The notes under the pieces: generated by a model
Seen by the model: only the letters and a program-made list of their open reading frames with translations
Database searches by the model: none
What the model was told of the DNA's origin: nothing
NCBI RefSeq assembly: GCF_007725405.1
Contig: NZ_CP042163.1
Coordinates: forward strand, 4,092,001-4,156,000
Origin: Shouchella miscanthi
GTDB lineage: Bacteria; Bacillota; Bacilli; Bacillales; Bacillaceae_D
DNA: 64,000 nt
Direction: 5' to 3'
Part shown: positions 1-64,000 of the stretch, one piece after another
Position numbering within the stretch: the stretch's first letter is position 1
Layout: every line of letters starts with the position of its first letter
Position numbers and translations under genes: made by a program

Positions 1-362
1 CCTCGGTTCGTCACGTTTAGTTGCTGCATAATCGCTGGATGGACAATCCCCTGTATACGTGCTGTTTCAGCCCCTGCATTCGTATGAATAAAGGACTCAA
101 ATCCTGTTCCACCACCTGCATTAATGTGAATAGACATAAAGTAGTTCGCATTCCAAGCATTTGCCTGCTGGGTACGATCACTTAAACTGACAAACACATC
201 GCTTGTTCGACTCATACGCACTTCTACACCTTGATACTCACTTAGTAAAATGTCGCGAATACGCGTGGCTATTGAAAGGTTTAACGTCTTTTCCTGTAGG
301 CCATTCCCTACTGCACCTGGGTCACTTCCACCATGTCCTGGATCTAAAAATATTCTTGTCAT
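1..362 (-). CDS. N-acetylmuramoyl-L-alanine amidase (Amidase_3), 5' part, cut by window edge
   Basis: Zinc-dependent cell-wall hydrolase that cleaves the bond between muramic acid and the stem peptide. The minus strand starts with ATG at 362-360 behind a GGGGG-type ribosome binding site. It reads MTRIFLDPGHGGSDPGA, with the first zinc-ligand His in DPGHGG, then NLSIATRIRDIL, then MSRTSDVFVSLSDRTQQAN, then the second metal motif SIHINAGGGTGFESFIH. These are hallmark Amidase_3 (CwlC/LytC catalytic domain) motifs. No signal peptide precedes the catalytic domain, as in CwlC-type mother-cell or prophage-type amidases. The C-terminal part, where binding repeats would lie, is outside the window, so the exact paralogue cannot be named. 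About 120 codons are visible and no frameshift is seen. Confidence 0.93.
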   Translation of the reverse strand, partial: MTRIFLDPGHGGSDPGAVGNGLQEKTLNLSIATRIRDILLSEYQGVEVRMSRTSDVFVSLSDRTQQANAWNANYFMSIHINAGGGTGFESFIHTNAGAETARIQGIVHPAIMQQLNVTNR

Positions 363-530
363 TTGTACATCCCCCTTATCAATTAGGTGCTCGTCCACAT
401 TCTCACTCGAATTGCGAAAAAGCATGCAGCGCTATACGCCACATGCTATTCTTATTCAAAATCTATTGATGTGTAAGGGTGTTTGCTAGACTATTCATAA
501 AAACAGGCATTTCACTGCTAGACTAATAGC

Positions 531-1694
531 TTAGTATGAGGGTTGCATCTCTTTAGCCTCGTTAGCAACAGCTTCCGCCACAACGGTTGCAATTCTTTTA
601 TCAAACACAGAGGGTAGTATCTGTTCGGCTTCTACTGTTTCAACTAATCCTGCGATGGCTGTTGCAGCTGCAAGCTTCATAGACGTCGTAATCGCCCCTG
701 CCCGGCTATCCAACGCACCACGAAAGATGCCAGGGAAGGCAAGCACATTGTTAATCTGGTTCGCAAAATCTGAACGCCCTGTCCCTACCACCGCCGCCCC
801 GGCAGCTTTTGCCTCCTCTGGATATATCTCTGGTACTGGATTCGCTAAAGCAAAAACAACAGCATCTGCATTCATCATGCTCACATGATTTTTAGAAAGG
901 GCCTTTGGTCCAGAAACACCAATAAAGACGTCTGCTCCATTTATGGCTTCATTTAACCCACCAGTTAGCTGCTTTGGATTTGTTTTTTGTGCTACTTCTC
1001 GTTGGCGAGGGTTTAGCCACGTTTCTTCTTGTTGAATAATCCCTTCTAAGCTTACGAGTGTGACATTGCTGTAGCCTGCTTCAAGTAAGAGTGAAGCTAT
1101 GGATAAGCCTGCTGCACCTGCTCCATTAATGACAATCTGAGCTGATGCATCTTTTCGAACATATTGCAGTGCATTTATTACTGCCGCTAGCACAACAATG
1201 GCTGTACCATGCTGATCATCATGAAACACTGGAATGTTCAGCTCATCTTGTAATCTTTTTTCAATCTCAAAGCAGCGCGGTGCAGCAATATCCTCTAAGT
1301 TAATGCCGCCAAATGTTGGGGCAACCGCCTTCACAGTCTGAATAATCTCCTCGACATTCTTTGTATCGAGACAAAGAGGAACAGCATCTACACCAGCAAA
1401 TTCTTTAAACAGAACCGCTTTTCCTTCCATTACAGGTAGCGCTGCTTCAGGGCCAATATCTCCTAAACCAAGGACGGCAGAGCCGTCTGTCACAATAGCC
1501 ACTAAATTTCCTTTAATGGTTTGGTCATATACAGCAGATTTATCTTCTGCAATAAGCTTGCAAGGCTCTGCTACACCAGGTGTATACGCAAGACTCATAT
1601 CGTATTCCGTTGTTAAAGGAACCGTACTCTTTAGCTCCATTTTCCCTTTTCTATGCAAAGCAATGGCTTCTTGCTTTAATTGACGTGTTTCCAT
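531..1694 (-). CDS. Malic enzyme (oxaloacetate-decarboxylating malate dehydrogenase)
   Basis: Cytoplasmic enzyme converting malate to pyruvate and CO2 with NAD(P)+. The 387 residues fit the short bacterial malic enzyme family (YtsJ/MaeB type, about 390-410). Seen: [12 protein letters not shown] near residues 34-45 with the catalytic Tyr, the catalytic Lys in MEGKAVLF near 92, [14 protein letters not shown] and FHDDQHGTA near 130-165 with the metal ligands, and a Rossmann turn [10 protein letters not shown] near 190. The start has AGGAG about eight bases upstream. It is the last gene of the minus-strand order sensor kinase, regulator, symporter, malic enzyme, 20 bases after the symporter, so both products probably act together in malate growth. 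Cofactor preference cannot be read with certainty. Confidence 0.95.
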
Positions 1695-1714
1695 GAAACA
1701 CTCACTCCTTTTCT

Positions 1715-3052
1715 TTATAAACCTAACCAGCGTAAAATAAATGTTGCTAAGATGACCGTACCTGCTCCTCCAAGACGTGTAGCGACTTGGGCAAACGGCA
1801 TAAGACTCATCCGATCAGATGCAGACAAGATCGCCACATCTCCTGTCCCCCCTAGCCCACTGTGGCAACCTGTCACAATAGCCGAGTCAACAGGATGCAT
1901 ATTCATCCATTTTCCAACAATATAACCGGTTGTGACCATCGTCACGACAACGGACGCACATATCAATACATAGGAAACGCTAATGATTCCTGCCACATCT
2001 TCAAGTGGAATAAATAAAAGCCCAAGTCCAACCATAAGAGGCCATGTAAAGCTCGTCGATACAAATTTATATAGATGGAAAGCACCTTGTTCCAGCTGGG
2101 ACGGGATCAGCTTAAAGATCTTACAAAAAGCTGCGATAAGTATCATTAGAATCGCTGCAGGAATATGAAGGCTGCTCTCCATCAAATGCCCAAACACGTA
2201 AAAGCTACAGGCAACTAATAGACCAGCCCCCATTAAGCTGAAATTAACAGGTTTATTGTCATCCACAGAGGTAGGGATTCTATCCCCTTTTGTTTTAACG
2301 AGAACGCCATTACCTGTAAGATGCTGCTTTCTTAGACCTAACTGCTTTAATAAAGCAGCGCATATGATCGCAAAGATGTTTCCAATAATGGCAGCAGGAA
2401 TCATTTGCGAAATTAAATCCGCTACAGGTGTTCCTAGGATGGCACTGTATCCAGCAGATAACGGTAGAATGCCTTCTCCAATTCCACCAGCTAGAATCGG
2501 GACAACAATAAAAAATAACGTATGCTTTGCTTCATACCCAAATAACATACCAACACCTACGCCTGCTGCAACCGCCGTTACCGTGCCGAGTACAAGCGGC
2601 ACAAGCATTTTCGTGATGCCTTGCATGAGCACTGTCCGATTCATGCCGAGAATACTTCCTGCTACAAGACAAGCAATATAGAAATAAAGGAAATTCGAAG
2701 TTGTCATTAAATTTGATACAGCATTCACAGTTGTTTCATTTAATAAGTTAAAAAACATAAACGCTGATGGTACGAATAGAGCTAGAATAGCCGGTCCACC
2801 GATACTACGAAAAATAGGAATACGCGATCCAATTTCCCCTAATAACATTCCGACAACCATAATGATGGCAAAGCCACCAATCATATCTGCAGGTAACTTT
2901 TGAAAATAGGCAGCTAATAATACGATTGTCGCAACAGCAACATAAATAGGAACAGGCAACACGCCAATTTTCCAATGTATAGGGTTCCAACGTTGAGATT
3001 TAGAATCATTTGTATGATGACTATCAGATGTAACCGTTTTTAATTGTTCCAA
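1715..3052 (-). CDS. maeN: Sodium/malate symporter, 2-hydroxycarboxylate transporter family (MaeN/CimH/CitS)
   Basis: Membrane carrier importing malate (possibly citrate) with Na+. About 445 residues with about eleven hydrophobic segments and both family re-entrant loop signatures, GGIGEG near residue 190 and GGTGDVAIL near 420. An ATG exists at 3073, but its own codons 3-6 contain a perfect AGGAGGTG followed six bases later by TTG (3052-3050), so I choose the TTG start. B. subtilis MaeN is of similar size and is controlled by MalKR, whose homologues lie directly upstream here. A hairpin terminator separates it from the regulator gene, implying its own, probably MalR-activated, promoter. Name by context; CimH-type substrate range is possible. 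Confidence 0.92.
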   Translation of the reverse strand: MEQLKTVTSDSHHTNDSKSQRWNPIHWKIGVLPVPIYVAVATIVLLAAYFQKLPADMIGGFAIIMVVGMLLGEIGSRIPIFRSIGGPAILALFVPSAFMFFNLLNETTVNAVSNLMTTSNFLYFYIACLVAGSILGMNRTVLMQGITKMLVPLVLGTVTAVAAGVGVGMLFGYEAKHTLFFIVVPILAGGIGEGILPLSAGYSAILGTPVADLISQMIPAAIIGNIFAIICAALLKQLGLRKQHLTGNGVLVKTKGDRIPTSVDDNKPVNFSLMGAGLLVACSFYVFGHLMESSLHIPAAILMILIAAFCKIFKLIPSQLEQGAFHLYKFVSTSFTWPLMVGLGLLFIPLEDVAGIISVSYVLICASVVVTMVTTGYIVGKWMNMHPVDSAIVTGCHSGLGGTGDVAILSASDRMSLMPFAQVATRLGGAGTVILATFILRWLGL

Positions 3053-3146
3053 GCTGAACACCTCCTGCTTCATACTGTAATAGTAGGAGGTCGGTCGTTT
3101 TTTAGATAGATTTTGTAAATAAGAACCTTCTTTTTGAAACTAAAAA

Positions 3147-3170
3147 AAGCAGCTCAATGGTAAGCTGCTT
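3147..3170 (-). terminator. Terminator between malR and the malate symporter gene
   Basis: On the minus strand the stem AAGCAGCT/AGCTGCTT (8 bp, loop about 8) is followed by a run of seven T. It overlaps the regulator stop codon and lies about 75 bases before the symporter, so the two-component genes and the transporter are separate transcription units. Confidence 0.8.
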
Positions 3171-3883
3171 CATAAAAATGCTTTTATACGTTGCTTGTGT
3201 TCATATTTAAGCTTATAAAGATGAATAGGCCTGCCAATCGAACCATAAGTAGGCTGCAGCTCAAGCACATCCCATTCAAGTAAAAATGTTAGATATTTTT
3301 TCACTGACACACGGGAAATACACGCATGTAAGGCTACATCTTCTGTAGAGAAGCTATTTTGACCAACTCGTTCTATTGCTTGCCATACCTGTCCAAGTGT
3401 TTCCTTAGTCAAACCCTTTGGCAGGTCGATTTTTGCGTTTTTTTCGTTATCTTTTCGAAACCACAGTTCATCTAATTCTTGCTGACTAACCGGCTCTTCC
3501 TTCGTCCAAATGGTTTGCTTCTTCTTAAAATGCATGAGCGCTTCTTGAAAACGTTCAAATTGATACGGTTTTATTAAGTAGTCAACGGCACCATGGCGTA
3601 GTGCGGTCTGTATGGATTCTTTATCAGATGCAGCGGTTAATACGATCACATCAGCCGCCACACGCTGTTGCCGTAATTCCGTTAACAATGTCAAGCCATT
3701 CTCTCCTGGCATGTAAACATCTAATAAAATAAGACGTATATGTGGATAGTGAGTAAGAGCTTTTCTCGCCTCCTCTACATTTCTAGCGTGAGCCACTAAC
3801 TGGAAACCAGCTACATCTTTAAGGTAATTGGTTGTTACTTCAGCGACCATAGGATCATCTTCTACAATGAGCACGTCAATCAT
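3170..3883 (-). CDS. malR: CitT/MalR-type response regulator
   Basis: Response regulator of 237 residues. The N-terminal receiver domain has the acidic pair EDD near residues 8-10, phospho-acceptor Asp in LILLDVYMPG near 55, a conserved Thr in LTAAS near 83, and Lys in LIKPYQF near 103. The C-terminal part (about 165-230) fits the CitT/DcuR helix-turn-helix. It partners the CitA/DcuS-type kinase whose 3' end it overlaps by eight bases, giving translational coupling. The likely target is the adjacent symporter/malic enzyme unit, as for B. subtilis MalR (YufM), which activates maeN. The paralogue at 52478 serves another transporter, so the name is by neighbourhood as well as similarity. Confidence 0.9.
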   Translation of the reverse strand: MIDVLIVEDDPMVAEVTTNYLKDVAGFQLVAHARNVEEARKALTHYPHIRLILLDVYMPGENGLTLLTELRQQRVAADVIVLTAASDKESIQTALRHGAVDYLIKPYQFERFQEALMHFKKKQTIWTKEEPVSQQELDELWFRKDNEKNAKIDLPKGLTKETLGQVWQAIERVGQNSFSTEDVALHACISRVSVKKYLTFLLEWDVLELQPTYGSIGRPIHLYKLKYEHKQRIKAFL

Positions 3884-5507
3884 CAGTATCGCTCCTTTTT
3901 ATTTCGTGCAGTGGCATAAATACCGCAAATGTTGTTCCTTGTCCCTTTTCGCTTTGAACCGTCATAGAGCCTTGTATCTGTTCAACACTTTGCTTTACTA
4001 AAGACAATCCGTAGCCACGGTTCAACCCTTTTGTAGAGTAGCCCTGCTCATACATGTTTTGTAATTCATCTGCATTCATCCCTGGCCCATTATCGGAAAT
4101 ATAGATAATCAGCTCTTCTTCTATAACAAACAACTTTAAGCGAACGACTCCTTTCTCTTGATTCACCACTGCATCAAATGCATTATCAATCAAGTTTCCA
4201 AGAATCGTTGTTAATTCCAGTGCTTGTTCATTTGTAGCGAATGATTGAATTGCTGTGTCTATGGAGATGTCTAACTCTACACCTCGTTCACGCGCATAGC
4301 TTTTCTTTCCTAGCAATAAGCCTGCTAAAACAGGCTCTTTTAATTTTATCGTTACTTCGTTCACTTCTACTAATTGATTTCCTGTAATTTGCTGCACGTA
4401 GGACTCTAGCTTTTCATATTCCTTAGAATGAAGCATTCCTAAAATGATTTGCATGCGGTTCATAAATTCATGGGTCTGTGAACGGAGTGTAGACGCATAC
4501 GTTTTCACCCCTGTTAATTGCTCTGCTAGCTGCTTCATTTCAGTCTTATCCCGAAACGTGGCAATTGCTCCAATGATGTGATTGTTCAAATGAACAGGTA
4601 CACGATTCACAACGATCGTCAAGTTATTCAATGACTGCTCTTGGTTGTATTCAGGCTTACCACTCTCTATCACATGTCTAAGTCTAGAGTTTTGCATATA
4701 CGTTTCTACTTTTACACCGACTGCATTTGGTGGCAGGCCAGCACGTTCAAAGATCGTTTGAGCGGATTTGTTTACGAGGGTAATACTCCCTGTTGCATCC
4801 ACTGCGATCATACCTTCTATCGTCGATTGAAGCATGGCGCTTCGCTCTTCCAGTAATGTGGCAATCGCTTTTGGCTCTAAGTTAAAAAGGGTTCGTTTAA
4901 TATAGCTTGCTAACCATATTGCCCCGACTAAACCTACTAATAAGCCAAAGAAAGTACCGATGAATAAGTTCGTCCGATTAGCAGAAACTGCTTCTTCTAC
5001 CTTATCGAGTGAGATTCCCACTGCTACGGCACCAATTTGTTGCTGTTGTTCATTATGAACGGGCGTAAACGCACGCAGCGAACGTCCTAATGTCCCTTCT
5101 GAAATGGATAGGCTTTCTTCTCCAGTGGTTAGTACCGTCTGCTCATCTCCACCAACAAAATGAGCTCCGACTTTCTCTCTTTCAGGATGGGCATAACGAA
5201 TACCATCCATGTTCATCACAACAATAAATTGAACATCTGTCTCATCCATCAGTGTTTCTATATAGGATTGAACCGATGTTGCCTCTTCTTCTATAAGTGC
5301 CTCTTGCACAATGGGTGTCAATGCCACAACCTTTGCTAACTGCTGCGCTTTGTTTGTTTGGTTTTCCTCTACTTCTTCTTCAATTGTATTGTGGACAAGT
5401 AAGTCTGTGACAAGCAAAGAAAGAATCACAACAATGAAGACGAGCAGAAAAATCGTTGTTTTTAACGTTAAGCGGACGCGCATCATATTAGCCAAACGAT
5501 TACTCAT
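3876..5507 (-). CDS. malK: MalK/CitS-type sensor histidine kinase
   Basis: Membrane sensor kinase of 543 residues. Transmembrane helix 1 (about 16-37), an extracytoplasmic PAS-like ligand domain ending in the family hallmarks RYAHPE, VGAHFVGGDE and GRSLRAFTPV, helix 2 (about 180-200), a cytoplasmic PAS domain (about 220-325), then the phospho-acceptor region SQTHEFMNRMQIILGML with His near 345. The ATPase follows, with NLIDNAFDAV, DNGPGM and GYGLSLV. This is the DcuS/CitA layout used to sense C4-dicarboxylates or citrate outside the cell. It precedes and overlaps the cognate regulator; malate is the inferred signal because of the transporter downstream. Confidence 0.93.
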   Translation of the reverse strand: MSNRLANMMRVRLTLKTTIFLLVFIVVILSLLVTDLLVHNTIEEEVEENQTNKAQQLAKVVALTPIVQEALIEEEATSVQSYIETLMDETDVQFIVVMNMDGIRYAHPEREKVGAHFVGGDEQTVLTTGEESLSISEGTLGRSLRAFTPVHNEQQQQIGAVAVGISLDKVEEAVSANRTNLFIGTFFGLLVGLVGAIWLASYIKRTLFNLEPKAIATLLEERSAMLQSTIEGMIAVDATGSITLVNKSAQTIFERAGLPPNAVGVKVETYMQNSRLRHVIESGKPEYNQEQSLNNLTIVVNRVPVHLNNHIIGAIATFRDKTEMKQLAEQLTGVKTYASTLRSQTHEFMNRMQIILGMLHSKEYEKLESYVQQITGNQLVEVNEVTIKLKEPVLAGLLLGKKSYARERGVELDISIDTAIQSFATNEQALELTTILGNLIDNAFDAVVNQEKGVVRLKLFVIEEELIIYISDNGPGMNADELQNMYEQGYSTKGLNRGYGLSLVKQSVEQIQGSMTVQSEKGQGTTFAVFMPLHEIKRSDTDD

Positions 5508-5681
5508 CTATATGGGTCCTCCATTCCTTACAGTTTCCCTCGCAGTATAGCATAAAGGAAGGGGTGGGGACGCAGGCAGTCGACAATCATGGTAAAAATT
5601 GTATCGCAAAATGATCTTTTTTCGTTATAATAATGTATCATCATTTACGCTTTATCAACATATATAAAGGAGCAGAAATCA

Positions 5682-6298
5682 TTGTCAAACTACTCATCTT
5701 CAGAACGTGCGCTACATAGCAAAGAAGATCTTGTTCGCTTGCTCTTCGTTTGTATTGTCGGGCACTACTCGGTTTTCTTGATAAATATTCAGCCTATTTG
5801 GATTTTTTCTTTTTTTGATACAACAACTGATTTTTGGCTCGTACTGCTTACATTCATTGCGTTTTATAGCCGCACAAAAAGAACTGCCGCGCTAAACACT
5901 TTTTCTTTTTACTTTCTATGGTTGCTGCTTATTATACAACGTATTACCTTACACTCTATTTTGTACCGTGGTCATTACTCACCTTCTGGATCATATGCGC
6001 GCTCATTGTGCCTATATACAGTCTCTTCATTCATCATGCGCGGCAAAATACAATTGTTTCAATGCTCATTATGAGCATACCGATCGCTTTATTAATGCAA
6101 AGAGGGCAATATCTTTTATCAGATTGGGTCAGAGACTCGACCGTTGACATCGTCATCCTGTTTAACGTTTTGTCGGCGCTTCTTATTTTCATACTGCTAT
6201 CCCGCGGTTTGAAAAATAAACTAATCTTATTCGTTTTATCGGCATTGTTTTTCTACCTATTTGAGTTTCTATATGTTTTTCAATATCTTCCTTTTTAG
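5682..6298 (+). pseudogene. Multi-span membrane protein, reading frame split by a one-base shift
   Basis: Two overlapping open frames form one membrane protein of about 205 residues. The first runs from TTG at 5682 (AAGGAG about ten bases upstream) through hydrophobic segments around LLFVCIVGHYSVFLI and WLVLLTFIAFYS. The second covers about 5900-6298 with TTYYLTLYFVPWSLL, IICALIVPIYSLF and LILFVLSALFFYLFEF. Moving from frame to frame needs one extra base somewhere near 5880-5930, where the DNA is T-rich. Neither half alone makes a sensible protein. I do not recognise a family. Either a decayed gene or a sequencing deletion. It stands alone between the malate module and the bacteriocin locus. 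Confidence 0.6.
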
Positions 6299-6345
6299 TA
6301 TGTAATCGAAACTAAATTCCTTTGAAAGTTTAGCAAGCAGTGTGA

Positions 6346-6367
6346 TCTCCACAAACTTTTGTGGAGA
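6346..6367. other. Perfect hairpin, function unknown
   Basis: TCTCCACAAA and TTTGTGGAGA form a near-loopless 10-bp inverted repeat about 50 bases after the frameshifted membrane gene. No T run follows on either side, so it is not a standard intrinsic terminator. It could be a decayed terminator or a protein site. Confidence 0.35.
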
Positions 6368-6516
6368 GAGTGTCCAAGTGCTGTTTGTTCTTTATGATAA
6401 TGACTTCAGACCCGAATTTGCGTAAGCTACCTTTTAGATATGCCATCAATGATATGCGTTAAATGTGTAAAAAAAAAAGTATCTTTCAGAAAATGACTTA
6501 ATTTTACAATAAATCA

Positions 6517-6525
6517 TGTTATATT
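6517..6525 (+). promoter_or_regulatory. Candidate extended -10 promoter of the bacteriocin locus
   Basis: TGTTATATT fits an extended -10 element (TG-N-TATATT) 53 bases before the precursor ATG. The -35 region (TGACTT, 6494-6499) is poor and badly spaced, which is usual when an extended -10 is present. Confidence 0.4.
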
Positions 6526-6577
6526 AACCCTAACAACTATGAAACTACATAAAAAACTTAATAAGGAGATGATTAGA

Positions 6578-6978
6578 ATGAAGAAAACGTTCTAAAGAAA
6601 AGTACGGTCGGTGCAGCTCTAACAAGTATCATTGTAGCAGGAGGGTTCTTAAGTGCTTCTGCAGAAGACACTCCCAATCAGTCGGAATTAATAACTGAAG
6701 ATTTCGGTATAGCGGAAAGTTACGTTAGTGATGATCCTAATGAAATTTCTACATTAGCAACGTCTGGAAATATGGACGGCGGCTATTGGATTAGAGGGAA
6801 GAGAAATGGTGATGTAATATCTGAGTATAAACACTATAAGAAAGAAGGACGAGCATCCGTTACAAATGGTAGAGGGTATCATGACGATGGTGGATGGAAG
6901 GCTAAAGAAAAATGGAGTAGAGCTTCTAAAGATTGGACATTTAGAGGTATTAATAAAGCTTATTATGATAATAGATAA
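6578..6978 (+). pseudogene. Lactococcin 972-like bacteriocin precursor with one-base frameshift in codons 3-5
   Basis: ATG at 6578 follows AAGGAG but hits a stop after five codons. Restoring one A in the A-run at 6584-6587 gives MKKNVLKKSTVGAALTS, a positively charged signal peptide ending FLSASA, then a 35-40 residue acidic pro-region and the mature domain. The mature part reads GGYWIRGK, ISEYKHYKKEGRASV, GGWKAKEKWSRASKDW, INKAYY. That is the lactococcin 972 pattern: G-x-W, S-Y-H, W-A-A, aromatic C-terminus. Restored length is 133 residues. Lactococcin 972 blocks septum formation by binding lipid II and is exported through the Sec route. The two downstream genes are the standard partners of this family. 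The frame of the mature domain has no ATG until 6772, so as written the gene is off. Confidence 0.82.
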
Positions 6979-7004
6979 TTTCCCTAGCTACTAACTATAG
7001 TGAT

Positions 7005-7031
7005 AGTACAAGAGTATGATACTCTTGTACT
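7005..7031 (+). terminator. Strong hairpin between precursor and transporter genes
   Basis: AGTACAAGAGTAT and ATACTCTTGTACT are perfectly complementary (13 bp, the tip opening into a loop), followed by TATTTTAA. It sits between the bacteriocin gene and the membrane gene. It may act as a partial terminator or 3' stabiliser, making precursor mRNA more abundant than transporter mRNA. Confidence 0.6.
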
Positions 7032-7052
7032 TATTTTAACGGAGGTTATAAA

Positions 7053-9206
7053 GTGAAGAAAGCATTAAGTTTTTTATTAATTCTTGTATTTTTCTTAAGT
7101 ACCTACCTTTTCGCTGGTTTATTAGAAGAGTATAAATTTGATACACTTCTATATAAAGATAGAAGCGCAGTAGCATTTAACTTTTCAGATTATGAAGAAG
7201 ATGCAAATGAATTATTGCAGCAAGCAGCACGTGAGTATAACGTGAGTATTTCCAAATATGTCTTTATTGATCCAGAAACAGCACGAATATTTACAACAGA
7301 TGTGACCTTAAATAATCGTATTAACCTTCTTGAAGGTATTTTTCCTGAACAAGGATCAAAACAGTTTATTACAACAGAGGAAACTAGTAATAACAGTAGC
7401 GGTTATTTTCAATCTGGAAATCGGAACGTTTCTTTAGATGTTTATCACTTGGAAAGTCAAAGACAAGCAGCCGCAAGTGGCATTTATTATCTTGAAGGTG
7501 ATCGTACAGAGTCAATCATGCAGGTAATAGCTTATATGGAATCAAACGGTGTATTTGCTGAAGTGATGGAACTTCATATATCTCCTGTCGTTATTGAAGA
7601 GCCACTCGCTTTTTCTTTAACACCATTAGCAATCTTTTTAACAGCACTTGGTATCGTTGCGTTTTACTTCATGAATAGAAGTGGCGAAATTATTTTGTTG
7701 AAAGTGAATGGCTATTCTTATCGAAAAGTAGTTTTTACATATGCAAAAAAACTAGCTCCAGCTTTGTTAATAGCCGCTGTGATCGGCTACTCTCTTTTTA
7801 ACGCTGCAAGTTTTTTAGTAAATGGGTACGTCACGAATTTTTTATCTTTATTAGGCTACTACCTAATCCTTTTTGCTATCGTTGTTAGTATGATTTTACT
7901 GTTTTCATCGCTTCTATTAGTTTTCTTTTACTTCTTTGTTAACAATTATCAAGCATTAAAAGGAAAGAAACCGTATAGTGCTTTAATGGCAATCAGTTTT
8001 GTGTTGAAAACGGGATTCTTATTAGCGGTTTTATTCTCATTAGCTCAATTAAACTCAACCCATTCATCTCTGAAAGAATACCAAAATAATCTTCAAATAT
8101 GGGATCAAACAGAGAATCTATATAGAACCAATTTAATGTCCACTGGTTCAGTTAGTCTAGAAACTGAATACGAACAAAATCAAAATCTCAAGAATGTCTA
8201 CAGCGATTTAAACGAGCGTCTAAATGGTTTTATTATGGATGCAAGTAACTATGAACTTATGGGCGACGGGCGTTACTTATATGAAGCGAATACAGAAGGA
8301 GAGAGAACTGAAACTAATCCAAGTGGAAAAACGATAACAATCAATGAAAATTACTTAAATTATAATCCTATAGAGGCAGTCGAAGGAACAGTAGAAAACC
8401 AGTTCATTGATGAAGAGAAAACACTTAACCTTTTAGTTCCTCAATCTCTTGAACGTTACGAAGAAGAAATCAAAGATAACTTCCAAAACTATTTCTATTT
8501 TCAAGCTGTAGAAGTAGAGAATATATACAATGAAGCAAGAAATTCAGAAGAAAATACGACTCCTTTAGAAGCGTACAATATAGAAATAATCTATGTTAAG
8601 GACGGTCAAAAATATTTTACATTTAATCCCGAATACGAGGGCAGTAGTGAATATTATGTCGAAAATCCAATTGCGATTGTCGATAATGGACAATTTGATT
8701 CTTCATATTATATGAGCTACCTGTCCAGAATTTACTATTTTTTCACAGAAGATGAAAATCCATTAGGCGAATTGGATACCATTGCAGCAGAAAATAATGC
8801 TTCTGCACAAATAAACAGTATTGAGTCTATATACGATACATATGGACAGACAATACAGCAGCTTATCACTACTCAATACTTTCTCTTAGTTGCGATTATT
8901 CTCTTGTTTATCGGCGTGTTTACGATGAGCATTTACTACACACTTTGTTACTTTTATAAAAACTCAATGAAGATACTTATGCAAAAAATTCATGGCTTTA
9001 CACTTCTAAAAAGCCATAAATATTTGTTTTTATTACACCTATTCGTTTATATTCTGCTGCTCATTGTTGCGGTTTCTCTAGAACAGTCTCTCTTATTTAT
9101 TATTTTGTTACTAGGTTTGCTTTTAGATACGCTCTTAACAGTCTTTTTAAGTAAGCGTTACGAAAAAATCATGCATGTAAAATTAAAGAAAGAGGGTCAA
9201 CTATGA
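7053..9206 (+). CDS. Bacteriocin-associated integral membrane protein (DUF1430-type)
   Basis: Membrane protein of 717 residues; the GTG start follows GGAGG by seven bases. An N-terminal helix (1-24) is followed by an extracellular domain (about 25-185). Four helices lie at about 187-330, including LTALGIVAFYFMNRSG and LLGYYLILFAIVVSMILLF. A large outside domain follows (about 345-605), then three C-terminal helices. This FtsX-like two-domain layout, the size and the position between a lactococcin 972-like gene and a short ABC ATPase match the bacteriocin-associated integral membrane family (usually 650-700 residues). It is thought to give export or self-protection; which of these is not settled for the family. 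It overlaps the ATPase gene by four bases, so they are made together. Confidence 0.85.
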   Translation: MKKALSFLLILVFFLSTYLFAGLLEEYKFDTLLYKDRSAVAFNFSDYEEDANELLQQAAREYNVSISKYVFIDPETARIFTTDVTLNNRINLLEGIFPEQGSKQFITTEETSNNSSGYFQSGNRNVSLDVYHLESQRQAAASGIYYLEGDRTESIMQVIAYMESNGVFAEVMELHISPVVIEEPLAFSLTPLAIFLTALGIVAFYFMNRSGEIILLKVNGYSYRKVVFTYAKKLAPALLIAAVIGYSLFNAASFLVNGYVTNFLSLLGYYLILFAIVVSMILLFSSLLLVFFYFFVNNYQALKGKKPYSALMAISFVLKTGFLLAVLFSLAQLNSTHSSLKEYQNNLQIWDQTENLYRTNLMSTGSVSLETEYEQNQNLKNVYSDLNERLNGFIMDASNYELMGDGRYLYEANTEGERTETNPSGKTITINENYLNYNPIEAVEGTVENQFIDEEKTLNLLVPQSLERYEEEIKDNFQNYFYFQAVEVENIYNEARNSEENTTPLEAYNIEIIYVKDGQKYFTFNPEYEGSSEYYVENPIAIVDNGQFDSSYYMSYLSRIYYFFTEDENPLGELDTIAAENNASAQINSIESIYDTYGQTIQQLITTQYFLLVAIILLFIGVFTMSIYYTLCYFYKNSMKILMQKIHGFTLLKSHKYLFLLHLFVYILLLIVAVSLEQSLLFIILLLGLLLDTLLTVFLSKRYEKIMHVKLKKEGQL

Positions 9207-9820
9207 TCACAGCTAATCGAATATCAAAGTCTTTCAGCAAGAACACAATACTTCAGGATTTTTCTTTAACCATTAATCAAGGAGAGTTTTTGTCTCTAAC
9301 TGGAGAAAGTGGAACAGGGAAAACGACTTTAATTAACTTGTTAAGTTTATTAGAAACACCTGACAATGGCGATATTACATTTGACGGCATTAAAAATCCG
9401 AATCTAAAACAAAGGATGCTCTTGCAAAGAAATCAATTTGGCTATTTGTTTCAAAATTTCGCTTTAGTAAGTAATGACACTGTCGAGAGCAATATTAAGC
9501 TATCGTTAGCTTATCAGAAAAAAGGAAATAAACAGGAGAAAATAAGAGATGCCCTTGATAAAGTAGGATTAGCGGGTTATGAGAGGAAAAAAATATACAC
9601 TTTAAGCGGTGGTCAGCAGCAGCGTGTAGCGCTTGCAAGAGTCATTGCCAAAGATCCTACATATATATTTGCAGACGAACCTACTGGTAATCTTGATGTC
9701 AAAAATAGAGATCTTATTTTTGACCTCCTACTCTCTTTAAATAAAATGGGGAAAACGATTGTAATGGTAACACATGATTTAGAGTTAGCTGCTAAAACTT
9801 CTCAAAGCATCAATTTATAA
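9203..9820 (+). CDS. ABC transporter ATPase of the lactococcin 972 group
   Basis: Cytoplasmic ATPase of 205 residues that powers the preceding membrane protein. Walker A is GESGTGKTT near residues 34-42, the Q-loop FQNFAL near 85, signature LSGGQQQRVALAR near 137-149, Walker B YIFADEPTGNLD near 157-168, and the H-loop VTHD near 190. It is shorter than normal (about 220-230) because it ends soon after the H-loop, as in the putative bacteriocin-export subfamily. Its ATG lies inside the end of the membrane gene. The locus thus has precursor, membrane protein and ATPase, with no processing peptidase, as expected for a Sec-exported bacteriocin. Confidence 0.9.
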   Translation: MITANRISKSFSKNTILQDFSLTINQGEFLSLTGESGTGKTTLINLLSLLETPDNGDITFDGIKNPNLKQRMLLQRNQFGYLFQNFALVSNDTVESNIKLSLAYQKKGNKQEKIRDALDKVGLAGYERKKIYTLSGGQQQRVALARVIAKDPTYIFADEPTGNLDVKNRDLIFDLLLSLNKMGKTIVMVTHDLELAAKTSQSINL

Positions 9821-9837
9821 ATTAAATCAACTTTTAA

Positions 9838-9886
9838 AACACCCTCCGCGCCTCCACTTGTGACAGTGTGTACGCGAGAGGGTGTT
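9838..9886. terminator. Terminator shared by bacteriocin operon and catalase gene
   Basis: AACACCCTC (9838-9846) pairs with GAGGGTGTT (9878-9886); the stem can extend through GCG/CGC. It lies between two convergent genes. On the minus strand it is followed by TTTTAAAAG, so it fits best as the catalase terminator and may work both ways. Confidence 0.6.
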
Positions 9887-9899
9887 GCTACTTACTTAA

Positions 9900-11522
9900 T
9901 TAATACGGATCAGAAGGCTGACTGTCGCTTTGCGCTTCGTCTACTTTCTCTGCTTGACGGTCTTTCATGCTTTCTCGCTCTTTATGAATGGCTTCTTTTA
10001 GTCGCTTCCCATAATCCGCATCCGCTTCTGTTACATTCGTAATCATTTGTTCTCGTACGGCATCATGAACATCTGCAAGAGCGGAAGATAAATTGGAAAT
10101 TAACTCGTCCTTTTCCCAATCCGCTAAGCGACGGTATGTTTCGCCCGCTTGTCCAAAGTTGTTCGGCCGGTCGATTGCCTCACCTTTCACTTCACCAGAT
10201 ACATGCGGTGTATGTTCTTTGCCTGTTTTTTCTGCCTCTTTTAACCCACCGATTACAGACGGCTCATAGTTAATATGGGGATTGTTGCTAGGCGGTGAAT
10301 CCACTTGATACGTCATCTGTCCATCCCGCTGATTCGTCGCAACGCGCTTTTTAGGTGCATTTATCGGTAGCTGCAAGTAGTTTGCACCGACACGATAACG
10401 CTGTGTGTCTGAATAAGAGAACGTACGGCCTTGTAAAAGCTTATCATCAGAAAAATCTAGTCCATCCACTAGCACACCTGTACCAAATGCCGCTTGCTCT
10501 ACTTCTGCAAAGTAGTTTTCTGGATTTTTATTTAACACCATTTTTCCAACTTTATGCCATGGGTATTGATCCTTATACCAAAGTTTCGTTGGATCAAGTG
10601 GATCAAAATCAAGCTCAGGATGATCATGGTCTTCCATAATCTGAACATAAAGTTCCCATTCTGGATAATTGCCTTCTTTAATTGCATCATACAAATCTTG
10701 AGTTGCATGGTTAAAATTCTGACTTTGAATTTCATCTGCTTCTTTTTGCGTTAAGTTTTTAATGCCTTGAACAGGCTCCCAGTGGTATTTCACAAGAACT
10801 GCTTTTCCTTCTTCATTTATCCAACGGTAGGCGTGAACACCAGACCCTTGCATAGTTCGATAGTTTGCAGGAATGCCCCAAGGAGAAAACAAAAACGTAA
10901 TCATATGAGTCGCTTCTGGGCTTTGTGATACAAAATCAAAGAACCGTTCCATACTTTGACGATTTGTCACTGGATCAGGCTTAAAGGCATGAACCATATC
11001 AGGAAACTTTAATGGATCACGAATAAAGAAGATTTTTAAATTATTACCAACTAAATCCCAATTCCCATCTTCTGTATAAAATTTAATCGCAAACCCTCTT
11101 GGGTCTCTCAATGTTTCTGGTGAATGTGTACCATGAATGACAGTTGAAAATCGAACGAATACAGGGGTTTGCACTTCGGTATTTGTAAATACTTTTGCTC
11201 GTGTATAGGTAGAAATTGCTTCGTCTCCAACTTTTCCATACGATTGAAAATAGCCATGTGCACCGGCTCCTCGACCGTGTACAACGCGTTCCGGAACACG
11301 TTCTCTGTCAAAGTGACTTACTTTTTCTAAGAAATCATAGTTTTCAAGTGTTGTTGGACCACGGTTCCCTACCGTACGAACGTTTTGATTGTCCTTTACA
11401 GGGTGACCTTGACGATTGGTAAGCGTTTCGTCTTTTTCATTCGCTGCTTTACGCTTGTCGAGAGAGTCGCCTGCACCTGTCACACCTGTTCCAAATGAGG
11501 GGGACTTATGTTTCTCATCCAT
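9900..11522 (-). CDS. Heme catalase (monofunctional)
   Basis: Breaks hydrogen peroxide into water and oxygen. About 540 residues from ATG at 11522, chosen because AAAGGAG stands eight bases upstream. A longer frame to 11588 has no such site. Catalytic His lies in [17 protein letters not shown], the distal Asn region in [18 protein letters not shown], and the proximal heme Tyr in [18 protein letters not shown]. The C-terminal tail of about 55 residues is rich in charged residues. Length and tail are closer to B. subtilis KatX (spore catalase, about 547) than to KatA (483), but I cannot decide the paralogue. Single gene between two terminators; no clear PerR box seen. Confidence 0.95.
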
Positions 11523-11590
11523 TTTACACAGCTCCTTTATCATTCTTTCATCTCTATCATTACCAAATGAAGGGAGCCTATTCACCAAAA

Positions 11591-11618
11591 AAGCAAATCA
11601 TCCTAGAATGATTTGCTT
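11591..11618 (-). terminator. Terminator of the ABC exporter gene
   Basis: Perfect 11-bp stem AAGCAAATCAT/ATGATTTGCTT with a six-base loop just after the exporter stop, followed by TTTTTT on the minus strand. Confidence 0.85.
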
Positions 11619-11628
11619 CTCCATTTTA

Positions 11629-13344
11629 CTATTGTTTAATTTGAATACTATTTAACGTTGCAAAGACACCGTTTTTCTCTATTAATTCATCGTATGTTCC
11701 TTGCTCAACAATACCGTCTTTTGTCACAACGACAATATGATCTGCATGACGAATGGTTGCCAGTCGGTGCGCAATTACAAGTGTTGTACGATCCTCAGCC
11801 AGTTCTTTTAGTGATTGCTGAATGAGCGCTTCTGTCTCCGTATCTAAAGCAGATGTCGCTTCATCTAAGATTAAGATTGGAGGATTTTTCAAGAACGTTC
11901 GTGCAATGGCAATACGCTGCTTCTGTCCGCCAGATAGTTTCAAACCACGTTGACCAATTTGCGTATCATATCCATTCGGAAGGGACTCAACAAGCGCATC
12001 TAAGTTCGCGAGTTTTGCAGCATGGTAAATGTCTTCATCGGTTGCGTTTAAATTACCGTAACGAATATTTTGTCTCAACGTTCCCCCGAATAAAAAGACA
12101 TCTTGCTGTACAATGCCAATTTGCGAACGGAGCGATTCTTTCGTCATATCCGTAATATTGATGCCATTAATCGTAATCGTCCCACTATTAATATCGTAGA
12201 ATCGTGGAATTAAAGAACTAATGGTTGTTTTTCCAGCTCCAGATGGACCAACAAAAGCAACTGTTTTTCCTGCTGGAATGACTAAATCAACATTCTTTAA
12301 TACTGGTCGGTTTTCTTCATAACCGAACGTGACATTGTCAAATTCAATGGCACCATCTAAAATAGGCGCAGGTGTTGCGTCATCTTTATCAACAACATCT
12401 ACTTCTTCATCCATTAATTCAGTGAATCGCTTAAAGCCAGCCATTCCTTTTGGATATAATTCAAGTATGGCACTGATTTTCTCAATTGGCTTGAATAAGA
12501 TATTGATGTATAGAATGAAAAGAACAAATTCCCCTACATCAATCGTCTCAACATAAAGTAGCCATGCACCGTAAATTAGCACGGATAAAATCATTAAACG
12601 TGTCGCCAAAAAGATCCCTGAAGACGTGTAGCCCATTACTTTATACCCGCCTACTTTAGCATTACGAAAGCGTTTATTGTTTTCACGGAACGTCTCAACT
12701 TCATGAGCCTCATTCGTAAACGATTGAACGACACGCATACCAGATACGCTGTCTTCTACTCGTGCGTTTACATCACCAATTTCTGCATACATCTTTCTCC
12801 ATGCTTTATTCATTTTAATATTGGTATATGTAATTAAAGCAATTAAAATGGGAACAAAAATTAAAGCAATAAGTGCTAAGTTTGGATTTACATAGAACAT
12901 GATGCTAAATGCACCAACGAACGTCATGACCGCAATAAATAAATCTTCCGGCCCATGGTGCGCGAGTTCGCCAATATCAAATAAGTCATTTGTAATTCGA
13001 CTAATAATATGACCTGTTTTTGTGTTATCAAAGAAGCGAAACGACTGCCGCTGTACACTTTCAAATAAATCTTGTCGCATGTCTGTTTCAATATTGATTC
13101 CTAACTTATGCCCAAGGAAGTTTACATTGTACTGTAAATAAGCACTAATTAAGTAGGTAGCCAATAAACCTCCGGACACCCATACAACGGTTCCCCATTC
13201 TTGTTCAGGCAATAGTGTATTAATAAACCACTGCACGACAAGCGGGAAAATTAAATCTAAAATTGCCACTACGATGGCACTAAAAAAGTCAACATAAAAT
13301 AAGCGCTTATGCGGAACGTAGTAAGCAAAAAAGCGTTTTAACAT
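11629..13344 (-). CDS. ABC exporter half-transporter (YgaD/BmrA-like, TMD-NBD fusion)
   Basis: Type-I exporter subunit of 571 residues, probably a homodimer moving lipids, drugs or peptides outward. Six membrane helices (about 15-300) with the coupling motifs TKTGHIISRITND near 105-118 and DVNARVEDSVSGMRVVQSF near 195-213. The nucleotide domain follows: Walker A VGPSGAGKTT near 370, Q-loop QQDVFLF, signature LSGGQKQRIAIAR near 475, Walker B ILILDEATSALD near 495, H-loop IAHRL. All catalytic residues are present. Substrate cannot be read from sequence. It sits alone between the catalase terminator and the endonuclease gene; B. subtilis ygaD lies in a similar katA/perR neighbourhood. Confidence 0.92.
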   Translation of the reverse strand: MLKRFFAYYVPHKRLFYVDFFSAIVVAILDLIFPLVVQWFINTLLPEQEWGTVVWVSGGLLATYLISAYLQYNVNFLGHKLGINIETDMRQDLFESVQRQSFRFFDNTKTGHIISRITNDLFDIGELAHHGPEDLFIAVMTFVGAFSIMFYVNPNLALIALIFVPILIALITYTNIKMNKAWRKMYAEIGDVNARVEDSVSGMRVVQSFTNEAHEVETFRENNKRFRNAKVGGYKVMGYTSSGIFLATRLMILSVLIYGAWLLYVETIDVGEFVLFILYINILFKPIEKISAILELYPKGMAGFKRFTELMDEEVDVVDKDDATPAPILDGAIEFDNVTFGYEENRPVLKNVDLVIPAGKTVAFVGPSGAGKTTISSLIPRFYDINSGTITINGINITDMTKESLRSQIGIVQQDVFLFGGTLRQNIRYGNLNATDEDIYHAAKLANLDALVESLPNGYDTQIGQRGLKLSGGQKQRIAIARTFLKNPPILILDEATSALDTETEALIQQSLKELAEDRTTLVIAHRLATIRHADHIVVVTKDGIVEQGTYDELIEKNGVFATLNSIQIKQ

Positions 13345-13420
13345 GATTTACCTCTCTCTCTGCCTAATCAGCAGACCCCTCCTTAATTTAACGAAAGGAA
13401 ACAAAAAATGCAAAGGTTAT

Positions 13421-14236
13421 TTACTGACAATAAGGACAATAATACAATCTTCGTCCATTTTTCGTTACTTTCACAATCGTTTCCCCACAGGCATAGCATA
13501 ATTTACCTTCACGGTTAAACACATAGTGGCGATAATCGCGACGCTTTTTCCCTGCATTCCTTAATTCAGTCGCCAATGCATGCTCCACGGTTATGCCTTC
13601 TGTTTCATAAGAGCGCTCCGGCAACGTAATAAGTGCTTCTGCCATCGCATGTTGCTGCTCATCTGAACAGTCACTTGGTTTAGCATCAGGGGAGATGCCT
13701 GTTACATAAAGCAGTTCACTTCGTAAATAGTTGCCATTTCCAGCTACGAAGCTTTGATCTAGCAGTAGAGCGCTCCACGATCGGTTTTTAAACGCGCTTG
13801 ATTGCATACGCTCTAAAAGGATGGATTCGGTTACGTCATCAGACAAAACATCTGGTCCGGCTTTCGAAATAAACGGATGGTTGACGAGCTCGTCTGTTTT
13901 TAGAACATCAATATCAGACGCACTATACAGCAGCGCTGCTTTTTTTTCTGTATAGAGCGCCAAACGTAACTGCCGTTTTGTTTTTGGATACGTAAACGCC
14001 TTTCGGATCATCCATTTTCCATATAATTGATTATGTGAGTAAATGCTATATCCATTAGAAAAATGAATAAGCATGGCTTTTCCCTTCGTTCGTACCGCCT
14101 CTACCTTAGCAGCCACCAAATGGTCTTCGTGTTCTTTTAAATGTGGAAAAGCAAAATAGACTTCAACAAGTGTTTGTCCTTTGACAGCTTGTTCCACTTC
14201 AAATGCGGCTCTTCTAATTTCTGGACCTTCCGGCAT
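13421..14236 (-). CDS. nei: Endonuclease VIII-type DNA glycosylase (Fpg/Nei family)
   Basis: Base-excision repair enzyme with glycosylase and AP-lyase activity. It begins MPEGPEIRRAAFEVE: Pro2 is the Schiff-base nucleophile and Glu3 the catalytic acid, and the EGPEIRR form is typical of Nei rather than Fpg (MPELPEVE). A conserved Lys follows in TKGKAML near 50, then NQLYGKW near 70, the helix-two-turn-helix GNGNYLRSELLY near 167, and a C-terminal zinc finger with CYAC and CPYC. Length 271 residues. It is followed by MurB upstream on the same strand with a short gap holding a hairpin. Confidence 0.93.
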   Translation of the reverse strand: MPEGPEIRRAAFEVEQAVKGQTLVEVYFAFPHLKEHEDHLVAAKVEAVRTKGKAMLIHFSNGYSIYSHNQLYGKWMIRKAFTYPKTKRQLRLALYTEKKAALLYSASDIDVLKTDELVNHPFISKAGPDVLSDDVTESILLERMQSSAFKNRSWSALLLDQSFVAGNGNYLRSELLYVTGISPDAKPSDCSDEQQHAMAEALITLPERSYETEGITVEHALATELRNAGKKRRDYRHYVFNREGKLCYACGETIVKVTKNGRRLYYCPYCQ

Positions 14237-14257
14237 GACGCTCCTCCCTACATAAAA

Positions 14258-14291
14258 GGAAGCCCCGTTAATTACTCATTAACAGGGTCTT
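14258..14291 (-). terminator. Weak hairpin after murB
   Basis: On the minus strand CCCTGTTAAT pairs with ATTAACGGGG around the MurB stop codon, followed by CTTCCTTTTATG. The T run is poor, so termination may be partial and nei may be co-transcribed. Confidence 0.4.
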
Positions 14292-15207
14292 CAAGATCTT
14301 CTCCTATTGTAATGACTTCCGTTTCCAGCATAACGCCAAACGTTTCATGTACTTTTTCACGCACATATTGAACGAGATTCATGTAATCTGTCGCTGTTGA
14401 GCCATCGACATTCACAATAAAACCAGCATGCTTTTTTGATACTTCAGCCCCGCCAATTCTTGTACCTTGTAAACCACTTTCTTGTATTAACTTTCCTGCG
14501 AACATTCCCGGTGGTCGCTTAAAGACACTGCCACACGAAGGGTATTCGAGCGGTTGCTTTGTCTCTCTTGCAATCGTTAGTTCATCCATTTTTTGTTTAA
14601 TTTGAACTGCATCGCCTTTTTCAAGTAACATCGTACCTTCTAACGCAATATAACGTTTTTTCGAGAACACGCTTTTACGGTAGTCAAACTCAAACTCATC
14701 TTTTTGAAGTGTGAGAAACTCGCCTTCTTCCGTTAGTACAAGCACACTGTCCAGTACGTCTGCAATTTGACCTCCGTAGGCACCAGCATTCATATAAAAA
14801 GCACCGCCAACGGTTCCTGGAATACCACATGCAAATTCAAGACCAGTTAACGACTGAGTTAACGCTTCTCTTGAGGCGCCAATAATGGTCGCACCTGTTT
14901 GCGCAATCATTTTTGTTCCTGCAATCGTAATCTGATTTAACTGTTTTAGGCAGAGGGTAATGCCTCGTATTCCACCGTCTTTTACAATGACATTTGATCC
15001 GTTCCCGAGTAACGTAACCGGAACTTGATGGGCATGCGCAAATCGCAAAACAAGCTGGGTCTCTTCATAGGTGTTTGGCGTAATAAATAAATCTGCTAAA
15101 CCACCCATTTGCGTATACGTATGCTTGTAAATTGGTTCGTCTTGTCGTACCACTTCATTCGGTAGTTCATTTAGTAATGCTTCACAGCGTTCTATATATT
15201 CGTTCAT
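14272..15207 (-). CDS. murB: UDP-N-acetylenolpyruvoylglucosamine reductase
   Basis: FAD enzyme of peptidoglycan precursor synthesis that makes UDP-N-acetylmuramate with NADPH. 311 residues from the second ATG at 15207, which is nine bases from GAGG; an ATG two codons earlier is too close. Seen: TQMGGLADLF near 33, FAD loop LLGNGSNVIVKDGGIRG near 69-85, GIPGTVGGAFYMNAGAYGG near 133, the proton donor Ser in YPSCGSVFKRP near 226, and IGGAEVSKKHAGFIVN. It lacks the Tyr-loop insert of E. coli MurB, so it is type II. Lies apart from the division cluster; some Bacillaceae carry two murB copies, so this may be the second one. Confidence 0.95.
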   Translation of the reverse strand: MNEYIERCEALLNELPNEVVRQDEPIYKHTYTQMGGLADLFITPNTYEETQLVLRFAHAHQVPVTLLGNGSNVIVKDGGIRGITLCLKQLNQITIAGTKMIAQTGATIIGASREALTQSLTGLEFACGIPGTVGGAFYMNAGAYGGQIADVLDSVLVLTEEGEFLTLQKDEFEFDYRKSVFSKKRYIALEGTMLLEKGDAVQIKQKMDELTIARETKQPLEYPSCGSVFKRPPGMFAGKLIQESGLQGTRIGGAEVSKKHAGFIVNVDGSTATDYMNLVQYVREKVHETFGVMLETEVITIGEDLEDPVNE

Positions 15208-15370
15208 TATCATCGTCCTCTAATTAAGGTCATCATTCACTTACCTTTTAAACGATATGCCTAGTGTACCTATATGCATCCGTTATGGTGAATGTGCCCG
15301 ATTTGCCTCCTTTTATACTACACAGGATAGGCGTAAACAGTATCTTCCCTATTATGAAGGAAAACCTTAC

Positions 15371-15401
15371 AAAAAAACAGACCAAACTTCTAATTTGGCC
15401 T
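15371..15401 (-). terminator. Terminator of the flavin reductase-like gene
   Basis: On the minus strand GGCCAAA pairs with TTTGGTC around TTAGAAG, then TGTTTTTTTG. It lies 85-110 bases after the gene at 15485. Confidence 0.65.
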
Positions 15402-15484
15402 AAGCACACTGACAAACATAATGGAATTCTGCCTCAGAGAATGATGCCTACATTTAGTTGAATAGGTTTCGGTAAAACCCCGAT

Positions 15485-16105
15485 CTATTCCGGTCGTTTT
15501 AATGAAAAGAATTCACCTAATCCGGCGTAGTTCGGTCCAGATAGACGTGCAACAGGCTTCAACTGGGCAGGAAGTACGTAATTCTTTTCTTTGTCATATA
15601 CGGTTTCGTCTAAATGCATCACCTTTACTCTAGCGATAAGTAAGTCGAACGATATTTCTCCTTCATCGTTATGAATTGGCAAGTGTGATTCAAGCTGGCA
15701 TTCAAAACGTACTAAGGCCTCTTTAATTCCTGGTACTTGAATCGACGTGCTCTCTACAAGACTAAGGGAGGTTAAATCAATTTCACTTTCCTCAGGCTTT
15801 AGCGTAGCAGCCGTTTGATTCATATCGGACACAAGTTCCTCGTGAACCGCATGAATAACAAGCTCCTTCGAGGCAACTGCATTTCGAGCTGTATCTTTCA
15901 TCATTCCATTTTTTCTCCCTACAGCAATTGAAAGCAACGGAGGATCACCAGCCAACATGGAAAAAAAACTAAAAGGAGCTGCATTCGTTTTTCCGCTCTC
16001 AGTAGATCTTGTCGTCACAAACGCAATTGGACGTGGAATCACTGTACCACTTAAAAGTTTATAGCGTTCTTTTGCCGTTAAATTCATTACATTAATTTCA
16101 TGCAT
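15485..16105 (-). CDS. Flavin reductase-like / FMN-binding split-barrel protein (YwrF-like)
   Basis: Cytoplasmic FMN-binding protein of 206 residues. TVIPRPIAFVTT near 22-33, TNAAPFSFFSMLAGDPPLL near 40-58 and KDTARNA near 71 are the phosphate- and isoalloxazine-binding parts of the flavin reductase domain. The C-terminal RLSGPNYAGLGEFF is typical of the YwrF-like branch (COG1853). These proteins reduce flavin with NAD(P)H for a partner enzyme or act as stand-alone reductases; no partner is next to it. Single gene with its own terminator; the upstream 650 bases belong to the divergent transporter operon. Confidence 0.88.
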   Translation of the reverse strand: MHEINVMNLTAKERYKLLSGTVIPRPIAFVTTRSTESGKTNAAPFSFFSMLAGDPPLLSIAVGRKNGMMKDTARNAVASKELVIHAVHEELVSDMNQTAATLKPEESEIDLTSLSLVESTSIQVPGIKEALVRFECQLESHLPIHNDEGEISFDLLIARVKVMHLDETVYDKEKNYVLPAQLKPVARLSGPNYAGLGEFFSLKRPE

Positions 16106-16763
16106 CTACGAATTCCTTTCTCACTTAGGTTAATTATCTCGTTATCGATAGATTAGAAAAAAAAAGCCAGCGGATTCCCTAATGATCCTTAAACAGGTAG
16201 TATGTTCCAGTGAATGAATCCTTCGTATTGTCTCTTAAAAAATATTTATTTGATTTATTTTATTATACAACAACGCTGTTTTACAATCGTTTCTCTTTAA
16301 CCATTTCATCGCTCCTATCCTCATCATGTTGTTAAGAAATTCGCTTTCTATATCCAATTAGAATTTATTTTATTTGTATATAAAAAATGTCATGTTCACC
16401 TTGTAAGCGCTGTTGATCTTTTTCCGTACGCAAACTAGCTCTTTTTTCTAGTTTCTAACAATCAACTGTTTAGAGACGAATATTCATTTCTATTCCCAAA
16501 TCAATTTTCGTAAAATTCATACGCTAGCTTTACAAAATCTCAAATTGAATGAAGTAAAAATTTAGTAAAATAAACTTTTCTACTAAAGTTTTTTTCTGTT
16601 TTTGTTTTTAAAACGCTAATTGACTGAATTTTATATAGTCGTTATACTCTGGAATAACTTTCTCATCTTTTTTCATTTTTTCTAACACTTTTTTTAATGA
16701 TGAAGCTAAAGATGAAACTGTTACTGCAAGAATGGCAACTTATGCGAGAAGGGGGAAACGTTT
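16106..16763. other. 658-base AT-rich intergenic region between divergent genes
   Basis: Holds the promoters of the flavin reductase-like gene (minus) and the peptide transporter operon (plus). I see an inverted pair TTTAGTA/TACTAAA about 13 bases apart near 16560-16590 that could be an operator. No open frame with a ribosome binding site stands out. Unusually long for this genome. Confidence 0.4.
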
Positions 16764-18317
16764 TTGAAGAAGATTAGTGCATTACTTTTAGGGGTCAGTG
16801 TATGTTTAGCAGCATGTGGAGGAGAGACAGAAGATGTTCAGTCTCTTGATGAAGGAGCTGCCTCTATTGATGAAGAGAACAGAACATTAACCATTGCTTT
16901 AGGAACTGATGTCGTCTCGTTTGATATTCATGATCATAATAATACGTCTACCGAGGCTGTGCACGACAACATGTTTAACTATTTATTTAAACGGGATAGC
17001 CAAAACGAGATACAACCAGAACTTGTAGATACGTATGAGCACATTGATGATGTAACGGTAGAAATGACATTAAAAGAAGGAGTCACCTTCCACAATGGCG
17101 ATCCACTAACGTCAGAAGACGTGAAGTTTACACTTGAACGTGTGGCAAATGATGACACATTGCAAGAGTATCCTAACTATCGTCAAATAAAAGAAGTGGA
17201 CATTGTTGATGACTTAACATTCCGAGTCATTACGCATGAAGAGGAACCTTCCCTATTCCACCGACTATCGAGATTGGGTTCAAGCATTCTTCCAAAAACG
17301 TACATAGAAGAAGAAGGATGGGATCACTTCTTAGCTAATCCGATTGGAACAGGACCCTACCAGTTTGAGGAATGGGTACGCGATTCACAAGTTGTCATGA
17401 CGCCATATACTGAATATTTTGAAGGTGAAGTGGATGAATGGGATGAAGTCATTTTCCGTGTCATACCAGAAAATTCTACACGCGTATCTGAACTTTTAAC
17501 TGGCGGTGTGGATATTGCCGTTAACGTACCTCCTGCAGATTGGGACCGTGTTAATGGAAATGCAGGTACATCGATGGCATCAGAAACGTCTAACCGAACG
17601 ATGATGCTCATTCTCCGTGCTACAGAAGGGTTTCCAACAGCTGATGTTAGAGTTCGTCAAGCACTCAACCTAGCTATTAACAATGAGGCTATTACAGAGA
17701 ACGCCCTTCGAGGCGGGGGCGTACCAACAAGAACGAGAGTTGCTCCTGGCAATTTCGGAGCGGAAGAATCCTTGTATGATTCATATGATTATGATGTCGA
17801 ACAAGCTCAAGCCCTTATGGATGAAGCTGGTTACCCTGATGGATTTGAAATGACGCTACATTCCCCGCGTGGACGCTATTTGCAAGATGCTGAAATCGCA
17901 GAACTTGTAGGCGGCATGCTAAAAGCCATAAATGTAGAGGTTACGGTTGAATTTATGGAGTGGAGTAATTTCGTGGAAATGCGTCAAGCTGGCACGAACA
18001 AAGATGCTTATTTAATTGGTTTAGGTAACTCCATGTTTGATGGCGCGTATGCAGTGGACTGGTATCGAGGAGATCGTTTCGTTGGTGAAACGGACTATCA
18101 AAACGAAGAAATAGATGCATTGCTTGATGCTTCTGCAATCAATATGGATGATGCAGAGCGTGCTGAACAGATTCAGGAAATTCAGCGTATTGCTAATGAG
18201 GAACAGCCCCACATTATGCTTCACCAAGAAACCGTCAATTATGGAGTCAATGATCGGGTCAACTTCTCACCTGCAATGGATGAAATGATTTATGTTCCAT
18301 CCATCTCAAAAAACTAA
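16764..18317 (+). CDS. Dipeptide/oligopeptide ABC transporter substrate-binding lipoprotein
   Basis: Extracellular solute-binding protein, family 5 (DppE/OppA type), 517 residues. TTG start with a GGGGG-type site about eight bases upstream. Signal peptide KKISALLLGVSVCLAAC with lipobox CLAAC, Cys18 being the lipidation site. Family features: TLTIALGTDVVSFDIHDH, TYEHIDDVTVEMTLKEGVTFHNGDPLTSEDVKFTLER near 95-135, and NPIGTGPYQFEEW near 193. First gene of a five-gene transporter operon followed by a peptidase, so di- or oligopeptides are the likely ligands. Some family-5 proteins bind nickel or glutathione instead. Confidence 0.93.
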   Translation: MKKISALLLGVSVCLAACGGETEDVQSLDEGAASIDEENRTLTIALGTDVVSFDIHDHNNTSTEAVHDNMFNYLFKRDSQNEIQPELVDTYEHIDDVTVEMTLKEGVTFHNGDPLTSEDVKFTLERVANDDTLQEYPNYRQIKEVDIVDDLTFRVITHEEEPSLFHRLSRLGSSILPKTYIEEEGWDHFLANPIGTGPYQFEEWVRDSQVVMTPYTEYFEGEVDEWDEVIFRVIPENSTRVSELLTGGVDIAVNVPPADWDRVNGNAGTSMASETSNRTMMLILRATEGFPTADVRVRQALNLAINNEAITENALRGGGVPTRTRVAPGNFGAEESLYDSYDYDVEQAQALMDEAGYPDGFEMTLHSPRGRYLQDAEIAELVGGMLKAINVEVTVEFMEWSNFVEMRQAGTNKDAYLIGLGNSMFDGAYAVDWYRGDRFVGETDYQNEEIDALLDASAINMDDAERAEQIQEIQRIANEEQPHIMLHQETVNYGVNDRVNFSPAMDEMIYVPSISKN

Positions 18318-18369
18318 TTGTAACGGCCAGGGAAATCCTGGCCTTTCCTAAGAAAAAGGAGGCGACGAT

Positions 18370-19287
18370 TTGGGTTTATTTTTATTGAAACGCCTTGCGC
18401 AAATCATCCCTGTTCTACTTATTATTTCGTTTATCGTATTTGCACTTGTTTTTATAGCCGGTAATCCTGTGGCGCTTATGCTGCCGGACGATGCCTCTCA
18501 AGAAGATATTGCTCAATTAACCGCTTCTCTCGGTCTTGATAAACCTTTTATTGTCCAGTACGGTCACTATTTACTTAACTTGGTACAAGGAGACTTTGGG
18601 GAATCATTTCGATACAGCACAAGTGCACTGCCTCTTGTACTCGAACGACTTCCAGCCACATTGGAGTTAGCTATAGCAGCAATGATTATTGCTGTTACGG
18701 TAGCCATTCCTCTTGGTATTTGGTCTGCTACACAACAAAATACACCGTTAGACTTACTTGCTTCAGGCGGAGCAGTACTTGGAAAAGCCATGCCTAATTT
18801 CTGGTTAGGTATTATGCTCATTTTACTGTTTTCTGTCACGTTGGGATGGCTACCCGTATCAGGAAGAGGAACATTCGCTCATTTACTTTTACCTGCCATC
18901 ACACTTGCAACTGGCATTGCAGCCGAAATTACACGGTTGCTACGCTCCAATATGATCGAAATTTTAAATCAAGATTATATCCGCACTGCTAAAAGTAAGG
19001 GAATTCGCAATCTTTTTGTCGTTTACAAACACGCATTTCGTAATTCATTAATCCCCCTAATTACCATCACCGCACTTCAAACGTCAACGGTGGTCGGTGG
19101 GACGTTAATTACGGAAACCGTCTTTTCTTGGCCTGGTCTTGGACAGTTGTTAATACAAGCCGTAAATACAAGGGATATGGCTATTGTTCAAGCATGCGTA
19201 TTTGTCATTGCCATTCTAGTAATTTTAATGAATTTGCTTGCTGACATTTTGTACAGGCTGTTAGATCCGCGGATTAAATATGACTAA
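18370..19287 (+). CDS. Peptide ABC transporter permease, DppB/OppB type
   Basis: Inner-membrane permease of 305 residues with six helices. TTG start directly behind AAGGAGGCGACGAT. N-terminal LLKRLAQIIPVLLIISFIVFAL is the usual DppB opening. The EAA loop, which meets the ATPases, reads RTAKSKGIRNLFVVYKHAFRNSLIPLIT near 212-240. TETVFSWPGLGQLLIQAVNTRDMAIVQ near 253-280 is a family hallmark. Lies 52 bases after the binding protein, with the second permease 14 bases later. Confidence 0.94.
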   Translation: MGLFLLKRLAQIIPVLLIISFIVFALVFIAGNPVALMLPDDASQEDIAQLTASLGLDKPFIVQYGHYLLNLVQGDFGESFRYSTSALPLVLERLPATLELAIAAMIIAVTVAIPLGIWSATQQNTPLDLLASGGAVLGKAMPNFWLGIMLILLFSVTLGWLPVSGRGTFAHLLLPAITLATGIAAEITRLLRSNMIEILNQDYIRTAKSKGIRNLFVVYKHAFRNSLIPLITITALQTSTVVGGTLITETVFSWPGLGQLLIQAVNTRDMAIVQACVFVIAILVILMNLLADILYRLLDPRIKYD

Positions 19288-19301
19288 AGGAGGCCTTCTA
19301 A

Positions 19302-20225
19302 ATGGCTTTACAACCAGAACCGCAACTGCCTGGCTCTCAACAACTAAGTACACCTATTAGGAAAGGACGACTCAAACGCTGGAGTCAATTGTTGTGGCGA
19401 AGTAAGACAGGGACAGTTGGTTTTTTTATCGTTGTTGCTGTCATTTTAGTGGCAGTTTTTGCTAGTGTATTAGCGCCTCACGATCCGAATGAAATTAACC
19501 CCATTAATATGTTACAGCCACCAATGTGGATTGAAGGAGGCTCCATCAGCCATATCCTAGGAACCGATAATCTTGGACGGGATATATTGAGCCGAATTAT
19601 TTACGGTTCCCAAATCTCTTTATTAGTCGGAATAGCTTCCGTTGTTGTTGCCGGAATCATCGGTGTCACAATCGGCATCATAGCTGGCTTTTACGGAGGA
19701 TGGATTGATTCCATTTTAATGCGATTAGTCGATTCTTTTTTGTCCATCCCTAATATCTTATTTGCTCTTGTTATTTTAAGCGTATTTGGTCCAAGTGTCT
19801 GGACGCTCATATTTGTTCTTGGGGTAACAAACTGGGTAAATTACGCGCGACTTGTTCGAGGTGAAGTACTCTCAATTAAAGAAAGGGAGTTTGTAAAAGC
19901 AGCTCGTTCTATCGGTGTAAAGAATCGGGTTATTATGTATCGTCATTTATTACCGAATGTCATCTCTTCTTTTATTGTTATCTCCACCTTAAGTGTCGCA
20001 ACCACCATTATTTTAGAAGCGTCTTTAAGCTTCCTTGGTTTAGGTATACAGTCACCTGATATTTCTTGGGGCGGCATTTTAAGTGACGGACGGGATTATT
20101 TGGCAACAAGCTGGTGGCTCGCAACATTCCCTGGATTAGCCATTACAGTAGCAGTATTAGGAATAATTTTTTTAGGCGATTGGCTTCGCGATGTTCTCGA
20201 TCCTCGTAGCCAAACCCGTCGGTAA
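19302..20225 (+). CDS. Peptide ABC transporter permease, DppC/OppC type
   Basis: Second permease, 307 residues, with six helices. A long cytoplasmic N-terminus rich in Lys/Arg precedes helix 1 (about 37-62). The family motif LGTDNLGRDILSRIIYGSQISLLVG lies near 86-110, and the EAA loop KAARSIGVKNRVIMYRHLLPNV near 199-220. C-terminal GDWLRDVLDPRS is typical of DppC. AGGAGG lies ten bases before ATG. Forms the channel with the preceding DppB-like protein. Confidence 0.94.
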   Translation: MALQPEPQLPGSQQLSTPIRKGRLKRWSQLLWRSKTGTVGFFIVVAVILVAVFASVLAPHDPNEINPINMLQPPMWIEGGSISHILGTDNLGRDILSRIIYGSQISLLVGIASVVVAGIIGVTIGIIAGFYGGWIDSILMRLVDSFLSIPNILFALVILSVFGPSVWTLIFVLGVTNWVNYARLVRGEVLSIKEREFVKAARSIGVKNRVIMYRHLLPNVISSFIVISTLSVATTIILEASLSFLGLGIQSPDISWGGILSDGRDYLATSWWLATFPGLAITVAVLGIIFLGDWLRDVLDPRSQTRR

Positions 20226-20238
20226 GGAGAAGGTAAAC

Positions 20239-21228
20239 ATGAGCGAAGACGTTCTTTTGTCAGTAGAAAACCTGCAAACACATTTCTTTACAGAGAATGG
20301 TGCTGTTCCGTCTGTGAATGGTGTATCCTTTTCAATTAAACACGGGGAAACAGTTGCAATCGTAGGCGAATCGGGTTGTGGTAAAAGCGTGACTTCCTTA
20401 TCAATAATGGGACTTGTGTCCTCCCCAGGAAAAATTGTCGGCGGTTCCGTTATGTTTAATGGTCAAGATTTGATTGGCATTAGCGATAAGCAGTATCGTA
20501 AATTAAGAGGCAACGACTTATCGATGATATTCCAAGAACCACTCACCTCTTTAAACCCTTTATTTACAATAGGAAATCAGTTAGCAGAAGTAATCTTACT
20601 ACACCAAAATGTATCAAAAGAGCAAGCGAAAGAAAAAGGCATTGATATGCTTAAAAAAGTCGGAATTCCGCGCGCTGAAAAGGTCTACCGTTCCTTCCCA
20701 CATTCCTTAAGTGGTGGTATGAGACAGCGTGTGATGATTGCAATCGCACTTGCTTGTAGCCCTAAATTACTCATTGCTGACGAACCTACTACAGCTTTAG
20801 ATGTGACCATCCAAGCACAAATCTTAGGGTTAATGCGTGATTTAGTTCAAGAAAACGATACAGCGATTATGCTCATTACTCATGATCTTGGCGTTGTAGC
20901 AGAAATGGCAGATACTGTAATCGTTATGTACGCAGGGCAAGTAGTTGAAGAAGCCAATGTCTTCACTTTATTTGAGCATCCGGCTCACCCTTATACCCAA
21001 GGACTTCTTGCCAGCACGCCTAAAATTAATGAGCTTGAAGAGGAGTTAAACTCTATAGAAGGAACGGTCCCAACCCCTGATACCATGCCAACCGGCTGCC
21101 GTTTTTATCCACGTTGCCCTCAAGCGATGGAACATTGCGCTGTCGAAGCACCTCCATTGTTTGTAGCAGAAACCGGTCAGCGTGTCCGTTGTTGGCTTTT
21201 CAGTGAAGAGGAGGCAGCATCCATATGA
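20239..21228 (+). CDS. Peptide ABC transporter ATPase, DppD/OppD type
   Basis: ATPase of 329 residues. I start it at ATG 20239, ten bases after AAGGAGA; an in-frame ATG at 20191 lies inside the permease gene and lacks a site. Walker A is [11 protein letters not shown] near 42-52, Q-loop [12 protein letters not shown], signature [15 protein letters not shown] near 155, Walker [17 protein letters not shown]. The C-terminal oligopeptide/dipeptide extension carries [17 protein letters not shown], the cysteine motif that binds an Fe-S cluster in this family. Overlaps the next gene by four bases (ATGA). Confidence 0.95.
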
Positions 21229-22202
21229 GGGACGTATTATTAGAAACGAAAGGCTTAACTAAACACTTTGATGTAAGTGAAGGTTTTTTAAAACGAGATA
21301 AGAAGCTACTTCGTGCAGTTGATGGCGTTGATCTTACAATTTATTCTGGAGAAACACTTGGAATTGTAGGTGAATCTGGTTGCGGTAAATCTACACTTGG
21401 AAATGTATTAATGCGCTTGCTTGAACCAACAAGCGGAAGTCTTCTGTTTGAAGGTACTGATTTCTCATCCTTAAAGGGAGAGTCGTTACGAAAAAAGCGC
21501 GCTGATATTCAAATGATCTTCCAAGATCCATTTTCCTCCTTAAACCCACGAATGACGGTTAAAGATGTCATTGCGGAACCGCTAAAGACTCATAAAGTCG
21601 AATCAGGAAAAACCATAGTTGAGCAAGTGTATGAATTGATGGATGTTGTTGGACTTGATCGTTCCTACGCAAAACGTTATCCTCATGAATTTAGTGGCGG
21701 TCAGCGTCAGCGTATTGGCATTGCTCGGGCTATTGCTCTGAAACCAAAACTCATTATTTGCGATGAACCGGTGTCTGCTTTAGATGTTTCCATTCAGGCA
21801 CAAATTTTAAATTTAATGGCGCGTTTACAAAAAGAATTTAACCTCACTTTCCTATTTATTGCACATGGTTTGCCTGCAGTTAAACATATTAGTGACCGAA
21901 TCGCTGTGATGTATTTAGGTAAAGTCGTAGAACTTACTACAAAACAAGCACTATTTGAACGTCCAATGCACCCTTATACAAAGGGATTAATTAGCGCCGT
22001 ACCTGTTCCTGATCCAAAAGAAAGGGACAAACGAGAGCGCATTGTTCTTGAAGGCGATATGCCAAGCCCTGTTAATCCCCCATCTGGCTGCCGTTTTCAT
22101 ACACGCTGTGCAAATGCGCAGGAAAAATGTGCGATTGAGGAACCTGCTTTTCTTGAAAGAGAACCAGGTCACTTTGTAGCATGTCATTATCCACTACATT
22201 AA
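21225..22202 (+). CDS. Peptide ABC transporter ATPase, DppF/OppF type
   Basis: Second ATPase of the transporter, 325 residues. Walker [13 protein letters not shown] near 49-60, Q-loop [14 protein letters not shown], signature [14 protein letters not shown] near 153, Walker [19 protein letters not shown], and C-terminal [17 protein letters not shown]. The H-loop reads [12 protein letters not shown]: the catalytic His is present, but GL replaces the usual DL after it, a change I cannot weigh. Forms a heterodimer with the preceding ATPase. Confidence 0.94.
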
Positions 22203-22223
22203 TCCGTTAAAGAGGTGATTACA

Positions 22224-23348
22224 ATGAAGATCGCGTCAACAGAAGAGATGTTAAACATGCTAGAAAAGCTCGTTAACATTGATAGCGGATCTTATCATAA
22301 AGATGGCGTTGACCGAGTTGGACAACAATTAATCGACGCTTATCAAACAATCGGTTTTCATGCAGACATACATGAACAACACACATACGGCAATCATATT
22401 GTTCTTATGCATCACGAAGCAACAGAGCCAGACATCCTAGTTGTTGCGCATATGGATACCGTCTTTTTAGAGGGCACAGCGGCAGAACGACCATTTCACA
22501 TTGTTGGTGAGCGCGCTTATGGACCAGGTGTCATAGACATGAAAGCAAGTCATGTCACAACGTTCTCTGCGTTACAAGCACTTCTGAATGCTAATAAGGA
22601 AGCCGCTAAAAACGTTGTTGTATTGCTAACGAGTGATGAAGAAATCGGCGCACCATCAGCGCGGAAGCTGATTGAGGCACAAGGTGCAGGCAAGAAAGCC
22701 GTGCTTGTGATGGAACCAGCTAGAAAAGACGGTTCCCTCGTCACGTCACGTCGTGGTGGCGGTAGATATACCTTGAAAGTCACAGGAAAAGCGGCTCATT
22801 CAGGTATTGAACCAGAAAAAGGACGGAGCGCGATTGAAGAACTTGCGCATAAGACGATTAAGCTACATCAGTTATCTAACCACGAAGAAGGCATTAGCGT
22901 AAATGTGGGGATTAGTAAAGGCGGTACATCAATCAATACTGTCGCTGATTATGCCGAAGGGAAAGTTGATATTCGCATTACCACTCAAGACCAAGCAGCA
23001 CCTTTAGCAAAAGCTATAGAGAACATATGCGCTCAGCCTGATGTTCCTGATACGTCAATAGAACTTGAAGGCGAGATTACCCGCCCGCCAATGGAGCGAA
23101 ACGAGCAAACCATTGCTCTATATGAAATCATTAAAGACGTTGCTTCATCATTAAATATTGATTTAACAGAAACAAGTACGGGGGGCGGATCGGATGCTTC
23201 TTTCACTTCTGCACTCGGTATCCCAACAATTGATGGAATGGGACCAATTGGCGGAAATCAGCACAATGACGAGGAATATTTAGAGATTGGTTCACTCGTA
23301 GAACGAACAAAGTTGCTTGTATTAACGATTGAAAGGTTAAGCAGTTAA
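22224..23348 (+). CDS. M20-family metallopeptidase (carboxypeptidase G2/ArgE-like)
   Basis: Cytoplasmic zinc peptidase of about 374 residues. The ATG at 22224 has AGAGGTG about six bases upstream; a GTG three codons earlier overlaps that site. Metal and catalytic motifs: VVAHMDTVF near 74 (His and Asp), YGPGVIDMKAS near 96 (bridging Asp), TSDEEIGAPSAR near 130 (catalytic Glu pair), GGGSDASFTSALGIP near 320. A dimerisation lid (about 178-285) contains GKAAHSGIEPEKGRSAIEELA. It is the last gene of the peptide transporter operon, 21 bases after the ATPase, so it most likely hydrolyses the imported peptide or acyl-amino acid. Substrate unknown. Confidence 0.92.
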   Translation: MKIASTEEMLNMLEKLVNIDSGSYHKDGVDRVGQQLIDAYQTIGFHADIHEQHTYGNHIVLMHHEATEPDILVVAHMDTVFLEGTAAERPFHIVGERAYGPGVIDMKASHVTTFSALQALLNANKEAAKNVVVLLTSDEEIGAPSARKLIEAQGAGKKAVLVMEPARKDGSLVTSRRGGGRYTLKVTGKAAHSGIEPEKGRSAIEELAHKTIKLHQLSNHEEGISVNVGISKGGTSINTVADYAEGKVDIRITTQDQAAPLAKAIENICAQPDVPDTSIELEGEITRPPMERNEQTIALYEIIKDVASSLNIDLTETSTGGGSDASFTSALGIPTIDGMGPIGGNQHNDEEYLEIGSLVERTKLLVLTIERLSS

Positions 23349-23396
23349 ATTCAAATCATTGTCTAAGACCAGAAATTAACAATGAACGTTTTAAAA

Positions 23397-23433
23397 AAAT
23401 GCGGTGACGCCTACTGAAAAAGGAGCCGCATTT
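23397..23433 (+). terminator. Terminator of the peptide transporter operon
   Basis: AAATGCGG (23397-23404) pairs with CCGCATTT (23426-23433), followed by further T residues. Located 50 bases after the peptidase stop. Confidence 0.8.
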
Positions 23434-23551
23434 TTTGTATTAAGTTAAAAAGAACAATAACGAACCTATTCCAATATTAGTTCAGAAAATTAAGTTTTAT
23501 TTCCACTCGAATGAATCTCATAATCCTTATATCGCTTTATAAATCCGAACA

Positions 23552-23705
23552 TGCCTACAGGATGTAGGTACCAGACGTTGCCACACGACGTGGCGTTCTT
23601 AGCGTGGTTTCTTTGCAGCGGGAACGGCACCAGCCACTTCCACTCATATATATTTGCTCCTCTGCCTTCGGGCGCGTGCTGTACCCGCTGGAGTCGTCGC
23701 TCATT
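23552..23705. other. GC-rich fold-prone element (candidate structured RNA or repeat element)
   Basis: A block of about 150 bases, clearly richer in GC than the AT-rich DNA around it, containing several inverted repeats in order. CCTACA/TGTAGG lies at 23554-23568 and GCCAC/GTGGC at 23580-23594. A 15-base pair CAGCGGGAACGGCAC / GTGCTGTACCCGCTG (23616-23630 with 23676-23690) has one mismatch and one G-U. It encloses a perfect GCC-TTCG-GGC tetraloop hairpin (23664-23673). No open frame with a ribosome binding site covers it. From memory, similar GC-rich blocks with a TCCCGC-GGAGTCG-type end recur between genes in several Bacillaceae genomes, so it may be a mobile repeat rather than a unique RNA; I could not check this. 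Confidence 0.5.
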
Positions 23706-23879
23706 TCAGAAGTTAATATAACGAATACCTTTGTAATTATGTCGATGATTGTTCGTTATATCTCTTTTCAAAAGTAGTTATGAAATTGACTCACTTCTCA
23801 ACTTTTTGAAATAACGACAATTATTGACCGGCGCTAAAGACCCATCATTTTGTCGTTTACTGTGAACTGAAAAATCAGG

Positions 23880-24217
23880 TTAATCTCTGACTTTCAATTC
23901 GATTTGAGGAAAAATGTTATCATAATGCTTCTTGACAGACACCTCAATGATCAAGTTTTGATCCAACTGAGTTTCAACTTCGAGCACTTCACTTTGAAAC
24001 CCAAATTGAAGGCTCCTACGCTGGAATCAAAGTTTAAATAGACGGTATGCTTTCCCGGACCAATGGGAAGACTCACTTCTTTCCCTCTCGAAATATCTCC
24101 AAAATATTCTTCGTCAATATAAATGTCAAAACGGCGCTGCCAGCACAATAATTGGTTTTTTCGTACTAATGTAAGCCGTGATCCAGTTGGCGGATGCTGT
24201 TCCATTTGTGTAGACAT
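23880..24217 (-). pseudogene. Small beta-domain (PEGA-like) protein with one-base frameshift
   Basis: ATG at 24217 opens a frame reading TGSRLTLVRKNQLLCWQRRF, then the pattern FDIYIDEEYFGDISRGKEV, then LPIGPGKHTVYLNFDSS. This is the common Firmicutes 'ydG..vG.i..Ge...l.pGkH.v' beta-sandwich. After about 70 residues the frame turns into a poor tail and stops at 23951. A one-base shift near 24000, in a GGG/TTT run, opens QSEVLEVETQLDQN and continues with alternating hydrophobic residues (IIEVSV, IELKVRD) to a TAA at 23880-23882, giving about 112 residues. So the gene probably lost one base. A decayed copy of its 5' end lies at 25540-25605, so it was duplicated together with the membrane genes beside it. 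Confidence 0.6.
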
Positions 24218-24313
24218 TGAGTCCTCCTCAATAATTTTTTTGTTGTTCTCGTCATTTTAATTGAGTTAGTTAAAAAACGAAATAAAGTACAGAGAGATCT
24301 CCAATCGATCAAC

Positions 24314-24622
24314 TCACCGTTGAAGCAAATCAAAAATAAAGGATACAACTGTAATTCCTAGCACAACAACAAAAAAACCAATAACGATAAAAAAGATAAT
24401 ATAGAAAATAAATAGTAAATTTACAGTCAATGAATTGTACTGCTTTCGGAGCCAATAATATAGAAAATAGGAGAGTCCTCCTCCAGTGGTGTGGTAAAAA
24501 CCATTCCATATTTTCTTTAAAACAGTATCAGGGTTTTCAATAACACAGCTTTCGTAAATCCGCCTATAAACAGCACTGTAAAATAAAAGCCCCATTCCAG
24601 CAGAAATATTGAGTGCATACAT
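24314..24622 (-). CDS. Tandem small membrane protein family, copy A (N-terminus probably frameshifted)
   Basis: 102 residues from ATG 24622 with three hydrophobic segments. It shares with copies B-D the block GxGLL near residue 10, then SAVYRRIYES, then WNGFYHTTGGGLSYFLYYWL near 39-58, then a long hydrophobic C-terminus. Copies B and C have an extra N-terminal membrane helix before GLL. Here the matching residues lie in another frame upstream (from ATG 24702, ending near SAVCM), again one base out of phase. So the true start is probably near 24702 with one base lost near 24622. I do not recognise the family. The motif W-N-x-F-Y-H-x-x-G-G-G-x-S-Y is the best handle. Confidence 0.55.
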   Translation of the reverse strand: MYALNISAGMGLLFYSAVYRRIYESCVIENPDTVLKKIWNGFYHTTGGGLSYFLYYWLRKQYNSLTVNLLFIFYIIFFIVIGFFVVVLGITVVSFIFDLLQR

Positions 24623-24769
24623 ACAGCAGATTCAAAAGTATATAAAGAGTTCAAGGGAATAAATAAACACGTATGAATCACATCCGAAATCGTTAATAGC
24701 ATTAGATATTTCTAAGAATATAAATGAAGCTAAGTCCATTTAGAAACCTCAACACTTTCAAATAAATTC

Positions 24770-25108
24770 TTATGAAAAAAGCCATTCAATAAAAGCCAAA
24801 CCCACTGTAGCAAGAGGAATTCCAATAGAGATAAAAGCTATTAAGTACAGCAGAAATACAAGCTTTGCAATCCCTAGTTTGTATTTTTTTATTAGCCAGA
24901 AATAAAAAAAGTAAGAAAGCCCCCCACCACATACATGATAAAAAAGATTCCATATTCTCTTTATTGTCGAATCGGGATCCTTTATAAGAAAGCTTTCATA
25001 AATAAGTTTATAAAGAGGACTCCAAATTAATAAACCTATGCCAGCGGAAATAGTAAGGCCGACAGCTATAAAAAGAAACGCAGATAAGAAAAATTGGACT
25101 AAAAACAT
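24770..25108 (-). CDS. Tandem small membrane protein family, copy B
   Basis: 112 residues and the cleanest member: ATG at 25108 with GAGGG about nine bases upstream. Hydrophobic helix 1 (about 2-31) runs into TISAGIGLLIWS. A polar link with LYKLIYESFLIKDPD follows, then the family core IWNLFYHVCGGGLSYFFYFWL near 48-68, a basic turn IKKYK, and two hydrophobic stretches (about 75-112). No signal peptidase site, no enzyme motif, one Cys. Same strand and spacing as its neighbours, suggesting one transcript. Function unknown; the conserved His and Gly-Gly-Gly inside a membrane segment are the notable features. Confidence 0.7.
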   Translation of the reverse strand: MFLVQFFLSAFLFIAVGLTISAGIGLLIWSPLYKLIYESFLIKDPDSTIKRIWNLFYHVCGGGLSYFFYFWLIKKYKLGIAKLVFLLYLIAFISIGIPLATVGLAFIEWLFS

Positions 25109-25138
25109 GGTGCAACCCTCAAATTCAGCATCAATTGT

Positions 25139-25492
25139 TTAAGGAAAAATCGCTTCAATAATTGAGACAATAAACATTAGAAATAAAAATCCTACACAAA
25201 GATATAAAATCAAATAGAGAAGAGAAACTAAATTTGATGTGAAATAAGCGTAACGTTTATGTAACCAATAGTATAAATGATAGGAGAGGCCTCCACCTAT
25301 AATATGGTAAAAAATGTTCCATGCATTTTTCATCTTATTATCCGTTTTTTCTATAAGAAAACTATCATAAATGTGTCTGTAAACTTTACTCCAAATTAAG
25401 AGCCCCACTCCAGCAGACACATTTAATGAGTAGGATGTTATTAAAAAAATATATAGAATTAATTTTACTGTTTCTATAAATAACTGGACCAC
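25139..25492 (-). CDS. Tandem small membrane protein family, copy C
   Basis: 117 residues, GTG start at 25492 close behind AAAAGGAA, so the start is not certain. Helix 1 (LILYIFLITSYSLNVSAGVGLLIWS), then KVYRHIYDSFLIEKTD, core AWNIFYHIIGGGLSYHLYYWL near 53-73, basic turn HKRY, and two C-terminal hydrophobic stretches. It lies 30 bases before copy B on the same strand. Identity to B is visible throughout but moderate, so these are older duplicates, not fresh copies. Function unknown. Confidence 0.65.
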   Translation of the reverse strand: MVQLFIETVKLILYIFLITSYSLNVSAGVGLLIWSKVYRHIYDSFLIEKTDNKMKNAWNIFYHIIGGGLSYHLYYWLHKRYAYFTSNLVSLLYLILYLCVGFLFLMFIVSIIEAIFP

Positions 25493-25539
25493 TTCCTTTT
25501 AAAATATATTCTTTATAAAAGGGCGTTTTTTAGGGGGAT

Positions 25540-25605
25540 ATTCTTGTGATATTGGTTTTTTCATACTAATATCAGCCGTGATCCAGTTGGAGGGTGCTGT
25601 TTCAT
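25540..25605 (-). pseudogene. Decayed 5' fragment of the PEGA-like gene
   Basis: The minus strand from ATG 25605 reads MKQHPPTGSRLILV and then TGA, where the intact gene (24217) has MEQHPPTGSRLTLV followed by CGA (Arg). A C-to-T change made the stop. Nucleotide similarity covers about 65 bases and then ends. It shows that the PEGA-like gene once stood next to another membrane-gene copy. Confidence 0.6.
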
Positions 25606-25720
25606 TAGGTATGTACCTATTGTTAGATCCCGGCATGCTCCAGAATTTCACTTTGCTCAAGGAACGTAATTAAGATCTTATGTTAGAACTTGTTTTGTTT
25701 TGCTGTTCATTATAAACGAG

Positions 25721-26008
25721 TTAGTTAGTTAAAAACGAGACAAGGTTTAAAGCAATTGTAAGACCTAAAATTGAAAAAGGAATAGAAGCAATGAGGTAAA
25801 GAGAAAAAAATAGCTTAGTCTTAGGAATAGAATGACGATCTTTTAGCCAAAAATAAAAGAAATAAGATACACCTCCGCCCGTTAAATGATAAAAGAAATT
25901 CCAACTTTTTTTAAGGGGAGTATTAGCATCCACAAACATCAAACTGTTATATGAAAATTTAAAGGGTTTTTCCCAAACCAATAAACCAAAACCGGTTATA
26001 AAAATCAT
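25721..26008 (-). CDS. Tandem small membrane protein family, copy D
   Basis: 95 residues from ATG 26008: TGFGLLVW, then FKFSYNSLMFVDANTP, core SWNFFYHLTGGGVSYFFYFWL near 34-54, then hydrophobic C-terminus. The frame stays open upstream of this ATG for about 19 codons with a membrane-helix sequence (ELILTFFLFITFG) that matches helix 1 of copies B and C. That frame has no ATG, GTG or TTG, only ATT codons behind AAGGACGTGA. So the real protein is likely longer, with an ATT start, or its 5' end is damaged. Function unknown. Confidence 0.5.
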   Translation of the reverse strand: MIFITGFGLLVWEKPFKFSYNSLMFVDANTPLKKSWNFFYHLTGGGVSYFFYFWLKDRHSIPKTKLFFSLYLIASIPFSILGLTIALNLVSFLTN

Positions 26009-26218
26009 CCCAAAAGTAATGAAAAGAAAAAACGTTAAAATAAGTTCCGTAGTACTAATAATAACTCACGTCCTTATAAATCTTAGATAAAGTGGAAGAT
26101 TTTTTCTACTAAAGTCAATATGACATTATAAAAAATACTCAATATCAGTAGAGACATATATAGCATACATAAAGCTGATGCAAAAGGGTATAAAAAACCT
26201 AAAGAGCACTTTTCACGT

Positions 26219-26389
26219 CTAATGAAAGATCCAGTTAATTGATGTTGCTAAAATGGTAGTGAAAATAAGACCGAACAATATAAAAATAACAAGGTATAGA
26301 ATGAATAAAAGATTGACAGTCAATGAATTGTACTGCTTCCTTAGCCAATAATAGAGAAAATAGGAGAGTCCTCCTCCAGTGGTGTGGTG
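26219..26389 (-). pseudogene. Tandem small membrane protein family, truncated copy E
   Basis: On the minus strand the frame HTTGGGLSYFLYYWLRKQY, then NSLTVNLLF, continues to TAG at 26221-26219. DNA matches copy A almost base for base over the GGG-SY core, then diverges. The homology ends abruptly at about 26387, where GGCTGGGACA replaces the expected FYH codons, so the 5' half is gone. Left of it, 26150-26200 again resembles the N-terminal region of copy A, a further decayed fragment. Confidence 0.65.
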
Positions 26390-26649
26390 TCCCAGCCTCT
26401 TTCATATTAAGCGCCTTTTTTCTCTTCAAGTTTTGTCACGTCATTTAAAGGCCGTTTTGACCAGTATGGTGCCATAATGGGACCGGTAATACACCCTCGT
26501 CCTCCATAGAAGGAAGAGGATGTTTTTTGTTACATTCAATCGCGTTTTTTAATCAAGTTGCCCCTAACAAAAGGGCTATTACCAAGCCGATTTGGAATAA
26601 TTGCATGTTTCTTGATTCTTTCGCTCATACTTTAAACGAGGTGATCGGC

Positions 26650-27294
26650 TTGGACCAACTACTGTCCACACTTATACGTACGGTAATTATGTTTATCGCC
26701 GTTTTAATTTTCTTTCGCTTAACAGGAAAAAAAGAGCTTGGTGAAGTAAGTGTTCTTGATGTCATCATTACATTAATGATTGCTGAATTAGCTGTTGTTT
26801 TAATTGATGATCCTGAACTGCCTCTATATAGAGGGTTGGCACCTATTGCTCTTCTCATTCTCCTGCAGCGTATCTTCACTTATTTACAAGTAAAAAATCA
26901 AAAATTTCGAGATCTCGTCGATGGAGAACCAGTCATTATTATTAAAGATGGACAATTTTTACAGGAAAACTTATCGGATCAGAATTACAATATTGATGAT
27001 ATTATGTTGCAGCTACGGGATAAAAACATTGCTGATGTACAAGAAGTTGACTGGGCGATGCTTGAAGCCTCTGGTACATTATCTATTTTTAAAAAAGGGG
27101 ATAACACACCCTTTACCTTGCCTTTGATTATGGATGGTGTGCTGCAAAAAGATCACTTAAAAATCCTAAACCTTACGGAAGAATGGGTTCATCAACAGCT
27201 AAATAAGAAGGGCATCGTTGCCGTTGAGCACGTTTTTTACTGTAGTTACTTCAATAACACATTTGCCGTTCAGAAAAAAACGATAGCACCGTAG
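26650..27294 (+). CDS. DUF421 / YetF-type membrane protein
   Basis: About 214 residues from TTG 26650, chosen because GAGGTGAT lies five bases upstream; an ATG frame reaches back to 26527 without a good site. Three membrane helices (about 5-75) include LIFFRLTGKKELGEVSVLDVIITLMIAELAVVLI, the DUF421 signature with G-K-K/R-x-L-G-x-x-S. The cytoplasmic domain (about 80-205) has DGEPVIIIKDGQFLQENL and DDIMLQLRDKNIADVQEVDWAMLEASGTLSIFKK, the YetF fold. Members such as YetF/YdfS/YkjA are linked to spores or stress in Bacillus. Here it is alone, just right of the accessory island. A weak hairpin before it (26490-26520) may end upstream transcription. Confidence 0.85.
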   Translation: MDQLLSTLIRTVIMFIAVLIFFRLTGKKELGEVSVLDVIITLMIAELAVVLIDDPELPLYRGLAPIALLILLQRIFTYLQVKNQKFRDLVDGEPVIIIKDGQFLQENLSDQNYNIDDIMLQLRDKNIADVQEVDWAMLEASGTLSIFKKGDNTPFTLPLIMDGVLQKDHLKILNLTEEWVHQQLNKKGIVAVEHVFYCSYFNNTFAVQKKTIAP

Positions 27295-27342
27295 TTGAAA
27301 TGAAATAAAAAGGGTATAGATGTATAGAAGAGGTGAAGTCAC

Positions 27343-28242
27343 GTGACCATGTATACGAAAGCACTGCTCATTTACAATCAAGCAGCTGGACAAGGTGAAC
27401 TAGAAGATTTACTTAAAGACATTGTTCCTAAATTAGCCCCTTCCATAAAAGAATTCACTTTATACCAAACCGAAAAAGCAGGAGACACGGAAGCTCTATG
27501 CGTGGAGAATGGAAGCAAAGTGGACTTAATCCTCATTATGGGTGGAGACGGTACGGTTCACGAATGCGTAAACGGACTTATGCAGCAGGCTGGTCGCCCA
27601 ATCGTTGGTATTTTACCAACAGGAACATGTAACGATTTGTCCCGTTCATTGAACTGTTCAAAAATAGACGATGCAGTGGATGCTATACTTGCTGGCAACA
27701 CTACCGACATTGATATCGTTAGCCAAAACGATCGTTATTTCAGCAATTTCTCTGGAATTGGCCTTATTACAGAAGCATCAAAAGAAATTGAGGAATCAAC
27801 TAAAGAATCGTTTGGTAAATTAGGCTATATCATTAGTGCCATCCGCTCCCTGAAAGAACCCACCCCTTTTTCATATGAATTAACAACCAATACAGGTGTA
27901 AAGAAAAGTGGAGAAGCGGTTATGATCTTGGCTATGAACGGTCAATACATCGGAACGGTTGGCTTGTTTAATGACGTTATCTCTTTAAACGATGGCATCC
28001 TTCACATGTTTATCGTGAAAGAAGCAGGCGCAACGTTGCTAAAGAATATGTATAATCAAGCACGCACAGACGAAGGATGGCTCGATCATCCAGAGCAATT
28101 GGAAATGCTTGATGTCGAACAGTGTTCTCTTATTACATCACCTGTTCTTGATATTGATAGCGATGGAGAAAAAAAAGATACCACACCAGTAACGTATCGT
28201 GTTCATGAAAAAGCATTGACCTTCATCCATCACCAACAATAA
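27343..28242 (+). CDS. Diacylglycerol/lipid kinase (YegS/BmrU-like)
   Basis: Cytoplasmic lipid kinase of 299 residues. GTG start at 27343 is seven bases from AGAGGTG; an ATG two codons later is possible. Motifs: LIYNQAAGQGE near 9-19, nucleotide loop LILIMGGDGTVHECVNGL near 62-80, GILPTGTCNDLSRSL near 88-102, and a C-terminal beta domain with DIDSDGEKKDTTP (normally D-G-E). In most homologues the second loop is GTxNDFAR; here a Cys (GTCNDLSR) is present. Substrate could be diacylglycerol, undecaprenol or another lipid. Not DgkB by itself, as Bacillus has several such paralogues. Confidence 0.88.
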   Translation: MTMYTKALLIYNQAAGQGELEDLLKDIVPKLAPSIKEFTLYQTEKAGDTEALCVENGSKVDLILIMGGDGTVHECVNGLMQQAGRPIVGILPTGTCNDLSRSLNCSKIDDAVDAILAGNTTDIDIVSQNDRYFSNFSGIGLITEASKEIEESTKESFGKLGYIISAIRSLKEPTPFSYELTTNTGVKKSGEAVMILAMNGQYIGTVGLFNDVISLNDGILHMFIVKEAGATLLKNMYNQARTDEGWLDHPEQLEMLDVEQCSLITSPVLDIDSDGEKKDTTPVTYRVHEKALTFIHHQQ

Positions 28243-28276
28243 AAAGAGGAATCCAATAAGTGTTGGATTCCTCTTT
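28243..28276. terminator. Bidirectional terminator
   Basis: AAAGAGGAATCCAA and TTGGATTCCTCTTT form a perfect 14-bp stem with a six-base loop between the convergent lipid kinase and DsbA-like genes, with A/T runs on both sides. Confidence 0.92.
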
Positions 28277-28280
28277 TGGT

Positions 28281-28964
28281 TTAACAGCTTCCATCTGAAC
28301 ATGTATCGCCTTGATTCACTACTTGAATCTGAGAGGCATCTTCTTCTTTTACCTTTTCTAACACTTGAAGGAACGCCTCTTTAGGCTGAGCTCCTGAAAC
28401 AGCATATTTTCGGTTAAAAACAAAGAACGGAACGCCTTGAACCCCAATTTGGCTTCCTTCTGCCTGATCTTGCATCACAACGTCCTTATACTGATCGCTG
28501 TCTAATACGGCATTTACCTCTTCTTTCCCTATACCTGCTGTTTCCGCAATCGCTATTAGCGTTTCTCGATCGCCAACATAACGCCCTTGGACAAAATGCG
28601 CGTCCAATAGCGCCTCCATTACTTCTCCCATTTTCCCTTTTTCTTTCGCTAAATGGCTTAAGCGATGAGCATCCATTGTATTCACAACTCGGACACTCTC
28701 TAGATGATAGTTTAAACCTACTTCTTTGGCCTGAGCAGTGACTTGACTATTCATTTCTTTTGCCTTTTCAACAGGGACATTGTACTTTTTCGCAAGAACC
28801 GTCACCATGGACTCTGTCGAGTGCTGTGGTGCACTAGGGTCAAGCTGAAAACTTTTAAACGTCACGTCAACAGGTTGATCAAATTCATCTAAAGCCTGCT
28901 CAAACTTTCTCTTTCCGATATAACAAAACGGACATGCAACATCCGACCAAATCTCTACTTTCAT
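28281..28964 (-). CDS. DsbA/FrnE-family thioredoxin-fold oxidoreductase
   Basis: Cytoplasmic thioredoxin-fold protein of 227 residues without signal peptide. It begins MKVEIWSDVACPFCYIGKRKFEQAL, the FrnE/HCCA-isomerase subgroup with active-site CPFC near 11-14. An alpha-helical insert (about 60-150) contains NTMDAHRLSHLAKEKGK, and the cis-Pro loop IGVQGVPFFVFNRKYAVSGAQP lies near 175-196. The C-terminal tail ends CSDGSC, adding two cysteines. The family is linked to redox control and disulfide stress (FrnE, YwbO/YjbH relatives). Single gene. Confidence 0.88.
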   Translation of the reverse strand: MKVEIWSDVACPFCYIGKRKFEQALDEFDQPVDVTFKSFQLDPSAPQHSTESMVTVLAKKYNVPVEKAKEMNSQVTAQAKEVGLNYHLESVRVVNTMDAHRLSHLAKEKGKMGEVMEALLDAHFVQGRYVGDRETLIAIAETAGIGKEEVNAVLDSDQYKDVVMQDQAEGSQIGVQGVPFFVFNRKYAVSGAQPKEAFLQVLEKVKEEDASQIQVVNQGDTCSDGSC

Positions 28965-29148
28965 TCTTCATTCGCCCCCTTCTTTTTATACGATATACCC
29001 ATCAATAAACAAGTGCAACGGATGTGCTTTTAATCACCGTTTTATATCCTTTTAAAAAGAAATTATAAAAAAAAGTGATCCAATGTGATCTCTCCTGCGT
29101 TAGCTAGGTAAGTAAAAACAATAAAGCTTTTTAAAAGGAGGTTCTGTC

Positions 29149-29214
29149 ATGTTTACAGATATTCTCGTTCAAGCTTTTGAATCCGTTTCTAGCATTATCG
29201 GTACTCTTGGTTAA
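29149..29214 (+). CDS. 21-residue amphipathic peptide, copy 1
   Basis: ATG preceded by AAAAGGAGG at eight bases. The product starts MFTDILVQAF and ends in the shared tail ESVSSI-IGTLG. Hydrophobic residues at 2, 5, 6, 9, 10, 13, 16, 17 and 20 line one face of a helix; Asp4, Gln8, Glu11, Ser12, Ser15 and Thr19 line the other. Net charge about -2, no Lys, Arg or Cys, no signal peptide. Size and pattern resemble phenol-soluble modulins or leaderless peptides, but I recognise no family. Copy 1 differs from copies 2-6 only at silent sites (CTC, TCC, GGT) and in its upstream DNA, so it carries the array promoter side. Confidence 0.75.
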   Translation: MFTDILVQAFESVSSIIGTLG

Positions 29215-29252
29215 TTTTCTTTTTCCTTATTTTCAAACTGGAGGTGGACCTT

Positions 29253-29318
29253 ATGTTTACAGATATTCTTGTTCAAGCTTTTGAATCAGTTTCTAGCATT
29301 ATCGGTACTCTTGGCTAA
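29253..29318 (+). CDS. 21-residue amphipathic peptide, copy 2
   Basis: Same 21-residue product as copy 1. Ribosome binding site GGAGGTGG, with ATG seven bases after GGAGG. The 38-base spacer from the previous stop is nearly identical to the later spacers. See copy 1 for peptide features. Confidence 0.75.
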   Translation: MFTDILVQAFESVSSIIGTLG

Positions 29319-29356
29319 TTCTCTTTTTCCTTATTTTCAAACTGGAGGTGGATCTT

Positions 29357-29422
29357 ATGTTTACAGATATTCTTGTTCAAGCTTTTGAATCAGTTTCTAG
29401 CATTATCGGCACTCTTGGCTAA
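29357..29422 (+). CDS. 21-residue amphipathic peptide, copy 3
   Basis: Same product as copy 1, with one silent change (GGC for GGT). Own GGAGGTGG site. Confidence 0.75.
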   Translation: MFTDILVQAFESVSSIIGTLG

Positions 29423-29459
29423 TTCTTTTTTTCTTATTTTCAAACTGGAGGTGGATTTT

Positions 29460-29525
29460 ATGTTTACAGATATTCTTGTTCAAGCTTTTGAATCAGTTTC
29501 TAGCATTATCGGTACTCTTGGCTAA
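29460..29525 (+). CDS. 21-residue amphipathic peptide, copy 4
   Basis: Same product as copy 1. The spacer before it is one base shorter and varies in the T-rich part, so the repeat period is 103 here instead of 104. The coding part is untouched, which supports selection on the peptide. Confidence 0.75.
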   Translation: MFTDILVQAFESVSSIIGTLG

Positions 29526-29563
29526 TTCTCTTTTTCCTTATTTTCAAACTGGAGGTGGATCTT

Positions 29564-29629
29564 ATGTTTACAGATATTCTTGTTCAAGCTTTTGAATCAG
29601 TTTCTAGCATTATCGGTACGCTTGGCTAA
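29564..29629 (+). CDS. 21-residue amphipathic peptide, copy 5
   Basis: Same product as copy 1; one silent change (ACG for ACT). Own GGAGGTGG site. Confidence 0.75.
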   Translation: MFTDILVQAFESVSSIIGTLG

Positions 29630-29667
29630 TTCTCTTTTTCCTTATTTTCAAACTGGAGGTGGATCTT

Positions 29668-29733
29668 ATGTTTACAGATATTCTTGTTCAAGCTTTTGAA
29701 TCAGTTTCTAGCATTATCGGCACTCTTGGTTAA
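29668..29733 (+). CDS. 21-residue amphipathic peptide, copy 6
   Basis: Same product as copy 1; silent changes GGC and GGT. Own GGAGGTGG site. Confidence 0.75.
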   Translation: MFTDILVQAFESVSSIIGTLG

Positions 29734-29771
29734 TTCTCTTTTTCCTTATTTTGAAACAGGAGGTGGATCAA

Positions 29772-29837
29772 ATGCTCACAGACGTACTTACACAACTTTT
29801 TGAATCGGTGTCTAGCATCGTGGGAACTCTTGGGTAA
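29772..29837 (+). CDS. 21-residue amphipathic peptide, divergent copy 7
   Basis: Same length and frame, but diverged: residues 2, 5, 7, 9 and 17 become Leu, Val, Thr, Leu and Val. The helical pattern, Asp4, Gln8, Phe10, Glu11 and the block ESVSSI-GTLG stay. Many codons also changed silently (GAC, CTT, TCG, GTG, GGG). Conservative replacements with a kept frame are what selection on a protein gives. It also has AGGAGGTGG, and a terminator follows at 12 bases. Probably a second peptide type in the same system. Confidence 0.75.
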   Translation: MLTDVLTQLFESVSSIVGTLG

Positions 29838-29848
29838 TCAATATGAAC

Positions 29849-29884
29849 GGGCAGTGATCCTTATCGCTGCTCGCTTTTTTTGTT
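29849..29884 (+). terminator. Terminator of the peptide array
   Basis: GGGCAGTGAT pairs with ATCGCTGCTC (two G-U pairs, loop CCTT), followed by GC and a run of seven T. It closes the array as one transcript. Confidence 0.88.
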
Positions 29885-30018
29885 TTTAACACGCCAAAGC
29901 ACTATACACGGCTACCTCCTCCAATGGCTCCTAACGTCTTTAGCAACCTTCTTTTTGGCAAACCCTCATAAGACTAGTGTAGTATGGAGACAGTGATTGC
30001 TTAAAAGGAGCAAATGAT

Positions 30019-30882
30019 ATGAAGCATACAGCGCTTATTACCGGTGCAACAAGCGGAATTGGCTTTGAAACAGCCAAGTTTTTACTAGCGAGCAACTATC
30101 GGGTAATCATTGCCAGTCGAAATAAAGAAAAAGGGGAAGCCACCGTTAGACTTCTCCGCTCTTATGGAGCTGTCTCTTTTTCTTTCCTCGATTTAGGGAA
30201 CCTTTCTTCCATTCAAACCTTTTCAGAAAGCGTACCATTTTCAAGATTGGATTTACTTATCAATAATGCAGGGGTTATGATTCCACCATATGAGCTTACA
30301 GTAGACGGTTTTGAAAGACAGTTTGGTACGAATCATCTTGGTCACTTCGCATTGACCGGGTATCTTTTGCCACTCTTAACTTCTACTCCTTCATCCCGTA
30401 TTGTGACGATCACAAGTATCGCTGCCATTAAAGGAACGATTCAGTTTGCTAATTACAATGGAAAGTATGGTTACAATCCGATGACCTTTTACCGACAGAG
30501 TAAGCTTGCCAACTTTTTATTTGCTCGAGAGCTGGATCGACGTTTAAAAGTACATCAAAAATCCACTATTAGTGTCGCTTGCCATCCTGGGCTAGCTTAT
30601 TCAAACTTGCTCTCCAAAGGCTCAGGCAAGAAAGCACATTGGTTGATTCGCAGCATTTTACCCTATCTTGTTCAATCAGCTGAACAAGGCGCTGCATCGA
30701 CATGTTATGCTGCCACAAATGCCACGCTTAACGGCGGAGAATGGATTGGGCCTAGTGGCTATAGGGAATGGTACGGGGAACCTAAACCTCAAACAACTGG
30801 GGATACTATTTTTAATAAACACCAAGCACAGTCTTTATGGTCGCTGTCAGAAAAACGAACCGGTATCTATTATTTATCGTAA
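30019..30882 (+). CDS. Short-chain dehydrogenase/reductase
   Basis: NAD(P)-dependent oxidoreductase of 287 residues. TGATSGIG near 8-15 binds the dinucleotide, SRNKEKGEA suggests NADP preference (Arg after the second strand), NNAG near 90, catalytic Ser in ITSIAAIKG near 139 and YRQSK near 165-169. The sequence is closest to the retinol-dehydrogenase/WW-oxidoreductase-like branch (DGFERQFGTNHLGHFALTGYLLP). Substrate unknown. AAAAGGAG stands seven bases before ATG. The RibD gene follows 13 bases later, so both are likely on one mRNA although no common pathway is obvious. Confidence 0.9.
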   Translation: MKHTALITGATSGIGFETAKFLLASNYRVIIASRNKEKGEATVRLLRSYGAVSFSFLDLGNLSSIQTFSESVPFSRLDLLINNAGVMIPPYELTVDGFERQFGTNHLGHFALTGYLLPLLTSTPSSRIVTITSIAAIKGTIQFANYNGKYGYNPMTFYRQSKLANFLFARELDRRLKVHQKSTISVACHPGLAYSNLLSKGSGKKAHWLIRSILPYLVQSAEQGAASTCYAATNATLNGGEWIGPSGYREWYGEPKPQTTGDTIFNKHQAQSLWSLSEKRTGIYYLS

Positions 30883-30895
30883 GGAGTGTTTACTT

Positions 30896-31999
30896 ATGTC
30901 TGATCAAATGTATATGAAGCTAGCCCTTGAAAATGCAAAAGCCATGCTAGGTCAAACAGGGGCAAACCCTATTGTCGGCTGCGTACTTGTAAAAGAAAGT
31001 CGAGTGGTTGGAATAGGTTCTCATTTAAAAGAAGGAGGGCCACATGCAGAAATTCATGCGCTTCAAATGGCGGGTGAGCATGCAAAAGGTTCAACAGCTT
31101 ATGTTACCCTCGAACCATGCTCACACACAGGTAAAACAGGTCCTTGCGCAGATGCTTTAGTGAAAGCCGGTGTAAAGAAAGTCGTAGTCGCTTCACTTGA
31201 TCCCAACCCTAAAGTAGCTGGTAACGGAATAAAACGTCTCAAAGATGCTGGCGTTTTAGTCGAAGTTGGCTTATTAGAAGAAGATGCTACACAATTAAAT
31301 GAAGTATTTAACTTTGCTATCGTTCAAAAAAGACCGTTCGTGACGTTAAAAGCTGCTGTCTCCCTTGACGGGAAAATTGCTACGAAAACGACTCACAGCA
31401 AATGGATTACATCCCCTACTGCACGGGAAGATGTACATCGACTTCGAAGTGAACATCAAGGTATTATTGTCGGCATTGAGACCGTCTTAAAAGACAACCC
31501 CTCATTAACGGCTCGTATTCCTAATGGAAGAAACCCGGTTCGCATTATCGTTGATTCGCAAATGCGTATACCGTTAGACTGTAACGTAGTCAATGATGAG
31601 GAAGCCCCTATCTATCTCTTTACCTCTGCTGCACCAGCTCATAGAGCCAAAGAAGCCGCATTAAAAGAGAAAGGTGTACACATCTTTTACACAACGAATC
31701 AGGAGAAGGTCGATGTAGATGAGATGCTTGCTACGTTATTCTCAAAAGGCATCACCTCAACGCTTCTAGAAGCGGGTGGCACATTAAATGCTGCTTTTCT
31801 AGAGCAACAACACGTACAGAAATGTATTCTTTATATCGCCCCAAAACTTATTGGTGGACGAGATGCACGAAGCTTTTTTGAAGGAATCGGTATCGAAACA
31901 ATGGATCAGGCGATTCCGCTAAAGTGGGCAGAAAGCTCCGTTATAGGACCTGACCTAAAGATTGTCGCTTATCCTCAATATGAAAATAAAAAAACCTAA
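30896..31999 (+). CDS. ribD: Riboflavin biosynthesis deaminase/reductase
   Basis: Bifunctional enzyme of riboflavin synthesis: deaminates and then reduces the pyrimidine made by GTP cyclohydrolase II. 367 residues from ATG 30896 (AAGGAG upstream). Deaminase domain (1-145): zinc motif GGPHAEIHAL near 46-55 and LEPCSHTGKTGPCADAL near 73-90. Reductase domain (148-360): TLKAAVSLDGKIAT, SKWITSP, HRLRSEHQGIIVGI and LLEAGGTLNAAFLE. Unusual in standing alone: ribE, ribBA and ribH are not here and I see no FMN riboswitch upstream. Either the pathway is split or this is a second copy used in other metabolism. Confidence 0.95.
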   Translation: MSDQMYMKLALENAKAMLGQTGANPIVGCVLVKESRVVGIGSHLKEGGPHAEIHALQMAGEHAKGSTAYVTLEPCSHTGKTGPCADALVKAGVKKVVVASLDPNPKVAGNGIKRLKDAGVLVEVGLLEEDATQLNEVFNFAIVQKRPFVTLKAAVSLDGKIATKTTHSKWITSPTAREDVHRLRSEHQGIIVGIETVLKDNPSLTARIPNGRNPVRIIVDSQMRIPLDCNVVNDEEAPIYLFTSAAPAHRAKEAALKEKGVHIFYTTNQEKVDVDEMLATLFSKGITSTLLEAGGTLNAAFLEQQHVQKCILYIAPKLIGGRDARSFFEGIGIETMDQAIPLKWAESSVIGPDLKIVAYPQYENKKT

Positions 32000-32029
32000 A
32001 TGCGCTCTACATGGCTGCATTTAGGTTTT
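31991..32029. terminator. Bidirectional terminator
   Basis: AAAACCTAAATGC and GCATTTAGGTTTT form a 13-bp stem, overlapping the ribD stop and reaching the convergent permease gene. Confidence 0.88.
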
Positions 32030-32032
32030 CGT

Positions 32033-34054
32033 TTATTCAGAACGCCATTGTTTTTTCGCTTTTACTTTCTTAAGCAAAGGGAAGCCTAATGAAAACAGAA
32101 TCATTGTTAGTACAAGCACAATCGGGACAACCTGTATCATTAGTAACCTAAAGCTCGTTCGCTGTGTTTCCACAAACCATGTGGCGTGATGCCCATTTTC
32201 AATAAACGTAAGAAACGGATACTCGTTTAAATAGTTCGTGAACAATTCATATTCAAATTCGTTAATGGATAAGTCAGTCGGAATCAAATAGACTGGCATG
32301 TACAGTTGTTCGTCTACCTTTGTTTCAGTAACATAAGATTGAGGCAAAATGAACGTTTCATAGGTGAAAAAATGCTCTTGTTCTACACTATAGGCACGAA
32401 ATGGTAGCGTTTCTTCATCTGTCATGAACTCAAAGCTGCCATGATCATCATAGATTATTTGCTGAAGCGCTACTTCTTCACCTTCAAGATAAACGGGCTG
32501 TTGGTAACTAAATTTTGCTGACTCTTTCCATGGAAAATGAATAATTGAAGGTGCATCACCTTGTTGAAATGACGCTATTTCCTCCATGCCTAATTGCTTT
32601 AACACCTTTGGCCACTCATCGTCTTCTACCGCTAATACTTGAGATGCGAAAAACAGATCTCGTTCATCTTCTAGTCCATTTACAATCCAATCTTGGAGCC
32701 CCTTTAAATGCAAAGCCGAAACACCGTCACGAGCCAATGCATCTGTTAAATCGTCAAACTGATCGATGGCTCTTCTATCTAATAAATGAGCGCTTGTATA
32801 CGGTTGTTTTTCTAAATAATGATCATAAAGATCATCACTGACTTCATTTTCACTATGGAATTGGTTATAGTCCACTACAGATTGAATGAAAGGTATCATT
32901 AAGACTGAACAACTAAGCCCAATTAAACTTGAAACAATGAGGGTTGTTGTTCTATTCATTTGTTTACTTACAAAGAAAACAAGAATGAACCATATTGTAA
33001 GAAGGATACTGGCGATGATCATATAGGTGTAATCAATAGGTATATGCATTTGATTATTTACATGGTCTTGACGATAGAAGATTGAAACACCTATTACGTG
33101 GCTCCATCTCTCGCCAACATACTGAAAGGCTATATAAGCTATAAAATAACTGATGCTGACTAAAAGCATGGCAACGATACTAAACAATACGATACAAGCC
33201 AATGTTGTTTTCTTCGGCGACAAGCCATAGTACATGGCCGTTGACAATCCAGCACGAAAATCAAACAATGACAGAAGTTGCACGGCAAGCCATGCTAGGA
33301 TGATCATATTCAATAAGAGGAGTAGACTATAAAACACGATGATGGTACTACCCTCCGAAAGCTTCTCAAAAGGTGGATTTTGATAAACCGGTTGGCGTTG
33401 TATGGTGATGTCAAAAGTCTCCTTCAAATCAGAAGAAACAGTTGAAACCGAATCCATTTCTACTAATCCAGCAATATAGCCTTCCTCTACCTCTCCAACG
33501 GTTAGCGCTGAATAAGATGCTTGATAAGCTTGCAGCTCTTCATATACACCTGTAATCGTAATATCCTTTCGATCGCCTGTGCTAGACTCAAATGTAAGTT
33601 GGTCACCAAGTGAAAAATCTTCATCGATCGCATAAAATTGATAGCTATTAATAACCCATTCATGTTCATTCTGTGGCCACTCTCCAATAAGAAGAGTCGT
33701 CCCATTTTCATGAAAATAAGGTTCACTATTCCTTTGGACGATTACCGTTGCTCCCTCATATGTATACGCCTCTGGCTTACTTTTTACATATGGTTGGTAA
33801 ACGGAATCTAAATCCATGAATCGATCAATTTCTGACTTACTTAAATCGACTTTAGACTGAATTGAATAAAGGCCTAAGTTCCCTCCATCACTTGATAGCT
33901 GGTTAACCTTATTTGCATGAATGGCAACTTGCAAACTAAAAAACAACGACGTAAGTAACACTATAAGCAATAGTACGTAAACTAAAAACAACCGAAATCC
34001 TTTCTTTGACTGAAAAGCTGTGCGATTGCCCATTAAAAAATAAATCATCTTCAT
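32033..34054 (-). CDS. FtsX-like ABC permease (large, two-domain)
   Basis: Membrane protein of about 673 residues. I start at ATG 34054 directly after the ATPase stop; the next ATG (34048) has better spacing to GTAGGA and is possible. A long open frame to 34192 overlaps the ATPase and is unlikely. Helix 1 (about 20-42) leads to a MacB-like outside domain (about 45-230). Three helices follow (about 236-375), then further helices near 340-385, a second outside domain (about 400-620), and a last helix (about 632-655). This resembles FtsX/DUF1430-like permeases. It pairs with the unusual ATPase upstream. Substrate or signal unknown; may act in envelope stress or peptide resistance. Confidence 0.7.
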   Translation of the reverse strand: MKMIYFLMGNRTAFQSKKGFRLFLVYVLLLIVLLTSLFFSLQVAIHANKVNQLSSDGGNLGLYSIQSKVDLSKSEIDRFMDLDSVYQPYVKSKPEAYTYEGATVIVQRNSEPYFHENGTTLLIGEWPQNEHEWVINSYQFYAIDEDFSLGDQLTFESSTGDRKDITITGVYEELQAYQASYSALTVGEVEEGYIAGLVEMDSVSTVSSDLKETFDITIQRQPVYQNPPFEKLSEGSTIIVFYSLLLLLNMIILAWLAVQLLSLFDFRAGLSTAMYYGLSPKKTTLACIVLFSIVAMLLVSISYFIAYIAFQYVGERWSHVIGVSIFYRQDHVNNQMHIPIDYTYMIIASILLTIWFILVFFVSKQMNRTTTLIVSSLIGLSCSVLMIPFIQSVVDYNQFHSENEVSDDLYDHYLEKQPYTSAHLLDRRAIDQFDDLTDALARDGVSALHLKGLQDWIVNGLEDERDLFFASQVLAVEDDEWPKVLKQLGMEEIASFQQGDAPSIIHFPWKESAKFSYQQPVYLEGEEVALQQIIYDDHGSFEFMTDEETLPFRAYSVEQEHFFTYETFILPQSYVTETKVDEQLYMPVYLIPTDLSINEFEYELFTNYLNEYPFLTFIENGHHATWFVETQRTSFRLLMIQVVPIVLVLTMILFSLGFPLLKKVKAKKQWRSE

Positions 34055-34056
34055 TC

Positions 34057-34737
34057 CTACTCTTGCACCCTTCCTCGTTCTAGGCGCGAATGATCCTCTA
34101 ATACTCCGCCCTTTATAGACAACATTCCGTGAGCCTGCTCTGCTTTTTCTAGCTGAGATGTTGTGAATAGAAAGGTGATTTGTCTTGACCACGTATATTG
34201 AATGAGTTTTTTTAACATCGTAGCATCTTCTGGCTCTTCCATTAGGACTAGAGAAGGGCTCATCCAGAGAGCACGGATCATTCGTACCAGTTCCTGTTCA
34301 ACAGTGTCAAGATCTTTCACGTATTTATGGCAAAGATGTTCTGCATGAAAATAGGCGAGCAATTGTTTTAAGTGCTCTTTATTTGCATAAGCCTTTTTGT
34401 TTAGCCACTTATTCACCTGTAAATTTGCTTCAACCGTCGCTTCAGTATGTAACAATGTTCGACTTGATACAAAGCCAACTTCCTCTCTGCGTATACGAGC
34501 TGCTTCTTCTTCATTCACATTTGTTATCGTATGTTGACCAATCGTAATTTCACCACGACTTGGTTTTTTGATTCCTAACAATAAATCCATCAGCCATTCT
34601 CTCTCATGCTGATTTTCTAAAACGATTCCAACCGCTTCACCATGGCGAATGGAAAAGGTAATATCCTCTAAAATCATCTTTTTTCTGTAAATAACCCTTT
34701 CATTTACTGATAATTGTTTAACACGGACATACTGCAA
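34057..34737 (-). CDS. ABC-type ATPase-like subunit lacking a Walker A motif
   Basis: 226 residues with the overall plan of MacB/LolD-type ATPases: ILEDITFSIRHGEAVGIV near 22-39, LLGIKKPSRGEITIGQ near 50-65, RREEVGFVSS near 80-90, LVLMEEPED near 160-170. But the phosphate loop is gone: after GIV comes LENQHEREWLMDLLLG instead of GxSGxGKST. The signature LSGGQ is replaced by LDTVEQELVRMIRALW. The Walker B glutamate remains (EEPED). So ATP hydrolysis by the normal route is very unlikely. The frame is intact and the partner permease follows two bases later, so it is probably a working regulatory or structural subunit, not junk. Confidence 0.75.
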   Translation of the reverse strand: MQYVRVKQLSVNERVIYRKKMILEDITFSIRHGEAVGIVLENQHEREWLMDLLLGIKKPSRGEITIGQHTITNVNEEEAARIRREEVGFVSSRTLLHTEATVEANLQVNKWLNKKAYANKEHLKQLLAYFHAEHLCHKYVKDLDTVEQELVRMIRALWMSPSLVLMEEPEDATMLKKLIQYTWSRQITFLFTTSQLEKAEQAHGMLSIKGGVLEDHSRLERGRVQE

Positions 34738-34817
34738 ATGCTTGCTCCTTTCTTAAAGAATGAATGTTTATTCTTATGCTATACTAGACTCTGTTAGCGT
34801 ATAGAGGAGGTTCCATT

Positions 34818-35447
34818 ATGAATAATGAAATGATTTCGTATTTTACTCATGCTAAAAAGCCGCTCGGGTCGACCAGTCGAGAACAAATTCACCAGAACGG
34901 GTTATGGCATGAAACGTTCCACCTTTGGATGATAAATAACAACAATCGAGAACCCCAAATCTACTTACAACTCAGAAGTCAGACAAAAAAAGATTTTCCG
35001 AATTTATTTGATATTACAGCTGCTGGTCACTTACATTCTAAGGAAACAACACTAGATGGCTTAAGAGAAGTCGAGGAAGAACTCGGTATAGCGTTATCAT
35101 CAGACGACATATACTTTATTGGTCAGTTTCTAGATAGAATTCATACAAAGCCATTTCTAGATAACGAAATCGCTTCTTCTTACGTTCATTTTACATCCCA
35201 ATTGATAGAGTCGTTTTCGCTACAGAAAGAAGAAGTAGCTGGAATGGTGGCTATACCTTTTCACCAATTCAAAGAGGTGTGCTTTGGTTTGTCCAACTCA
35301 ATGGTCGCCTCCGGCTATAAAGAAGAGGGAAATCAGCGCATCGCTCTAGAGTACGAAATCACGCTAGATGATCTTGTTCCCCATTCCCTCTCTTACTTAA
35401 AGCAAACGGTCATTGCATTGGAAGACGCGCTACAGCGTCAAGTTTAA
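34818..35447 (+). CDS. Nudix hydrolase (isopentenyl-diphosphate isomerase-like subgroup)
   Basis: Cytoplasmic Nudix enzyme of 209 residues. The Nudix helix AAGHLHSKETTLDGLREVEEELGI lies near residues 70-93, with the REVEEEL metal-binding core. The N-terminal HQNGLWHETFHLWMIN resembles the IDI/YfcD subgroup. The spacer between Glu and RE is one residue shorter than the textbook box, which I also recall from other members of this subgroup, so not a defect. Substrate unknown. Good site AGAGGAGG before ATG. Divergent from the ABC genes, convergent with the GNAT gene. Confidence 0.88.
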   Translation: MNNEMISYFTHAKKPLGSTSREQIHQNGLWHETFHLWMINNNNREPQIYLQLRSQTKKDFPNLFDITAAGHLHSKETTLDGLREVEEELGIALSSDDIYFIGQFLDRIHTKPFLDNEIASSYVHFTSQLIESFSLQKEEVAGMVAIPFHQFKEVCFGLSNSMVASGYKEEGNQRIALEYEITLDDLVPHSLSYLKQTVIALEDALQRQV

Positions 35448-35463
35448 AAAGGAGTCGAGAGCC

Positions 35464-36009
35464 TTATCCCTCTCGATCTTCTCGCAAACAGCCCATAATA
35501 AGCTGGTCATAGTAAATACCTTTTACACACTCGGCTCTTCTTAACCTTCCTTCTATTTTAAATCCACACTTTTCGTACGTTCTTAGAGCAGCATCGTTTC
35601 CACTCCATGTATCTAGCTGTACACGCTGCAAGTTCAAATCTTGAAATAAAAATTCCACAAGCAAATTCAACGCTTCCGTCCCATATCCTTTTCCCCGTTC
35701 ACTCTCAACACCAATGGAAATACCAATTTCAGCACTTCTTGCAATCGGATTTACATCTCGATAATCACAGTTTCCAATATGCGTATTGGTCTCAGCTACA
35801 TAAATAGCAAAAATGTTTTCCGTTTTCCTCTCTTTTATGACTCGTTTATCATAGAGCGCTTCTACTTCTTCCATTGTCACATGACCATAGAGCGCAGCAT
35901 AAGAACCCGCAGCTAAACGAGCGGTGTTTTCATCATTTCTCCACGTAACTTGTCTAATAAAATCTGTCTTCGATGCTGGTCGTAATTCGATTCGGTTTCC
36001 TTTGATCAA
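35464..36009 (-). CDS. GNAT N-acetyltransferase (RimJ/RimL/SpeG-like)
   Basis: Acetyl-CoA-dependent transferase of about 181 residues. TTG at 36009 is eight bases from AAAGGAG; a TTG two codons earlier is too near. GNAT motifs: NRIELRPASKTDF near 5-18, IGNCDYRDVNPIARSAEIGISIG near 75-97, acetyl-CoA loop ERGKGYGTEALNLLVEFLF near 101-120, and LQRVQLDTWSGNDAALRTYEKCGF near 122-145. Target could be a ribosomal protein, a polyamine or a small molecule. Single gene. Confidence 0.87.
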   Translation of the reverse strand: MIKGNRIELRPASKTDFIRQVTWRNDENTARLAAGSYAALYGHVTMEEVEALYDKRVIKERKTENIFAIYVAETNTHIGNCDYRDVNPIARSAEIGISIGVESERGKGYGTEALNLLVEFLFQDLNLQRVQLDTWSGNDAALRTYEKCGFKIEGRLRRAECVKGIYYDQLIMGCLREDREG

Positions 36010-36125
36010 ACACAAAACTCCTTTTAATATAATTTTCCTTCTTTTCTGTCATATATAGATATGTTCCATATGTTTTCATAAACATCACCCTTCCGTCTCA
36101 TGTATAACATAAGTATACCAATGTT

Positions 36126-37058
36126 TTATTCGCCTGCATAGAAACTGAACATCGCTTTTTCGTAATCGTTTAGCAGTTGTTTTTGATTAATCGTCCACGC
36201 AATCTTTTGTTGTCCAATTGGACTATCTGGTCTTAAATCCATAAACGTCATTCCCGTTGCTTCCCCTGTGGTAACCACTTCAATATCACGATGTACGTAT
36301 GTTGCTAAAGATGGATTTGCCATAATAAGGAGGGGAACAATGTCATGAATAGGTGGCCCAGATAGTTGAGGTTGTTTTTCTTGATAGTAGTTTATATATA
36401 CAGAGAGAATCGCTTGAATGGTGCTCCCAAAAGTAGAGTGACTTGTTAAGCGTTGAACGAGAGGAGGAGTTACTATCGCCTGTGATGTAACGTTTAAAGG
36501 TGTGATGGTTGTTTGAAGGAATTGAAAAATAAAACGTGCACTGACAGAATCGCCATAAATATTAGCTTCAGCTACAGGCGTACGATTACCAGGAACGAAA
36601 AAAGCCCCGCCCATAATAAAGACATTTTTCACCTGATTGAACTCGTTCTCATATAAATTCAACGCACTCGCCAACGCCGTCATTCTTCCTAACTCTATAA
36701 TGGTTAGCTGCCGATTATAGGTCGTAAGAATGGAACGTATGGTGTCGAAACCCAATCGATTTCCTGGGAAATGATGTTCAGGCATGATAGAGCCAAGCCC
36801 TGCTTCTCCATGAATGTCAGGGTAAGACACTTCTTCAAACTCTGAAAAAGAACGAAAAGCAGCAGGGATCACTGGTATATGAGACATCCCTGCTACTTTT
36901 AATAGATATTCTGCGTTTACTGTGGACTGGTCTTTTGTAACATTTCCATAGCTAGTCACAATGCCAACTAATTCAATCTGTGGGTGCATGATGGCTAGCA
37001 TAATGGCCATTGCATCATCTATTCCTGGATCACAGAATAACAAGACATAATGCTTCAT
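36126..37058 (-). CDS. Inosine/uridine-preferring nucleoside hydrolase
   Basis: Calcium-dependent hydrolase of 310 residues that splits nucleosides into base and ribose. The N-terminal metal site reads FCDPGIDDAMAIMLA (usual DTDPGIDDA; the first Asp is Cys here: F-C-D-P-G), while both Asp of IDDA are present. Other motifs: GNVTKDQSTVNAEYLL near 39-54, IHGEAGLG near 80, IELGRMTALASAL near 115, VFIMGGAFFVPGNRTPVAEANIYGDSVSA near 138-166, and HDIVPLL near 246, with the fourth metal-binding Asp. The Cys in place of the first motif Asp is worth noting but probably still active. Confidence 0.9.
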   Translation of the reverse strand: MKHYVLLFCDPGIDDAMAIMLAIMHPQIELVGIVTSYGNVTKDQSTVNAEYLLKVAGMSHIPVIPAAFRSFSEFEEVSYPDIHGEAGLGSIMPEHHFPGNRLGFDTIRSILTTYNRQLTIIELGRMTALASALNLYENEFNQVKNVFIMGGAFFVPGNRTPVAEANIYGDSVSARFIFQFLQTTITPLNVTSQAIVTPPLVQRLTSHSTFGSTIQAILSVYINYYQEKQPQLSGPPIHDIVPLLIMANPSLATYVHRDIEVVTTGEATGMTFMDLRPDSPIGQQKIAWTINQKQLLNDYEKAMFSFYAGE

Positions 37059-37131
37059 GTACTTGCCCCTCTCTCAATGTCCTACATTATTTTATGAGAA
37101 GCAGTACCGAATCATACTCGTTCCTTTCCCT

Positions 37132-37446
37132 TTAACAATCAAAATATAGATGATTATGCAATGAACAGTTTGGGTTAAAAGCGACATAACAATGTGGACA
37201 TTGATCAGCGTTCAAGTACTGATGAATCGTTAACAGCTCTTTACAAACTCCACACATAATGGCCTGTTGCTCAAAAGCTGTTTTTGACCATTGGGTTCGT
37301 ACATGCTCAACCGCTTCATCATGGCATTTGTAACATGGATAAAAGTCATGGCAACACGCAAACTGAATAGCTACTACATCAACCGCTGTCGAATAGTGAA
37401 CACAGCGTGTCTCTGTATCAATTACTCTTCCCTTTACTACCTTCAA
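37132..37446 (-). CDS. CHY-type zinc finger protein
   Basis: 104 residues with many paired metal ligands: CVHY near 15, CCHDFYPCYKCHDE near 31-44, IMCGVCKELL near 63, and DQCPHC near 81. This is the bacterial CHY zinc finger (Hot13-like), a small zinc protein of unclear role, perhaps in metal handling or redox. TTG start; its TTGA overlaps the stop of the BrnQ gene by four bases, so translation is coupled. Confidence 0.9.
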   Translation of the reverse strand: MKVVKGRVIDTETRCVHYSTAVDVVAIQFACCHDFYPCYKCHDEAVEHVRTQWSKTAFEQQAIMCGVCKELLTIHQYLNADQCPHCYVAFNPNCSLHNHLYFDC

Positions 37447-38789
37447 TCTCTAGGCTCGCTTCCTTTAAATACCGGACTTAAGAGAAGACCAATGACAAAG
37501 CCAATTAAAGCCGGCAACGCCCATGCAAAGCCAATATCGTCAAAAGGTAGTGGAACTGCGCGTAAGAAATTCCATGATTCATTTGCAGCCATTAAGCCTT
37601 CATTAATAGAGACAATGGCCGTAAACAGGACGGTCATTTGGTAAACAATACGTCTTCTTTTAAATAATGGCTCAAGGAACGCTAGTAGAATAAGCACAAT
37701 AGCTATCGGATAAATAAAGACTAATACCGGGATAGAAAATTCAATAATTGTGCTTAACCCAAAGTTTGATATACCTAAGCTAAATAGGGTAAAAATAATT
37801 ACAAACGCTTTGTATGAAAGGCTAGGAAAGAGCTTGTTGAAATAGATAGAACAAGATGAAATTAAGCCCGTTGCAGTTGGGATACACGCTGCTAAAATAA
37901 TTAAGCCTAATAAAATATTGCCACCTAAACCGAAGTATTCAAATGAGACACTTGCAAGAATTCCTGCTCCTGAGTCAGCTGAAATAGCCGAAGCACTAAT
38001 GGCACCAAGATAACCAAGGCCTGCATAAACGGTACCTAGACAGATGGCAGCAATAATTCCCGCTTTCCATGCTGTTCGCTTCACAATCCGCTGATCCGTC
38101 ACGCCAAAATCTTTTATTGCTTTTACTACAATAATACCGAACACAACTGCTGCAATTGTATCCATTGTTAGATAACCTTCCGTAATTCCGCGGAAAAATG
38201 GATAATCATTGAAAGAAGAATCAACAGGTTCAAGATACGTTCCTAAAGGGTTAAATAAGACCGTTACAAGTAAAATAGCAATAACAAGTAATAAAAACGG
38301 CGTAATAATTTTTCCAATACGGTCAACAAATTTTCCTGGACTTAGTGATAAATAAAATACGATAGCAAAGTATGCAACTGAGAAAAGAAACAACCATAGC
38401 GGACTAGATGCATTAAGGCTCTCACTTCTTTCAATAAATGGAAGAATACCAATTTCATAGGATACCGTTCCCGTACGAGGAACCGCAAAAAACGGGCCAA
38501 TCGTTAGAAAGGTTAGAGCTGTAAATCCTATCGCAAAATAAGGATGAACTCTACGTCCAAGGCCTTCAGCGTCATCACTTCCTACGTACGTAATTGCCAT
38601 AACACCAAGTATAGGTAAACCTACCCCTGATATTAAAAATCCTATAATCGCTGGCCATGCATTTGATCCAGCACTCTGACCCAGCTCTGGTGGGAAGATT
38701 AGATTACCTGCACCAAAGAAAAGTGAAAAGAGCATCAACCCAATATAAAGTGTTTGCTTGTTTGATATACCACTTAATTGGTTCATCAT
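37443..38789 (-). CDS. brnQ: Branched-chain amino acid transporter (BrnQ/LIVCS family)
   Basis: Sodium-coupled carrier for Leu, Ile and Val; 448 residues, about twelve hydrophobic helices. The family N-terminus is clear: LFSLFFGAGNLIFPPELGQSAG near 17-38, then GLPILGVMAI, FTALTFLTIGPFFAVPRTGTVSYEIG near 88-113, and a YLTMDTIAAVVFGIIVVKAI motif. AGAGGTG lies just before tandem ATG codons. The upstream 160 bases are AT-rich, with no T-box features. Operon with the CHY protein. Confidence 0.94.
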   Translation of the reverse strand: MMNQLSGISNKQTLYIGLMLFSLFFGAGNLIFPPELGQSAGSNAWPAIIGFLISGVGLPILGVMAITYVGSDDAEGLGRRVHPYFAIGFTALTFLTIGPFFAVPRTGTVSYEIGILPFIERSESLNASSPLWLFLFSVAYFAIVFYLSLSPGKFVDRIGKIITPFLLLVIAILLVTVLFNPLGTYLEPVDSSFNDYPFFRGITEGYLTMDTIAAVVFGIIVVKAIKDFGVTDQRIVKRTAWKAGIIAAICLGTVYAGLGYLGAISASAISADSGAGILASVSFEYFGLGGNILLGLIILAACIPTATGLISSCSIYFNKLFPSLSYKAFVIIFTLFSLGISNFGLSTIIEFSIPVLVFIYPIAIVLILLAFLEPLFKRRRIVYQMTVLFTAIVSINEGLMAANESWNFLRAVPLPFDDIGFAWALPALIGFVIGLLLSPVFKGSEPRD

Positions 38790-38959
38790 GTCACCTCTCT
38801 GTTTAAATTATCTGACTAATTATGTCATTTGAGAATTGTATCACATTTTGTCAAATTATGTCCATATAATTTTCATGTAAAATCTTCCTTCAAAACAGAT
38901 GGTTAGTATGTGAACAAAACAGGTATAAAGAAAGACATACTTTTTTAGGAGGAATGATT

Positions 38960-39229
38960 TTGGGTCAGTTAATAAAAGAAGCCGAAAAATTAGAACACTG
39001 GACAGTTGAAGGAGAAACTTTAATCAGAAGTTTTTCTTTTGATGACTTTTTAGCCGGGATAGATTTCGTCCAAAATGTTTCTGCCTATTCTGAAGGAGCT
39101 CAACACCACCCCTATATCATTATTGACCATACGACCATCACCATTAAATGGACAACAGTTGATAAAGGGAAGCTTACACAAAAAGATCTTGACGCTGCTA
39201 GAGCCTGCGATCAATTCTATTCGCATTAA
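38960..39229 (+). CDS. Pterin-4a-carbinolamine dehydratase
   Basis: 89 residues; TTG at 38960 is chosen because AGGAGG is eight bases upstream, while the ATG at 38954 touches that site. Contains AEGAQHHPYIIIDHTTITIKWTT-like catalytic core near 47-69, with the His pair HHP, and DLDAARACDQF at the end, both typical of PCD/DCoH. It recycles the 4a-hydroxy pterin made by aromatic amino acid hydroxylases; no hydroxylase gene is nearby, and many bacteria use it in molybdopterin or pterin repair. Confidence 0.9.
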   Translation: MGQLIKEAEKLEHWTVEGETLIRSFSFDDFLAGIDFVQNVSAYSEGAQHHPYIIIDHTTITIKWTTVDKGKLTQKDLDAARACDQFYSH

Positions 39230-39247
39230 TTGATGGATAAGCCAGTA

Positions 39248-39274
39248 GTGATTCACGCATTCTGCATGAATCAC
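39248..39274. other. Hairpin after the dehydratase gene
   Basis: GTGATTCACGCA and TGCATGAATCAC form a 12-bp inverted repeat with a three-base tip, lacking a T run; probably part of the 3' end structure before the terminator that follows. Confidence 0.45.
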
Positions 39275-39287
39275 ATAAATCCCTCAG

Positions 39288-39334
39288 CAAAAAAGACTAT
39301 CCTTTCCCCATTTATAGGGTGTGGGTAGTCTTTT
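39288..39334. terminator. Bidirectional terminator
   Basis: AAAAAGACTA pairs with TAGTCTTTTT, with inner CC/GG and CCCCA/TAGGG pairs, between convergent genes. Confidence 0.75.
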
Positions 39335-39346
39335 TATCTATTCTGC

Positions 39347-39736
39347 CTACTCCTCTTTTGAACTTGATAAAAACGCTAGTATGGCGAAAAGGAAAAAGCT
39401 AACAACAACCGTCATGCCTCCACCAATATAGAGCCCAAGCTGTAGCGCATTCGGAATAGCAAACGGTTCATTTGTATACAGCCACATACCGACTGTAAGA
39501 AGCACAGCACCAACGATGCCTGTCCACGCTTGCAAACTTGCTAGTAGCTGTTGCTTCGGCTTATAGAGCTTATGAAAGACACTCCAAGCAAAAAGGGTTA
39601 ACCAGCCTAAAACAAGAACATGGGCATGAATAGCAGATAACGCATAAGATCCGCCTCCTGCCATATGCGCCCCCATCATCACACCCCATAAACCAAATAA
39701 CGAGGACACGATTAACAATAGCTTTGAATGGTTCAT
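39347..39736 (-). CDS. Small membrane protein resembling a heme-copper oxidase subunit I fragment
   Basis: 129 residues, four hydrophobic helices (about 5-24, 34-55, 67-85, 95-120). GAHMAGGG, then AIHAHVLVLGWLTLFAWSVFHKLY near 36-59, recall the His-rich helices of oxidase or NO-reductase subunit I, and homologues are often labelled 'cytochrome-c oxidase'. It is far too short to be an oxidase. The two His of HAH plus His in FHKL could bind heme or metal. Single gene upstream of the kinase end; role unknown. Confidence 0.65.
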   Translation of the reverse strand: MNHSKLLLIVSSLFGLWGVMMGAHMAGGGSYALSAIHAHVLVLGWLTLFAWSVFHKLYKPKQQLLASLQAWTGIVGAVLLTVGMWLYTNEPFAIPNALQLGLYIGGGMTVVVSFFLFAILAFLSSSKEE

Positions 39737-39830
39737 TACGTAATCTCCTCCTTTATTTAATATTATAGCTATTCCTTATGAACGGATATACTTTAAAGGG
39801 AAAGACAGGTACCTACTGAATGCCAGATCA

Positions 39831-41225
39831 TTATCCATCGTATTCTTCTAAAGTAAGGACAATTTCCGTTCCTTCGTTTTCAATTGAATGCAGTTCAAAT
39901 GAGCCGTTGTGCTTCGCGATAATTTCCTGAACGATGGATAGCCCTAACCCAGTTCCCCCATCCGTACGACTTCTTCCTCTTTTCACTCTAAAAAACCGAT
40001 CTGTTACGTTAGCGACATCCTTTTCAGGAATGCCAAATCCTGTGTCTTTTACAATCACCTTCGCCTTTCCATCCTCTACGGACAAGGTGATTGTAATGGG
40101 ATGACCGCTATTGCTATAGGCGATTGAATTTGTTAATAAATTTATAAATACTTGCTTCATTCGGTCACGATCTGCTACCACAATACTTGCTTCGTCTAAA
40201 TCAAGCTGAATCGGTATGAGCTTCTCATCTGCCCGAATACGAACGGTGTCAACAGCTTCTCGAATTAGTTCAGCAAACACAAGCGGCTGCTTATCCAGTG
40301 TATCCCCGTCTCCCTCAAGTTGAGCAAGATCAAGTAAGTCATTGACTAATCGATTCAGTCGATTAGCTTCTTGGGTGAGTACCGTCAATCCTTTTTTCTT
40401 ATCAATGACCCCTTCTTCCATTCCTTCTATATAGCCAATCATATAACTAAGGGGTGTCCGGAGTTCATGAGCAACATTTGCTAAAAACACACGACGATTT
40501 GATTCTACTTGGTCCAAAGAATAGGCCAATTGATTAATTGAATTGGCTAACAGTACAAACTCGTCTTCAGACCGAACGAGCTGAATACGTGCAGAAAAAT
40601 CACCTGACTCCATTTTCTCCGCAACTTGCTTCATTTTTAAAAGTGGCCCTACAAGCTGTTTTGTCAGGCGACTACCCATAAATAAAATAACTCCACCTGC
40701 TAATGTAACAATGAGTACAAGCCACCATGCGACGTTTGAAAATAACTCGTATAAGTCGGTGAGAGGTTGTGAAATAAACACCGCTCCCTCAAGACGGCCA
40801 TCTTCCCCTATAAATGGAATCGCTACTCCAATTAATTCTTGTTGGAACCGTGGATGCTCCCGTCTCACATAGACTGATTCACCTTGCAATAATACTTGTC
40901 TCTCAGCGAATGAAATCAATTCTTCACCGAAATCATCTTCGAAAGGCGCTCCTCCCGCAAGCTCCATCGGATCTTCTGTTACCACATAATGGGCATCTGA
41001 TGTTTCCTCTGACCAATCGAGAAATTCATAAAAATCCTCAGTCAATCCTTCTTCCTTGTAAAAGGCTGCAAGTGCTTGTCCTTTACGCTCAAATTGGCTA
41101 ATTTGCTGATCGACATATAGCCGTTCATATAAAAAAAAGATCAATAGGCTCGATAGAACCATAACAGCAAGAACCGTTAATCCTATCCCCATCCAGACCT
41201 TCTTCTTGATTGAAATTGATTTCAT
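39831..41225 (-). CDS. Sensor histidine kinase (EnvZ/PhoR-type)
   Basis: 464 residues: helix 1 (about 9-31), extracellular sensor (about 35-160) rich in Glu and Phe, helix 2 (about 161-183), HAMP (about 185-237), phospho-acceptor HELRTPLSYMIGYIEG with His near 251, N-box NLLTNSIAYSN, DTGFGIPEKD, and GTGLGLSIVQEI. All catalytic residues are intact. Its ATG overlaps the regulator stop by four bases. It forms a three-gene operon with a regulator and a lipoprotein that may supply the signal. Signal unknown; the oxidase-like protein downstream is not clearly linked. Confidence 0.93.
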   Translation of the reverse strand: MKSISIKKKVWMGIGLTVLAVMVLSSLLIFFLYERLYVDQQISQFERKGQALAAFYKEEGLTEDFYEFLDWSEETSDAHYVVTEDPMELAGGAPFEDDFGEELISFAERQVLLQGESVYVRREHPRFQQELIGVAIPFIGEDGRLEGAVFISQPLTDLYELFSNVAWWLVLIVTLAGGVILFMGSRLTKQLVGPLLKMKQVAEKMESGDFSARIQLVRSEDEFVLLANSINQLAYSLDQVESNRRVFLANVAHELRTPLSYMIGYIEGMEEGVIDKKKGLTVLTQEANRLNRLVNDLLDLAQLEGDGDTLDKQPLVFAELIREAVDTVRIRADEKLIPIQLDLDEASIVVADRDRMKQVFINLLTNSIAYSNSGHPITITLSVEDGKAKVIVKDTGFGIPEKDVANVTDRFFRVKRGRSRTDGGTGLGLSIVQEIIAKHNGSFELHSIENEGTEIVLTLEEYDG

Positions 41226-41905
41226 TCATTTTCTCCAAACTTATAGCCTATTCCCCAAACGGTTTGAACTTTTTTTCCGTTCTCTCCTAACTTAAGGCGC
41301 AATGTCTTAATATGGGTATCAACAGTTCGCAAAGAGCTTGTACTAAGATCACTCCAAATTTGTGTAAACAAGTGTTCTCTCGTAAACGAACGGTTTTTAT
41401 GTTCAGCTAAATACACAAGTAAATCAAATTCTCTTCTTGTTAACGGGACCTCGTCCTCGCCTACAAATACCATTCGCGCGTCACGATTAATTTGAAGGTC
41501 ATGAAAGACCAGACGATTTGGCTGTTCATTCATTTGATACGAGCGTCGCAGTGTTGCTTCTATCCTAGCCATTAGTTCCCTTGGACTGAAAGGCTTCTCC
41601 ATATAGTCATCCGCACCAAGCTTTAATGCTTTTACTTTGTCTTCTTCATGACTTCGAGCCGTGAGCATGATGACTGGTACGGCATACTGTTCGCGTATAG
41701 CCTTACACACTTCAAAGCCATCTGTTCCTTCCATCATAATATCAAGGATAACGAGATCAATGGGATGCTGTCCAAGGAGGCGTAAAGCGTCTGTACCGCT
41801 CCCTGCTTCTAAAGGTCGGTATCCTTCCTTCTTGACATACGTTGATACAAGTTTTACTAAATCCGGCTCATCATCAACAATAAGGATCGTTCGTTCTCTA
41901 CTCAT
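41222..41905 (-). CDS. OmpR-family response regulator
   Basis: 227 residues. Receiver: DDEPD near 10-14, phospho-Asp in LVILDIMMEGTDG near 54, Thr in MLTARS, Lys in YMEKPFSP near 104. C-terminal winged helix with VPLTRREFDLLVYLAEHKN and TVDTHIKTLRLKLGENGKKVQTVWGIGYKF, the OmpR/PhoB DNA-binding motif. Overlaps the genes on both sides by four bases. Cognate of the kinase that follows. Confidence 0.95.
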   Translation of the reverse strand: MSRERTILIVDDEPDLVKLVSTYVKKEGYRPLEAGSGTDALRLLGQHPIDLVILDIMMEGTDGFEVCKAIREQYAVPVIMLTARSHEEDKVKALKLGADDYMEKPFSPRELMARIEATLRRSYQMNEQPNRLVFHDLQINRDARMVFVGEDEVPLTRREFDLLVYLAEHKNRSFTREHLFTQIWSDLSTSSLRTVDTHIKTLRLKLGENGKKVQTVWGIGYKFGENE

Positions 41906-42867
41906 TTTACCTCCCCTGACACGACTGCATATGGACCTGCTCCGACTTCAATATCTGATTGTTTTTCCAGTGTTTCGCTTGATAGAAAGGTTAATGAATG
42001 GCTATCAAAATTACTAACAACAATAACCTCTTCATCGACTTGAATATAATTAGGATTATGACCAACGTCTGATGTCGCTACTACTTCATCGGACCCACCA
42101 TTAATTTTATACAGGTGATCATTGCCATGCGCAATCGCGTAAATGATTCCATTTTGACCATCTCCATCAATTGCAATAGGCATTAAGCCAATATCTACGG
42201 TACCTACTTTTTCACCTGTTTGGACATCGTAACGGTCGATTTGATGGTTTAACTGTCCTGTTGGTCCATGACCACCGATCCAAAGATTGTTGTCTTCTAC
42301 ATACATACCCGACGCACGATCTAATACAGAAAATGACTCTTTCATGTCTAATGATTCCCTGTCTACTGTAACGATTACGTTATCCTCTGCACATAGGGCA
42401 AACAATGTACTTCCTTCTATCTCTAATTCTGTAGCCGGGCACGCTAATTGCATATCTTCTAGCCGCTCACCTTGCAACGTTCGCCATTCTACCTTGTTTA
42501 TTGTAGCGTAAGCTATCATAAGAGAGTCTCTTTTAGCATCATACATTACATCACTTACGGGCTCATCTAACTCGACGATAGGTGAAACCTTTCCAGTCTC
42601 TAAGGAAAAAGTCGAAAGCATGCGAGACTCGTTTGACAAGAAAACAAATTCTGTATCATTTATCGCAATCAATTGCTCCCAAATGGTTGAAAGTGCTGTT
42701 ATTTTCTCTACTTCTAGATTTTCTTTGTTAATAAAAGCCAGCGTAGGTTCTTTCACATGTGAAACAATGTAATAGGAGCCGCTCTTTTGAGGAATATCGA
42801 TTTGTTCACTCTGGCAAGCAGAGAGAAAAGCCATCATTATTGCAGCAATTGTCATGAAACGTAACAA
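41902..42867 (-). CDS. Beta-propeller (YncE-like) lipoprotein
   Basis: About 321 residues. I prefer TTG 42867, about ten bases from AAGGAGG; the ATG at 42894 has no site and contains that purine run in its codons. The signal peptide ends with lipobox FLSAC. The rest is made of repeats of about 40 residues (INKENLEVEKITALSTIWEQL; VDRESLDMKESFSVLDRASGMYV; LSSETLEKQSDIEVGAGPYAVV), a seven-blade YncE/SMP-30-like propeller. First gene of the operon with the two-component system, overlapping by four bases, so it may bind the signal outside and touch the kinase sensor domain. That role is inference. Confidence 0.8.
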   Translation of the reverse strand: MLRFMTIAAIMMAFLSACQSEQIDIPQKSGSYYIVSHVKEPTLAFINKENLEVEKITALSTIWEQLIAINDTEFVFLSNESRMLSTFSLETGKVSPIVELDEPVSDVMYDAKRDSLMIAYATINKVEWRTLQGERLEDMQLACPATELEIEGSTLFALCAEDNVIVTVDRESLDMKESFSVLDRASGMYVEDNNLWIGGHGPTGQLNHQIDRYDVQTGEKVGTVDIGLMPIAIDGDGQNGIIYAIAHGNDHLYKINGGSDEVVATSDVGHNPNYIQVDEEVIVVSNFDSHSLTFLSSETLEKQSDIEVGAGPYAVVSGEVK

Positions 42868-42939
42868 CCCTTTTCTCCCTCCTTTTTTCCGCATCAGTAT
42901 AGCATATAAATGTGAAATCTATACGAAGTACAGAGAACC

Positions 42940-44103
42940 TTACCCGAGTTTGTTCTTCACTTCCTCTACTTTGGCTGGCCTACCTAGAAGATACTGAACA
43001 ATGCCCATGCTAATAATAACTACAATTAGAACATAAAGGGCTGGTTTAAACGTTCCAAACACATCAAACAAGGTTCCAACCGCTAACGGCCCTAAGGCAG
43101 CAAAAATATAGCCACCACCTTGATTTAGCGCCGATAACGCACTTGCTTTATCGGCTGTATCCGTTTCAATAATGGGGATCATAAGGGCTAGTGGAAACAA
43201 CCCTCCAGCACCAAACCCAATTAATCCTAAAGCAAGTAAAGGATGAACACCAACAAGCAAACAAATAACACCGACTAATTCGATTGCACTGCATCCGATA
43301 AGAGCAGGGGTAATGTAACCATACTTTGAAACAATACTCGGTAGCACCAGCGATACGGGAATTTGAATAAATTGAAAAACCGTTACCCCTGCTGCTGCCA
43401 TCGCTGTAGAGTAACCGAAGCTCATGACAATGGGTGCTGCCCACGCTGTTACAGTATAGAAGACCGTTGCCATGAACCCGAAAAATAGTGTAATCAGTAA
43501 CGCACGTTTATCCTTAAAAGGCAGTGTTGAATTGGTTGTCTTCAACGCTGTTGGTCGCTTTTGTATTAAGCCGATCCAAGCAATTAGCGCGAATACTCCT
43601 AAGGCGCCCCAAACAGCTAGTGCCAGCTGCCAGTTTCCTGAAAAGCCATCATAAACAGGAACAGCAAAGCCCGTAGCAATTCCTGCACCTATAACAAGGG
43701 ATACAGAATAGACGCTGACAAACCCAGGTTTTGTAGGGAAATGTTGCTTTATAAATCCTGAAAGAAGTGGACCCGCTAAACCAATGCCAATCCCAGCTAA
43801 GAAAGCTGTTACCACAAGCAACATAACAGAGCCAACGACACCCCTCATCAAGGTTGCGACAGTAATAAAAATTAATGAAACAAATATAGCTCTTTCTAAA
43901 CCGATTTTCTTACTAATAACAGCCGCAAAAGGCGAAAAAATCCCCATACATAAAACAGGCAAAGTTGTCAGTAAGCTTGCTGTCGCTCCACTCATACCGA
44001 GTGAGTCTTGAATGGATTCTAATAAAGGTGAAATCGATGTAATGGCTGGTCGCAAATTTAATGCAGCCAAGGTTAAAGCAAGCAAATAATAAAACGTACG
44101 CAT
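42940..44103 (-). CDS. MFS transporter, CynX/NimT (YeaN-like) family
   Basis: 387 residues, twelve hydrophobic helices. The N-terminus LALTLAALNLRPAITSISPLLESIQDSLGMSG is the CynX/NimT family signature (R-P-A/A-x-T-S-x-x-P). GxGIGLAGPLLSGFIKQHFP near 108-128 follows. Relatives carry cyanate, 2-nitroimidazole or glufosinate-like compounds, but the natural substrate of most is unknown. AGGAGAG before ATG; single gene, with the lipoprotein operon 70 bases away on the same strand. Confidence 0.9.
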   Translation of the reverse strand: MRTFYYLLALTLAALNLRPAITSISPLLESIQDSLGMSGATASLLTTLPVLCMGIFSPFAAVISKKIGLERAIFVSLIFITVATLMRGVVGSVMLLVVTAFLAGIGIGLAGPLLSGFIKQHFPTKPGFVSVYSVSLVIGAGIATGFAVPVYDGFSGNWQLALAVWGALGVFALIAWIGLIQKRPTALKTTNSTLPFKDKRALLITLFFGFMATVFYTVTAWAAPIVMSFGYSTAMAAAGVTVFQFIQIPVSLVLPSIVSKYGYITPALIGCSAIELVGVICLLVGVHPLLALGLIGFGAGGLFPLALMIPIIETDTADKASALSALNQGGGYIFAALGPLAVGTLFDVFGTFKPALYVLIVVIISMGIVQYLLGRPAKVEEVKNKLG

Positions 44104-44409
44104 AGTCTCTCCTGCCTCATTTTCTTTTTCTCTCTCTTTGCAAAGAATACGTAAAAATCTTTTGACTCGTCAAGTTTGTAGAACTTATTTAATTAGATTC
44201 ACGTACTTATTTTGCTTCTACCATTTTACAAAAAAACGCATAAACAAATACAATAAAATTTCTCATTTTTAAGATATTTGGGTTTCACTTTTTTAAAACG
44301 TCCGTTACAATAATGTTATGTTGTAATGTTTTATTGTTTCTTAAGAGGGTACAAAACTGTAGAGATCTTTTTTCCAAAACTTACAAGCTTATGTGAAGGA
44401 GCGATTAGT
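44104..44409. other. Intergenic region between divergent MFS and aldehyde dehydrogenase genes
   Basis: About 306 AT-rich bases with promoters for both. TACAAT at about 44308 could be a -10 for the plus-strand gene. I see no gene or riboswitch. Confidence 0.35.
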
Positions 44410-45837
44410 GTGCGTAACCAAACTCAACATTTCATTAACGGTGAATGGATTGATTCAACCGACTCTAAAACCATTGACGTTATTAATCCAGCAACAGAAG
44501 AAATAATCGGTCACGTTTCTGCAGGTACTAAAGAAGATGTTGATAAGGCAGTTTCCGCGGCAAAAAAAGCATTTCCATCATTTTCAACCTCTACAAAAGA
44601 AGAACGGATTCACTGGCTAGAAGCGATTGCTGAAGGATACAAAAAACGAAGCAAAGAGCTAATTGATGTCATGACTGACGAGCTTGGTGCACCACTTTCC
44701 GTTTCAGAGAACGTTCATTTTAAAATGGGGCTTGCTCACTTCAAACAAGCAGCAAAAGCTTTAGAAACCTTTTCATTTTCAGAAGAAAAGGATGGCCACA
44801 CACTTGTGAAGGAAAGCATTGGTATAAGTGGGCTGATCACGCCTTGGAACTTCCCCACAAATCAAACAGCAACAAAAATTGCAGGCGCCATTGCAGCGGG
44901 TAGCCCTGTCGTATTAAAACCAGCTGAAAAAACACCGTATGCAGCGATGATTCTTGCCGATATTATTCATGAAGCAGGCGTTCCAAAAGGTGCCTTTAAC
45001 CTCGTTAACGGTACTGGCGATGTAGTAGGAGATGCCATTAGCTCGCACCCAGATATTGATTTTGTATCCTTCACTGGTTCTGGGGCTGTAGGTGAGAAGA
45101 TCATGCAGAACGCCTCTAAAACGATTAAGAAAGTTGCGCTAGAATTAGGTGGCAAATCACCGCTTGTCATTTTAGAAGATGCAGATATGGGCGAAGCTGC
45201 CAAGACAGCAGCTTCAAATATGTTCTTTAATACTGGGCAAGTTTGTACAGCTGCCACACGTATTCTCGTCCCAAAAGCAAAAAAAGACGAATTTGAAAAA
45301 GCGATGAAAGAGGCGGTTGCTTCCTTTTCAATGGGGAACCCAAAAGAAGAAGGTCATACAGCGGGACCTCTTGTTTCAGAAGGTCAGTGGAAAACCGTTC
45401 AATCTTATATTCAAAAGGGAATTGACGAAGGCGCCACTGTATTAGTAGGTGGTACCGGAAAGCCTGATGGATTAGATACAGGCTATTTTGCAAAGCCAAC
45501 TGTCTTCTCAGATGTTTCAAACGACATGGTTATTGCGCAAGAAGAAATCTTTGGACCGGTGCTTTCCATTATTTATTATAGCGATATTGATCACGCCATT
45601 GAGATTGCCAATGATACTGTCTACGGACTAGCAGGCTACGTCTTTGGGCAAGATCCAGATAAATTACGCTATGTTGCTTCTCGTATTCGCGCAGGGCAAA
45701 TTACGATAAACAACGCACGTACAGACTTTAACGCTCCGTTTGGCGGTTACAAACAATCCGGCATTGGACGTGAGTGGGGCGAATTTGGTATTGAAGAATA
45801 TCTTGAAGTGAAAGCTGTACTCGGCATGCCCTCATAA
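44410..45837 (+). CDS. NAD(P)-dependent aldehyde dehydrogenase
   Basis: 475 residues from GTG 44410, with GAAGGAG seven bases upstream; the open frame to 44326 lacks a site. Motifs: TPWNFPTNQTATKIAGAIAAGSPVVLKPAEKTPYAA near 144-180 (cofactor), FTGSGAVGEKI near 220, catalytic Glu in LELGGKSPLV near 243, nucleophile Cys in FFNTGQVCTAATR near 277, and EEIFGPVLSI near 380. Class of DhaS/YcbD-like enzymes with broad substrates. Neighbouring glycerol genes suggest but do not prove a link to three-carbon aldehydes. Confidence 0.93.
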   Translation: MRNQTQHFINGEWIDSTDSKTIDVINPATEEIIGHVSAGTKEDVDKAVSAAKKAFPSFSTSTKEERIHWLEAIAEGYKKRSKELIDVMTDELGAPLSVSENVHFKMGLAHFKQAAKALETFSFSEEKDGHTLVKESIGISGLITPWNFPTNQTATKIAGAIAAGSPVVLKPAEKTPYAAMILADIIHEAGVPKGAFNLVNGTGDVVGDAISSHPDIDFVSFTGSGAVGEKIMQNASKTIKKVALELGGKSPLVILEDADMGEAAKTAASNMFFNTGQVCTAATRILVPKAKKDEFEKAMKEAVASFSMGNPKEEGHTAGPLVSEGQWKTVQSYIQKGIDEGATVLVGGTGKPDGLDTGYFAKPTVFSDVSNDMVIAQEEIFGPVLSIIYYSDIDHAIEIANDTVYGLAGYVFGQDPDKLRYVASRIRAGQITINNARTDFNAPFGGYKQSGIGREWGEFGIEEYLEVKAVLGMPS

Positions 45838-45840
45838 CCT

Positions 45841-45874
45841 AAAAAAGCAGGCGCTTCCTCGCGCCTGCTTTTTT
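45841..45874. terminator. Strong bidirectional terminator
   Basis: AAAAAAGCAGGCGC and GCGCCTGCTTTTTT, perfect 14-bp stem with a six-base loop, between the aldehyde dehydrogenase gene and glpP. Confidence 0.95.
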
Positions 45875-46416
45875 CAATTCCATAATTCTTTTCTTGACGT
45901 TGTAACCGCTCTTGCCCCAGCTTGAAGAGCGGTTTGAATGTCATCTACGGTTGTAATTAATCCTCCTGCAATGACCTCTATCCCTGTTTCTTCTCGAACT
46001 TTTTTTATATAGTCTGGCAAGACACCTGGCAACACTTCAAGAACATCTGGCTTTACTTCTTCCACTTGCTGATAACTTGTTTTTAACGCCATCGTATCAA
46101 GTAAAAAAATACGTTGGATCGCCAAAATGTTATTTTTCTTTGCGGTCTTTAGCATATTTGCTCTAGTTGAAATGACACCTGTTGGACGAATGGTCTGACA
46201 AATAAATTCTGCAGCATACCGGTCACTCTTTAAACCTTGCACGAGGTCAGCATGTAGAAGCATCTTTTTCCCTGCTTCTTTCGAAAGCTTTTTCATTTTT
46301 GCCAAAAGCGATAAATGCACATCAAGGACGACAAAGTAAACCCCTTCTTCCTTCATCACACGCTCAAAATCTTTCATGTTGTTTACTGCAGGTAATAATT
46401 GTTGACCATCAAACAT
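45874..46416 (-). CDS. glpP: Glycerol uptake operon antiterminator
   Basis: 180 residues, TIM-barrel-like GlpP family. Starts FDGQQLLPAVNNMKDFERVM, with HADLVQGLKSDRYAAEFI near 55-72, GVISTRANMLKTAK near 79-92, LDTMAL near 106, and C-terminal VIAGGLITTVDDIQTALQAGARAVTTSRKELW. In B. subtilis GlpP with glycerol-3-phosphate binds the leader RNAs of glpFK and glpD and prevents termination; both leaders are present here. Its ATG overlaps the glpD stop (TAATG), so it is made with glpD. In B. subtilis glpP instead stands first, before glpF. Confidence 0.95.
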   Translation of the reverse strand: MFDGQQLLPAVNNMKDFERVMKEEGVYFVVLDVHLSLLAKMKKLSKEAGKKMLLHADLVQGLKSDRYAAEFICQTIRPTGVISTRANMLKTAKKNNILAIQRIFLLDTMALKTSYQQVEEVKPDVLEVLPGVLPDYIKKVREETGIEVIAGGLITTVDDIQTALQAGARAVTTSRKELWN

Positions 46417-48068
46417 TAATGTAAGCTCCTCAACGTAACTAGATTTACTTGTTCATTTAGTTCTTCACTGTAGCGTTGTTTCTCTTCTTCTGACCATTGT
46501 AGCAAATCACTCATCGCATTTAAAATACGATCTTTATACGCATCCACTTGATCGATGTCAAACAGCAAATACGATACTCGTCGCATCAAGAAATCAACTG
46601 CTGTTACTGTCATCTCTTGCTCTATTCCATAGCGAAGCATCGCATATAAAGACCCAGGCAAGTCGTACTGATTGTTCTCCTCTATATAGGAAAACACAGC
46701 TGGGGCATTAGAACCGTAGCGTTCTGCGATTTCTTGTGCTTCGTCTTGCGTTAAGCCTTTTTCTACTCCGTCTCGAATCATCTTTTGTTTAAAGGCTTCA
46801 TATTTAGCTGATCCGCCAACATGGCCGCCTGATAAAGCCATTTCTTTTGTTTGACAGCTCGGATAGCTCTTTCCTGTTTCTTTAGTAAGTTCTCCTGCTG
46901 CAATCGTGACAATGGTATCTGCCATTTTTCGATAGCCTGTAAGCTTGCCTCCTGCAATGGTCATGAGACCGCTTTTAGAGTGGAAAATTTCATCTTTTCT
47001 CGAAATCTCTGAAGGGTCTTTACCGTCTTCGTGAATAAGCGGACGAATTCCAGACCAGCTTGATTCAACATCTGTTTTCGTTAAATGGTAACCTGGGAAC
47101 AATTGATTCGTTGCATCAAGAATATAGTTAACGTCATCGATTGTAACACCTGGCTCAGTTTGATCGCCTTTGAAGTTTGTATCTGTTGTCCCTACATACA
47201 CCTTTTTCCCTCTTGGAATGGCAAACATCATTCTGCCGTCGCCAAAAGGGGTATCAAAATACACAGCGCGATGTAAAGGTAGGCGTTCTTTTGAAACAAC
47301 TAAGTGAACGCCCTTTGTATGATGAATGGACTTCCCTTCCCTCGAACGATCTTGTTCTCGTAAAGTATCTACCCAAGGTCCTGTTGCGTTAATGATTTTT
47401 CTTGCATAGATTTTTACACTTTCACCTGTTAGACGATCTGTTGCCTGGACGCCAACTAGCTTTCCATCTTCGTAAAGAAACGAATCTGCTTTCACATAGT
47501 TAATGAGCTTTGCACCGCGCTCCGCAGCACTTTTCGCCACTTCCATCGTTAAACGAGCATCATCTGTACGGTATTCTACGTACATCCCAGCTCCCTTAAG
47601 CCCTTCACTTGCTAAAATACTTTCTTTCTTTAATGCTTCTTTCGCGTTCATCATCGTCCGACGTTCGTCTTTTTTCACTCCGGCTAAGCGATCATATACA
47701 GATAATCCTAGCGACGTTGTAAAGGAGTTAAACGTTCCTCCTTTATAGAACGGGAGCATCATTCGAACTGGTTCTGTTACATGGGGCGCATTTTCATAAA
47801 CAATGGCCCGCTCTTTTCCAACTTCTGCAACGAGTTTAATTTCAAATTGCTTTAAGTAGCGTAAGCCACCATGTATTAATTTCGTAGAACGACTGGATGT
47901 TCCTGCTGCAAAATCTTGCATCTCGATTAACCCTGTGTTTAACCCTCTTGTTTGTGCATCCAAAGCAATTCCTGTACCTGTAATTCCTCCACCAATGACT
48001 AATAAATCTAGCTGTTGCTCTTGCATGCTTTGAAGTGTGTCCGCTCTTGTAACTGTTGAAAATGGCAT
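46416..48068 (-). CDS. glpD: Aerobic glycerol-3-phosphate dehydrogenase
   Basis: Membrane-associated FAD enzyme oxidising glycerol-3-phosphate to dihydroxyacetone phosphate, feeding electrons to menaquinone. 550 residues from ATG 48068 (AGGAGGG six bases upstream); the longer frame to 48107 runs through the leader terminator. FAD motif LLVIGGGITGTGIALDAQTRGL near 21-42, DFAAGTSSRSTKLIHGGLRYL near 49-70, YVGTTDTNF near 275, SWSGIRPLI near 325, and IAGGKLTGYRKMADT near 360. Size as in B. subtilis GlpD (555). Controlled by its own leader attenuator. Confidence 0.96.
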   Translation of the reverse strand: MPFSTVTRADTLQSMQEQQLDLLVIGGGITGTGIALDAQTRGLNTGLIEMQDFAAGTSSRSTKLIHGGLRYLKQFEIKLVAEVGKERAIVYENAPHVTEPVRMMLPFYKGGTFNSFTTSLGLSVYDRLAGVKKDERRTMMNAKEALKKESILASEGLKGAGMYVEYRTDDARLTMEVAKSAAERGAKLINYVKADSFLYEDGKLVGVQATDRLTGESVKIYARKIINATGPWVDTLREQDRSREGKSIHHTKGVHLVVSKERLPLHRAVYFDTPFGDGRMMFAIPRGKKVYVGTTDTNFKGDQTEPGVTIDDVNYILDATNQLFPGYHLTKTDVESSWSGIRPLIHEDGKDPSEISRKDEIFHSKSGLMTIAGGKLTGYRKMADTIVTIAAGELTKETGKSYPSCQTKEMALSGGHVGGSAKYEAFKQKMIRDGVEKGLTQDEAQEIAERYGSNAPAVFSYIEENNQYDLPGSLYAMLRYGIEQEMTVTAVDFLMRRVSYLLFDIDQVDAYKDRILNAMSDLLQWSEEEKQRYSEELNEQVNLVTLRSLH

Positions 48069-48096
48069 TGTTTTCCCTCCTAAGAAAATACAAAAA

Positions 48097-48155
48097 GAGG
48101 GGACCACAACATTCTCAAGCAGGCAGTTTGCCTACTTAAGTGCTGTAATCCCCTC
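48097..48155 (-). promoter_or_regulatory. glpD leader attenuator (GlpP target)
   Basis: On the minus strand GAGGGGA (48155-48149) pairs with TCCCCTC (48103-48097), with an inner stem AAGTAGGC/GCCTGCTT, and TTTTTG follows at once. It stands 29 bases before glpD inside its leader, so it would stop transcription unless bound by GlpP. Matches the known control of glpD in Bacillus. Confidence 0.85.
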
Positions 48156-48224
48156 ATCGTCTCAAAGATTTTATCATTAACTTGTTACTCTTAGTGTACG
48201 CCTTTTTCTTTCGTTCGTAAAGTA

Positions 48225-49739
<1,515 letters not shown>

Positions 49740-49744
49740 TCATT

Positions 49745-50449
49745 TTAAAATATCATTGTATAGGCGAATGCACCAATGACACCACCTGTAATTGGACCTA
49801 AAATAGGAATCCATGCATATGCCCAATCCGATGGTCCTTTTTTATTAATGGGTAAAAGAGCGTGGGCAATCCTCGGTCCGAAATCACGGGCTGGATTAAT
49901 CGCATACCCTGTAGGTCCCCCAAGAGAAAGCCCGATAGCAATAATCAGTACACCAACGACAAGAGGGTTTAAGCCCTCACTGAATGTATTCGCACCGATT
50001 GCGAGTAGTCCAAATACTAATACAGCGGTTCCAATTAGTTCGGATCCAAAATTAGACGGTGTATGTTTAATCGCTGGCGCTGTTGCGAACACACTAAATT
50101 TAGCACCAGGATCGTCTGTTTTTTTCCAATGCGGGTAGTAATGTAAAAAGATAACAACGGCCCCAGCAATAGCACCCAGCAATTGTCCGATAATGTAGCC
50201 TGGAACCTGATTCCATGGGAACTCTCCAATTGCAGCAAAACCGATTGTTACCGCAGGATTTAAATGCGCTTCACTTACTGTTCCTGATACGTACACACCT
50301 AACGCTACCGCAAAACCCCAACCAACGGCAATCGTTAACCAGCCTGCACCCTCAGCTTTTGAATCTTTTAAATTAACTGCAGCAATAACACCTGCACCAA
50401 ATATAATGAGTATCATCGTTCCTACAAATTCGGCAATAACTTCAGCCAT
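49745..50449 (-). CDS. glpF: Glycerol uptake facilitator (aquaglyceroporin)
   Basis: Channel for glycerol diffusion, 234 residues, six helices and the two pore loops SEAHLNPAVTIGFA near 58-71 (NPA box) and GYAINPARDFGPRIAHAL near 187-204 (NPARD box, the Asp after NPAR marking glycerol channels). First structural gene of the operon, preceded by promoter, cre box and leader attenuator. AGAGGAGG lies eight bases before ATG. Confidence 0.96.
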   Translation of the reverse strand: MAEVIAEFVGTMILIIFGAGVIAAVNLKDSKAEGAGWLTIAVGWGFAVALGVYVSGTVSEAHLNPAVTIGFAAIGEFPWNQVPGYIIGQLLGAIAGAVVIFLHYYPHWKKTDDPGAKFSVFATAPAIKHTPSNFGSELIGTAVLVFGLLAIGANTFSEGLNPLVVGVLIIAIGLSLGGPTGYAINPARDFGPRIAHALLPINKKGPSDWAYAWIPILGPITGGVIGAFAYTMIF

Positions 50450-50494
50450 TTTTGTTCCTCCTCTACTTCATCTGAGAAGCGTACGCACAAAAAA

Positions 50495-50542
50495 GAACAG
50501 CCTTTTTCACAGATTCATTACAGTCCGCAAAAAAAGCTGTTC
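50495..50542 (-). promoter_or_regulatory. glpF leader attenuator (GlpP target)
   Basis: On the minus strand GAACAGCTTTTTT (from 50542) pairs with AAAAAGGCTGTTC (to 50495), followed by TTTTTTG. It lies between the promoter and glpF, at the position of the known GlpP-controlled terminator of Bacillus glpFK. Confidence 0.85.
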
Positions 50543-50580
50543 CTCATACACTCATCAGCTACTTCTATTAACATGGTGCC

Positions 50581-50618
50581 ATTATAGTATGAACAAGCTT
50601 ATTTGTAAACGGATTCAA
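50581..50618 (-). promoter_or_regulatory. glpF promoter with overlapping cre box
   Basis: On the minus strand TTTACA (50609-50604), 17-base spacer, TATAAT (50586-50581): a near-perfect sigma-A promoter. The sequence TTGTAAACGGATTCAA at 50603-50618 fits the cre consensus WTGNAANCGNWNNCWW at all positions and covers the -35 box, so CcpA with HPr-Ser-P should repress glycerol genes when better sugars are present. Confidence 0.88.
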
Positions 50619-50682
50619 TGATTCTTTCCCTATTCTTTCTACATATAAACAATTTTTCCTTTTTAAATAAAGGAAGATAAAA

Positions 50683-50716
50683 AGAGATGCATAGATTAAG
50701 AATCTTCTGCATCTCT
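50683..50716 (-). terminator. Terminator of the DASS symporter gene
   Basis: AGAGATGCA/TGCATCTCT stem just after the gene, followed on the minus strand by TTTTTATC. Confidence 0.8.
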
Positions 50717-50727
50717 CATGAACGAGG

Positions 50728-52395
50728 TTAATCAAGAATTTCGGTTGGGAATGTTGACAAGTCTACACCCATTACAAGCGGAACTAAGAGATAAACCGCT
50801 AACACAATAATCGCTGTAGCAAATACATTCAGCCAAAAGCCGGCTCGTACCATTTCAATAATTTTTATTTTCCCTGTTCCAAAAATAATCGCATTTGGCG
50901 GTGTTCCAACCGGCAACATAAACGCACAATTTGCTGCCATTGCACAAGGAATCATAAGAGCAAACGGATGAATATCAAGTGCAACTGCAAGTGCCGCCAC
51001 AACAGGTAAAATCATGGTTGCTGTTGCCGTATTTGATGTAATCTCTGTTAGCATCATAATCAATAACGTCGCTCCACCAATGATAAGGAGCATATGAAGA
51101 CCATCTAAAATTGTTAACTGATCTCCTAACCAACCGGAAAGACCGCTTGATTGAAATCCAGAGGCAATGGCTAGTCCTCCACCAAATAAAAGAAGCACGC
51201 CCCAAGGAATCTCTTTTGAATCGCTCCAATCTAAAATACGTGAAGAAGCTTTTGCAGGGATTAAGAATAAAAGCATTGTTGCGATAATGGCAATCATTCC
51301 ATCTGAAACTCCTGGAAGCTGAACAATTAGCGCCTCATCGCCAGACCATAAAAATTCTCGAGATATCCACATAAATGCGGCAAATAAGAAAACTCCACCG
51401 ACAATTTTTTCTTCATAAGCAGTTTTACCAAGCTTTTGTCTTTCTTGCGCAATTAACGCTTTCCCACCTGGCAATGTCTTAATACTCGTTTTGAAACTAA
51501 CTGTACCGAGATAAAACCATGTGAACAAAAGAAGTAAGATGACAACTGGAACGGCAAAGAGCATCCAAGTACCAAAACCAATTGAAATTCCAAAAATAGT
51601 GTCAAGCTGCGCAGCAAGAATAATATTAGGTGGTGTTCCAATTAATGTCCCGAGACCCCCAATTGTACCTGCGTACCCAACACCAAATAATAATGATTTC
51701 TCAAACTTAGGTAAGTCACGTTTATGCTCATCTTCTTTCAATGCCGCTGCTACTTGTGCAGTAATAGCCAATGCCATCGGTATCATCATCATAACAGCAG
51801 CTGTGTTAGACACCCACATTGAGAGAAAGCCTGTCGCAATCATGAAACCTAACAGAATTCGTTGTGTACTTGTACCAATGACTGAAATAATAAATAATGC
51901 CACTCGTTTGTGTAAATCCCATTTTTCCATCGCCGTAGCAATAAAGAAACCACCTAGAAATAAGAAAATGATGTCATTTCCATAAGAAGACGCTACATCA
52001 GACCCTTCCATTGCCCCAGTTATCGGTAGTAAGATAAGCGGCATTAATGAAGTAGCTGGAATCGGAATTGCTTCAGTCATCCACCACGTTGCAATCCAAA
52101 GCGTCACCGCTAATACTCTTTGCCCATCAGCTGACAAACCTGCTGGTTCAAAAAATAACATGGTTAAAACAAATAGTAATGGTCCAAGCAATAATCCAAT
52201 CAGTTGCGCCCTAGAATAAGGCTTCTTTTTTTGATTGTTTTCAGGAGTTGCGTTGTTCTTACGTTGTTTCATTTCTTTATGATCAGCTGCTTCTTTTCTT
52301 AAAGCAGCAGAGCCTTTGTTTGCATATGAGAAGATATTTAGAAGGTCTTTCGTACGTTCAGATTGTTGCCATAATCGATCCCATACAAGCCTCAT
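50728..52395 (-). CDS. Sodium/dicarboxylate symporter, DASS (SLC13/SdcS) family
   Basis: Membrane carrier for succinate, fumarate or malate with Na+. About 555 residues from the ATG at 52395, seven bases from GGAGG; the frame start at 52413 lies before that site. A charged cytoplasmic N-terminus of about 65 residues is longer than in SdcS. Both signature loops are present: SNTAAVMMMIPMA near 205 and SNTATATMILPVVAALA near 460, plus IGTPPNIILAA near 253 and LPVGTPPNAIIFGTG near 502. A two-component system lies directly upstream on the same strand and a cre box overlaps its leader, so it is likely induced by its substrate and repressed by sugars. Confidence 0.93.
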   Translation of the reverse strand: MRLVWDRLWQQSERTKDLLNIFSYANKGSAALRKEAADHKEMKQRKNNATPENNQKKKPYSRAQLIGLLLGPLLFVLTMLFFEPAGLSADGQRVLAVTLWIATWWMTEAIPIPATSLMPLILLPITGAMEGSDVASSYGNDIIFLFLGGFFIATAMEKWDLHKRVALFIISVIGTSTQRILLGFMIATGFLSMWVSNTAAVMMMIPMALAITAQVAAALKEDEHKRDLPKFEKSLLFGVGYAGTIGGLGTLIGTPPNIILAAQLDTIFGISIGFGTWMLFAVPVVILLLLFTWFYLGTVSFKTSIKTLPGGKALIAQERQKLGKTAYEEKIVGGVFLFAAFMWISREFLWSGDEALIVQLPGVSDGMIAIIATMLLFLIPAKASSRILDWSDSKEIPWGVLLLFGGGLAIASGFQSSGLSGWLGDQLTILDGLHMLLIIGGATLLIMMLTEITSNTATATMILPVVAALAVALDIHPFALMIPCAMAANCAFMLPVGTPPNAIIFGTGKIKIIEMVRAGFWLNVFATAIIVLAVYLLVPLVMGVDLSTFPTEILD

Positions 52396-52412
52396 TGTCA
52401 TTCCTCCATTCA

Positions 52413-52428
52413 TTGAAAGCGTTTACTT
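52413..52428 (-). promoter_or_regulatory. cre box upstream of the DASS symporter gene
   Basis: TTGAAAGCGTTTACTT fits WTGNAANCGNWNNCWW at every position. It lies 18 bases before the start codon, inside the leader, where CcpA binding would act as a roadblock. Confidence 0.8.
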
Positions 52429-52477
52429 ATTTTTTCATGAACTTGGACAATGGTCTAGTTTTTTTAATTAAACGAAA

Positions 52478-53179
52478 TCAACTTTTTAATCGAAACGCCT
52501 TCCCTGCTTCCAAAATACGGTAGCGATTGTATGGTCGCCCATGCGTTAAATAGACAAGATCTTTCTCGATCAACGCTTGTTCATGAAAGTAGCGTAAGTA
52601 TTTTCGGAGCGAAACATGAGAAATGCTTGTCCGCTCCTCTAATTCCGCAGCTGTTTGCCAGTTTGTATCATCTAATGCTTCTAAAATCCTCTTCGCCGTT
52701 ACTTCTGTAATGCCTTTTGGCATATGTACTTTTTCTATGAGTTGGTTTGTTTCATTTCGTTGAAGCAATTTGTCTATTTCTTGTTGAGCAAATGATGGTT
52801 GCTTCGTTTCTTGTTTTATAAGCCGGTAGCGTTCAAGAGCTTCTTTAAAGCGCGCAAAGGTAAATGGCTTTACGAGATAATCAATGACACCAAAGCGGTA
52901 GCCTGTTTGAACCGTATACGCATCATTTGCGGATGTAATAAGAATTACATCGACATTCCGTTCCTCTAAGCGCACTTGCTTTAAGATATCTAACCCATTC
53001 CTGTCACCTATATACACATCAAGTAACAATAGATCTGGTTTGTGTTCTTTCACTTGCTGTAAACCCTCTTCAAACGTTTGTGCACTTGCTACCAATGTAA
53101 ATCCTTCAACTTTTTTAAGAAAAAGACTGTGGAAATGTGCAATCTCTTCCTCATCTTCAACCATTGCTACACGAATCAA
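52478..53179 (-). CDS. CitT/DcuR-type response regulator (second copy)
   Basis: 233 residues, TTG start behind AGGAGGTAGAACAAG. Receiver domain: MVEDEEE near 6-12, Asp in LLLLDVYIGDRNG near 54, Thr/Ser in LITSAN near 82, Lys in LVKPFTF near 103. C-terminal helix-turn-helix with TAAELEERTSISHVSLRKYLRYF near 180-202. Paralogue of the regulator at 3170: same fold, same spacing, clearly different sequence. Likely controls the DASS gene downstream. Confidence 0.9.
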   Translation of the reverse strand: MIRVAMVEDEEEIAHFHSLFLKKVEGFTLVASAQTFEEGLQQVKEHKPDLLLLDVYIGDRNGLDILKQVRLEERNVDVILITSANDAYTVQTGYRFGVIDYLVKPFTFARFKEALERYRLIKQETKQPSFAQQEIDKLLQRNETNQLIEKVHMPKGITEVTAKRILEALDDTNWQTAAELEERTSISHVSLRKYLRYFHEQALIEKDLVYLTHGRPYNRYRILEAGKAFRLKS

Positions 53180-53195
53180 CTTGTTCTACCTCCTT

Positions 53196-54776
53196 TCATG
53201 TCCCTAATGGAATATGGATCGTAATAATGGTACCTTTACCTTCTCTTGATAAAAGGTCAATCGTTCCACGAAAACGAGAGACTTCTTTTTTTACATTCTC
53301 TAACCCGTAGCCATGATCTCCCTTTTTTGTCGATTGTCTTTCTTGATTAGGCGAAAAGCCTTTGCCGTTATCTTCAATGACATAGCGAAGAACGCCGCCT
53401 ACTTGCTTAATCGTGACAATAATATACGTTTCTCGATGATTGAGACTAGCTTCCGCTGCATTGTCCATGGTGTTCCCAATGATCGTAATCCATGCATCAA
53501 TTAGCTCTGAAGATAGTTTTGGCCAAGGTGTACCTGACTGGAACAGAACGTTAATACCTTGCTCTTCTAGCACGCTTGTTTTTCGAGCTAAAAACTGCGC
53601 TAAACTTTTATCAGACACTAATTTGCTAATTTCATCTGGTAATTGGCTATTCTTCTTTTGCTGATAGCGTAAAGATAGATTTTCAATATAGTCTTTTAGT
53701 TCACTATATGATTCGGTTTCCACCATTGCACTAATAATGTGTAGCTTGTTCATAAACTCATGGGTTTCGCTCCTTAAGCTTTTGGCGTAAGTTTCTACTC
53801 CACTTAAACGTTTTATAATATCATCTAACTGATTCTTTTCACGAAATGTGGCAAGCGCACCAATACAGAGATCTTGATAAAAAATCGGCACCTTTGTCAC
53901 AACTGCTTCTAAATCACTTCGTTGATAAACTACATCATAGCTCCCTTCACGCTGTTCCATCACTTCTTCCAATTTAAGTTCTGGCCACACTTCATGGACC
54001 TTTTTCCCTTCCACAGATTCTTCATGATTGGTTGCTTTTAAAAAGGTTGTAGCAGCGCCATTAATGGCGATGATTTCACTGTCTTCATTAATCGCGATCA
54101 CGCCTTCACCCGCTGCTTCTAAAATGGCTTCACGCTCATTTACAAGCCGTGCAATTTGCTGAGGTTCAAGCCCGTGAAGCTGCTTCTTAATTCGGTTTGA
54201 AAGAAAATAGGCACCGATCATCCCAACAAGTAAGCTCCCGCTTGCACCAGCTACTGATGTAAGAATTGCCTGGTTTTCAGCCTCGTTAATAGCATCAGTA
54301 GAAATTCCCACCGAAACGGCACCAATTAATTCACCTGTTTGACTATAAACAGGTTCAAAAGCTCGAACAGAAGGACCTAAAAAACCAACAGCTTCCGAAA
54401 TATACGACTCTCCTTCAAATACTAAGTCCGCGTCACCACCTACGAACCGTTCCCCGATACGATCCTCAACCGGGTGGGTGTAGCGCTTTTGATCCGTATC
54501 CATCACGACAATATACAAGAACTCATTTTCTTCTCGAATTGCCTCAGCAAGCTGAATGAGCTCATCTGTCGTTTCGTCTGCTTCAAGGGCAGATACAACT
54601 GCTGGATGACTCTGCAAGTGGCTGGCGCTAATTTGAACTTTATCAGCCAGCTGTTCTCGTGTTAACGTTGCTTGTTGAAACGCGCTAAATAATCCAAATA
54701 ATAACAACGCTACTAGGACAATGCTAGCACTTAATAACATCGTTTGCGTTCTAAGCGTTAGTGGTTCTTTTTTCAT
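53196..54776 (-). CDS. DcuS/CitA-type sensor kinase (second copy)
   Basis: 526 residues: helix 1 (about 10-31), extracellular PAS with KRYTHPVEDRIGERFVGGD near 110-128 and GPSVRAFEPVY near 146, helix 2 (about 176-196), cytoplasmic PAS (about 215-320), phospho-acceptor RSETHEFMNKLHIISAMVE with His near 343, N-box GNTMDNAAEA, ENDNGKGF-type G-box (IEDNGKGFSP), and GYGLENVKKE. Same layout as the kinase at 3876. It lies 16 bases before the regulator. Ligand probably a C4-dicarboxylate, inferred from the transporter. Confidence 0.92.
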   Translation of the reverse strand: MKKEPLTLRTQTMLLSASIVLVALLLFGLFSAFQQATLTREQLADKVQISASHLQSHPAVVSALEADETTDELIQLAEAIREENEFLYIVVMDTDQKRYTHPVEDRIGERFVGGDADLVFEGESYISEAVGFLGPSVRAFEPVYSQTGELIGAVSVGISTDAINEAENQAILTSVAGASGSLLVGMIGAYFLSNRIKKQLHGLEPQQIARLVNEREAILEAAGEGVIAINEDSEIIAINGAATTFLKATNHEESVEGKKVHEVWPELKLEEVMEQREGSYDVVYQRSDLEAVVTKVPIFYQDLCIGALATFREKNQLDDIIKRLSGVETYAKSLRSETHEFMNKLHIISAMVETESYSELKDYIENLSLRYQQKKNSQLPDEISKLVSDKSLAQFLARKTSVLEEQGINVLFQSGTPWPKLSSELIDAWITIIGNTMDNAAEASLNHRETYIIVTIKQVGGVLRYVIEDNGKGFSPNQERQSTKKGDHGYGLENVKKEVSRFRGTIDLLSREGKGTIITIHIPLGT

Positions 54777-54912
54777 CTCCGTTCTCCACCTCTAGCCATT
54801 TTATCTGTTAAAATCCGAGCATCTTGTACTTACAAGTTTAATTTTTTTTTTTAAGAATGTATAGATTTCATTCAAACGGTAAGAATGAGTAGCGTATTCC
54901 CCTATCCCCCTT

Positions 54913-54942
54913 AGCTCCCAACAAATGTTGGGAGCTTTTTTT
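54913..54942 (+). terminator. Orphan terminator-like hairpin upstream of the EamA gene
   Basis: AGCTCCCAACA and TGTTGGGAGCT form a perfect 11-bp stem with a two-base tip (larger loop in practice) followed by seven T on the plus strand. No plus-strand gene precedes it; the kinase gene on the left is divergent. It therefore looks like a leader attenuator of the EamA operon or the end of a short RNA started near 54840. Confidence 0.7.
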
Positions 54943-55017
54943 ATCGCTTGGACATTTCTCTTTTCCTTTTGCATACAATTCAAAAAGAGTTTCACTTTTG
55001 CTTTTTGAAGGAGATAC

Positions 55018-55920
55018 GTGTTTATGCGTTGGTCTAGTTCTGTTTTAACTGCGGCTTTATTTGCTTTTTTAGCCGTCGCCTTTTGGGGGATATCGTTTGT
55101 AAACACTAAGGCACTGCTTGTAGAGCTTACGCCTAGTACAATCTTGATCAGTCGTTTTGCAATCGGTTCTCTATTTCTATTTTTATTTTTAATCATATTT
55201 CGCTATCCTCTTAAATTGCCTTTATACTACCTTCCGCACCTCTTTATTCTTGGGACTCTCGGTGTGTTTATACACCAATGGTTACAATCAACGGCATTGT
55301 TAACCATTCAAGCTTCTGAAGCGGGCTGGATGATTTCCCTGATTCCTATTTTCACGTGTGTACTTGCAGTTTTTTTTCTTCATGAACGATTCACACGTCT
55401 AAAAGGAATCGGCATGCTTCTAGCACTATTAGGTGTCCTGCTCATTACGAACCCTACGCACATTTCATCTTTCCAGCCGGGCTATATGCTCATGTTTCTT
55501 AGCACGATTAACTGGGCCGTTTATTCTTTGCTTTTAAAAGGGCTCCGTATACCATTGCCGCCTGTGACCATTACGTTTTATATGTGTTTAATCGGTACAT
55601 GCCTTACCTTCCCACTCGTACAGGTTCATACGAGCATCAAGGAATTAACGTCGCTTTCCATGAACGGATGGAGTCATTTGCTTTTTCTAGGGGTGTTCGT
55701 TTCGGCGGTTGCCTACTTCTTTTGGGCAAAAGCCTTGAAGCAACTACAAGCATCAACCGTATCTAGTTTTCTTTATATTGAACCGGTAGTAACGTTTATC
55801 GCGGCAGTCTATGTTTTAAAAGAAAAAGTTCTACTTCTAAGTATTGTAGGGGGAATCATAATTATAGGAGGAGTCTTGCTGTCAAACCACGGTTTAACTC
55901 AGCCGAAAAACAGGGAATAA
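55018..55920 (+). CDS. EamA/DMT-family transporter
   Basis: Membrane carrier of 300 residues with ten helices in two EamA repeats. The first begins FAFLAVAFWGISFVNTKALLVELTPSTILISRFAIGSL near 12-49. The second begins LMFLSTINWAVYSLLLKGL near 160 and ends with EPVVTFIAAVYVLKEKVLLLSIVGGIIIIGGVLLSN. These proteins usually export amino acids or metabolites. GTG at 55018 is four bases from AAGGAG; ATG at 55024 is equally possible. Followed by the cysteine-dioxygenase-like gene at 15 bases, so a thiol or sulfur amino acid could be its cargo. Confidence 0.9.
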   Translation: MFMRWSSSVLTAALFAFLAVAFWGISFVNTKALLVELTPSTILISRFAIGSLFLFLFLIIFRYPLKLPLYYLPHLFILGTLGVFIHQWLQSTALLTIQASEAGWMISLIPIFTCVLAVFFLHERFTRLKGIGMLLALLGVLLITNPTHISSFQPGYMLMFLSTINWAVYSLLLKGLRIPLPPVTITFYMCLIGTCLTFPLVQVHTSIKELTSLSMNGWSHLLFLGVFVSAVAYFFWAKALKQLQASTVSSFLYIEPVVTFIAAVYVLKEKVLLLSIVGGIIIIGGVLLSNHGLTQPKNRE

Positions 55921-55934
55921 GAAAGGAGACCATT

Positions 55935-56489
55935 ATGTTCGAACGCCATATAAGCAACTGCTTGCGTCCTCTTAATAAACCAAGTATTGAAAGACTACGT
56001 CAAGCATTGCTAAAGCTGAACGCAACCTATGATGAGTTAGCTCCTTACATTCAATCAAGCAGGGAAAAGCCTTACTATCGCAAACTGCTGTTCCAATCTA
56101 AACAGGTTGAACTTTTACTCATGAATTGGTCTGGCCTTGATTGTGCTCCCCATGATCACGGTGCATCTTATGGATGGATTCAAGTGATCGAAGGCAACGT
56201 GTCGAATCAGCTTTTTAAAGTGAAATCAAATGAGCTGCCAGAGCTATTCGTTGAGAAACGCTATAAACAAGGGAAAACATTTTTTGCCCCTAAAAAAAGT
56301 GTGCACCGCATGGAAGGCAACAAAGGGTTGTTAACTCTCCACTTATACGCTCCACCTATTTCAGGGATGAAAGTGTATGATTTAGAAAAATGTGCCGCCT
56401 GTGTCGTATCAGATGATTGTGGTGCCTGGTGGCCAGAAGATCAAAAGCAGCGGCTCAAAGTTATTCAATTAAATCAAACGCCGAAATAA
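55935..56489 (+). CDS. Cysteine dioxygenase-family protein (cupin)
   Basis: 184 residues, cupin fold. CDO metal motif CAPHDHGASYGWIQVIEGNVSNQ near 72-95 with two His ligands and the Cys before them (the position of the Cys-Tyr cross-link Cys in mammalian CDO). The third ligand His follows in KSVHRMEGN near 123. YYRKLLFQSKQVELLLMNW near 48-66 holds the substrate-binding Arg. Probably oxidises cysteine or a related thiol (e.g. 3-mercaptopropionate) with Fe(II). The tail has CAACVVSDDC, three extra cysteines. Middle gene of a three-gene operon. Confidence 0.88.
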   Translation: MFERHISNCLRPLNKPSIERLRQALLKLNATYDELAPYIQSSREKPYYRKLLFQSKQVELLLMNWSGLDCAPHDHGASYGWIQVIEGNVSNQLFKVKSNELPELFVEKRYKQGKTFFAPKKSVHRMEGNKGLLTLHLYAPPISGMKVYDLEKCAACVVSDDCGAWWPEDQKQRLKVIQLNQTPK

Positions 56490-56500
56490 GGAGGAATTCG

Positions 56501-57115
56501 ATGCATCTCTCTCAGTTAAATACAGCCGAGCTTACAGACGCTCAAATCACCGAACTTCTCTATCATTCTACTTTTGACGATGGACAACAGGGAGATTGCA
56601 TCTTCGTTCCAGGAAGCAGTAAGGCTGTCGACTATAAAGTCCCAAAAGCGATTCAACTCTATCAGGAAGGACGGGCTAATAAACTATTGTTCTCAGGAGG
56701 TGTATCTTGGGATGCTTCCAAGAAACCAGAAGCGGTGATGATGCAAGAACGAGCACTTCAAAGCGGCATCCCTGAGGAAGCGATCTTAATCGAAAAAGAG
56801 TCGCTACACACAAAAGAAAATGTTCTGGCTTCTCTCCTCGTTCTCGATCGTGCTTACTACTTGCATCATGTAAAGCATATCATCATCGTCACCTCTAGCA
56901 TTCATATGTTAAGAGTGTGGTTAACGATGCGCACGTATATGCCAAGCTGGATCACGTACTCTTTTGCCTCTGTAGATGATCGGAGCACAAAAGAAGGGAA
57001 TTGGTTTCTGTCACCTCATAGTCGCAAAAGAGTCGAAGCAGAAGTGCAGAAGCTTGTACGCTATGCAAGAATAGGGGCCATTATTGATGAAGACATTTCC
57101 ATTGGCGATGGATAA
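56501..57115 (+). CDS. YdcF/SanA-like DUF218 protein
   Basis: 204 residues from ATG 56501, behind AAGGAGGAATTCG. DUF218 motifs: DCIFVPGSSKAVDYKVPKAIQLYQEGRANKLLFSGG near 33-68, and the key ESLHTKENVLAS near 103-114 (normally E-x-x-S-x-x-T-x-E-N). VTSSIHMLRVWLTM near 131-144 follows (normally T-S-x-x-H-x-x-R). No membrane helix, unlike SanA. E. coli YdcF binds S-adenosylmethionine, but no enzyme activity is agreed. Role with cysteine oxidation is not clear. Confidence 0.87.
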   Translation: MHLSQLNTAELTDAQITELLYHSTFDDGQQGDCIFVPGSSKAVDYKVPKAIQLYQEGRANKLLFSGGVSWDASKKPEAVMMQERALQSGIPEEAILIEKESLHTKENVLASLLVLDRAYYLHHVKHIIIVTSSIHMLRVWLTMRTYMPSWITYSFASVDDRSTKEGNWFLSPHSRKRVEAEVQKLVRYARIGAIIDEDISIGDG

Positions 57116-57124
57116 GCCGAAAAG

Positions 57125-57166
57125 CCCTCCAATGTTGCCACTTTTTCAAGTGCCTACTTTGGAGGG
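57125..57166. terminator. Hairpin between convergent ydcF-like and degV-like genes
   Basis: CCCTCCAA (57125-57132) pairs with TTGGAGGG (57159-57166), with an inner CACTT/AAGTG stem. T runs are weak. Confidence 0.5.
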
Positions 57167-57185
57167 ACCATAATACGATCATGTG

Positions 57186-58031
57186 TTAGTTTGTGTAATA
57201 CATAAGTGCAATGGCACCAGGCCCTGTGTGGGTGCTAATGATTGGAGAGGTTTCCAGTATGGACGATGAGAAATGTTGTCGGACTTTTCTTAAACGATCC
57301 AACACTTGCTCACTAAACGTTTCGGCTTCAATATGAGCTACACCGACATGTTTAATCTCCTTCTCTTCTGTTTCTTTTGCAAATGTGTCTGTTAGAAATT
57401 CAAGCACTTGCTTCTGGGAGCGCTTCGTTGCTACAGGAGTATACGAACCGTCTTGTAAGGAAGCAATTGGCTTTATTTTTAATAATGAACCAAGGAGCGC
57501 CTTCCCTTTTCCAATTCGACCGCCTTTAGCCAAGTAGTCTAACGTATCGACAACAATATATAAAGAAGTCTTCGATCGAATATCAGCAAGCTCACTTAGA
57601 ATGTCCTCAAGGCTTGTCCCTTTATTTGCTAGTTCCGCCGCGCGTGTCACTTGAAAAGACAACGCAATTGAAATGAAACGAGAATCAACCACAGTCACTT
57701 TACCATCACATTCATCTGCCGCCATTTGTGCAGATGCAACGGTTCCGCTCATCGCACTTGTCATATGAATAGATAAAACGTGCGTATCAGGCTCACTTAA
57801 GAGTTCCTCATAAACCCGGACGAATTCCCCAACCGGAGGCTGAGAGCTTTTTGGAAGGTCTTCGCTTGTCACAAGCATGTGCGCAAACTCTTTCTTCGTT
57901 AAATCGACTCCATCTAAATAACTTTTACCATTAATGTTTATTGATAACGGGACAACGGTTACCCCTAACTCTTGTAAGATCGATGCATCTATATCGCAAG
58001 TGGAATCCGTCACAATTTTGATTTTTGTCAT
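57186..58031 (-). CDS. DegV-family fatty acid-binding protein
   Basis: 281 residues. N-terminal KIVTDSTCDIDASILQELGVTVVPLSININGKSYLDG near 4-40, KSSQPPVGEFVRVYEEL near 59-75, SAMSGTVASAQMAADE near 88-104, DSRFISIALSFQV near 113, TLDYLAKGGRIGKGKALLGSLLKIKPI near 160-186, and HTGPGAIALMYY at the end. This is the complete DegV fold (FakB-like). FakB proteins carry acyl groups to the FakA kinase; Bacillus has several DegV paralogues. A near-consensus cre box lies about 77 bases upstream. Confidence 0.93.
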   Translation of the reverse strand: MTKIKIVTDSTCDIDASILQELGVTVVPLSININGKSYLDGVDLTKKEFAHMLVTSEDLPKSSQPPVGEFVRVYEELLSEPDTHVLSIHMTSAMSGTVASAQMAADECDGKVTVVDSRFISIALSFQVTRAAELANKGTSLEDILSELADIRSKTSLYIVVDTLDYLAKGGRIGKGKALLGSLLKIKPIASLQDGSYTPVATKRSQKQVLEFLTDTFAKETEEKEIKHVGVAHIEAETFSEQVLDRLRKVRQHFSSSILETSPIISTHTGPGAIALMYYTN

Positions 58032-58107
58032 TAAAATCTCCCTTTAATAAGGCATTTTGTGAACGCATAACATACGTTGTTTGTAGTATGACACACGTGC
58101 ACCTGAG

Positions 58108-58121
58108 TGTAAACGCTCTCT
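58108..58121 (-). promoter_or_regulatory. Candidate cre box upstream of degV-like gene
   Basis: TGTAAACGCTCTCT fits the cre core TGWAANCGNWNNCW; only the flanking first base departs from consensus. Confidence 0.5.
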
Positions 58122-58207
58122 TAAAAAGCGCAATTATACGACTATAGAAAAAAGTATGAACGTAATCGTTTTCGTATTATTTTAGAGTTACCTATTTCTA
58201 TGAATAA

Positions 58208-58245
58208 ATTGTAAAGATTGTAACGTTCATTTATCCATTGTAAAG
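58208..58245. promoter_or_regulatory. Three ATTGTAA(A/C)G repeats before the polysaccharide cluster (candidate Pho box)
   Basis: ATTGTAAAG at 58208-58216, ATTGTAACG at 58217-58225, ATTGTAAAG at 58237-58245. Read on the minus strand they give TTACAA-N3-TTACAA-like direct repeats. PhoP boxes are TTHAYA-type hexamers spaced by about 3-7 bases, and the B. subtilis tua operon is PhoP-activated. A fourth ATTGTAAAG lies at 62099-62107, before the polymerase gene. Confidence 0.45.
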
Positions 58246-58311
58246 TTGAGCTTTTTTTCAATTTCCATTCTCTCTGCTACAATCTTTTCTTGAAGAGCAA
58301 GGAAAAGAGGG

Positions 58312-59754
58312 ATGAACAGCTTGTTAACGAAACACGCTTTTGCTTACTTATTATCGCACGGCATACCTGCCATTGTGGGCTTTTTAGGAATCGCTATTTA
58401 TTCTCGCTTACTTAGTCCCACAGAGTACGGTCATTATGCATTCATTTTTGCAAGTGCAGCAATTGTGAATGCTGTCTTGTTTGAATGGTTAAAGGTTAGC
58501 GTCTTGCGCATTCAACAACAGCACGAATTAGGCCGTGCTTACTATATGACTGTGAAAATCACATTTCTTTCACTGATGCTCATTAGTGCTTTATTTGCAC
58601 TGATACTGACGTTCGTCTCAACCGTTGCCACCCTCGAACTTGTACTTATTATATTGCTTTTGTCCTGGAGTCAATCGTGGTATCAACTACACCTTTCTTT
58701 ACTTCGGTCAGAGTTAAACCCCCTTGGATATGGGAAAGTAGCCTTCGCCCGTTCCGTAATCGGATTGCTATGTGCAACAATTCTTATTTTCTTTGACTTT
58801 GGAGCAACAGGACTTGTTACCGGGTTCATCATCGGCCTACTGCTCTCTGTTTTTCCAATGACCCTGAGGCGCTTTGGATTAACACTAGCACCGTCCACAT
58901 TTAACGTCTCATTAGTAAAACAGTTTGCAAGCTATGGTTTGCCATTAACCATTACGTTACTGCTAGGTATTGTTATCCATCAATCCGATCGATTAATCAT
59001 TACGGCTATGCTGGGAATGGAGGCTACCGGAAACTATGCCATTGCCTATGATTTAACGGAACAAACCATTTTTACTTGTATGCTCATTATTAACTTGGCA
59101 GCTTTTCCGATTGCTATACGTGCATTTGAACAGAAAGGTGAACGTGCTGCTCATCAACAAGTAAAACGTAATACAGAGATGCTGTTAGCAGTTGGTCTCC
59201 CGGTCACAATAGGATTCATTGTCACAAAAGACTTTATCGCAAGCTTTTTTTTAGGCGCTGCTTTTCAAGAAACGGCACGCATCCTGATTCCTTATATAGC
59301 TGTTGGTGCTTTTCTAAAAGGCATTAAACTATACGCAATTGATACAGTCTTTCACCTTACAAAACAAACAAAGCTCCAAATCATACCAGTTATTTTAGCC
59401 GCCGTCGTCAATGTTGCCTTGACGATCATCCTTATTCCACCATATGGACTTGAAGGTGCTGCTATAGCGACGGTTTTAGCCTACGCTCTCGCAATTACCA
59501 TAAGCTGGATTTTGCTCATCATTCAGCGCATTCCCTATCTTTTTCCGTTTAAAGAATTTGTAAAGGTTTTGTTAGCAAGTGCTGCCATGATCGTAAGTTT
59601 ACTTCCTTTTCATGACGAGAGCGGCTGGGGGATGTTTCTCACACGCGTTTTCATTGGCATTTTCACTTATAGCCTTGTTTATGCTGCCCTTCACTACTAC
59701 CAAATTAAAGCATTTATTGAGAATCGAAACGAGAGGAAGAAACGTATATGTTAA
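58312..59754 (+). CDS. Polysaccharide flippase (Wzx/TuaB-like, MVF superfamily)
   Basis: Membrane protein of 480 residues, about twelve to fourteen helices, moving lipid-linked sugar repeat units across the membrane. LLSHGIPAIVGFLGIAIYSRLLSPTEYGHYAFIFASA near 14-50 is the classic N-terminus of polysaccharide transporters (R-L-L-S-P-x-E-Y-G). LGIVIHQSDRLIITAMLGMEATGNYAIAYDLTEQTIF near 223-260 is the second hallmark. Length equals TuaB (about 483). First gene of the plus-strand cluster; overlaps the next gene by seven bases. Confidence 0.9.
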   Translation: MNSLLTKHAFAYLLSHGIPAIVGFLGIAIYSRLLSPTEYGHYAFIFASAAIVNAVLFEWLKVSVLRIQQQHELGRAYYMTVKITFLSLMLISALFALILTFVSTVATLELVLIILLLSWSQSWYQLHLSLLRSELNPLGYGKVAFARSVIGLLCATILIFFDFGATGLVTGFIIGLLLSVFPMTLRRFGLTLAPSTFNVSLVKQFASYGLPLTITLLLGIVIHQSDRLIITAMLGMEATGNYAIAYDLTEQTIFTCMLIINLAAFPIAIRAFEQKGERAAHQQVKRNTEMLLAVGLPVTIGFIVTKDFIASFFLGAAFQETARILIPYIAVGAFLKGIKLYAIDTVFHLTKQTKLQIIPVILAAVVNVALTIILIPPYGLEGAAIATVLAYALAITISWILLIIQRIPYLFPFKEFVKVLLASAAMIVSLLPFHDESGWGMFLTRVFIGIFTYSLVYAALHYYQIKAFIENRNERKKRIC

Positions 59755-60554
59755 CAATCATTATCCCTACCTTAGGAGAACGCAAACAAGAATTTAACCG
59801 ACTTCTTTCTAGTCTCGAAACACAAACGATGCCTGCGCTTGAACTGATTATTGTTTCGCAAAATCATCATGAACTAGTAAGTGAATGGCTGACACCTATT
59901 ACGATTTCTTATAGGCATATTCGATTACAGGAGAAAGGCTTATCGAAAGCGAGAAATGCAGCCCTACCTTATATAAACGGAGATCTTGTTACGTTTTCTG
60001 ATGACGACTGCTGGTATCCAAACCATGCAGTCGCCACAGTACATAAGTACTTAAAAAACGACAGCGACGGCTGTTGCTTTCAGATTTTCGATCCTGAAAT
60101 GAATGAGACCTACAAGAACTATCCAAAAAAACCATCTTCTACTGTCAATGGCCGAATGTTGTTTCGAAAATCCTCTATCGAGCTTTTTTTTAAAACCGAA
60201 GCCATTGCCTCTTTACGTTTTCATGAGTCATTCGGTCTTGGAAGCCATTACCCAAGCGGTGAAGAGAATTTATTTTTACAGCAATTCACAACAGGAAAAA
60301 AGCGGCTTGCTTATTATCCTGAAACGATTGTTTATCATCAAAAGCCAACAAAACAATCGAGGCTTTCAGAGAAACAACTCATTAGTAAGGGCCCTTTGTT
60401 TAAAACCATGTACAACACACCTATAGGACTACTTTTACTTACTGCGTTATTCATTAAAAAAGCGGGTTCCATTAAGCAACCAGTCAACAGTTATACGAAA
60501 GCTGTGAAAGCAATGCTCTCATTTAGCGAACAGCCAGAAAGGGGGACAAAATGA
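59748..60554 (+). CDS. Family 2 glycosyltransferase (TuaG-like)
   Basis: 268 residues, GT-A fold: LTIIIPTLGERKQEFNRLLSSLETQTMPALELIIVSQN near 2-40, EKGLSKARNAALPYINGDLVTFSDDDCWYP near 63-93 with the DDD metal motif, and GSHYPSGEENLFLQQF near 165, with the catalytic acidic pair EEN. No membrane helix except a weak segment near residue 225 (PIGLLLLTALFIKKAG). Adds a sugar to the lipid-linked repeat unit. Overlaps both neighbours. Confidence 0.92.
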   Translation: MLTIIIPTLGERKQEFNRLLSSLETQTMPALELIIVSQNHHELVSEWLTPITISYRHIRLQEKGLSKARNAALPYINGDLVTFSDDDCWYPNHAVATVHKYLKNDSDGCCFQIFDPEMNETYKNYPKKPSSTVNGRMLFRKSSIELFFKTEAIASLRFHESFGLGSHYPSGEENLFLQQFTTGKKRLAYYPETIVYHQKPTKQSRLSEKQLISKGPLFKTMYNTPIGLLLLTALFIKKAGSIKQPVNSYTKAVKAMLSFSEQPERGTK

Positions 60555-61633
60555 AAACCATAGCCTTTATTCTCTATTCATTCGATGCTGGTGGTGTTGA
60601 ACGGATGACCCTACACCTAGCAGAAAACTATATCAAACGAGGTTACAAGGTTGACCTTGTCGTTATGCATCCATCTGGGGAATATACTGATTCTGTTCCA
60701 AGTGGGGTATGTATTGTCCCCTTATCAAAAGTGAAAGCTAGAGCGGCATTGCCTGGGCTCATTTCCTATTTCCGTAAGAAGAAACCAGACATTATTTGTT
60801 CAGCAAAAGATTATCTAAATGTGCTCGTTATTCTCGCCAAAAAAATAAGTCAATTAAAAGCAACATTGATTGTGTCTAGCCGCGTTCATCTAAGTGAGCA
60901 AGCGAAGCAAGATCCATCTGCGAATCGAACAAAGAAATGGGTATTACGAACCTATCGGTATGCCGATCACGTTGTAGGCGTTTCCCGCGGGGTATCCTCT
61001 GATATTCAAGCCATTGCCCGCTTACCGGTTGTTCATACGATTTATAATCCTGTTATCACAAGATCATTAAGTGAGAAGATGAATCAGCCTATCCATCATC
61101 CATTTTTATCAGATTCGTCTTTACATGTTTTCGTCACAGTTGGCAGACTACATAAACAGAAAGATTATGTAACATTACTCCGAGCCTTTGCGCTTGTGCA
61201 TAAACGCAACCCTCATACGGCGCTCATTCTTGTCGGCGACGGAGAAGAACGTGAAGACTTGGAAACCTTTGTAGTGACAGCCAAACTACAGAATGCCGTC
61301 AGCTTTGTTGGCTACCAACACAACCCTTATCCCTATATGAAGCAAGCAGACGTATTTGTATTATCTTCCTTATATGAAGGTTTCGGGAATGTGTTAGTAG
61401 AGGCAATGGCCGCTGGGACGCAAATGGTCTCTACCGATTGTCCAAGCGGTCCAAAAGAAATTTTGAAAGATGGCATGTATGGACACCTTATTCCTGTTGG
61501 CAACTATGAAGCATTAGCAATGGCTATGGAATCTGCTCTTTTAAACCCTGTTCCTGCGGAAGCGTTAATTCAGAGAGCACATGATTTTACCGTAGATACA
61601 TGTGCAAACCACTATGAAAAACTTTGGCTATAA
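60551..61633 (+). CDS. Family 4 glycosyltransferase (TuaC-like)
   Basis: 360 residues, GT-B fold. N-terminal FILYSFDAGGVERMTLHLAENYIKRGYKVDLVV near 6-38; C-terminal Rossmann with VTVGRLHKQKDYVTLLRAFALV near 196-217, LILVGDGEEREDLE near 226-240, VSFVGYQHNPYPYMKQADVFVLSSLYEGFGNVLVEAMAAG near 251-290 (E-x7-E motif in EGFGNVLVEA), and PSGPKEIL. Retaining transferase. Its ATG overlaps the GT2 stop by four bases. A strong terminator follows, splitting the cluster. Confidence 0.93.
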   Translation: MKTIAFILYSFDAGGVERMTLHLAENYIKRGYKVDLVVMHPSGEYTDSVPSGVCIVPLSKVKARAALPGLISYFRKKKPDIICSAKDYLNVLVILAKKISQLKATLIVSSRVHLSEQAKQDPSANRTKKWVLRTYRYADHVVGVSRGVSSDIQAIARLPVVHTIYNPVITRSLSEKMNQPIHHPFLSDSSLHVFVTVGRLHKQKDYVTLLRAFALVHKRNPHTALILVGDGEEREDLETFVVTAKLQNAVSFVGYQHNPYPYMKQADVFVLSSLYEGFGNVLVEAMAAGTQMVSTDCPSGPKEILKDGMYGHLIPVGNYEALAMAMESALLNPVPAEALIQRAHDFTVDTCANHYEKLWL

Positions 61634-61635
61634 AA

Positions 61636-61680
61636 AAACTAGACAGGACAGCTCACGTTAAGAGCCGTTCTGTCTAGTTT
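61636..61680. terminator. Bidirectional terminator inside the polysaccharide cluster
   Basis: AAACTAGACAGGAC (61636-61649) pairs with GTTCTGTCTAGTTT (61667-61680, one G-U), flanked by A and T runs, between convergent GT4 and lipoprotein genes. Confidence 0.88.
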
Positions 61681-61683
61681 CAC

Positions 61684-62022
61684 TTACGGAAAAACAAGAT
61701 TGTCAAGCTTGTGAATACCGTTTTCCTCTACCCAATCAGCTACATAAAGAAGCTCATCCTCTACTGTATAACGGTAAATCCGTTCATCCATTAATACGTA
61801 ACGCGTTTGTTCATGTTCATATAGCCTTTGCTTGAACGCTTCATACGTCTCAGTATCCATGTCGCTTTCGACACTCGCAAATGACAGAAATTGCTCTTCG
61901 GTTAATGTATGTAGATTGTTTCGCAAGTAACTATCCCCCTCTAATGTTGAGCGCACGGTCAGTGTTTGCTCGCCACACCCTACTAGAAAGAGAAACGACA
62001 GAACGATCATCACCTTTTTCAT
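61684..62022 (-). CDS. Small lipoprotein of unknown function
   Basis: 112 residues. Signal peptide MKKVMIVLSFLFLVGC with lipobox LVGC, Cys16 being the lipid site. The mature part is acidic and mixed helix/strand (TVRSTLEGDSYL, TEEQFLSFASVES, RYTVEDELLYVADWVEENG). I recognise no family. It points against the polysaccharide genes and splits them, so it may be a later insertion or have its own role. Confidence 0.75.
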   Translation of the reverse strand: MKKVMIVLSFLFLVGCGEQTLTVRSTLEGDSYLRNNLHTLTEEQFLSFASVESDMDTETYEAFKQRLYEHEQTRYVLMDERIYRYTVEDELLYVADWVEENGIHKLDNLVFP

Positions 62023-62284
62023 TTCAACTCAGCTCCCAGCAAACCATTTCCCTTACTATATCCCGAATGATTTAAGGAATAAAGAGGACTCATTTTCAAT
62101 TGTAAAGACGGTTTCTGGCTTTCCAAGAAACAGAATCCTCATTTATCAATACATGCGTCTATTTTCGTTAAATTCGTAAATGTCCTTGGCTCCGAATCTT
62201 CATTTTTTCTTTAAGAAGCCTTTATAAATAACGTTTCTTACCGTGTTACGATGACGACAGTTCAAACGTGAAAGGATTCAGACG
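62023..62284. other. 262-base intergenic region before the polymerase gene
   Basis: Holds promoters for the lipoprotein (minus) and the polymerase (plus). ATTGTAAAG at 62099-62107 repeats the motif found before the flippase. Otherwise AT-rich without visible genes. Confidence 0.4.
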
Positions 62285-63673
62285 ATGCACTCACTTAACT
62301 ACACACTCACTCGAAGACAGACTTTACCTATTTATAGCGTCATGACCCTCTATGCCGCTTCTGCTCCCGTTGCTGTTACAAGTATAGTGCAGCATCTCAT
62401 ACCAATACCCGGTTCTGTTTTGCTTACATTTCTAGCGTTAGCGCTGTTCCTAGTAGCGTTGTTTACAGAGCGACAACCGGTTTCTATTACAGAATTGAAT
62501 CGGATAGGGCTTCTTGTGTGTGGCGCCATTGCGATACCAGCTATTGCTTCGCTCACTGGTGTCGCCTTTGCCTTGGTCTCCATTCAATCTGTCGAATATA
62601 CAGCGTACGTGAATCATTCTTTACTCAACAGACTGATTAATCTTTCTTTATACATTGTGTTGACATTCGTTGTTCTTATCTTTATTCGTAGAGATGTTCA
62701 ACAAACGAACACATCCCTTCTAAAAGGCTATACAATCGGAACGTTTCTTCTCGCACTCGGAGGTATCTGGCAGTTTTTACATTTTACGATTGGCTACCCT
62801 ATGCCCCTGTTCGATACTCGAGCTTATGTACATAGCGTTAACCAAGACGTGCTGTTTAATTTCAGGATCACTTCTTTTACAGACGAACCAAGCTTTCTTG
62901 TACCCTTCTTACTAGATGGTCTCATTATTGGAACACTTATCATGACTAGAAAAACATACGCTTTGTTTGCAAGTCTGACCATTCTCGTTTTACTACTCAC
63001 TTTTTCAATTAGCGGTTATGTGAATGTTGTCGTCATTGGGCTTGTAGCCATGCTATTGCTGTTTACTAGAAACATGATCCCAAAGAAAATGATTCTAACG
63101 ATTATAGGCGGTTTGTTTCTACTCATTACTACCTTATTCCTTTTACTACCACAAGCCTTTATAGCCTTATTCATGCCGATTCTTGGCCGGGTTGATGGTC
63201 TTTTTGATGTCATGCACCATAGCAGGCTCTACATGCTCGTCTTTCCGTTCGTATGGCTCTTCGACTACTCGTTCATGAATACACTCTTCGGCTTTGGCCC
63301 TGGAAGTTACGATTTCCTAGCACGAACGAAATTTCTTAGTCACCAAGGGGCTGTTAGCGGAACGTCAAACAATGTCTTTGTTGATCTCCTCTTTGAACAC
63401 GGCTTGCTAGGGGGGTTGCTATTCACAATGAGTTTCATTGCAATTTCCTTTTATTTATGGAAAAAGCGCAATATTCACCTTTATTACAGCATCGCATTGA
63501 TTTTATGGATTCACTTAGGTGTAACAAGCCTATACAGAGCTGATTTTGCCTCACCCCGATTTTGGCTCATCATCATGATCGTTGTTGGTTTACTAGAACT
63601 TGCTAGACAGAAACGATACTTACCAAATCACGTACCGAACATTTTTCAGAAAGCGAAGGTGACTTCTATATGA
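62285..63673 (+). CDS. Polysaccharide polymerase (Wzy/TuaE-like, O-antigen ligase family)
   Basis: 462 residues with about twelve helices. The large outside loop and the conserved FGFGPGSYDFLARTKFLSHQGAVSGTSNNVFVDLLFEHGLLGGLLF near 336-380 are the Wzy_C/TuaE signature (G-x-G-x-N/S ... H-N-x-x-L-x-x-x-x-E-x-G), with Asn in the TSNN motif. It joins lipid-linked repeat units into polymer outside the membrane. Its ATG has GAAAGGA about nine bases upstream. Overlaps the UDP-glucose dehydrogenase gene by four bases. Confidence 0.88.
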   Translation: MHSLNYTLTRRQTLPIYSVMTLYAASAPVAVTSIVQHLIPIPGSVLLTFLALALFLVALFTERQPVSITELNRIGLLVCGAIAIPAIASLTGVAFALVSIQSVEYTAYVNHSLLNRLINLSLYIVLTFVVLIFIRRDVQQTNTSLLKGYTIGTFLLALGGIWQFLHFTIGYPMPLFDTRAYVHSVNQDVLFNFRITSFTDEPSFLVPFLLDGLIIGTLIMTRKTYALFASLTILVLLLTFSISGYVNVVVIGLVAMLLLFTRNMIPKKMILTIIGGLFLLITTLFLLLPQAFIALFMPILGRVDGLFDVMHHSRLYMLVFPFVWLFDYSFMNTLFGFGPGSYDFLARTKFLSHQGAVSGTSNNVFVDLLFEHGLLGGLLFTMSFIAISFYLWKKRNIHLYYSIALILWIHLGVTSLYRADFASPRFWLIIMIVVGLLELARQKRYLPNHVPNIFQKAKVTSI

Positions 63674-64000
63674 ATGTATGTGTAATTGGAACTGGCTATG
63701 TAGGCCTTGTCACAGGTGTATGCTTCAGCTCTCTCGGGCACAACGTTGTCTGTGTTGACCACGATCTCGATAAAATTAATAGCTTAAGATGCGGTGTTGT
63801 GCCAATTTATGAGCCTGGTTTAAAAGAGCTTATGAATAAAAGCACAAAAGCGAACAACCTTATTTTCACTACCGATTTAGAAGAAGGGATGAACGAAGCA
63901 ACGATCATACTAATCGCGGTGGGCACACCTGCAAATAAAGATGGATCTGCCAACTTGACGTATATCAAACGAGTGGCATTAGAGATTGGTCAATACGTTC
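63670..64000 (+). CDS. UDP-glucose 6-dehydrogenase (TuaD/Ugd-like), 5' part, cut by window edge
   Basis: ATG at 63670 overlaps the polymerase stop. About 110 codons are visible: MNVCVIGTGYVGLVTGVCFSSLGHNVVCVDHD (NAD-binding GxGYVG and acidic end of strand 2), RCGVVPIYEPGL (Y-E-P-G-L motif), FTTDLEEGMNEATIILIAVGTPANKDGSANL (V-G-T-P motif). This enzyme makes UDP-glucuronic acid, the acidic sugar of teichuronic acid, hyaluronan or capsules. GDP-mannose dehydrogenase shares these motifs; the YVG and context favour UDP-glucose. Confidence 0.93.
   Translation, partial: MNVCVIGTGYVGLVTGVCFSSLGHNVVCVDHDLDKINSLRCGVVPIYEPGLKELMNKSTKANNLIFTTDLEEGMNEATIILIAVGTPANKDGSANLTYIKRVALEIGQYV

Follow-up and report, generated by a model that had tools for sequence, protein, structure and literature searches.

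Seven tandem copies of a 21-codon gene

The 64,000-nucleotide stretch of Shouchella miscanthi DNA analysed here (the window) contains an array of seven 21-codon genes, and the question that it raises is whether so short a repeat consists of real genes and, if so, how these are controlled and what their products do. The genes lie in tandem on the plus strand at positions 29149–29214, 29253–29318, 29357–29422, 29460–29525, 29564–29629, 29668–29733 and 29772–29837, each with an ATG at the first of these positions, a GGAGG upstream and a TAA stop, and they follow one another at intervals of 103–104 bases; Tandem Repeats Finder reports the segment 29149–29838 with a period of 104, 6.6 copies and 93% matches. 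Reading of the frames, together with a search of the same genome for peptide units, shows that copies 1–6 encode one identical peptide, MFTDILVQAFESVSSIIGTLG, and that the seven array copies are the only ones present. Copy 7, assigned from its frame and from relatives, encodes MLTDVLTQLFESVSSIVGTLG; it differs by five changes, the number given in the preliminary description, although two of these, V7T and A9L, are less conservative than was proposed there. A predicted intrinsic terminator, a stem-loop of 11 pairs followed by a T run, is located at 29848–29873 on the plus strand, and a terminator-like stem is seen by eye 3′ of the last copy in seven of the eight relatives inspected (the eighth, G226, being ambiguous); the array appears to be a discrete unit closed by this stem. 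Re-reading of the sequence confirms the coordinates, unit length, GGAGG sites, peptide and terminator as first described. Genes this short sit below the usual length cut-offs of gene callers and may easily escape annotation.

The 21-mers are predicted to form amphipathic helices, within a size range of about 20–26 residues and without an evident signal peptide. All six that were tested have a helical moment above that of 5000 shuffles (p ≤0.001) and a net charge of −1 to −2, in agreement with the amphipathic and anionic character originally proposed. No credible match to the 21-mers is seen in Pfam, NCBIfam, PHROGs or PDB, with a single Pfam row at chance level, and the earlier statement that there is no described family with this sequence stands for Pfam, NCBIfam and PHROGs. 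Specifically, none of eight peptides matches the phenol-soluble modulin/delta-lysin family in Pfam and none of seven matches anything in NCBIfam, both searches being of low sensitivity with such very short queries.

Relatives of the 21-mer and evidence of coding

Relatives of the 21-mer are present across other species, genera and families. Within the genus 6 of 13 genomes have a match (its own included), and the profile search of the 21-mer suggested in the preliminary description finds relatives in 9 of 41 genomes of the family, belonging to two genera, and in 29 of 397 genomes of the order at E ≤0.1; 14 of these 29 were accepted as full-length or 19-of-21 matches, and the 15 with partial matches (E 0.006–0.1) were dropped without individual inspection. 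A class-level search matches 10 of 398 genomes, with G000 (the genome of the window) and G082 accepted and the other eight rejected as partial, four of them lying inside frames of 1451–1478 codons; no credible match to the 21-mer profile lies outside the order. Plasmids, queried with one 21-mer and one 30-mer, and phages, queried with one 21-mer, likewise yield no relatives.

Copy number of the 21-mer differs among species. G004, also a Shouchella, has the same seven-copy array as the window, the g49 genomes have one to three copies of MFSDVLSQLFDSISNIINTLG, and the g50 genomes have a peptide pair, typically MFNDVLMNLFNAVSSIINTIG and MLNEVLMNFFNAVSSIINTIG. In five Shouchella genomes (G000, G002, G004, G009 and, with one change, G012) the array ends in a gene of the last-copy type. 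A pattern that fixed the length and some residues, and that therefore biases residue counts somewhat, gave sixty units from 18 array sources. Among 26 Shouchella genes of the first type, 23 of 25 distinct variants are silent (25% expected), as are 13 of 14 among five genes of the last type and 37 of 74 across all 60 units. Frame-breaking variants of the units in related strains had been named in advance as evidence against coding; all 60 units keep frame and length, the length being fixed by the pattern, and the exceptions are one frame-broken unit in G005 and a degenerate, over-extended copy in G016. Because the units are conserved across species with mostly silent variation they are more than a chance repeat and look like real genes, and the tandem copies and the relatives support the earlier proposal of conserved, dosage-amplified coding units with no evident signal peptide.

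A shared ECF-type promoter element

A sequence shared among the upstream regions of the arrays identifies a putative ECF-type promoter at 29069–29102 on the plus strand, composed of an A-tract, a −35 element (GTGATCC, 29075–29081), a 16-base spacer and a −10 element (CGTTA, 29098–29102), with TGATCC-N16-CGTTA at 29076–29102. Arrays of different families have in common the upstream A-tract, GTGATCC (or TGATCT), 16 bases, and CGTTA or CGTAT; ECF sigma promoters are laid out in this way, with a CGT at −10 and this spacing. The pattern TGATCY-N16-CGTW is present no more than 150 nt from the first start codon in 21 of 24 arrays (18 of the 21-mer kind and six of a 30-mer kind described below), compared to a shuffle rate of 0.00015 per array, and when spacings of 10–23 are tried, 16 is found in 21 arrays, 17 in one and every other spacing in none. 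The arrays without the N16 element are those of G209 (spacing 17), G008 and G016, the latter two being single-copy 21-mers. In G012 (C31, L125) there are two 21-mer units, each with its own element. A looser pattern without the A-tract was rejected as noisy, with 9 sites versus 6 in the reversed control in G000, and 16 versus 11 in G014.

The element also bears on whether the genes could be type I toxins, which are short hydrophobic membrane toxins held by antisense RNA and are amplified in the Ldr and Ibs arrays. The tandem arrangement of very short reading frames with many hydrophobic residues would be in keeping with this, but the 21-mers have an amphipathic pattern, Rfam gives no match on either strand of 28900–30100, and promoter-like sites are no more numerous than expected (three found, 3.0 expected from shuffles). 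Moreover, the element ends 29–47 nt before the start codon in all but one of the 21 arrays with the element, which leaves scant room for a long leader, and we regard an array of type I toxins as highly improbable.

A second peptide family behind the same element

Tandem genes for 30-residue peptides, for example MTDVTQILTDILNESGNESGNLDVDVSNLL, lie behind the same element in G007, G016 and G017. These belong to a second family of acidic, tandemly encoded peptides of 29–30 residues, which are not evidently related in sequence to the 21-mers and have no credible match in Pfam or NCBIfam. A 30-mer profile finds the family in 7 of 397 genomes of the order and in 3 of 41 of the taxonomic family, with as many as 11 matches in a single genome, and silent changes account for 42 of 85 variants over 18 genes (21.5% expected). 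Three of the four units in G244 (L303) have their own promoter element; the matches in G334 and G392 are weak and single, one of them interrupted by an in-frame stop, and neither genome shows the motif. One divergent unit of G017 contains both Lys and Arg, and one of G074 contains Lys.

Other genes preceded by the element

When a preceding AA is included, the element is found at five sites in G000, that of the array among them, and at none in the reversed control. Of the others, one site is upstream of an ECF sigma gene that is followed by a gene for an RskA-type anti-sigma protein, and because the element precedes the ECF gene itself, autoregulation is suggested. A second site lies upstream of a gene for a 447-aa secreted protein with an MPQTGMGG sortase signal, adjoining a sortase gene; this surface protein matches nothing in Pfam, and its best PDB match is only at E 0.12. 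Two further sites were discounted, one being within a stretch that is conserved in many genomes and is probably coding, and the other, near 3.378 Mb, having no evident gene start. The sigma factor of the L183 operon contains Sigma70_r2 and r4 domains and its anti-sigma protein contains RskA_C (E 5e-17) and zf-HC2; the NCBIfam SigK model scores the ECF sigma at 121 bits, under its cut-off of 226. The sortase has the Pfam domain, and its best NCBIfam model is class F, at 144 below the cut-off of 166. The element is also located upstream of the ECF gene in G009, G333, G173 and G222, and no strict motif is present before that of G226. The organization is that of an RskA-controlled ECF regulon, with an ECF gene and then an RskA-type anti-sigma gene, and a common element of fixed spacing with putative autoregulation.

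A stricter pattern applied to the order sample finds sites in 89 of 397 genomes, with 130 sites among the matches listed and five in the reversed control. Inspection of 90 distinct sites shows that 63 precede members of a surface-protein family, nine peptide genes, four sortases, two ECF genes, one a CHRD protein gene and 11 other genes, such that 79 of the 90 precede regulon-type or peptide genes, a count that is partly circular for the peptide sites and a few others, the pattern having been built from the arrays and some surface genes. The gene found most often behind the element encodes a two-repeat surface protein.

This family, collected with a filter of 425–475 aa, comprises L183:1675–3018 (minus strand) and 53 further loci, all encoding secreted two-repeat proteins with a C-terminal sortase signal of the MPxTGMGG type; the three that were scanned have no Pfam match. 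At L215, L218, L240 and L260 the element precedes another kind of secreted protein, most with GLLS after the signal peptide, and at L244, L246, L250, L270, L277 and L285 it precedes genes judged by eye to encode a solute-binding-like protein and DoxX-like and PepSY-like membrane proteins, which may be either further regulon members or chance occurrences. BC2794, a B. cereus ECF factor tied to biofilm (PMC13082335), was considered as a counterpart of the array-linked sigma factor and set aside, with no match established.

Association with RskA

The 21-mer or 30-mer arrays and RskA tend to occur together. An RskA query matches 16 of 41 family genomes (G018 over 59 residues only), and an array is present in 11 of these 16 versus none of the 25 RskA-less genomes (Fisher 1.4e-6, uncorrected for relatedness). 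Among 24 hand-picked genomes of the order, again with relatedness ignored, RskA is found in 11 of 13 with an array and in 2 of 11 others. RskA is present without either array in seven genomes, G013, G018 (weak), G019, G023, G035, G121 and G251 (partial).

Where RskA is lost or broken, the array copies also tend to be single, broken or altered, as judged from the genome sequences. In G005 RskA is missing or interrupted, and the promoter element is kept with one unit out of frame; G008 (86% complete) has a TGA inside RskA and a single unit with a TTG start and no promoter motif. Stops interrupt RskA in G314 and G373 (in G373 a fragment only), and the peptides of these two genomes carry changes absent from the three genus-mates inspected. 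G082 has neither ECF nor RskA gene between flanks that hold both in G333, and G409 has no RskA match; each has one peptide unit, and since this copy is intact and retains its promoter element, these two genomes count against the link. The 21-mer part of G016, which has RskA and a degenerate 21-mer together with a 30-mer array, counts against co-decay as well.

These patterns could also arise if the peptides were intracellular regulators, attached to the cytoplasmic side of the membrane or to the RskA/sortase machinery, that feed back on the envelope response. Every array genome of the family has an RskA match, arrays are poor where RskA is lost or broken, and neither a signal peptide nor, in the stretches inspected, a linked exporter is seen. 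However, a regulator would not usually be encoded in so many copies, the same regulatory site would have to serve two peptide families unrelated to each other, and RskA systems occur without either array, so that we consider this explanation unlikely.

Flanking genes

The immediate flanks of the array are a DsbA-type gene and a short-chain dehydrogenase gene. The preliminary description had no transporter beside the array, which is correct for these flanks but overlooks an ABC ATPase gene on the minus strand 2.2 kb away and, overlapping it, a 719-aa gene without a Pfam match that resembles the permease of that ATPase. This pair is not found in the 3–12 kb inspected around arrays in other genera, and no linked exporter is present in the stretches inspected around arrays. 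None of the window flank genes tested is near arrays of other genera; immunity genes have no general searchable signature. The DsbA flank is retained in all five of the other array-bearing Shouchella genomes and not in other genera; in genus g2 the array has a DEAD-helicase-like gene on one side and a thioredoxin-like/DsbB-like pair on the other (named by eye). A disulfide link was rejected because the peptides contain no Cys. Elsewhere in the window, at 24314–26008 on the minus strand, four adjacent related genes encode small membrane-like proteins of 95–117 aa that have a GGGxSYxxYxWL motif in common (by eye) and no Pfam match.

Comparison with known systems

Phenol-soluble modulins and delta-lysin are signal-less amphipathic helices of about 20–26 residues, some of them tandem, which are switched by agr and exported by the Pmt ABC transporter. 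The array peptides are similarly signal-less, amphipathic and tandem, but they are anionic, have no linked exporter, and are preceded by a promoter element of an ECF/RskA regulon. Leaderless bacteriocins of the aureocin A70 type are also tandem, signal-less short peptides; they are cationic and have dedicated transporter and immunity genes, whereas the array peptides have a charge of −1 to −2 and no linked transporter or immunity gene in the stretches inspected. A secreted peptide of one of these two kinds, acting in attack or signalling with the ECF link as a switch only, would account for tandem amphipathic 21-mers without evident signal peptides and for copy numbers that vary among species. 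It fits poorly with the negative charge of the six tested, with the lack of an exporter or immunity gene at a conserved position in the stretches inspected and of any Pfam or NCBIfam family match, and with a promoter element common to sortase and surface genes, and we think it unlikely. Rather, an output of an envelope response, and not a stand-alone bacteriocin or quorum system, is suggested by three features absent from the preliminary description: the ECF-type promoter with its regulon, the existence of a second peptide family, and the RskA association.

In the Streptomyces BldN-chaplin-sortase system an ECF sigma drives small amphipathic coat proteins together with sortase-anchored proteins, the chaplins having Sec signals and being longer than the array peptides. 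The likeness, by layout alone, is in the putative ECF control of small amphipathic peptides and sortase-anchored proteins; unlike chaplins, the array peptides are shorter and without an evident signal peptide. In SigK-RskA systems (ECF18/ECF19), an RskA-type anti-sigma gene is directly behind the ECF gene and the regulon includes secreted proteins, with eleven genes including mpt70 and mpt83 in the regulon, according to PMC7509140. The array genome has the same gene order and a regulon with secreted proteins, and differs in its micropeptide arrays, which do not figure in the SigK-RskA passages of PMC7509140, and in its element, TGATCC-N16-CGTTA. Among the matches listed from the open-access literature, none describes such a system in its title or the start of its abstract. 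The parts are of known kinds, an ECF/RskA regulon and amphipathic micropeptides, and their combination is new within the scope of these searches.

A model for the arrays

We favor, as reasonably probable, an explanation in which the array is the dosage-amplified output of an RskA-ECF envelope regulon and encodes membrane- or surface-active helices. The seven units would be co-transcribed from one ECF-sigma promoter and translated into a short amphipathic helix of negative charge. Their sigma factor is very probably the product of the gene at about 1.3386–1.3392 Mb of G000:C1, and would be held by the RskA-type anti-sigma protein until an envelope signal frees it; the freed sigma would then give many peptide molecules per transcript, together with sortase-anchored surface proteins. 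The most likely target of the peptides is the membrane or, presumably after export, the cell surface, and they may be surface-active or coat-forming helices, much like phenol-soluble modulins or short chaplins. Amplification of the copies suggests that the product is required in quantity, as would be expected of a coat or surfactant more than of a signal. More tentatively, we speculate that ECF-sigma-driven micropeptide arrays are widespread in bacilli, with at least two unrelated families (the 21-mers and the 29–30-mers) occupying one slot of the RskA regulon beside sortase-anchored proteins and forming a self-assembling surface coat or surfactant layer built by gene dosage, a Firmicute counterpart of the BldN-chaplin system.

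Through the shared promoter, what was an orphan repeat becomes a regulon member that can be tested, and the element offers a promoter-based route to further micropeptides. It ties an RskA-type envelope sensor of bacilli to surface proteins, a sortase and possibly surface-active helices, and array and common promoter together suggest that these bacteria have a class of very small surface peptides that has gone unnoticed. If this is true, a tiny coat or surfactant programme would be present in several families of the order and would have been overlooked so far.
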